Origin: an uncultured Sphingobacteriales bacterium
Lineage (GTDB): Bacteria; Bacteroidota; Bacteroidia; Chitinophagales; Chitinophagaceae
DNA: 28,270 nucleotides
Direction of reading: 5' to 3'
Assembly: GCA_946479435.1 (NCBI GenBank)
Contig: CAMLFX010000033.1
Span: 1 to 28,270, forward strand
Shown: piece after piece, positions 1 to 28,270 of the stretch
Layout: the number at the start of each line of letters is the position of its first letter
How positions within the stretch are numbered: the stretch's first letter is position 1
Program-made: the position numbers and the translations under genes
Notes under the pieces: model-generated
Told to the model about the DNA's origin: nothing
What the model saw: the letters and a program-made list of their open reading frames with translations, nothing else
The model's database searches: none

Positions 1-49
1 ACGAGATCATTCGTCGTGACTGGAGTTCAGACGTGTGCTCTTCCGATCT
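1..49. other. Illumina index adapter (sequencing artefact)
   Basis: Bases 16-49 match the Illumina TruSeq read-2/index adapter, which ends in the familiar GCTCTTCCGATCT. Bases 1-7 (ACGAGAT) are the end of the P7 oligo, and bases 8-15 would be the 8-base sample index. SecA coding sequence begins exactly at base 50. This is untrimmed library adapter at a contig end. Any ORF beginning in it is an artefact. Confidence 0.97.
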
Positions 50-1966
50 AGTACCCACCAGCACCGGGCGGCCTACGCCACGCAATGCTTCTATCTCATC
101 AATAACTGCTTTATACTTTTCGCGCTTGGTCTTGTACACAAGGTCTTGCTGGTCTTTGCGCGATATAGGTACGTTGGTGGGAATGCTGACCACTTCCAGT
201 TTGTATATTTCCCAAAGCTCACCTGCCTCTGTTTCGGCAGTACCGGTCATACCAGCCAGCTTGTGGTACATACGGAAGAAGTTTTGCAGCGTAACCGTTG
301 CGAAGGTTTGCGTGGCGGCTTCCACATCTACATTTTCTTTTGCTTCAATAGCCTGGTGCAAGCCATCGCTATAGCGGCGGCCATCCAATATACGGCCTGT
401 TTGCTCATCTACTATCTTCACTTTACCATCCATCACCACATACTCTATATCCTTATCGAATAAAGTGTAAGCTTTAAGTAATTGTTGCACCGAGTGTATG
501 CGGTCGGCTTTAATAGCATAGTCTTGCAGCAATGCATCTTTTCGCTGCGCTTTTTCTTCTGTTGTAGCGTCTGATTTTTCAATTTCAGCCAGCTCGCTAC
601 CTATATCAGGTAAAATGAAGAAATCGGCATCTTCGCCCGATGCGGTAATAAGCTGCAATCCTTTTTCAGTAAGGTCAACGCTATTTTGTTTTTCGTCGAT
701 AGTGAAATATAATTCGCTATCGATAACAGGCATATTGCGTTTTTGTTCGCCTATATAATAGTTCTCTGATTTTTGCAGTATCTGGCGGTTGCCTTCTTCA
801 CTGAGGTATTTAATAAGTGCGCTGTTCTTAGGCAATCCACGGAAGGCACGGTACAAATGCAGCCCACCTGTATCTTTGTCTGTTTTGCCTTCTGCTATCA
901 ATTTTTTAGCTTCTGTAACACTTTGGTTGGTTACTTTTCTTTGTGCTTCCAGCAGGCGTTCAATACGTGGCTTCAATGCGTGGAACTGTTGTTCGTCGCC
1001 TCGGGGCACAGGCCCTGAAATGATAAGCGGTGTACGCGCATCATCTACCAATACGCTATCCACCTCATCCACCATAGCATAATGGTGTTTACGTTGCACC
1101 ATTTCATCGGGGTGGTGTACCATGTTATCGCGCAGGTAGTCGAAGCCAAATTCGTTATTGGTACCATAAGTGATATCGGCCATATATGCCTTACGGCGCA
1201 TAGGGGAGTTGGGCTGGTGTTTATCGATACAATCGACCGTAATACCTAAGAATTCAAATAAAGGGCCATTCCATTCCTGGTCACGACGGGCCAGGTAATC
1301 ATTTACCGTAACTATGTGTACACCTTCGCCGGGCAAGGCATTGAGATAAGAGGGCAGGGTAGAAACAAGCGTTTTACCTTCACCTGTTGCCATTTCTGCA
1401 ATTTTACCTTCGTGCAGGGTTATACCACCTATCAGCTGTACGTCGTAATGCAGCATGTTCCAGGTTACAGGTGTACCCGCAGCATTCCATGTGTTTTGGT
1501 AAATAGCTTTGTCGCCTTCTATACGCATGTTATCGCGTTCCATTGCTAGCTCCCTGTCAAGGTCGGTAGCGGTAACAACCAGTTCTGTATTTTCTTTAAA
1601 GCGGTGCGCAGCTTCTTTTACTACCGCAAAAGCCTCTGGTAGTATTTGCTCCAGTATCACTTCTATTTGCTCATCGCGCTTTTTTATCAGCTTGTCAACC
1701 TCAATATATATTGCTTCACGCGTATGCAGTTCCGCTTCCGGATGATCATCGGCAGATGCTTTTTGCGCAGCTATTTCAGCATCTATATCTTTCAGGTGTT
1801 CTTTAATACGTTGGCGAAACTCCTGCGTTTTATTACGTAGCTCGTCGTGCGAGAGAGATTGGAGTGTACCGTAAACACGGTTTATCTCATCTACTATGGG
1901 CTGTATGCGTTTTACATCTTTATCAGACTTATTGCCGCCAAACAGTTTCGAAAGAAAACCTATCAT
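50..1966 (-). CDS. secA: Protein translocase subunit SecA (partial, C-terminus missing)
   Basis: This is the ATPase motor that pushes preproteins through SecYEG at the inner membrane. The 639 codons present run from an ATG at 1966 ([11 protein letters not shown]) to the NBD2 motif RPVLVGT, where the contig ends. Visible features are Walker A TGEGKTL (about residues 194-200), the DEAD-like box [15 protein letters not shown] (about 299-313), and the IRA/NBD2 segment with [20 protein letters not shown] and [16 protein letters not shown]. Walker A lies about 90 residues later than in E. coli SecA because of an N-terminal insertion, which I recall as usual in Bacteroidota. The scaffold, wing and C-terminal tail are missing. 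The open frame into bases 1-49 is adapter. No stop or frameshift was seen in the real part. Confidence 0.97.
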
Positions 1967-2253
1967 TCTAAAATTTTTCTTGAGTCTTAAATAGTTGTTA
2001 GTGTCTAATCAGGTAAATTAGTGGCAAATTAATACGGCCAGCCTCATTACACCCCTATGGTAACAAAAGCCATGCAATTTTTTTTAACTGACAGGCTGGC
2101 ACTTTGGGGCTTCAAAACTACGCCAAATAGAGCATTTGACCAAGCTGGAGGGTAGGATTAACAGGGGGCTAAAAATTTTTTTCTTACAAACCCTTGCAAG
2201 GCAAGAAAAATTTTATGTATTTTGGAAACCAATTAAGAAAAAAGCGCACAATT
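1967..2253. other. Intergenic region between divergent secA and repeat-protein gene
   Basis: This AT-rich spacer should carry both outward promoters. Visible structure: an 8 bp inverted repeat GCCAGCCT/AGGCTGGC (2037-2044 and 2093-2100); the short palindrome CCTTGCAAGG near 2192-2201; and an imperfect A/T-rich inverted repeat around it. A TTG at 2194-2196 followed by a degenerate TATTTTG at 2218-2224 may be the promoter of the downstream gene. No gene or RNA was recognised here. Confidence 0.5.
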
Positions 2254-2802
2254 ATGAAAAAAACTTTCATCCTCGTTACTACTATATTGGCTTCGGTTTT
2301 TGTTGCAAATAAAGGTTTTGCCCAAGAGCAGGAAGATGCGGAACTTGTGAGAGTTTACCGTTGGTATAATCCCGAAGATCAGAACTATATAACTGTTGCT
2401 GATGGTGAACACCAGGATGGCCAAATGTTGAACTGGAAATGGAAGGATAAAACTTTAATGTTTGTTGCATACCGCAATCCTGCCCCCGGCCGCGTAGCTG
2501 TATATAGCTGGTACAACCCAGATACTAAAGACTACACAAGCATTGCTGAAGATGAATTTACTGATGACCAAATGATGAAAATGGGTTATTCAGCCAAGCA
2601 TATTCAATTTTATGCGCTTACACGCCGTGGTGCTAATACCGTTAGCGTTTACCGCTGGAACGTGGTGAAAAACCATGACTGGGTAACTATACCCGACGAT
2701 AGCAACACTGATGCTTACTATAAAAAAGGCTACAAGCATAAAACATTCCAATACTACGGTATTGCGCGTGGTACAGATGCCGGTGTGTACAACCAACTAT
2801 AA
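2254..2802 (+). CDS. Secreted three-repeat protein (DUF5648-like repeats)
   Basis: The predicted exported protein has 182 residues. The ATG at 2254 is chosen because it starts a clean signal peptide (MKKTFILVTT...GFAQ); an upstream in-frame TTG at 2194 would bury it and overlaps a promoter-like TTG. The mature protein is three tandem repeats of about 50 residues. Each opens with a V-Y-x-W motif (VYRWYNP, VYSWYNP, VYRWNVV), then a Y/W-x-x-I/V segment, an acidic stretch, G-Y in repeats 2 and 3, and an aromatic strand (LMFVAY, IQFYAL, FQYYGI). The pattern resembles the DUF5648-type repeat seen in surface and glycan-associated proteins, but this is by eye and the function is unknown. It is monocistronic, bounded by its own promoter region and the terminator at 2824-2850. 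Confidence 0.85.
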   Translation: MKKTFILVTTILASVFVANKGFAQEQEDAELVRVYRWYNPEDQNYITVADGEHQDGQMLNWKWKDKTLMFVAYRNPAPGRVAVYSWYNPDTKDYTSIAEDEFTDDQMMKMGYSAKHIQFYALTRRGANTVSVYRWNVVKNHDWVTIPDDSNTDAYYKKGYKHKTFQYYGIARGTDAGVYNQL

Positions 2803-2823
2803 TTATTACTTCATTGTAAATAG

Positions 2824-2850
2824 AAAAGGCAGCCATAAAGGCTGCCTTTT
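2824..2850. terminator. Bidirectional intrinsic terminator
   Basis: A perfect 11 bp stem AAAAGGCAGCC / GGCTGCCTTTT (2824-2834 / 2840-2850) with loop ATAAA. It lies between the convergent repeat-protein gene (+) and rlmI (-). The A-run and T-run on the two sides allow it to work in both directions. Confidence 0.9.
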
Positions 2851-2867
2851 GTTATATGTGTTTTGTG

Positions 2868-4037
2868 CTATAGAACCTGTACAATTAAAAACTTTAAATA
2901 CTGCGTTGTAGGTACGTGCCAAAGTATGGGGTGGTCTGAAGCCTGTGTTTGCCAGGTTACCTGCCTAATTTTTCGGCGTGCATCTTTAGCTGCCATATCA
3001 ATGGTTTTCAGGAACAGATCGGGCGGTACCAGGTTGGTGCAAGAAGCTGTGACAAGAAAGCCACCCGGTTTTACCAGCTTCATACCCCTTAGGTTTATCT
3101 CTTTATAGCCTGTTATGGCTTTCTGGATATTCTCGCGGCTTTTGGTGAAAGCAGGCGGATCGAGCATCACCACATCGTACCGTTTGCCATCTTTCACCCA
3201 TTGTTTCAGTACATCGAAAGCATTTACAGCTTCAAATTTGCAATTGTCAAAGCCATTTAGTTCAGCATTTCGGCGGGCGGTGCTTACAGCCTTTTCCGAT
3301 ATATCCAGCCCTATTACAGATTTGGCACCGTAGTGCGCTGCATGCATAGAGAAGGTTCCTGTATAGCAGAATGCTTCAAGCACATCGGCATCTTTAACTA
3401 TGTGCTGTATATAGCGGCGGTTATCCTGCTGATCGAGAAAATAGCCTGTTTTCTGCCCGTTCACTATATCTACATGGAATTTAAGCCCATTCTCATTGAT
3501 GATAATGTCGGTATCGAAAGGTTCAGAGAGGAAACCTTTTATTTGTTCCATGCCTTCCAGCTCGCGGACAGGCACGTCGTTACGTTCATAAATCCCTTTT
3601 GGTTTAAATATTTTTTGCAGGGCGGCTACAATGGCAGGTTTCCATTTATCGATGCCTAAAGCAAGGGTCTGTATGACAAAATGGTCGTTGAACTTATCGA
3701 TAATAAGTGCGGGCAACTGGTCGGCTTCGCCAAATATCAACCTGCAATTTTCAACATAGCCTATTTGCTGGCGGTATTCCCAGGCTTCTTTTATGCGTTT
3801 GTAAAAGAAGTCATCATTCACTATTTCATCCTTATCGCGTGTTACCAGCCTTATGGTTATTTGCGAGGCCGGGTTATAGTAACCCTTGCCTATAAATGAG
3901 CCGTTGTATGAATATACTTCTACTATGTCTCCGGGTTCGGCCTCGCCGTCATGATCTCCTAATTCATTGCCAAATATCCAGGGGTGGCCATTTACTACAC
4001 GGTCGCCTATCTTCTTACGAAGGAAAAATTTCGCCAT
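2868..4037 (-). CDS. rlmI: 23S rRNA (cytosine-C5) methyltransferase, RlmI family
   Basis: SAM-dependent RNA m5C methyltransferase of the RlmI/YccW family (E. coli RlmI modifies C1962 of 23S rRNA). Its 389 residues match the usual length. An N-terminal PUA domain (about 1-75, with KKIGDRVVNGHPWIF) is followed by a Rossmann methyltransferase domain. In that domain are DQQDNRR (202-208), motif I VLEAFCYTGTFS (219-230), acidic loop GLDIS (243-247), motif IV DPPAF (293-297) and the motif VI cysteine segment TASCT (330-334). The ATG at 4037 gives the conserved N-terminus MAKFFLRKKIG. The gene is divergent from recN and convergent with the repeat-protein gene. The family call is strong; the exact target base is inferred from the family. 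Confidence 0.93.
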   Translation of the reverse strand: MAKFFLRKKIGDRVVNGHPWIFGNELGDHDGEAEPGDIVEVYSYNGSFIGKGYYNPASQITIRLVTRDKDEIVNDDFFYKRIKEAWEYRQQIGYVENCRLIFGEADQLPALIIDKFNDHFVIQTLALGIDKWKPAIVAALQKIFKPKGIYERNDVPVRELEGMEQIKGFLSEPFDTDIIINENGLKFHVDIVNGQKTGYFLDQQDNRRYIQHIVKDADVLEAFCYTGTFSMHAAHYGAKSVIGLDISEKAVSTARRNAELNGFDNCKFEAVNAFDVLKQWVKDGKRYDVVMLDPPAFTKSRENIQKAITGYKEINLRGMKLVKPGGFLVTASCTNLVPPDLFLKTIDMAAKDARRKIRQVTWQTQASDHPILWHVPTTQYLKFLIVQVL

Positions 4038-4078
4038 GGCGCAAAAGTAACAAATAGTGAATAGAGTAAGAGTGCAAT

Positions 4079-4145
4079 GAATAACGTACGGAGTACAGAA
4101 TATTTTATAAACTAATAATTATTCTCTGTTCACTGTACGTTATTC
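4079..4145. repeat. Long imperfect inverted repeat between rlmI and recN
   Basis: The arms GAATAACGTAC (4079-4089) and GTACGTTATTC (4135-4145) are perfectly complementary over 11 bp. Pairing continues inward with a few mismatches (ACAGA at 4095-4099 with TCTGT at 4125-4129). The element occupies the divergent promoter gap. GTTCACT also occurs twice as a direct repeat (4128-4134 and 4157-4163). It could be an operator, a cruciform or a dispersed noncoding repeat. Confidence 0.7.
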
Positions 4146-4161
4146 TGTGTTTATTGTTCAC

Positions 4162-4169
4162 TAAATTTG
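4162..4169 (+). promoter_or_regulatory. Promoter -7 element for recN (TAAATTTG)
   Basis: An exact match to the Bacteroidota -7 consensus TAnnTTTG, ending only 6 bp before the recN ATG at 4176. The transcript would be leaderless or nearly so. No clear TTG is present at the expected -33 spacing. Confidence 0.6.
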
Positions 4170-4175
4170 CGGGGC

Positions 4176-5837
4176 ATGCTACAAAAGCTGGTTGTTGATA
4201 ATTACGCTATTATTGAGCACCTGGAGCTACACCCTGATGTGCACCTGAACACTGTAACCGGTGAAACAGGCGCGGGTAAAAGTATTATCCTGGGGGCGTT
4301 GTCATTGATATTAGGTGAACGTGCTGATACATCGGTGCTGATAAATAAGAATGAAAAGTGTATTGTTGAAGCCTGGTTCGATGTGCAGGATAATGATGCT
4401 TTCCGGACTGCAATACAGGAAGAGGAGCTGGATAATGAGCCACAATGCATCATACGCCGCGAGATAAACAGTAGTGGTAAATCGCGCGCGTTTGTGAATG
4501 ATACACCTGTTAACCTGCAGGTGCTTAACAGGCTAACATCGTTATTGGTAGATCTTCACCAGCAGTTTGGCCACCTGGCTTTTGAAGACGATTCATTCCA
4601 GATGGATGTGGTAGATGCTATTGCACAAAATGCGGGTTTGCGTAAGGATTATGTGCAATTGTTTAATGAGTATAAGAAGACGGCACAAGAGCTGAATAAG
4701 CAGCAACAGCAACAGATACAATGGAAGAAAGATGCCGACTACAAACAATACCTGCTGGATGAACTGCTACAGGTGTCATTTAAAGAAAATGAAATAGAAG
4801 AAGCTGAGCAGCAGCTAAAGCAATTGGCACATGCCGAGCGTATAGTAGGGGTGTTGCAGGCAAGCCGTATAGTGCTGGATGAAGGAGAGCAACCACTGAA
4901 TAATGAGCTGAAGCGAATAGCGCAACAGCTGCAAAGCATAGCAGAGGTTTTACCTGAAGCACAATCGCTGCACGAGCGTATCAATTCAGCATGGGTAGAG
5001 TTAAAAGATATTGCCGCTGAGCTGGAAAACGCCGAAGGTAAAATAAGCATGGATACTGAGCTGATGCTGCAATTGCAGGAAAGAATGGACCATGGATACA
5101 AATTGCTGAAGAAACATGGCCTGCAAACAACTGCTGAACTGCTATCGCTGCAATTACAGTTAGAAACTGACCTGAAAGCGACACTTGATCTTGATGAATT
5201 GATAGAAAAACTATCAGCAGAAAAAGAAAAGCGCTATAAAGATGTTTTAGTAACCGCTAAAAAGCTATCGGCACAACGAAGTAAAGTAGCACCCGAAATA
5301 GCCCAAAAAGTGACAGAGCTGCTGGCGTTGGTGGGCATGCCTAATGCACAACTGAAAATAGATGTAAACCAGCTGGATGGGCCTGTAGCAACGGGGATAG
5401 ACGATGTGGTGTTCTTGCTGGATGCTAATAAAAGCGGGCGCTTTCTGCCGGTGTATAAGGCCGCTTCGGGTGGTGAGATGAGCCGCATTATGCTATGCAT
5501 CAAATCGCTGACAGCAAAGGCTATGCAATTACCTACATTGATATTTGATGAAGTAGATACAGGTATATCGGGCGAGGCTGCAAGGCAGGTAGGCATGCTC
5601 TTGCAGGAACTGGGTAAACACCACCAGGTGCTATGCATTACGCACCAGCCACAGGTAGCAGCTAAAGGTTCGGCACATTTTTACGTATATAAAGAAGCCG
5701 GTAATGGTGGCCGTATCAATACAAATATCCGCCTGCTGAAAACCGAGGAACGTGTGGTGGCTATTGCCAGAATGATTGGCGGCGAACAACCAAGCGATGC
5801 CGCTATGCAAAATGCAAAAGAATTAGTTTCAATGTAA
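4176..5837 (+). CDS. recN: DNA repair protein RecN
   Basis: SMC-like ATPase that acts at DNA double-strand breaks during recombinational repair. It has 553 residues, normal for RecN. Walker A GETGAGKS is at residues 29-36. A long charged, Gln-rich coiled coil fills the middle (about 150-380). The C-terminal half carries the ABC signature ASGGEMSRIM, Walker B TLIFDEVDTGISG, and the RecN-typical CITHQPQVAA. The ATG at 4176 starts MLQKLVVDNYAIIEHLEL; an in-frame TTG at 4167 lies inside the -7 promoter box and is not the start. The stop is 8 bp from the stop of the convergent secreted-protein gene, so the 3' ends of the two transcripts probably overlap. Confidence 0.97.
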   Translation: MLQKLVVDNYAIIEHLELHPDVHLNTVTGETGAGKSIILGALSLILGERADTSVLINKNEKCIVEAWFDVQDNDAFRTAIQEEELDNEPQCIIRREINSSGKSRAFVNDTPVNLQVLNRLTSLLVDLHQQFGHLAFEDDSFQMDVVDAIAQNAGLRKDYVQLFNEYKKTAQELNKQQQQQIQWKKDADYKQYLLDELLQVSFKENEIEEAEQQLKQLAHAERIVGVLQASRIVLDEGEQPLNNELKRIAQQLQSIAEVLPEAQSLHERINSAWVELKDIAAELENAEGKISMDTELMLQLQERMDHGYKLLKKHGLQTTAELLSLQLQLETDLKATLDLDELIEKLSAEKEKRYKDVLVTAKKLSAQRSKVAPEIAQKVTELLALVGMPNAQLKIDVNQLDGPVATGIDDVVFLLDANKSGRFLPVYKAASGGEMSRIMLCIKSLTAKAMQLPTLIFDEVDTGISGEAARQVGMLLQELGKHHQVLCITHQPQVAAKGSAHFYVYKEAGNGGRINTNIRLLKTEERVVAIARMIGGEQPSDAAMQNAKELVSM

Positions 5838-5845
5838 GTTTGTTG

Positions 5846-6367
5846 TTATGGTAACAGTACATCGGGCAGGCGCCGGATGATCTTTGTGGGTATTGATAAG
5901 GACATCCATGGAGAGGTGACAGTACGCATGTATAGAGTGTAATGAACTGCTTGCGGTATCTCTGCCGGTATTTTATAGTTGCTTTCCTCCAGTGGACTAA
6001 CTTCCAGTATATCGCCCGGTTTTATATCATCTACATTTATGGCTGTTACGTTATACCATTTATCGTCATAATCGCTCTTCCTGCTTACAGGTATCACCTT
6101 CGATACTTTACATATTTCCCATCCATCCAGCCCCCGCCAAAAGAAGCTTTCAGGAGTAGCCTTGCCATTTGTCCAGGTCAATATGAATTTGTGTTTATCA
6201 AATGAAGGTTGTGTGGTATCGGCAGGCAAATGCTGTTGTGCATAGGCTATTAAAAGCGTAGCGTAGTTATTAGCATTGGCTATGGTTTTTTTGTTGGCAG
6301 TACTCTGTGCAAAAACCTGGCTAATCATCATCGTAGCACAAAAAAGTGCTGTAAAAAAGGGTTTCAT
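5846..6367 (-). CDS. Small secreted protein of unknown function
   Basis: 173 residues, starting MKPFFTALFCATMMISQVFAQ, a clear Sec signal peptide with probable cleavage after VFAQ. The mature part has no motif I recognise: one possible helical region (NNYATLLIAYAQQHLP), then a beta-rich segment with WRGLDGWEICKVSKVIPV and a stretch VDDIKPGDILEVSPLEE that reads like a beta barrel or hedgehog-like strand pair. No lipobox and no sorting domain, so probably periplasmic. It lies downstream of the S46 peptidase on the same strand, but a hairpin terminator separates them, so co-transcription would need read-through. Confidence 0.85.
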   Translation of the reverse strand: MKPFFTALFCATMMISQVFAQSTANKKTIANANNYATLLIAYAQQHLPADTTQPSFDKHKFILTWTNGKATPESFFWRGLDGWEICKVSKVIPVSRKSDYDDKWYNVTAINVDDIKPGDILEVSPLEESNYKIPAEIPQAVHYTLYMRTVTSPWMSLSIPTKIIRRLPDVLLP

Positions 6368-6400
6368 CTATCAGTCTTATTCCTGCCACAAAAATACGAA

Positions 6401-6428
6401 TAAAGGCGCCTTGTTAGGGGCGCCTTTA
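6401..6428 (-). terminator. Hairpin terminator after the S46 peptidase gene
   Basis: A perfect 10 bp stem TAAAGGCGCC (6401-6410) / GGCGCCTTTA (6419-6428) with an 8-base loop. It lies 18 bp beyond the stop of the minus-strand S46 gene and upstream of the next minus-strand gene. On the minus strand it is followed by a broken U-rich run, so termination may be partial. Confidence 0.75.
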
Positions 6429-6446
6429 TGTAAGGTTATTGTAAAT

Positions 6447-8618
6447 TTATTTCTGCACTATGTTCATTTCCTTCAGCAGCCAGCCGGCACCGCCAACTTT
6501 TTCAACCACGAAAAGAGTATAGCGTACATCGAGGCTGATATTACGGCAAAGATTAGGGTCGAAATAAAGATCACTCATTGTGCCTTCCCATACTCTATCG
6601 AAATTAGTGCCTATCAGCTGGCCTTTGGCATTTAGTACCGGGCTGCCCGAGTTGCCGCCTGATGTATGATTGGTTGCTATAAAACCCACAGGTACAGTGC
6701 CGTTTACTGCCCAACGGCCATAATCTTTCTTCGCATACAGTTCTTTTAGTTTCTCCGGAACCTTAAACTCATCCACCATAGGGTTGTCTTTGGCTATTAC
6801 TTCATCCAGGTTGGTTTGAAAAGAATATCCGGCAGGGCCATCAGGATCGATACCTTTTATTTTACCGTAGGTAAGGCGTAAAGTGAAATTGGCGTCGGGG
6901 TAGAAAACCTTGTCTTTATCCAGTTGCATTTGCGCTTTCATATATAGCCGGTTCATTACATTCATACGGCTGTAATAATTTGCTAACTGTGTGCTGATAT
7001 GATCTTTCTGCATAGTTGTTATAGCATCGTACAGTTGCCATGCGGGGTCGGCTATTATCGTCAGCGTATCGAGCGGGTTTGCTGAGCGGGCTATTATATC
7101 CAGGCTTTCTTTATTGGTGCTTATAGAACGGAACACGTAAGCGGCCCATTTGTTGTAGTCGCTGCCATTTTGTTCATACTGCCGTCTGAAAGTAGCAGGC
7201 ACATAAGTGGTTGATTTTTCGAAAAACAAGGGCATCAATGCTACGAAAAGATGCTCATCGGTATTTGCATCATAATTTTTATAAAAGCCTTTGGTTGCTT
7301 CAACCAATTTGTTCAGCGTGTCTTGCAGTGGAGCACCAGTAATGCCTGCCCTGTACACGTGCAGTATTTTATCGGCAGTAGCACTTTGCTGTATCAGTTC
7401 AATACCCAGCACCGCTTCTTTTATGTATTCATCTGCTTTTATCAGGTCGTTCACCGCATTGGCGCTTGCACCAATTTCCGATAGTATATTGTCGGCATAA
7501 GGCAAGTCTTCATCGCGCGAGGCCCAGGCCTGGAATTTACTTTCATAAGCCTGTTTTTTTCCGGGTACATTATTAATACCCAGGCCGCGTACTTCGCCCT
7601 GCCATTTCTTCCAGCCATTGGCAACAGATGCCCTTTTTGAAGTGTATTTTATGAAGACGGAGCGGTTGTCCTTCATATCCCGCATCCACGAATCCAGTTT
7701 TTTAGTTCGTGCTTCAATACGTACGGGATCGATAATAGATGCAATGTGATTTAGCTGATAGGAGGAGATATATTCATTTGTTACAGCGGGGAAGCCATAT
7801 ACCATAGTAAAGTCGCCTTCTTTATACCCGCCAACGTTAATGGTAAGGAATTGCTTAGTGTTGTAGGGTTTGTTGTCTTTAGCATAATCGGCAGGTTTGT
7901 TGTCTTTACCTGCATATACACGAAACATGCTGAAATCGCCGGTATGTCGTGGCCACATCCAGTTGTCGGTATCGCCGCCAAAAACACCTATGCCGTTGGG
8001 TGGGAAGCCCACCAGGCGTATATCACGGTAGGTTTCGCTGAGTATTACCCAATATTGGTTGCCATTGTAGAATGGCTTTATAACCGCATCGAGCCCGGTA
8101 GTATATTTATAGCCTTTTTCCAGCTTTTTTATTCTATCGGCCAATACTATTTGCCTTGTCTTTTCATCAAGCGTATCAGGCAGCCCTTCCAAAATGTTCC
8201 AGCTTACATTTTCCATTTTGCGGATGAAAGTGACCGTAAGGCCGGGGCAGGGAAGTTCACCATCAATATTTTTTGCCCAAAAACCATTGGCGAAGTAATC
8301 GTTCTCGGTACTGCTGAGGCCCTGTACTGTGCCATAACCACAGTGGTGGTTGGTAAGCAGCAGGCCCCGGGATGATATTACCTCGCCGGTACAACCTTTG
8401 CCAAATAGCACAATTGCGTTATTAAGCCCGGTGCCGCCTTCATTGTAAAGCTGTTCAACAGGTATTTCCATTCCTGCTTCCTTCATATCTGCTTCTTGCT
8501 GCTTCAGTAGTGGAGGAAGCCACATGCCTTCTTTTGCATAAGTGTTTTGTGTACAAACCAATAGACCCAAAATAGCTGTCTTTAATAAAAACCTGTTCTT
8601 CAGATCCCAATTAACCAT
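6447..8618 (-). CDS. S46 family dipeptidyl-peptidase, DPP11-like (Asp/Glu-specific predicted)
   Basis: Periplasmic serine peptidase that removes N-terminal dipeptides, part of peptide scavenging in Bacteroidota. 723 residues, typical of S46. A signal peptide (about 1-28) precedes KEGMW, the usual mature S46 start. Catalytic-type residues: His in LTNHHCGYG (91/92), Asp in WPRHTGDFS (228) and Ser in GGNSGSPVL (657). The residue 18 positions after the Ser is Arg675 in FDRVWEG. In Porphyromonas DPP11 the equivalent Arg673 (18 after Ser655) gives Asp/Glu preference at P1, while DPP7 has Gly there. So DPP11-type specificity is predicted, from a hand alignment. No T9SS domain. The gene is divergent from the large secreted protein at 8721. 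Confidence 0.95.
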   Translation of the reverse strand: MVNWDLKNRFLLKTAILGLLVCTQNTYAKEGMWLPPLLKQQEADMKEAGMEIPVEQLYNEGGTGLNNAIVLFGKGCTGEVISSRGLLLTNHHCGYGTVQGLSSTENDYFANGFWAKNIDGELPCPGLTVTFIRKMENVSWNILEGLPDTLDEKTRQIVLADRIKKLEKGYKYTTGLDAVIKPFYNGNQYWVILSETYRDIRLVGFPPNGIGVFGGDTDNWMWPRHTGDFSMFRVYAGKDNKPADYAKDNKPYNTKQFLTINVGGYKEGDFTMVYGFPAVTNEYISSYQLNHIASIIDPVRIEARTKKLDSWMRDMKDNRSVFIKYTSKRASVANGWKKWQGEVRGLGINNVPGKKQAYESKFQAWASRDEDLPYADNILSEIGASANAVNDLIKADEYIKEAVLGIELIQQSATADKILHVYRAGITGAPLQDTLNKLVEATKGFYKNYDANTDEHLFVALMPLFFEKSTTYVPATFRRQYEQNGSDYNKWAAYVFRSISTNKESLDIIARSANPLDTLTIIADPAWQLYDAITTMQKDHISTQLANYYSRMNVMNRLYMKAQMQLDKDKVFYPDANFTLRLTYGKIKGIDPDGPAGYSFQTNLDEVIAKDNPMVDEFKVPEKLKELYAKKDYGRWAVNGTVPVGFIATNHTSGGNSGSPVLNAKGQLIGTNFDRVWEGTMSDLYFDPNLCRNISLDVRYTLFVVEKVGGAGWLLKEMNIVQK

Positions 8619-8720
8619 AGAATGAAATAATTTTAATGAAATAAATATACCGCTTTGCTATAAAAGTTTTAAGCTAATCGTTATATTAGCCCAATAGAAA
8701 GTGAAATCCTTTTCAGTATT

Positions 8721-10805
8721 ATGAAAAAATGCCTACTCTTTGTAGCACTTTTATTAGTGTCGCAACTTAATAATGTAGTATATGCACAGGGGCTGTTTAC
8801 TGCGCCCGATACTGTGTGTGAGCGCCAGCCTGTAGAGCTAAATAGTTTGGTTCCGGGCTCGAAAACGCACTATTGGGGCTTTTGTTCCGCTTATTTGTTC
8901 GATAAGCCGGGCGGCAATAATATGGGTAATACATTCGGCTTCGATGGCCCCGCAGATATAGATGTAGCAAAGGAAGGCGACCTGTATTATGCATTTGTAA
9001 TAACAAAGGCTACCAACAAATTTCTGAAACTTGATTTTGGCACCAGCCTGGATAATGTACCGGTTGTACACGATTATGGAAATTTTGATAATTCACTGCC
9101 TATAGAGCTGAATTCACTTTACGTGGTTAAAGATGAAACAAAAGGCAACTGGCATGTGTTTATGGTTGGTGGCAGCAATAATGCCAATTCAACAATGGCC
9201 AGGGTTGACTTTGGCAAAAGCCTGGAAAACGTGCCTAATATTGTGAATTTTGGTAATGTAGGCAACGTGCTGAATAAACCGCGCGGTTTATTTATTGCTA
9301 AGGAAGCAGATAAATGGTATGGGTATTTACTAAATAGTATAGCCTCCAGTCACTTGATACGTGTAGATTTTGATACCAATATATCATTGACTCCCAGGTT
9401 TACAGATATTGGAGATCTTGCACCGCCTTCTACGCCCGGCAATGGATACATGATAGACGCTATGGATATGGCGGCTGTATATAACAATGGTAACTGGTAC
9501 TTCAATGTAGTTTCAGCAGGTAATAACAGTATAGCACGTATAGATATCGGCCCTTCACTTGCAGCTATAACGCCTACTGCACAACCACCTATTACTAATT
9601 ATGGTAATCCCAGGATTGATGGCACCACCAGCGATGAAAGAGCATTGTTCAGCCCTTCTGCTATTTCGATAATAAGAGATTGCGATAGCTTCCACATGTA
9701 TATCACTAACGGCTCAAGGCATGAGCTGGTGAAAATAGACATGCTTAGCATTACCGGTCCTTTTTCAAGTGTTATCAATTATGGCAACATAGCAGGTTTA
9801 CTGACACCTACAGGTATGTCGCACTTCATGAGAGACCATGATAATGTATATGCCTTCACAACCAATGCAGGTGATAACTCAATGTCGAGAATAAAAATAT
9901 CGCAATGCAGCAACGCCAGCATACAATCGGCTACTAACTACAAACCGCCAATATATACCTACAACGCCCCCGGCACATACAATGTGTACTACGCTATAAA
10001 TGAAGGTTTACCAGACATGCAGGTGAACTGTAAGCAAATAGTAGTGTTGCCAATACCGTCGTTATTATTATCGAACGACACCACTATATGCCAAGGCGAT
10101 ACGGTGCATTTAGTTGCGTTCTCGCTATCGGCACTTACCACAACCTGGTCGCCCGACTATAATATTTCTTCTACATCGAAACAAAGGCCCAATGCCTGGC
10201 CCGAACATAATATTACTTACCGCATATTACTGCCGTACGCTAACGGTTGTATAGTGGATACTGCTGTAAAAATTACCGTACACAGGATAAAAGCTGATGC
10301 CGGCCCTGACCGTACTTTAGGCGATGGTGCGCAAACTGTATTAGGCGGCCCCGGCACAATTGAGGGGCCTCAATACGCTTATAACTGGCGCCCGGCACAG
10401 TATATTGATGACAGCAGGTCATTATTCCCTACTGTAACTCCGCCGTACGATTTCAGCTATTATTTAGAAGTAACCGATACCGCAGGCTGCGTAGATATTG
10501 ATACTGTACTGGTACACGTACCATGTGCCGACCTGAATTTGCCTAATGCATTTGCACCGGGCAACGCAGCCAGCAGCACCTCAACATTTGGTATCATGAA
10601 CAACCAGTTGATAAAACTGAACTACTTCCGCATATTCGACCGTTGGGGTAAAATGGTATTTGAAACTACCGACCCTACGCAGCGCTGGGATGGTAAGATA
10701 AATGGTGAATATGCCCAAATGGGTGTATATGTATGGGAAGCTGACGGGTTCTGTACCTCGGGGCAAACCGTACGAAAAAAGGGTAACGTAACACTGATAA
10801 GATAG
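8721..10805 (+). CDS. Secreted T9SS type-B protein with propeller-like and PKD-like repeats
   Basis: 694 residues. The signal peptide is MKKCLLFVALLLVSQLNN...YAQ. Residues about 30-400 contain five or more diverged repeats of 55-70 residues, each with a strand ending (V/I/L)DFG or IDIG, a spacer and a phrase like NFGN, DYGN or NYGN. This suggests a beta-propeller. Residues about 400-600 look like Ig/PKD-type modules (ICQGDTVHLVAFS and ADAGPDRTLGDGAQTVLGG are typical of CHU-type surface proteins). The last 90 residues, from LNLPNAFAPGN through FDRWGKMVFET and WDGKINGEYAQMGVYVWEAD, match the gliding-motility-associated C-terminal (type-B T9SS sorting) domain. The protein should be exported by Sec, then passed to the surface by T9SS. 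The ligand is unknown. The stop is 2 bp from the next gene's start. Confidence 0.93.
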   Translation: MKKCLLFVALLLVSQLNNVVYAQGLFTAPDTVCERQPVELNSLVPGSKTHYWGFCSAYLFDKPGGNNMGNTFGFDGPADIDVAKEGDLYYAFVITKATNKFLKLDFGTSLDNVPVVHDYGNFDNSLPIELNSLYVVKDETKGNWHVFMVGGSNNANSTMARVDFGKSLENVPNIVNFGNVGNVLNKPRGLFIAKEADKWYGYLLNSIASSHLIRVDFDTNISLTPRFTDIGDLAPPSTPGNGYMIDAMDMAAVYNNGNWYFNVVSAGNNSIARIDIGPSLAAITPTAQPPITNYGNPRIDGTTSDERALFSPSAISIIRDCDSFHMYITNGSRHELVKIDMLSITGPFSSVINYGNIAGLLTPTGMSHFMRDHDNVYAFTTNAGDNSMSRIKISQCSNASIQSATNYKPPIYTYNAPGTYNVYYAINEGLPDMQVNCKQIVVLPIPSLLLSNDTTICQGDTVHLVAFSLSALTTTWSPDYNISSTSKQRPNAWPEHNITYRILLPYANGCIVDTAVKITVHRIKADAGPDRTLGDGAQTVLGGPGTIEGPQYAYNWRPAQYIDDSRSLFPTVTPPYDFSYYLEVTDTAGCVDIDTVLVHVPCADLNLPNAFAPGNAASSTSTFGIMNNQLIKLNYFRIFDRWGKMVFETTDPTQRWDGKINGEYAQMGVYVWEADGFCTSGQTVRKKGNVTLIR

Positions 10806-10807
10806 CT

Positions 10808-11107
10808 ATGCCTGCATACCTGTTTCAATTAGAACTGCCGCAGGGCAACCATCAAATAACGGAAGAGGTAATAGCAGCACAGGAAGAGCATATAAACCAT
10901 CTTTTTGTAGAAGGGAAAATGCGATCTTACAGCATAGCAGCCAATAGTATTATGATATGGTGCGTAGTGGAAGTAGGAAGTGAACAGGAAGCAATGGATA
11001 TAGTTTCCAAATTCCCTATATACCCGCACTGTACCGATGTAACCCACCATACACTGCAGGTAAATCATAACCAGCCCTATATATTGCCTGACATATCGCT
11101 CAATTAG
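10808..11107 (+). CDS. Muconolactone-isomerase-like small protein (dimeric alpha/beta barrel)
   Basis: A 99-residue cytoplasmic protein without signal peptide. The pattern YLFQLELP...EEHINHLFVEGKM...IWCVVEVGSEQEAMDIVSKFPIYP matches the muconolactone delta-isomerase-like ferredoxin fold (about 90 residues; basic beta-alpha-beta with the KFP/SLP turn). No aromatic degradation genes are nearby, so an isomerase role is unlikely; paralogues of this fold are often uncharacterised. It begins 2 bp after the T9SS-protein stop, so it is probably co-transcribed and translationally coupled, yet one product is exported and the other cytoplasmic. A strong terminator follows. Confidence 0.75.
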   Translation: MPAYLFQLELPQGNHQITEEVIAAQEEHINHLFVEGKMRSYSIAANSIMIWCVVEVGSEQEAMDIVSKFPIYPHCTDVTHHTLQVNHNQPYILPDISLN

Positions 11108-11126
11108 TAAATTAAAATAATATAAC

Positions 11127-11158
11127 AAAAAGCCATCCTCAGGGTGGCTTTTTTAATG
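11127..11158 (+). terminator. Intrinsic terminator after the muconolactone-isomerase-like gene
   Basis: Stem AAAAAGCCATCC (11127-11138) / GGGTGGCTTTTT (11142-11153) with one G-U pair and a three-base loop, continuing into a T-run. Confidence 0.9.
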
Positions 11159-11208
11159 CTAATTGACTCAAACTATTTTTTTATAAAGAAACCCAATAGG
11201 TTTTTCCT

Positions 11209-11238
11209 TTGTAAACAGCTGTTTTACACCGACCTTTG
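11209..11238 (+). promoter_or_regulatory. Predicted promoter of ahpC (TTG-N19-GACCTTTG)
   Basis: TTG at 11209-11211, a 19 bp spacer, then GACCTTTG at 11231-11238. This fits the Bacteroidota TTG / TAnnTTTG pattern with one mismatch (G for the first T). It lies 29 bp upstream of the chosen ATG. An upstream in-frame GTG at 11238 falls on the promoter itself, which argues against that start. Confidence 0.6.
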
Positions 11239-11267
11239 TGCCCGAACAAAAATTAGAAATAAAAGCA

Positions 11268-11837
11268 ATGACCAACAATTTTGTAACAGTAGGAAGCAAA
11301 TTTCCTGAATTCAGGAAAAAAGCAGTGGTATCTCTGGAGAAAGGTAAAGAGTTCAAAGAGATCAGTAATGAGGATATTAAAGGACAATGGGCTGTAATGT
11401 TTTGGTGGCCAAAAGATTTCACTTTTGTTTGCCCAACCGAAATAGCAGAGTTTAACAAAGCGTTCTCCGATTTCCAGGATAGGGATACTGTACTTTTAGG
11501 TGCATCAACCGATAGCGAATTTGTACACCTTGCCTGGCGCAAAGACCATGACGACCTGCGTGGCCTGAAATTCCCGATGATAGCTGATACTTCAAAAAGC
11601 CTGGCCGAAGACCTGGGTATTTTAGAGCCTAATGAAAAAATAGCTTACCGCGCTACATATATCATAGATAACGATGGCATTGTACGTTGGGTGAATGTAA
11701 ACGACTTGAGCGTAGGCCGTAATGTGGCAGAAGTTTTGCGTGTGCTGGATGCATTGCAAACAGACGAACTTTGCCCTTGTAACTGGACCAAAGGGGAAGA
11801 AACACTAACACAAAAACAACAGACAGAACTAGCATAA
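11268..11837 (+). CDS. ahpC: Peroxiredoxin, AhpC type with CPC resolving cysteines
   Basis: 2-Cys peroxiredoxin that reduces H2O2, organic peroxides and peroxynitrite. 189 residues from the ATG at 11268 (MTNNFVTVGSKFPEF). The peroxidatic Cys55 is in FTFVCPTEI, preceded by the family segment FWWPKD. The C-terminus has LCPCNW with Cys169 and Cys171. This two-cysteine CPC tail is the arrangement of Mycobacterium tuberculosis AhpC (C61, C174, C176), which is reduced by AhpD rather than AhpF. The following gene is an AhpD-like protein, in agreement. It has its own promoter and a hairpin terminator before the next gene, so the pair may be expressed at unequal levels. Confidence 0.94.
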   Translation: MTNNFVTVGSKFPEFRKKAVVSLEKGKEFKEISNEDIKGQWAVMFWWPKDFTFVCPTEIAEFNKAFSDFQDRDTVLLGASTDSEFVHLAWRKDHDDLRGLKFPMIADTSKSLAEDLGILEPNEKIAYRATYIIDNDGIVRWVNVNDLSVGRNVAEVLRVLDALQTDELCPCNWTKGEETLTQKQQTELA

Positions 11838-11861
11838 GTATTGCTTAGTAACTGTATACAT

Positions 11862-11899
11862 ATCCACTCTGTGCAGTTTTGTATAGAGTGGATTTTTTT
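11862..11899 (+). terminator. Terminator/attenuator between ahpC and the AhpD-like gene
   Basis: A 9 bp perfect stem ATCCACTCT (11862-11870) / AGAGTGGAT (11885-11893), 14-base loop, then TTTTTT. The AhpD-like ATG is only 20 bp further on, so this likely lets part of the ahpC transcript read through. I saw no obvious separate promoter for the downstream gene. Confidence 0.8.
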
Positions 11900-11918
11900 A
11901 ATGCTGAAATAATTAAAC

Positions 11919-12494
11919 ATGAACGAAACGCTTCTTAGTATATATACTGAACTGGGGATTGATGCTACGCACGATAATGTTGGCATCCAACGCTTGTCGG
12001 CTGTAGATAGTAAGTTTCTGCGCGACCTGAAATTGAATGTTGCAACAGTGCTGAACAGCAGCAACTACAATAAAAAGGAAACCGCATTGCTGGCGCTTGC
12101 TGTAGCTGTAAATGAAAAAAACGAGGTGCTGATAAATGCATTTGGCGAAAGAGCACTGAAGGAAGGCGCTACCGAGACCGAACTGGCTGAAACGCATACC
12201 TGCACTGCGCTGATGAATACCAACAATATATTTTACCGTTTCCGCCACTATATGGATGGAGTGGAATACTACAATAACCAGCCTGCGGGTCTGCGTATGA
12301 GTAGTATGATGAACCCTGTACTGGGTAAAGAATTTTTTGAAATGATGAGCCTGGTCATATCAGCTGTTAATAACTGCGAACGTTGCATTACATCGCATGA
12401 AAATTCTGTAAAGCAACACGGTGCAACAGAAGCGCGTATATACGAAGGCGTACGCCTGGGTGCGGTTATTAAAACCCTTTGCGTAATTATCTAA
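11919..12494 (+). CDS. AhpD-like alkylhydroperoxidase (carboxymuconolactone decarboxylase family)
   Basis: 191 residues, all-helical, no signal peptide. The redox motif CERCITSH (Cys153-x-x-Cys156-x-x-x-His160) is the CxxCxxxH signature of AhpD, which takes electrons from lipoylated partners and reduces AhpC. In M. tuberculosis AhpD the residue before the second Cys is His132; here it is Arg155, so the proton relay may differ. It follows a CPC-type ahpC with only an attenuator between them, strengthening the functional pairing. Its stop is 6 bp from the stop of the convergent histidine kinase gene. Start: ATG at 11919. Confidence 0.9.
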   Translation: MNETLLSIYTELGIDATHDNVGIQRLSAVDSKFLRDLKLNVATVLNSSNYNKKETALLALAVAVNEKNEVLINAFGERALKEGATETELAETHTCTALMNTNNIFYRFRHYMDGVEYYNNQPAGLRMSSMMNPVLGKEFFEMMSLVISAVNNCERCITSHENSVKQHGATEARIYEGVRLGAVIKTLCVII

Positions 12495-12500
12495 TACTAT

Positions 12501-13775
12501 TTATACCAAAGGGAAGCTTACGGTAAACGTACTTCCCTTACCGGGTGTACTATCAACCCTTGCTTTGCCTTCATGGGCTTCCACCATGGCTTTTACATAG
12601 CTTAAGCCAAGGCCGAAGCCCTTTACATTGTGCAGGTTGCCTGTATGCGCGCGGTAAAATTTCTCAAACACGCGGCCGGCGGTTTCTTTGTTCATACCTA
12701 TACCATTGTCCTTCACCTTTATAGCCAGCATGCCACCTGCACTTTGTGTTTCTATTTCTATAGCAATGGGCACATTGTCTTTCGAGTATTTAATGGCATT
12801 ATCCAGCAGGTTGAATATAATGTTGGAGAAGTGTACCTCGTCGGCCTCAATTATATATTTGGTTGCGTGCAGGTTCAGTTTCAGGCTGCCATTCTTCTCC
12901 TGTATTTGCAGCGATAGGTTGTTGGCTACCTTGTCAATGATGTCATGCGCATTCAGGTGTTGCAGGTTCAGTTTTACGTCTTGTTTTTCTAAACGTGCAG
13001 ACTGTAATATCTTCTCTACCTGTTTATTCATGCGCTTGTTCTCATCCTTTATCATGCTGCTGTAGTACTTTATCTTGTCGGTGTCGTGTATCACCTTTTC
13101 ATTAGTTAAAGCGTCTATAGCCAGCGATATTGTTGCGAGCGGTGTTTTCAGCTCGTGCGTCATATTATTAATGAAGTCAGACTTTATTTCTGATAGTTTC
13201 TTTTGTGTGAACATGGTACGCACCGTAAGTGCGAAGGCCGAGATGATGATAGTTGTAAAGAAGATTGATGCGCCTATCATCCAGCCCATACTGTGCAGTA
13301 TCGAGTTCTGGTCTTCTTTTATATACAGGTATAGTATTTCAGGTGTACGGGCATTTTCTACCTGCAGTGGTATAGGTATGCTGCGCGAAAGAAATTCGGG
13401 CTTGAACCCTTTTGATGAAACGATAGGGCTTTGAAAGATGTTCAGTATGGTATAGTCGGCAGGTTCGTTTACGTTGTACTTGGTCAACGCTTTATCTATT
13501 ACATTCTGTATGTCTTTCTCGTCTATACGTTGCGTAGTGAAGTTTTGAAGAATGAATTGCCTCGATTCTTCATCCAGGAAGCCAATATTGCCGGTGCTGA
13601 ATATATATAGCTGGTATAGTTCATTTTTTATGTCCGATACTGCGTGCTCTACATCTTGCTGGTGCTGCTTTTGCCTCAGCGATATCGCATTGCGTATCCA
13701 CGACATCTGGATGAAGATGATGCCTAACACGGAAATGGTGATAAGGACAACTATGAGCGGGAAAACTTTCTTCAT
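12501..13775 (-). CDS. Membrane sensor histidine kinase (two-component system)
   Basis: 424 residues. TM1 at about 4-24, a periplasmic sensing region of about 135 residues (25-160) without a recognised domain, TM2 at about 163-187, then a dimerisation domain with H box NNMTHELKTPL (His207 is the phosphorylation site), N box FNLLDNAIKYS (321-331), G1 KDNGIGM (355-361) and G2 GFGLGLS (386-392). No HAMP or PAS domain is visible. No response regulator is adjacent: the upstream neighbour is an ABC ATPase on the other strand and the downstream one is the convergent AhpD-like gene, so it is an orphan within this window. The signal is unknown. Confidence 0.95.
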   Translation of the reverse strand: MKKVFPLIVVLITISVLGIIFIQMSWIRNAISLRQKQHQQDVEHAVSDIKNELYQLYIFSTGNIGFLDEESRQFILQNFTTQRIDEKDIQNVIDKALTKYNVNEPADYTILNIFQSPIVSSKGFKPEFLSRSIPIPLQVENARTPEILYLYIKEDQNSILHSMGWMIGASIFFTTIIISAFALTVRTMFTQKKLSEIKSDFINNMTHELKTPLATISLAIDALTNEKVIHDTDKIKYYSSMIKDENKRMNKQVEKILQSARLEKQDVKLNLQHLNAHDIIDKVANNLSLQIQEKNGSLKLNLHATKYIIEADEVHFSNIIFNLLDNAIKYSKDNVPIAIEIETQSAGGMLAIKVKDNGIGMNKETAGRVFEKFYRAHTGNLHNVKGFGLGLSYVKAMVEAHEGKARVDSTPGKGSTFTVSFPLV

Positions 13776-13941
13776 GTTCAGGCCAAAATTACAAGGCTAG
13801 GTTTCTAATACAAGCTGCACCGCAAGGGGTTTAACTTGTGTTTAACGCTTGTGGCACCAATTTACTATCTTTTGGCCGATAGACGGCGCTAACTTATGAG
13901 TTTATTAATCTGCATCATGTTTTAGCCTCGTTATTGTATAG

Positions 13942-13949
13942 TATTTTTG
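13942..13949 (+). promoter_or_regulatory. Promoter -7 element for the ABC operon (TATTTTTG)
   Basis: Exact TAnnTTTG match, 18 bp before the preferred TTG start at 13968. No good TTG at the -33 position. It covers the alternative in-frame TTG at 13947, which argues against that start. Confidence 0.55.
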
Positions 13950-13967
13950 CACCACAATTTTTGTTGT

Positions 13968-14885
13968 TTGGCACATATCATCGAAGCAAAGAATTTATCA
14001 AAAACGTTTGGCGGGCATAAGGCGGTGCAAGATCTTTCCTTTTCCATACAGCGGGGCGATGTGTACGGTTTCCTGGGCGAAAATGGCGCAGGAAAAAGTA
14101 CTACTATACGCATGCTGCTGGGCCTTATATACCCCGACAGCGGCGAAGTGTACATACAAGGAGAATTGTTCAACAACAAGCACAGGCATTTGCTACGGTA
14201 TATAGGTGCCATCATCGAGCGGCCCGATATGTATGGTTACCTCTCGGGTTGGGATAACCTGCGTATGTTCGCCAGTCTTAGTAAGAAGGGTATACCCGAT
14301 AGCCGCCTGCACGAAGTGCTAAATATAGTGGGGCTGAAGGGAAGGGAAAAAGATAAGGTAAAAGCCTATTCGCAGGGTATGAAGCAAAGGCTGGGTATAG
14401 CCATAGCACTGGTGCACGATCCTGTATTGCTGATGCTGGATGAACCTACTAATGGCCTCGATCCGCAAGGTATAGCCGAGATGCGCCAACTGATAACCAA
14501 CCTTAGTAAAGACCATGGTAAAACGATACTCATATCCTCCCACCTGCTATATGAAATAGAACAGATAGCTACGCGTATGCTGATAATACACAAGGGTAAA
14601 AAAATGGCTGAAGGTACTGTAGAGGATTTACTGAAACCTGAAGAAACGCTGATAGAAACCAGGCTGCTGCCCGACGATAGCATAGTGCAGAAACTGCGGC
14701 AGAGTGTATGGGCGCCATACCTGCAGGAGGCAAGTGCAGAGCGTATTGTACTGAAAATGTCGCCAACGGCCATACCTGCTTATAACCAGTGGCTGGTAAG
14801 TGCAGGTGCACAGGTAACCAAACTCAGCAGCCGCCATTCGCTGGAGGCTTATTTCTTATCCTTAACCAACGATGTACATGCTTAG
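13968..14885 (+). CDS. ABC transporter ATP-binding protein
   Basis: ATPase subunit of an ABC-2 type exporter; 305 residues from the TTG at 13968 (MAHIIEAKNLSKTFGGHKAV). No ATG lies at the conserved N-terminus, so a TTG start is inferred; 13947 TTG is possible but overlaps the promoter. Walker A GENGAGKST (37-45), signature YSQGMKQRLG (134-143), Walker B LLMLDEP (154-160) and switch His in ISSHLLYEIEQ (about 192). The C-terminal 80 residues are a substrate- or regulation-related tail like that of CcmA/NatA/BcrA-type exporters. The 3' end overlaps the permease gene by 14 bp (8 bp if the permease starts at 14878). Substrate not predictable. Confidence 0.92.
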   Translation: MAHIIEAKNLSKTFGGHKAVQDLSFSIQRGDVYGFLGENGAGKSTTIRMLLGLIYPDSGEVYIQGELFNNKHRHLLRYIGAIIERPDMYGYLSGWDNLRMFASLSKKGIPDSRLHEVLNIVGLKGREKDKVKAYSQGMKQRLGIAIALVHDPVLLMLDEPTNGLDPQGIAEMRQLITNLSKDHGKTILISSHLLYEIEQIATRMLIIHKGKKMAEGTVEDLLKPEETLIETRLLPDDSIVQKLRQSVWAPYLQEASAERIVLKMSPTAIPAYNQWLVSAGAQVTKLSSRHSLEAYFLSLTNDVHA

Positions 14886-15708
14886 GATAGAACTATATAA
14901 AATATTTCGCAGGCCGCGTACCTATATTAGCTTTGGTATTATTACAGCCATTACGCTGGTGATACAAATGGCTATGCTGGCCGATGGTAAGAGTTTTGTT
15001 GCCTTTGCCCTGCAAGGTGTAGGCGAGCAGTTTGATATTGGAGGCAATATCCTGAACGGGTATCTTATTACCTATATCATTTTGCAATCGCTGCTTATAA
15101 ACATACCCCTGCTGGTAGCACTGGTGGGTGGCGATGCACTGGCGGGCGAGGCCAATGCAGGTACGCTGCGTTTGCTGCTTACCAAGCCCATTAGCAGGGT
15201 GAAGCTGGTGTTGGTAAAGTATGCCGCTACCGTTATTTATTCGCTGGCTATGCTGCTGTGGCTGGCCTTAGTGGCGCTTTTACTCTCGTTGTTGTTGTTT
15301 GGGGAGGGCGATATGATCAATCTGAAAAGCGATGCATTCGTTATGCTGCTGAAGGGCGATATTATGTGGCGCTATTTCGCGGCATTCGGGTTTGCTGCTG
15401 TGGCTATGGCCGCGGTAGCTGCATTATCTGTATTACTCTCGGTATTTGCAGAGAACTCTATAGGCCCTATTATAGGCACTATGGGTGTTATTATAGTGCT
15501 TACCATATTCTCCAACCTGGGGCTGCCCATTTTCGATAATATAAAACCTTACCTGCTTACTACGCACATGATAGGCTGGAAAGGTTTTTTTGACAACCCC
15601 GTGCCTTATACATCCATTGTATGGTCGGCGGGTATATTGGTAGCTTATGTGGTAGTGTTGCTTACGGCAACCATTGTATTGTTCAATAGAAAAGATATAA
15701 AATCATGA
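14872..15708 (+). CDS. ABC transporter permease (ABC-2 type)
   Basis: 278 residues with about six membrane segments: near 18-36, 60-85, 115-140, 165-190, 195-215 and 245-270. RIELYKIFRRPRTYI at the N-terminus and LAGEANAGTLRLLLTKPISR in the first cytoplasmic loop are typical of ABC-2 permeases paired with NatA/BcrA-type ATPases. The start is ATG at 14872, or 14878 (MLRIELYK), which fits the family better. It overlaps the ATPase upstream and the LolA-like gene downstream (ATGA, 15705-15708), so the three form one translationally coupled operon. Confidence 0.9.
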   Translation: MYMLRIELYKIFRRPRTYISFGIITAITLVIQMAMLADGKSFVAFALQGVGEQFDIGGNILNGYLITYIILQSLLINIPLLVALVGGDALAGEANAGTLRLLLTKPISRVKLVLVKYAATVIYSLAMLLWLALVALLLSLLLFGEGDMINLKSDAFVMLLKGDIMWRYFAAFGFAAVAMAAVAALSVLLSVFAENSIGPIIGTMGVIIVLTIFSNLGLPIFDNIKPYLLTTHMIGWKGFFDNPVPYTSIVWSAGILVAYVVVLLTATIVLFNRKDIKS

Positions 15709-16433
15709 TGAGGAAGTACTGGAAATGGTGCGTATGGATTATAGCTTTGGTATTAGTACCTGTGTATGTAAACGCACAGTCATCACCATCGGCCGATGAC
15801 CTGTTTTATAAACTGCGCAGCAAGCTGGAAGGGGTGAAAGATTATGTGGCTGATGTAAGGGTGCGTATCGATGTGTCTTTTATGCGGGTGCCGCCTATGG
15901 CAGGCAAGCTATACTACAAGGCGCCCGATAAAATGAAGCTGGAGCGCGACGGAGGTATATCGATACTACCCAAAAAAAGCATGAACCTTACCATGAGCAA
16001 TGTAGTGCCGGAAGGTGGGGTGACCATAATAGATGCGGGCTACGATAAGATAGGCGATAAAAACCTGCGGGTGCTGAAAATAGTGCCTAACGATGAGCGC
16101 ACCGATGTAGTGCTGACCAAAATATGGGTGGATGAAGCACGCCTGCTGGCCCTGCGCACCGAAACTACCACGCGCGATAACGGCACCATAAACATGGAGC
16201 TTTCTTTTGGCAAATATGTAACCCAGGCCCTGCCCGACAGGATAACCTTTTACCTGGATGTAAAAGACTATAAGCTGCCTAAAGGCGTAACTATGGATTA
16301 TGACGATATGCAGGCTGCCACTAAAAAAGCAGGCCCCACAAAGCCACGTAAAGGCAAAATAGAAATAAACTACCTGAACTATAAAATAAACCAGGGCCTG
16401 AGCGACAGCATATTTGTAGAAAAGAAGAAATAA
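15705..16433 (+). CDS. LolA-like periplasmic outer-membrane lipoprotein-sorting domain protein
   Basis: 242 residues with a signal peptide (MMRKYWKWCVWIIALVLVPVYVNA, then QSS). The mature part resembles LolA/LolB folds: an amphipathic N-terminal helix (ADDLFYKLRSKLEGVKDYVADV), then beta strands with the typical phrase GKLYYKAPDKMKLERDGGI, a variable middle and FYLDVKDYKLPKG. LolA carries lipoproteins across the periplasm; LolA-like paralogues also occur with exporters. Its 4 bp overlap with an ABC permease suggests it works with that transporter. Whether it carries lipoproteins or another hydrophobic cargo cannot be told. Called from pattern, not search. Confidence 0.7.
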   Translation: MMRKYWKWCVWIIALVLVPVYVNAQSSPSADDLFYKLRSKLEGVKDYVADVRVRIDVSFMRVPPMAGKLYYKAPDKMKLERDGGISILPKKSMNLTMSNVVPEGGVTIIDAGYDKIGDKNLRVLKIVPNDERTDVVLTKIWVDEARLLALRTETTTRDNGTINMELSFGKYVTQALPDRITFYLDVKDYKLPKGVTMDYDDMQAATKKAGPTKPRKGKIEINYLNYKINQGLSDSIFVEKKK

Positions 16434-16505
16434 AATTTTCAGCCGCAAATCTTTTGTAACATCAGGATATTGATTAGTTTTAGGTGTTTAATCGGATAAT
16501 ATCTT

Positions 16506-17012
16506 ATGAAATATTGTTTACTGATACTATCAGCTCTGCTTGTTATTGCATCGTGCAAAAAGGTAGATGTACCTAAGTCGCACGCCCAGATATTGCGCGA
16601 AGGCAGCAGGTGGGCATTGGCTGATGATGTATGGAAATCCTATCGCAAATTCAGTGTAGATACGTTTTTAACTACCGATACTATAAAGCTGAAAGACAAC
16701 ATTGTAGAATGTAAACAGGATGACTACCTGGTGTTTCGCGATGGTAACGACGGCGGACTGAACACCGGTGATAAAAAATGCCCGCAAGGCGAAGCGCAGG
16801 AAGAAAATATACGCTGGGGCTTTACCAACAACGATACCCGCATGTATATATACCAGGCGGGCGAAATGTTCTTTGGGTATGATGATGTAGAAGGTGAAGT
16901 GACCAACTTCTCCGACAATAAATTTACCATCAGGTATATGGTAATAAACAACCTGACAGAAATACCAAGGAAAGACACGCTATACTATACGGTATCGCTA
17001 AAGAAAATTTAA
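16506..17012 (+). CDS. Lipocalin-like lipoprotein
   Basis: 168 residues. The N-terminus MKYCLLILSALLVIASCKK has a lipobox with lipidation Cys17, followed by KKVDVPK, which has no Asp at +2. The mature domain has features of small Bacteroidota lipocalin-like lipoproteins: a W near the start (GSRWALADDVW), then C-x-x-D-D-Y-x-V-F-R-D-G (69-80) and a partner Cys in KKCPQGEAQ (about 92), giving a likely disulphide, then repeating strands. Ligand unknown. It is 72 bp downstream of the LolA-like gene on the same strand with no terminator between, so it may belong to that operon or have its own promoter. A terminator follows. Confidence 0.85.
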   Translation: MKYCLLILSALLVIASCKKVDVPKSHAQILREGSRWALADDVWKSYRKFSVDTFLTTDTIKLKDNIVECKQDDYLVFRDGNDGGLNTGDKKCPQGEAQEENIRWGFTNNDTRMYIYQAGEMFFGYDDVEGEVTNFSDNKFTIRYMVINNLTEIPRKDTLYYTVSLKKI

Positions 17013-17031
17013 AACATAACCGATATTGTGG

Positions 17032-17070
17032 AACCACCGGGTTATGGCCCGGTGGTTTTTATTTTTTAAT
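17032..17070 (+). terminator. Intrinsic terminator before thrS
   Basis: Stem AACCACCGGG (17032-17041) / CCCGGTGGTT (17048-17057), 10 bp, six-base loop, followed by a T-rich tract. It ends the lipoprotein/ABC transcript and insulates thrS. Confidence 0.92.
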
Positions 17071-17094
17071 AATTTATGATCGTGCGGCAATTTG

Positions 17095-17102
17095 TACCTT
17101 TG
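17095..17102 (+). promoter_or_regulatory. Promoter -7 element for thrS (TACCTTTG)
   Basis: Exact TAnnTTTG match, 32 bp before the thrS ATG. No clear TTG at -33. The leader is only about 25-30 nt, too short for a T-box or an elaborate thrS operator. Confidence 0.6.
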
Positions 17103-17134
17103 CCACCTGATTTTTAAGAGACGATAAACAATAT

Positions 17135-19090
17135 ATGATACGTATTACATTGCCCGATGGCGCGGTACGCGAGTATGAAGCCGGTGTTTCAGCGCTGGAT
17201 GTAGCTAAATCGATAAGCGAAGGGCTGGCACGCAAGGTGCTGGCTGCCGAAGTGAATGGTGAAGTATGGGATGCCTTCCGCCCTATAAGCAACGATGCAA
17301 CCCTTAAGTTGCTGACATGGGATGAAAAAGGCGCTAAAGCTACCTTCTGGCACTCTTCTGCCCACCTGATGGCAGAAGCCCTGGAAGCATTGTACCCCGG
17401 CGTAAAGCTGGGCATAGGCCCTTCTATCGATAATGGTTTCTATTATGATGTGGACCTTGGTGGCCGCCCTATAACAGAAGAAGACCTGAAAAAGATAGAA
17501 ACCAAGATGAAGGAACTGGCTAAAAACAACAGCCGCTACGAACGTAAAGACGTATCGAAAGCGGATGCTGTGGCCTACTTTACCGAAAAAGATGACCCCT
17601 ACAAGCTGGAACTGATTCAAGACCTGCAGGATGGCAATATAACCTTCTATACACAAGGCCAGTTTACCGACCTGTGCCGTGGCCCGCACATACCTAATAC
17701 CAGCTTTATAAAGGCTATAAAGCTTACCAATATAGCAGGTGCCTATTGGCGTGGTAATGAGAAGAACAAAATGCTTACCCGCATATACGGTATCACCTTC
17801 CCCGCACAAAAAGAGCTGGATGAATACCTGGCACTGCTGGAAGAAGCGAAGAAGCGCGACCACCGTAAGCTGGGTAAAGAACTGGAACTATTTGCCTTTA
17901 GCGAGAAAGTAGGCAGTGGCTTGCCATTGTGGTTGCCCAAAGGTGCCATGCTGCGCGAACGCCTGCAACAGTTTTTGCAAAAAGCACAAATGGAAAGCGG
18001 TTACCAGCCGGTTATTACCCCACATATAGGCAGCAAGCAACTGTATGTTACTTCGGGCCACTGGGAAAAGTATGGTAAGGATAGTTTCCGCCCCATAACT
18101 ACACCACAGGAAGGCGAGGAGTTTATGCTGAAGCCAATGAACTGTCCGCACCACTGCGAGATATATAAAACATCGCCGCGCTCGTACAAAGACCTGCCGG
18201 TACGTTTGGCAGAGTTTGGTACCGTGTACCGCTACGAGCAATCGGGCGAATTGCATGGGTTAACACGTGTGCGTGGCTTTACCCAGGACGATGCGCACCT
18301 GTTCTGCCGCCCCGACCAGGTACTTGAGGAATTTAAAAAAGTGATAGACCTGGTGATGTATGTATTCACCTCGCTAGATTTTCATGATTTTACTGCACAG
18401 GTATCGCTGCGCGACCAGGAAGACCGCAGCAAGTATATAGGCAGCGAAGAAAACTGGGAAATTGCCGAGCAATCGATAATAACAGCGGCAGCTGAAAAAG
18501 GCCTGAAAACCGTAGTGGAATACGGTGAAGCGGCTTTCTACGGCCCTAAGCTGGATTTTATGGTGAAAGATGCCTTGGGACGCAGCTGGCAGCTGGGTAC
18601 CATACAGGTAGATTATAACCTGCCTGAGCGTTTTGAACTGGAATATGTAGATAGCGATAATACCCGCAAACGCCCTGTAATGATACACCGTGCGCCGTTT
18701 GGCAGTATGGAGCGCTTTATAGCCGTATTGCTGGAGCACTGTGGTGGCGACCTGCCCTTCTGGCTGGCACCTGTGCAGGTGAAAGTATTGCCTATCAGCG
18801 ATAAGTTTCAGCCTTATGCGGAAGAAGTTGCCAAAGCCCTGAAAGCAGAAGGCATACGTGCCGAAGTAGATGACCGCAATGAGAAGATAGGCAGGAAGAT
18901 ACGCGATACCGAGCTGATGAAAGTACCATACATGATGGTGGTGGGTGAAAAAGAAATGAACGACCGCGCCGTAGCCGTACGTAAGCATGGTGAAGGCGAT
19001 AAGGGTACACAACCGCTCGATGAACTGGTAAATGAACTAAAAGAGCTGGTAAAGCAACAAACAGCAGGCAATAAAGCTGCGCTGGCATAA
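17135..19090 (+). CDS. thrS: Threonine--tRNA ligase
   Basis: Charges tRNA-Thr in the cytoplasm. 651 residues, normal length, complete domain order: TGS domain (1-62); editing domain with HSSAH (73-77) and the CRGPH motif that removes mis-charged Ser; catalytic class II core with [12 protein letters not shown], the zinc-binding Cys in MNCPHH, the motif 2 segment [20 protein letters not shown] and motif 3 [11 protein letters not shown]; and the C-terminal anticodon-binding domain starting near [15 protein letters not shown] at 17135. Next to infC, the common thrS-infC arrangement, although infC has its own promoter-like element. Confidence 0.98.
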
Positions 19091-19132
19091 AAGTTTAATA
19101 CAGTATCATATACATTTAAATTACAAATACGC

Positions 19133-19140
19133 TATTTTTG
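19133..19140 (+). promoter_or_regulatory. Promoter -7 element for infC (TATTTTTG)
   Basis: Exact TAnnTTTG match, 22 bp upstream of the infC ATG, within the 72 bp thrS-infC gap. No matching TTG at -33. It would allow infC expression apart from thrS. Confidence 0.5.
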
Positions 19141-19162
19141 CCATCAATTTTAAAAACCATTA

Positions 19163-19720
19163 ATGCAGAAAAGAAGTAAAGGAAAACCATTTTTCAGGCC
19201 AAGACTACCACAAAACGAACATAAACTCAACAGAGAGATAACAGCACCGGAGGTGCGATTGATAGGGGAAGGAGTAGAGCCGGCAGTATATCCGCTGGCA
19301 GAGGCCCTGCGCCTTGCTGAAGAGCAGGAAGTAGACCTGGTAGAAATATCGCCCAACGCAGTGCCGCCTGTTTGCAGGCTTATAGACTATAAAAAATTCT
19401 TGTACGAAAAGAAGAAGAAGGATAAGGAACAGAAAGCAAAGTCGAAACAATCGGAAGTAAAAGAAATACGTTTTACGCCTAATACCGATGACCATGACTT
19501 TGAATTCAAACTAAAACATGCGGAAAAGTTTTTGAAAGAAGGCGATAAAGTAAAGTGCTACGTACAGTTCAAAGGCCGTGCTATCATGTTCCAGGATCGT
19601 GGTGAACTAATGCTGCTGAAGTTTGCAGAAAGACTAGCAGAATGGGGTAGTTTAGAGTCAATGCCGAAAATGGAGGGTAGAAGGATGCTTGCAATCTTTA
19701 CACCGAAGAAAAAGAAATAA
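19163..19720 (+). CDS. infC: Translation initiation factor IF-3
   Basis: Binds the 30S subunit and checks start-codon pairing. 185 residues with both domains: the IF3-N domain with the hallmark HKLNREITAPEVRLIGEGVE, a lysine-rich linker (KKKKDKEQKAKSK) and the IF3-C domain with VKEIRFTPNTDDHDFEFKLK and GDKVKCYVQFKGR. It begins with ATG at 19163, not the rare AUU used for autoregulation in E. coli. The usual partners rpmI (L35) and rplT (L20) do not follow; instead a gene-free AT-rich stretch does. Confidence 0.97.
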   Translation: MQKRSKGKPFFRPRLPQNEHKLNREITAPEVRLIGEGVEPAVYPLAEALRLAEEQEVDLVEISPNAVPPVCRLIDYKKFLYEKKKKDKEQKAKSKQSEVKEIRFTPNTDDHDFEFKLKHAEKFLKEGDKVKCYVQFKGRAIMFQDRGELMLLKFAERLAEWGSLESMPKMEGRRMLAIFTPKKKK

Positions 19721-19813
19721 CAAAATCTGTTAAAATTTGTTAATGATTTTTAGATTTAAATTAGTTTGTTGATTTTCAATGAGTTGGTTAATTTAATTTT
19801 TTTTTACTCAGAT

Positions 19814-19843
19814 TTGCTAAAATCAATTTTGTCATTAACTTTG
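19814..19843 (+). promoter_or_regulatory. Consensus Bacteroidota promoter (TTG-N19-TAACTTTG)
   Basis: TTG at 19814-19816, a spacer of exactly 19 bp, then TAACTTTG at 19836-19843. It is the only promoter I found in the window with both boxes matching the consensus exactly. No protein gene follows for 240 bp, but a terminator does at 19945, so it appears to drive a short noncoding RNA. Confidence 0.75.
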
Positions 19844-19847
19844 CATC

Positions 19848-19972
19848 AAACCTTAGGGTATTAACAAAAAGATATTATAGCGCTTAACAATTTGATTGGG
19901 CGTTTTTATATAAAGAGGTTTTCATGGTGATAGGGTTTATAGGGGCTGGCCTGTTCTCAGGCTGGCTTTTTT
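19848..19972 (+). ncRNA. Candidate small noncoding RNA (possibly 6S-like)
   Basis: The predicted transcript of about 125 nt runs from just after the promoter at 19814-19843 to the U-tract at 19972. Hand folding gives a closing stem AAACCTTA (19848-19855) with TAGGGTTT (19931-19938), 8 bp with one G-U; a large open internal loop; an apical hairpin CGCTTAA (19881-19887) / TTGGGCG (19896-19902) with partial flanking pairs; then the terminator hairpin. A rod closed at the base with an open centre recalls 6S RNA, but it is shorter than usual 6S. The Bacteroidales-1 RNA motif is, as I recall, also a promoter-to-terminator unit near the L20 gene in this phylum. The identity is a guess; the existence of a transcript is a reasonable inference. 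Confidence 0.5.
19945..19972 (+). terminator. Intrinsic terminator of the candidate small RNA
   Basis: Stem GCTGGCCTG (19945-19953) / CAGGCTGGC (19958-19966), 9 bp with two G-U pairs, loop TTCT, then six T. A clear rho-independent terminator not next to any protein-gene stop. Confidence 0.88.
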
Positions 19973-20090
19973 ATTTGTACTATGTCATGCTTTAATGGCT
20001 ATGCAATTGTTGTACATACTGTGATGGTGTGCTACAAGCCAGCTTCAATCATATTTTGCTTATATTAGAGCGCAAATCATCAATCTACAC

Positions 20091-21179
20091 ATGCGCCTGA
20101 AGATCTTACTAACACTCTCTATCCTTGCCGGTTTTGTTGTAAACGTTGTTGCCCAGCCTCTAAGTGCTTTTACCAATATGCAGAATCAGGTAATGGTTTG
20201 GAACAAAGGCATGATACGTAAGATTGACTACCTGCCGCCAACTGAAATGAAAATAGGGCGCACGGTAATACCTTACATAGATAACTCCCGTTCATTCAAA
20301 ATATATTACAACGGAGCAGTGAAGCAAGTGAACAGCGGGTTTACCAACGAATTTACGGTGAGCGACAACCTGATGTCTTACAAAAACGCAACAACGTTAT
20401 ATGTGTTCGACAATGGTGATATCAAACTACTCTCTACTTACACCTCGCAATACTATATGGGCGATAGCGTAATATTGTTCTTCGATGGCATACGCAGCGA
20501 ATATAAAGCCTACTACAACGGCCAGGTGTACCCAATAGAAGCTTTTCTTGCAGGCGATGCGCTTCAGGTAGTAAAGGTGAGTGATAATATAGCGGCTTAT
20601 GATAACTACGCTAACCAGTTCCACCTGTTTTACCTGGGCAATATCATCAACCAGGAAGAGTACGCCGTAAATAGTTTTGAAGTTGGCCGCAACACAGTAG
20701 CTTATGTTGATATCAATCGCCAGTTCAAAATATTTCACAACGGGCAAACATATATAACGGAAGATTTTCCACCATCAAAATACCTTGCAGGCGATAATTT
20801 AGTAGCCTATGTATCGTACGACGGGTATTTTAAAATATTCTATGGCGATAGTTTACAGACTATAGGATTTTTTACACCGCAGGATTTTAAAGTAACTGAT
20901 AATATGGTAGCCTGGCGCGACCCCAGCGGATACTTTAAAGTATTCTACAAAGGCGTTATTTCATCGCTTGAATCGTACTACCCCGATAAGTATATAATGC
21001 AATACAATTCTATAGCCTATATCAACAGGTCGAACGTATTGCGCCTGTTTACCGCAGGTGAAATCTACGATGTAACTACTGCCGAAGTAGAAGGCTGGGA
21101 GCTAAGCTACGATGTGCTGAAGTACCAGATAGGCAATAACATGTTCCGCATCAACTACAAAGGGCGCGAGTATTATTAA
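20091..21179 (+). CDS. Secreted protein of about nine 35-residue repeats
   Basis: 362 residues with signal peptide MRLKILLTLSILAGFVVNVVAQ. The rest is tandem repeats of about 34-36 residues with the pattern (G/S/T)DN(x)VAY.D....FKIFY.G, then a loop of about 12 residues and (D/E)F.V. Clear copies start near GRTVIPYIDNSRSFKIYYNG, SDNIAAYDNYANQFHLFYLG, GRNTVAYVDINRQFKIFHNG, GDNLVAYVSYDGYFKIFYGD and TDNMVAWRDPSGYFKVFYKG. The unit is short for TolB/WD40/kelch blades, so it may be a small-blade propeller or a beta-solenoid. No T9SS domain. Fourteen bp separate it from the OMP pair, suggesting an envelope operon. Function unknown. Confidence 0.9.
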   Translation: MRLKILLTLSILAGFVVNVVAQPLSAFTNMQNQVMVWNKGMIRKIDYLPPTEMKIGRTVIPYIDNSRSFKIYYNGAVKQVNSGFTNEFTVSDNLMSYKNATTLYVFDNGDIKLLSTYTSQYYMGDSVILFFDGIRSEYKAYYNGQVYPIEAFLAGDALQVVKVSDNIAAYDNYANQFHLFYLGNIINQEEYAVNSFEVGRNTVAYVDINRQFKIFHNGQTYITEDFPPSKYLAGDNLVAYVSYDGYFKIFYGDSLQTIGFFTPQDFKVTDNMVAWRDPSGYFKVFYKGVISSLESYYPDKYIMQYNSIAYINRSNVLRLFTAGEIYDVTTAEVEGWELSYDVLKYQIGNNMFRINYKGREYY

Positions 21180-21193
21180 TTCAAAATTCAAAA

Positions 21194-21826
21194 GTGAAGC
21201 AAACTCTGTCAATAGCAATTTTATTGCTATTTGCTATAAATGTGCAGGCGGGTATATTTATAGCTGCTGAAGGTGGTATTGGAGAAGTAGGTATGAAGTC
21301 GACAACTAAGGATCAACTAACGCCGTTTTGGGGGCTGCGCGTGGGTGTTAAATATAAAATGCTGATAGCCGGTGCAGGTATGCGCAGTTGGGGTACTAAA
21401 TATTTAGGGCCTATGCAGCTTACTGACAGGCAGGGTTATGAACATACGTTTGGCAGCACATTTAATATACGAAGCACATCTTTGCCAGTTTTTGCGGGTA
21501 TCGATATACCGCTGGATGATAAGCTATCCCTTCAGGCAATAGGAATGTACGCGCCCACCTTCGTGCGTAAGAATGTGATAACACTGCTTACTGCTAATAT
21601 GGGTGCCATTGTGGCAAAAGAAACATATAGCGCCGCAGGTATCGATATTGCTGCTGAATATAAAGCGAGTAAGCATATTGCAGTTACATTCAAGTTTACC
21701 CACTTTGCCTATCTTGATGGATTGAAATACACTGTTACCGATGCCGGTGCGGCCCGTTATTTTAATAATGTGAAAGACAAGCCAACCCTAAACGCTGTAG
21801 CTTTACAATTCAATTATTATTTCTAA
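21194..21826 (+). CDS. Outer-membrane beta-barrel protein (paralogue 1)
   Basis: 210 residues from a GTG at 21194; that start is fixed by the signal peptide MKQTLSIAILLLFAINVQAG. The body is alternating amphipathic strands (LRVGVKYKMLIAGAGMRSWG, STSLPVFAGIDIPL, YSAAGIDIAAEYKASKHIAV) and the protein ends in LQFNYYF, the aromatic C-terminus of barrels inserted by BamA. Probably a small porin-like or structural OMP of eight to ten strands. Its stop and the next ATG are adjacent (TAAATG), and the next gene is a paralogue. No substrate can be proposed. Confidence 0.85.
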   Translation: MKQTLSIAILLLFAINVQAGIFIAAEGGIGEVGMKSTTKDQLTPFWGLRVGVKYKMLIAGAGMRSWGTKYLGPMQLTDRQGYEHTFGSTFNIRSTSLPVFAGIDIPLDDKLSLQAIGMYAPTFVRKNVITLLTANMGAIVAKETYSAAGIDIAAEYKASKHIAVTFKFTHFAYLDGLKYTVTDAGAARYFNNVKDKPTLNAVALQFNYYF

Positions 21827-22471
21827 ATGAAACGCATAATATCCATAGCAATTATATTGTTTATTGCTGTTAGTGCAAATGCTAAAATACATATAGCTGC
21901 CGAGGCGGGGTTTGGTAATACTGGTATCAAAACAGGATATAATACATCGCCGTCGGGTATGTATGGGCTAATGATAGGTAAAGAGTTTAAAGTGCTGCTG
22001 GTAGATATAGGTGTACGTTCGTGGAGCTGCAACTATAGCGCGCAGAAAAATGTATTGTCAGGTGGTACATTATCGAGCGCTATATACGATGCTAATCTTG
22101 TTAATATATCAGTACCCATATCGGCAGGTATATATTTACCGTTGGGTAAAATAAATATACTGGCAAAGGCTGTGCTGGCGCCTACGTTTATCAGCAAGCA
22201 CGATATGAAAGAAGAAATGTCGGGTACAGCATTACCTATCTTAAATGCTGAAGACTATACCAAGCGTTATTTCACCGCAGCGGGTTGCGATCTTGGTATT
22301 GGCTACTCTTTCTCCAAACACATTTCGCTGGATGCGAAATATTCTTTGCTGGCTGCAGTATCAGACCTGAAGCATACGCCTGTTCTTGTATCTGCCAACC
22401 CTGTTATTTTAGGCGAAGGAGAAAGGCCACGCATCAATGCATTTGCTTTGCAACTGAATTTTTTCCTGTAG
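21827..22471 (+). CDS. Outer-membrane beta-barrel protein (paralogue 2)
   Basis: 214 residues, signal peptide MKRIISIAIILFIAVSANA. Collinear with the preceding gene: IHIAAEAGFGNTGIK with IFIAAEGGIGEVGMK; VGVRSWSCNY-type strand (DIGVRSWSCNY) with GAGMRSWGTKY; SAGIYLPL with FAGIDIPL; APTFISK with APTFVRK; TAAGCDLGIGYSFSKHISL with SAAGIDIAAEYKASKHIAV; and INAFALQLNFFL with LNAVALQFNYYF. Identity is low to moderate by eye, so the duplication is old. Translation is probably coupled to the first copy (zero-bp gap). No terminator was seen after it. Confidence 0.87.
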   Translation: MKRIISIAIILFIAVSANAKIHIAAEAGFGNTGIKTGYNTSPSGMYGLMIGKEFKVLLVDIGVRSWSCNYSAQKNVLSGGTLSSAIYDANLVNISVPISAGIYLPLGKINILAKAVLAPTFISKHDMKEEMSGTALPILNAEDYTKRYFTAAGCDLGIGYSFSKHISLDAKYSLLAAVSDLKHTPVLVSANPVILGEGERPRINAFALQLNFFL

Positions 22472-22514
22472 TATTTTCCATCAGAAATTTAATTCATATC
22501 ACTGCCGGTTAAAT

Positions 22515-22632
22515 TAAGTAAACGGATTATTCCCAAAGTCAATTAAATGTTTTTAATGGGCAGAAATGTACCAACCACATCGGCAATGTGCAGGTCTATT
22601 CTGTAATTACTAAAACATATACCGTTTACTTA
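22515..22632 (+). promoter_or_regulatory. Inverted repeat reaching the start codon of the GEVED-protein gene
   Basis: TAAGTAAACGG (22515-22525) is the exact reverse complement of CCGTTTACTTA (22622-22632), whose last base is the A of the ATG. The 96 bp between hold a short hairpin CACAT/ATGTG (22576-22580 / 22586-22590). In RNA the pairing would bury the ribosome-binding region; in DNA it could be an operator pair. No -7 box is seen nearby. Confidence 0.5.
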
Positions 22633-23459
22633 TGAGAAAACTAACTTTTACACTATGTGCCGCAGCTATGCTGCTGGCAAAAGCATCGCAAGCACAAATT
22701 ACTGACCCCGCACCTTATTGTGCCGGTGGGCTGGACGATGACAACGGCAACTTTGTAGTACCGCATGCTATTGAAGAAGTAAAATTGAACACCCTGGATA
22801 ACGCCAGCGGCTTTAATGCATCGCCGGGCAAGCACTACTTGTACTACAACAACCTGGCTGCTCCTGAACTGGCTTTAGGTTATACCTACGATCTTACTGT
22901 TACTTTCGACTATCCTTCTACCGTACACTATATCAATGCGTATATTGATTTTAACCGCGATAACGATTTTGATGATGCAGGAGAAGTGGTACTGGAACAA
23001 TCGGTGCATGGTACACGCACCAACCCTGCTGTAGTTGCAATAGATGTACCAGGCGATGCAGTGCTCGGTATAACACGTATGCGTGTTATGGTATTTGAAG
23101 ACGATAAGTATATGATGAGCGGAGGTATGCATGGTTTCCCTTGTACCAATGATACGCTTGACTGGGGCGAAACAGAAGACTATGATGTGAATTTGGTTAT
23201 CGGCCCAACATCGGTAAAAGAAGCAACTGCCGCAAAGGCAATAAATGTATATCCTAATCCCGCATCATCGGTAGTAACCATTGGTGCCGATATTAGTAAT
23301 GCACAAGTATCGGTTATGGATGTGCGTGGTGCGGTAATGAATACAGTTGTGCGCAAAGGCAACCAGCTCGACGTATCGGCATTAGCACCGGGTATGTATT
23401 TCTTAAAAATTATAAAAGACAAACAAACCTATACACAGCGCCTGCATGTAGAACGATAG
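22632..23459 (+). CDS. Secreted GEVED-domain protein with T9SS type-A sorting domain
   Basis: 275 residues. Signal peptide MRKLTFTLCAAAMLLAKASQA; mature N-terminus with PAPYCAGGLDDDNGNF. A GEVED domain follows: YINAYIDFNRDNDFDDAGEV (a calcium-binding-like DFNxDxDFxDxGE motif), then the closing TLDWGETEDYDV. The last about 70 residues are a type-A T9SS sorting domain: INVYPNPASSVVTIGAD, VSVMDVRGAVM, LAPGMYFLKI and a basic end LHVER. It should be secreted across the outer membrane by PorU-dependent T9SS and attached to the surface. No catalytic domain, so likely an adhesin or structural protein. Monocistronic, ended by two tandem terminators. Confidence 0.93.
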   Translation: MRKLTFTLCAAAMLLAKASQAQITDPAPYCAGGLDDDNGNFVVPHAIEEVKLNTLDNASGFNASPGKHYLYYNNLAAPELALGYTYDLTVTFDYPSTVHYINAYIDFNRDNDFDDAGEVVLEQSVHGTRTNPAVVAIDVPGDAVLGITRMRVMVFEDDKYMMSGGMHGFPCTNDTLDWGETEDYDVNLVIGPTSVKEATAAKAINVYPNPASSVVTIGADISNAQVSVMDVRGAVMNTVVRKGNQLDVSALAPGMYFLKIIKDKQTYTQRLHVER

Positions 23460-23486
23460 TCATTATCCCTGACCTTAAATGAAGAC

Positions 23487-23512
23487 GGCAACCTTAACGG
23501 GTTGCCTTTTTT
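23487..23512 (+). terminator. Intrinsic terminator after the GEVED-protein gene
   Basis: Stem GGCAACC (23487-23493) / GGTTGCC (23500-23506), six-base loop, then T-run. First of two hairpins in tandem. Confidence 0.9.
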
Positions 23513-23534
23513 AATTGCGGCACCTGCATACATC

Positions 23535-23565
23535 GAAAAAGACAACCGAGGTTGTCTTTTTCTTT
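23535..23565. terminator. Second, bidirectional terminator hairpin
   Basis: Perfect 12 bp stem GAAAAAGACAAC (23535-23546) / GTTGTCTTTTTC (23551-23562) with loop CGAG. The A-run and T-run on the two arms let it end both the plus-strand gene upstream and the minus-strand gene whose stop is at 23644. Confidence 0.9.
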
Positions 23566-23643
23566 AGGGTGCCTGGATTAGTCCGTACCCCTGCAAAGCT
23601 ATTCAGTTAGTTAACTGCGCAGTGGCCGTAAGTCCGGCAATTA

Positions 23644-23949
23644 TTAATAGTTTTCTTCGTCGTCAATAAGCGCCAGTTCAGCTTGTGGTGTATTGCTGGC
23701 TATGCGCCTGGTGAGGGATAATATGGTTGTAAGTATAATGCCTGTGGCCATACTCATACCTACGCTATACATATTGAACATATCGAGATCAGCAAAGTTG
23801 AAATGCTTGCCAAGTAAAGCACCCGTAATGCCACCTATAGCCCCCGTAAACACCACGAACCAACCCTTGGCGGGTTTCAGTTTAGGGTTAACGGATATAG
23901 TGATCCACGAAGCTATGATGCCAAATAATATACATGCGAACAGTCCCAT
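23644..23949 (-). CDS. Small GlsB/YeaQ/YmgE-like membrane protein
   Basis: 101 residues from the ATG at 23949 (MGLFACILFGIIASWITISV); an in-frame TTG at 23958 is less likely. Three hydrophobic segments: about 2-20, a glycine-rich one about 31-48 (VVFTGAIGGITGALLGKHF) and about 60-80. The order GIIASW....GAIGGITGALLG resembles the transglycosylase-associated/GlsB-YeaQ family of small stress membrane proteins, although the first Gly-rich helix is poorer than usual. The tail is acidic (ALIDDEENY). Function unknown. The upstream minus-strand neighbour is the NlpC/P60 gene. Confidence 0.75.
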   Translation of the reverse strand: MGLFACILFGIIASWITISVNPKLKPAKGWFVVFTGAIGGITGALLGKHFNFADLDMFNMYSVGMSMATGIILTTILSLTRRIASNTPQAELALIDDEENY

Positions 23950-24069
23950 AACACACAATTTTAAGAGGGTTAAAACACTACAATAAGTGTAATAACAATT
24001 ATGCCCCGCCTAAACCGGCGCAATAGCAGTATTTACAGGGCTAAACGGGGATTTTATTACGCGTTTGCA

Positions 24070-24855
24070 TTAGAAGAACCGCTTCACCATACGCAGGTTG
24101 TGGGTGCGCCTGCGCAGCGATGTGCTGATGATGCCCGCGGGGTCTATACGGTCTATTACCACGCGGCCGCTGGTATCGGTAGCGTGTATTATCGTATTGT
24201 CATTTAGCAATATACCTACATGGGTTATATTACCCTCTGCGTTATCGAAAAAAGCAAGGTCGCCACAGCGGGCATGTTGCAGAAAGTCAATTGTTTCACC
24301 TTCTGTAGCCTGTTGGCTGGCATCGCGGGGTATGGCCCTGCCGCATAGCTTGTAGGCCATTTGGGTAAGCCCCGAACAATCGATACCCGAAACCGTGCGG
24401 CCACCCCACAGGTAGGGGGCGTTCAGGTATTGCAGGGCGGCTTCTTTTATATTGTCGCAGGTCAGCTCCAGCTTCTTGATAGTGAGGCGCTTGCCTTTGT
24501 ATTTGGCAGGGCGGTTCAGTATGCTGGTTTTGCCACCTTTTACGCTAAACAGGTCGCTGCCCAATGGCAGCAGTATATCGCCTTCTTCCAGCACCAGCTT
24601 ATCGGTATGGCGGGCGCTGATGTATTTAGGCGCCTTGCGGTACTCTTTGCGGCTTATAAAAGCCAGCTGGCCGGCTTTGCACCAGCCCTCGTATCCATCC
24701 CATTCGCAGCGTATGCGTGCCCAGTCGTTATCATCCAGCTCCAGCACCTCGGCGCGTTCGCCAAAAAGCAGCTCGTTCACCTGTTCGGCACGGTGGCCGG
24801 GGTCTTTACGCACGGGCATGTGCGATACATTGCAGAAGGCGTAAGTAAGTACCAT
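24070..24855 (-). CDS. NlpC/P60 (C40) peptidase with SH3b region, probably cytoplasmic
   Basis: 261 residues. N-terminal bacterial SH3-like segments (about 1-125, with GERAEVLELDDNDWARIRCEWDG split over strands), then an NlpC/P60 domain (about 130-261) with the catalytic triad type Cys160 in GIDCSGLTQ, His212 in ITHVGILL and His224 in TIIHATD. The segment NAPYLWGGRTVSGIDC is the C40 hallmark. No signal peptide or lipobox, so it is likely cytoplasmic, like YkfC-type gamma-D-glutamyl-L-diamino-acid endopeptidases that recycle murein peptides. Specificity inferred from architecture. A 187 bp divergent gap to rny contains a 15 bp palindrome. Confidence 0.92.
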   Translation of the reverse strand: MVLTYAFCNVSHMPVRKDPGHRAEQVNELLFGERAEVLELDDNDWARIRCEWDGYEGWCKAGQLAFISRKEYRKAPKYISARHTDKLVLEEGDILLPLGSDLFSVKGGKTSILNRPAKYKGKRLTIKKLELTCDNIKEAALQYLNAPYLWGGRTVSGIDCSGLTQMAYKLCGRAIPRDASQQATEGETIDFLQHARCGDLAFFDNAEGNITHVGILLNDNTIIHATDTSGRVVIDRIDPAGIISTSLRRRTHNLRMVKRFF

Positions 24856-24908
24856 AAGCTATTGTACTACAATATTACAAGCATTATGGCTATTCTGCTA
24901 GCCCCGCG

Positions 24909-24923
24909 TTTCGGTAACCGAAA
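24909..24923. promoter_or_regulatory. 15 bp palindrome, possible operator
   Basis: TTTCGGTAACCGAAA: two 7 bp arms around one central base, in the gap between the divergent NlpC/P60 and rny genes. It has the shape of a dimeric repressor site. A TAACTTAG lies about 10 bp downstream, resembling a -7 box with one mismatch. No regulator is coded nearby. Confidence 0.5.
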
Positions 24924-25042
24924 TCTTTTGCTAACTTAGCACGCTATAGAGCCCTTATTCGTATAGGTTATATGTACAATATATGAATGTATGGCTTATT
25001 GAAAGCATATTATTAAAAAGATAAAAGTCAGAATTATAAAAA

Positions 25043-26641
25043 ATGGAAGGAATTACAATTACGGTTGCCATCGTAGCGGTGGCGGCTATACTTATAGGTA
25101 TTGTACTGGGTAAGCTAATATTTGCTAAAAACACCCAAAAACAAGTAGAAGACGCTGAACATCAAGCCAAAAAAATAGTAGAAGACGCTAAAGAACATGC
25201 TGAAACACTAAAAGAAAAGAAGATACTGGAAGGAAGGGCTGAGAATGAAAAGGCGAAAAACGACATACAAAGGCTGAGGAATGAATATGAAAAGGAAGTA
25301 ATACAGCGCAACCAGAAGATAGCAGAAGCAGAGAACAAGGCCAAACAACTGCAGCAAAGCATAAACGATAAGAATGCCAGCCTGCAAAAGCAGATAAACG
25401 AGAACGAACAGCTGAAGGAAAACCTGAACAAGCAGCTGGAAGTAGTAAACATAAAGCGTACCGAGCTGGAACGCCACCAGGAAGAGCATATAAAGCGCCT
25501 GGAGAAAGTATCGGGCCTCTCGGCAGAGCAGGCTAAGGCCGAGCTGATGGAAGCCGTGAAGGAAGAAGCACGTACCAACGCTATGGCCCACGTGAAGGAG
25601 ATAATGGAAGAGGCCAAAGTGAACGCCAGTAAAGAAGCCAAAAAGATAATAATACAAAGCATACAGCGCCTGGGTGCCGAGCAAACCATTGAGAATGCCA
25701 TTACGGTGTTCAACCTGGAGAGCGATGAGATAAAAGGCCAGATAATAGGCCGTGAGGGCCGTAACATACGTGCGCTGGAAGCAGCTACGGGTGTTGACCT
25801 TATAATAGATGATACTCCTGAGGCTATCGTATTGAGTTGCTTCGATCCGCTGCGCCGCGAAATAGCGCGCCTGTCGCTGCAACGCCTGGTGCAGGATGGC
25901 CGGATACACCCTGCCCGTATTGAGGAGGTGGTAGAAAAAACCAAAAAGCAACTGGAAGAGCAGATAATGGAGATAGGTGAACGTACTATCATTGAACTGG
26001 GGGTGCATGGTTTGCATAAAGACCTGGTGCGTATGGTAGGTAAAATGCGTTTCCGCTCGTCTTACGGACAAAACCTGCTGATGCACAGTAAAGAGACCGC
26101 TAATCTTTGCGGTATCATGGCTGCTGAGTTGGGCCTGGGCCAGAAGATAGTGAAGCTGGCAAAACGTGCCGGCCTGCTGCACGATATAGGTAAAGTGCCC
26201 GATGAAGAAACAGAACTGAGCCACGCACTGCTGGGTGCCAAGCTTGCCGAAAAATCGGGCGAGCACCCTGCTATTGTGAATGCCATAGGTGCCCACCACG
26301 ATGAAATGGAGATGGCATATATCATATCGCCCATAGTACAGGCCTGCGATGCCATAAGCGGCGCAAGGCCGGGTGCAAGGCGCGAGATGATGCAAAGCTA
26401 CCTGCAACGTATTAAAGACCTGGAGAACCTTGCTATGGCCTATACCGGTGTAGAAAAGGCTTATGCTATACAGGCAGGCCGCGAACTGCGCGTGATAGTA
26501 GAGGCAGAGAAAGTAACCGATGCTGAAAGCGACCGTTTATCTTTCGAGATAGCAGATAAAATACAGAAAGAAATGCAATACCCCGGCCAGATAAAAGTAA
26601 CCGTGATACGCGAGCTGCGTGCGGTGAACATAGCCAGGTAA
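25043..26641 (+). CDS. rny: Ribonuclease Y
   Basis: Membrane-bound endoribonuclease that starts mRNA decay. 532 residues, normal length. One N-terminal membrane helix (about 5-27), a long charged coiled coil (30-200), a KH RNA-binding domain with the GxxG loop in [12 protein letters not shown] (234-245), and an HD domain with His380-Asp381 in [13 protein letters not shown]. The C-terminal end [15 protein letters not shown] is typical. ATG at 25043. Strongly expressed-looking codon pattern, with many ATA Ile codons as elsewhere in the window. A terminator follows the stop by about 25 bp. Confidence 0.97.
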
Positions 26642-26667
26642 TATAATAGCTTTTTAAAGTGAACAGC

Positions 26668-26698
26668 AAAGGCAGTAACTACGGTTGCTGCTTTTTTT
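26668..26698 (+). terminator. Intrinsic terminator after rny
   Basis: Stem AAAGGCAGTAAC (26668-26679) / GTTGCTGCTTTT (26684-26695) with G-U pairs, loop TACG, ending in a T-run. A TTG inside its right arm (26685-26687) with a 19 bp spacer to TAATTTCG (26707-26714) may be the promoter of the next gene. Confidence 0.85.
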
Positions 26699-26718
26699 GT
26701 TTCCCTTAATTTCGCGCT

Positions 26719-27345
26719 ATGTCGAAAAAATGGTTGTTATATCTGGTGGTTATTTCGGTGCTGGTATTCGTAATTACCAACCTGCAATATATGCCGGGAC
26801 CAGGCAGCATGTTTGCGGTGGTTACTAATGCACGTATTGCGATGGGCTGGGTATTGCTGCTGGGCATTGTTATGTCGCTGCCGGTGGCTATTACCTTTAT
26901 TGCTATCGAATGGCTGAAGCGCAACAGGCAACCGGGCTACCGTATGCGCTGGACGGGTGCTATACTATCGGGCATCGTGTTTCCCTTGGTGGCAGGTGCA
27001 TCGGTGTATGTGGGCGAGAACAAACTGAGTGCAATGAGCAGGAATATCGCCATCACTCACGCACAACCTCTGATAAAAGCCATAGAGCAATACAAGCAAA
27101 CCAACGGCAGTTATCCCACAACCTTCGATACTAAAAACTACCACACAGGCGTTATGGGTATAGACCGATATATGTATGACACTACAGGCAAAGGCTACCG
27201 CATCAGCTTCAAACAATACGAAGCCTTAGCCATCACCTACCAGTGGACTGCCTACGAACCATACACTGTGCCACAGCAGATAGGTGTTACAGGTGTGTTT
27301 GTTACAGCGTATAAGTATTGGTATTACTATATACTATACTCATAA
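26719..27345 (+). CDS. Membrane protein with pseudopilin-like C-terminal domain (copy 1)
   Basis: 208 residues, ATG at 26719 close behind a possible promoter (TTG-N19-TAATTTCG). Three membrane helices (about 5-20, 41-64, 79-98). A soluble C-terminal part follows (about 105-208): an amphipathic helix ending LIKAIEQYKQTNGSYPTTF, then strands with GVMGIDRYMYDTTGKGYRI. The phrase I-E-x-Y-x-x-x-N-G-x-Y-P is that of type II secretion pseudopilins (GspG) and related proteins, but there is no prepilin peptidase site at the N-terminus. The end is unusually Tyr-rich (YKYWYYYILYS). Function unknown. Six bp before the start of a paralogue. Confidence 0.85.
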   Translation: MSKKWLLYLVVISVLVFVITNLQYMPGPGSMFAVVTNARIAMGWVLLLGIVMSLPVAITFIAIEWLKRNRQPGYRMRWTGAILSGIVFPLVAGASVYVGENKLSAMSRNIAITHAQPLIKAIEQYKQTNGSYPTTFDTKNYHTGVMGIDRYMYDTTGKGYRISFKQYEALAITYQWTAYEPYTVPQQIGVTGVFVTAYKYWYYYILYS

Positions 27346-27351
27346 ACCCGA

Positions 27352-27969
27352 ATGTCGAAAAAGCAGTTGCTTATTATCACACTGGCTATCTTTTTATTTT
27401 TCAATCTGCAATATTTACCTGTATGGTTCTCATCAGGAAATTATATAGGAGAATTGCAGGCATCCGCTTTGATCGCCATATTTTTCTCGATACTTGTACT
27501 TACTGTGTATGCATGTGTGAGGCTGCTAATAGATATAGTATGTTGGCTACTCATCCGATCCGGGAAAATACAATTACGCTTTTATGCTTTATACTGCCTG
27601 TATATACTTTTCATAGCAGTATTGTCAATGTATGTTGGTATGAGTTTTTTCTCTGACCCCTGCCTGAAAATAGCTGCCAGGCATGCAAAAAAGCTGATAG
27701 CAGATGTAGAGCGCTATAAACAACAGCACGGCCAATACCCCGAGCAGGTAGATGTAGAAAAATATAGCACAGGTGTTTTGGGTATTGATAACTACAGGTA
27801 CAGAAGCGATGATACCAGCTACGATATTTACTTCTTACAGTCCGATATGATATTGCTGAGCACAAGGCTGGTGTCTTATGATCGCTTTGATACTGTGAAA
27901 AAAGATACTGCTCGATATACTTATTTAGGTAAAGGATATAAGTACTGGTATTACTTTTATAAAAGTTGA
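27352..27969 (+). CDS. Membrane protein with pseudopilin-like C-terminal domain (copy 2)
   Basis: 205 residues, paralogue of the preceding gene: MSKKQLL start, about three membrane segments, then LIADVERYKQQHGQYPEQVD (compare LIKAIEQYKQTNGSYPTTFD), YSTGVLGIDNYRY (compare YHTGVMGIDRYMY) and the same Tyr/Trp-rich end YKYWYYFYKS. The membrane part is far less conserved than the soluble part. It begins 6 bp after copy 1, so the two are one transcript. No terminator was recognised; a palindromic repeat lies 51 bp beyond. Confidence 0.85.
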   Translation: MSKKQLLIITLAIFLFFNLQYLPVWFSSGNYIGELQASALIAIFFSILVLTVYACVRLLIDIVCWLLIRSGKIQLRFYALYCLYILFIAVLSMYVGMSFFSDPCLKIAARHAKKLIADVERYKQQHGQYPEQVDVEKYSTGVLGIDNYRYRSDDTSYDIYFLQSDMILLSTRLVSYDRFDTVKKDTARYTYLGKGYKYWYYFYKS

Positions 27970-28020
27970 TTTTATTTTAATTATTGTTGTATATTTGCTA
28001 TTGTAAATAACAGCTTCTTT

Positions 28021-28150
28021 CCGTCATTGCGAGCGATAGCGTGGCAACCTCGCGGAATGAGGGTATTACGTATCACATGTTGTAGCAAGATTATTCCGCT
28101 ATCGCTACATGAGAAAAGTTGCCACGTCGTTGCACTCCTCGCAATGACGG
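28021..28150. repeat. 130 bp palindromic REP/MITE-like element
   Basis: The outer arms CCGTCATTGCGAG (28021-28033) and CTCGCAATGACGG (28138-28150) pair perfectly over 13 bp. Inner arms GTGGCAAC (28041-28048) and GTTGCCAC (28118-28125) pair too, and GCGGAAT (28052-28058) pairs with ATTCCGC (28093-28099). AGCGATAGC (28032-28040) is also the reverse complement of GCTATCGCT (28098-28106), offering another fold. No coding capacity. Terminal sequences of the type GTCATTGCGAG...CTCGCAATGAC are, as I recall, common dispersed repeats in several bacterial phyla. No target-site duplication was confirmed. Confidence 0.85.
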
Positions 28151-28179
28151 GAAGATAAGTAATGACGGAAAAGAAAACC

Positions 28180-28213
28180 ATTAGCTAATCATCACATCAT
28201 CACATTAGCTAAT
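28180..28213. repeat. Two copies of the palindrome ATTAGCTAAT
   Basis: ATTAGCTAAT at 28180-28189 and 28204-28213, with the spacer CATCACATCATCAC, itself a small CATCA repeat. It lies 21 bp upstream of the ATG at the right edge and could be paired operator sites or simple-sequence noise. Confidence 0.6.
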
Positions 28214-28234
28214 TAAATGACAAACCCTATCACC

Positions 28235-28270
28235 ATGAAAAAGAAAGAGACCCAGTGGTTCTCTCACGAA
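28235..28270 (+). CDS. Start of an unidentified gene (12 codons, cut by the window end)
   Basis: The ATG at 28235 opens a frame MKKKETQWFSHE that reaches the edge without a stop. The Lys-rich start and position after a regulatory-looking stretch make it a plausible gene start. QWFSHE faintly recalls the opening of Bacteroidota DUF4373/Lin1244-type proteins, but 12 residues are too few to say. Confidence 0.4.
   Translation, partial: MKKKETQWFSHE

Follow-up and report, generated by a model that had tools for sequence, protein, structure and literature searches.

The unit behind infC

The DNA analysed (the window: the whole stretch of 28,270 nucleotides presented above) carries infC, followed by a promoter and an intrinsic terminator (Table 1). 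The first-pass annotation had seen no protein gene behind this promoter, and no ORF of at least 40 aa overlaps positions 19721-20090 on either strand. The start of the predicted RNA (19848) is inferred: it was set 5 nt past the promoter box.

Table 1. Features of the RNA unit and of its candidate target in the window
Feature	Positions	Strand	Description	Basis
infC (IF-3)	19163..19720	+	Gene upstream of the RNA unit	Pfam IF3_N and IF3_C
Promoter	19813..19843	+	TTTG 19813-19816, spacer 19 bp, TAACTTTG 19836-19843	Pattern search; promoter type common in relatives
Variable 5′ leader of the predicted RNA	19848..19918	+	Unconserved; holds a weaker terminator-like hairpin (19879-19904)	
Near-invariant core	19919..19944	+	UUUUCAUGGUGAUAGGGUUUAUAGGG; proposed seed	Alignment A1, copies of relatives
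Intrinsic terminator	19945..19972	+	Stem 19945-19953 with 19958-19966, loop 19954-19957, T run	Folding and covariation
Candidate target	28222..28241	+	Perfect 20-nt complement of 19919-19938, over ATG 28235-28237	R1 match, sequence comparison

The pattern TTTG-N19-21-TAnnTTTG has its sole match in the window at this promoter. The chance expectation is 0.46, and at least one match is found in 34 of 100 shuffles. The box and the 19-bp spacer described earlier as the best promoter of the window are thus present but insignificant against shuffled sequence; judged within the window alone, the promoter proves little. It is credible because promoters of its type recur in relatives. The consensus is the published Bacteroides one, of which only the -7 part was confirmed in Flavobacterium johnsoniae (PMC7366714). 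The terminator, already noted as good at first reading, forms 13 pairs at 19941-19970, the most among 7 terminator-like sites listed in 17500-22500 (5.3 expected by chance). The predicted RNA (19845-19975) has a folding z of -3.11; 1 of 200 dinucleotide shuffles folds equally well. The window contains one copy of the RNA element.

Two other features were noted. A 10-bladed beta-propeller gene (PF21734, 20091-21179) lies directly downstream of the RNA, and adjoins it in several relatives too. A palindromic REP-like repeat (CGTCATTGCGAGCGATAGCGTGGCAACC...), found by eye, occurs in both orientations at 28020-28150.

Conserved core and covarying terminator

Conservation is confined to the final 58 nt (19919-19976), in which the near-invariant 26-mer UUUUCAURGUGAUAGGGUUUAUAGGG precedes the intrinsic terminator. 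Alignment A1 includes 49 of the 63 distinct 58-nt cores and the window copy (50 rows); the 14 omitted cores have stems that were already represented.

Over the 50 distinct cores of A1, 98.4% of the cells of the terminator stem are paired, and 6 of its 9 pairs are changed on both sides (50 double-sided cells in total). Slid registers of the stem give 16-50% of paired cells. None of 500 shuffles reaches the observed covariation on 4 of 5 measures, and 31 of 500 reach the number of pairs with double changes; as the aligned rows are related, these shuffle counts and those given below for promoters are not probabilities. What has been preserved while the letters drifted is an RNA hairpin.

The core hardly varies; a few rows of A1 have indels of 1-3 bases. 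These indels are evidence against a small hydrophobic peptide encoded from the ATG inside the core (19924), an explanation that can practically be dismissed: read by eye, its frame in the window runs for 23 codons without a stop, but ATA is found at this position in second copies, one-base deletions shift the frame in L041, L047, L049 and L112, and the changes in the stem obey base pairing.

The leader is unconserved. Leader-core pairing in 29 leaders (window included) is no better than with shuffled leaders (mean z -0.06), and in the window it is weaker than in its own shuffles (z +0.64). The closing stem and apical hairpin proposed at first reading do appear in the MFE fold of the window sequence; with leader-core pairing at chance, the closing stem is therefore a property of one sequence. 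Covarying stems had been suggested as a check: the terminator stem covaries, and the leader with the closing stem is unconserved. The 20-nt seed is 40% unpaired in the full RNA of the window, 81% in the core alone and 78% in a leaderless copy. Masking of the seed by the leader in the window genome is possible but unsupported.

Distribution of the family

Downstream DNA was read for the best 80 of at least 551 loci encoding InfC relatives. Exclusion of 4 loci with less than 150 nt of downstream DNA left 76. The core (at most 3 mismatches) lies within 700 nt behind infC in 42 of these 76 loci, which are drawn from the best 80 of at least 551. Two copies are found in 26 of the 42, three in one (L034) and one in 15, including L003 and L021, whose contigs end shortly after the copy. 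The first infC-linked copy has CATGG in 41/42 cases and the second has CATAG in 27/27. InfC identity is 83-85% in two of the 34 core-free loci (L013 and L036) and 63-74% in the remaining 32; the most distant core-bearing loci (73-74%) overlap this range. One core-bearing record, L001 (JANLJF010000134.1), is labelled Azovibrio restrictus; its infC locus is 90% identical to that of the window and has the same RNA copies, and the label looks wrong.

In whole genomes, 66 core matches are found in 22 of 27 (1-8 per genome, at least two in 20 of the 22; reversed pattern: 0). By listed place, 38 are infC-linked and 28 are elsewhere. Copies away from infC have unrelated neighbours, among them a resolvase and an IS110 transposase. 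Neighbouring ORFs of 30 such copies were called mechanically (at least 90 aa): 19 have a downstream ORF on their own strand and 11 have one on the opposite strand. These mixed strands and neighbours indicate that there is no common cis gene. They also make it very unlikely that the element acts in cis, as leader or attenuator of the gene behind it, an idea favoured by the same-strand propeller gene that comes next in the window and in several relatives, but opposed by these neighbours and by the 11 of 30 copies facing an opposite-strand ORF.

After removal of rows sharing flank and core, 99 copies remained; one of them, L043 on the minus strand with 5 mismatches, does not belong to the family and was later removed. 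L182 carries a further diverged copy whose terminator stem is different. Some copies depart from the common form. G002 (L115-L118) has 8 copies, in 4 of which the leading UUUU before the CAUAG core is replaced (CC, GC, GC, AGC); these four form a sub-family with a shortened seed. The minus-strand copy at 2001 of L111 (G014) has lost the 3′ side of the stem and the T run and runs into ATGAAAAAA; it may have become a 5′ UTR.

When 298 genomes were drawn evenly from the order, 9 matched, 8 with the core and one (G190) solely at a gene start. The RNA unit belongs to one clade, whose records bear the names Flavipsychrobacter, Taibaiella or Edaphocola or are unnamed Chitinophagaceae or Bacteroidetes. 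The family covariance model, R1, does match 98 of 247 genomes of the phylum at E ≤0.1; after the true copies in G009 and G020 its scores fall to about 30 bits, and the 18 weak R1 loci that were read (L223-L240) have terminators and lack the core. The occurrence of the RNA is claimed for the Flavipsychrobacter/Taibaiella/Edaphocola clade and not phylum-wide. The exact 23-mer pattern, searched for phage carriage, is absent from viral_contigs.

Promoters of the copies

The box TAnnTTTG is found within 110 nt upstream of 29/39 first copies, 21/29 second copies and 11/30 other copies (shuffle means: 4.6, 4.0 and 3.0, respectively). The two-part promoter is found for 25 first, 16 second and 3 other copies (shuffle means: 0.45, 0.61 and 0.43); the 3 found elsewhere are within the shuffle maximum of 3. 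The end of the box lies exactly 6 nt ahead of the core in 18 of the 29 second copies, whose RNAs would thus begin at the core itself. No box within 110 nt was found for 10/39 first copies and 19/30 copies elsewhere, and in L041, L042, L047 and L049 the core lies 42-49 nt past the infC stop.

Instead of acting in trans, the element could serve infC and other genes as a conserved 3′UTR or terminator module. This is unlikely. It would fit the four loci just named, which have no recognised promoter, the copies elsewhere, most of which lack the box, and the L119 copy, which directly follows the end of a gene (read by eye). However, a terminator has no need of an invariant 26-mer before its stem, in most infC-linked copies a promoter separates the core from infC, and the second copies of tandems carry promoters of their own.

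The first-pass annotation had proposed a promoter-to-terminator small RNA, and this is supported by the conserved core, the covarying terminator, the conserved promoters and the paralogs. It had found a real unit, but misread its functional part and its relatives. What it missed is the restriction of conservation to the last 58 nt, which make up a multicopy family.

Comparison with known RNAs

No model of Rfam release 15 recognises the element at its cut-off, and no paper on it was found in the open-licence literature.

The resemblance to a short 6S RNA claimed at first did not survive: none of the 7 Rfam matches at E ≤10 in 19700-20100 belongs to a 6S family, and the closing stem is unconserved. 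The search with 6S-Flavo (RF01685) in 12 genomes also gave no match, a result that is little informative as the control genomes were silent too. The element shares with 6S and 6S-Flavo RNAs the form of a promoter-to-terminator RNA of 100-130 nt; it differs in having no model match and no conserved closing stem. A 6S-type RNA binding RNA polymerase is thus highly improbable: the long closed structure in the MFE fold of a single sequence speaks for it, the lack of a 6S match at E ≤10 and leader-core pairing at chance against it.

The Bacteroidales-1 model, the other relative that had been suggested, matches neither at gathering nor up to E 10 in 19700-20100. A relationship to an RNA linked to L20 likewise falls: L20_leader (RF00558) scores 22.2 bits in the window (gathering: 58.7), and no L20 gene is found near the RNA. 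All 8 weak L20_leader matches in 16 loci fall on copies of the element, which resembles this leader in being an A/U-rich RNA followed by a G+C-rich hairpin and a T run; the likeness is generic terminator similarity. Searches with L20 and L35 proteins (tblastn) placed L20 0.3-3.3 kb behind infC in 13 of the best 80 of at least 551 loci, and in none of the 42 RNA-bearing loci, most of which have 4 kb of downstream DNA. The remark that the unit sits where L35/L20 would be expected was apt, since it stands near the place that these genes have in outgroups.

FopS (RF04319) is nearest in kind. Its model gives 24.4 bits in the window, and 26.9 and 26.7 bits on copies in L112 and L137 (gathering cut-off: 56). 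In 16 further loci (63 kb), it gives 2 weak matches, both on copies of the element. Generic terminator similarity contributes to these weak matches, because all 8 weak L20_leader matches also fall on copies. In 198 genomes of the phylum, the FopS model gives 2 weak matches and none above the cut-off. Both were rejected: L150 lies antisense to a gene start and L151 is a different unit. The latter (1506-1575, G096) consists of UUUUUCAUAGGAUAAGGUUUAAGGG then a terminator, and scores 36.4 bits with FopS and 17.5 with R1; it is a possible bridge between the two families.

FopS and the present family share several features: many copies per genome, and a single-stranded conserved 5′ part that starts with UUUUCAUGGU, is followed by an intrinsic terminator and contains a seed able, in the present family by prediction, to pair across start codons. 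Beyond UUUUCAUGGU, the R1′ seed of FopS and the seed here are only partly alike (GAUAGGGUUUAUAGGG versus AUUAGAUUUAAGGUUAA). Genomes carry 1-8 copies of the present family, versus 12-15 of FopS in Bacteroidaceae (PMC11697453), and the present family, unlike FopS, is often found in tandem behind infC. FopS pairs with the starts of susC and other PUL mRNAs; of the two strong start-codon complements found here, one is in a DUF5686/CarbopepD_reg_2 gene and none in a known susC. FopS-10 binds the start region of a susC mRNA and blocks its translation in vitro, an effect countered by RbpB, which binds FopS (PMC11697453). FopS is taken as a functional model by analogy; the element is not filed in the FopS family.

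In GibS of Bacteroides thetaiotaomicron, too, a single-stranded 5′ seed pairs at translation initiation regions, as would be the case here. GibS differs in carrying two seeds, R1 and R2 (PMC7366714, PMC11697453), while the present family shows no second one, in a comparison of descriptions and not of models.

Candidate targets at translation starts

R1 also matched the minus strand of the window at 28241-28210. The plus strand of this candidate target is AAACCCTATCACCATGAAAA, perfectly complementary to core positions 1-20 and 8 kb from the RNA unit. No such complement is expected by chance; the duplex has -32.0 kcal/mol (best of 500 shuffles: -24.5). The ORF runs off the end of the window, leaving 12 visible codons. 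Translation may instead start at an in-frame ATG at 28217, which would put the complementary site inside the first codons. The codon pattern derived from the 12 visible codons matches in 0 of 27 genomes. Gene order behind rny differs in 15 relatives, and no counterpart of the window target was found there.

The second candidate is in Edaphocola (two sister genomes): a 24-bp pairing that covers the ATGATG with which a DUF5686/CarbopepD_reg_2 gene starts, with -38.5 kcal/mol (best of 500 shuffles: -28.3). The core was taken from one genome and the start region from the other; they are identical between both. The site first came up in the search of the 298 genomes, which had been designed independently of it. 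A later pattern was designed on it, and its zero mismatches there are no independent evidence.

General enrichment was not significant. Start regions with a core complement number 18 of 499, versus 11.1 (sd 6.0) for shuffled seeds, which is not significant; two further measures of start-region enrichment are also near control. At loci without the RNA, 195 start regions contain 1 core complement, versus 4.0 (sd 2.4) for shuffled seeds. The complement search gave 180 matches, including about 70 RNA copies, versus 75 for the reversed pattern; this excess may be explained by the ATGAAAA bias. Among 9 low-mismatch complement sites that were read, one is another copy and 2 of the remaining 8 open an ORF of at least 70 aa. 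Long complements beyond the two strong candidates are scarce. A 131-aa ORF in L119 whose start is complementary to a copy was judged spurious by eye (antisense to what looks like the end of an HU-like gene). The list of targets serves as a lead, and two of its entries are strong.

Proposed mode of action

That this conserved multicopy small RNA family, which Rfam does not recognise, is real can be held with high confidence. Its action by pairing at start codons, suggested by complementarity and by analogy with FopS and GibS, is somewhat favoured. A Bacteroidota housekeeping promoter would drive an RNA ending at the intrinsic terminator: its length would be about 125 nt in the window and about 55 nt where relatives have a leaderless second copy. 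The terminator need only fold, so that its letters may drift with compensation, and the exposed 26-nt core would be the working part. Its end, UUUUCAU(G/A)GU, is the complement of AC(C/U)AUGAAAA translation starts, and FopS/GibS-like action is therefore likely. The core would pair across the start codon and the 5′ UTR of selected mRNAs and block ribosome entry, perhaps with modulation by an RRM protein. RRM_1 proteins are found in 24 of 27 genomes; they are absent from 3 RNA-bearing genomes, both Edaphocola included.

The same proteins bear on the main alternative, in which the core is a protein-binding site (for example, for an RRM protein) and the RNA is a sponge or titrator that does not pair with mRNAs. 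This is a tentative possibility, less probable than pairing. The invariance of the core goes far beyond what a pairing seed requires, general target enrichment was not found, RRM_1 proteins occur in most genomes, and RbpB provides a precedent by its binding of FopS (PMC11697453). On the other side, the RRM_1 match is lacking in the 3 RNA-bearing genomes, and start codons carry two near-perfect complements.

A broader form of the pairing proposal, rather doubtful at present, is a lineage-wide anti-start-codon system: the two paralogous RNAs behind infC, with CAUGG and CAUAG seeds for ACCAUG and ACUAUG, would form a global translational switch. The product of infC is the initiation factor that polices start-codon choice, and these bacteria rely little on Shine-Dalgarno pairing. 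The switch would act on proteins of the AUGAAAA type, largely exported, and dispersed copies would recruit further targets.

Significance

The family is new and the kind of regulator, the FopS/GibS mode, is already known. Small RNA regulation is little charted in Bacteroidota beyond gut Bacteroides. The family would carry this mode (in which a 5′ seed covers the start codon and a terminator follows) into soil and freshwater Chitinophagales. The invariant 26-mer ahead of a freely covarying terminator reveals the part under selection. Two concrete predictions of targets can be examined in named cultured hosts: Edaphocola flava, and Taibaiella soli and Flavipsychrobacter stenotrophus, the latter two with two infC-linked copies each (L024 and L025). 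If the broader, lineage-wide proposal is true, the family would be a convergent or deeply homologous counterpart of FopS, and this class of RNA would be much older and wider than Bacteroides.
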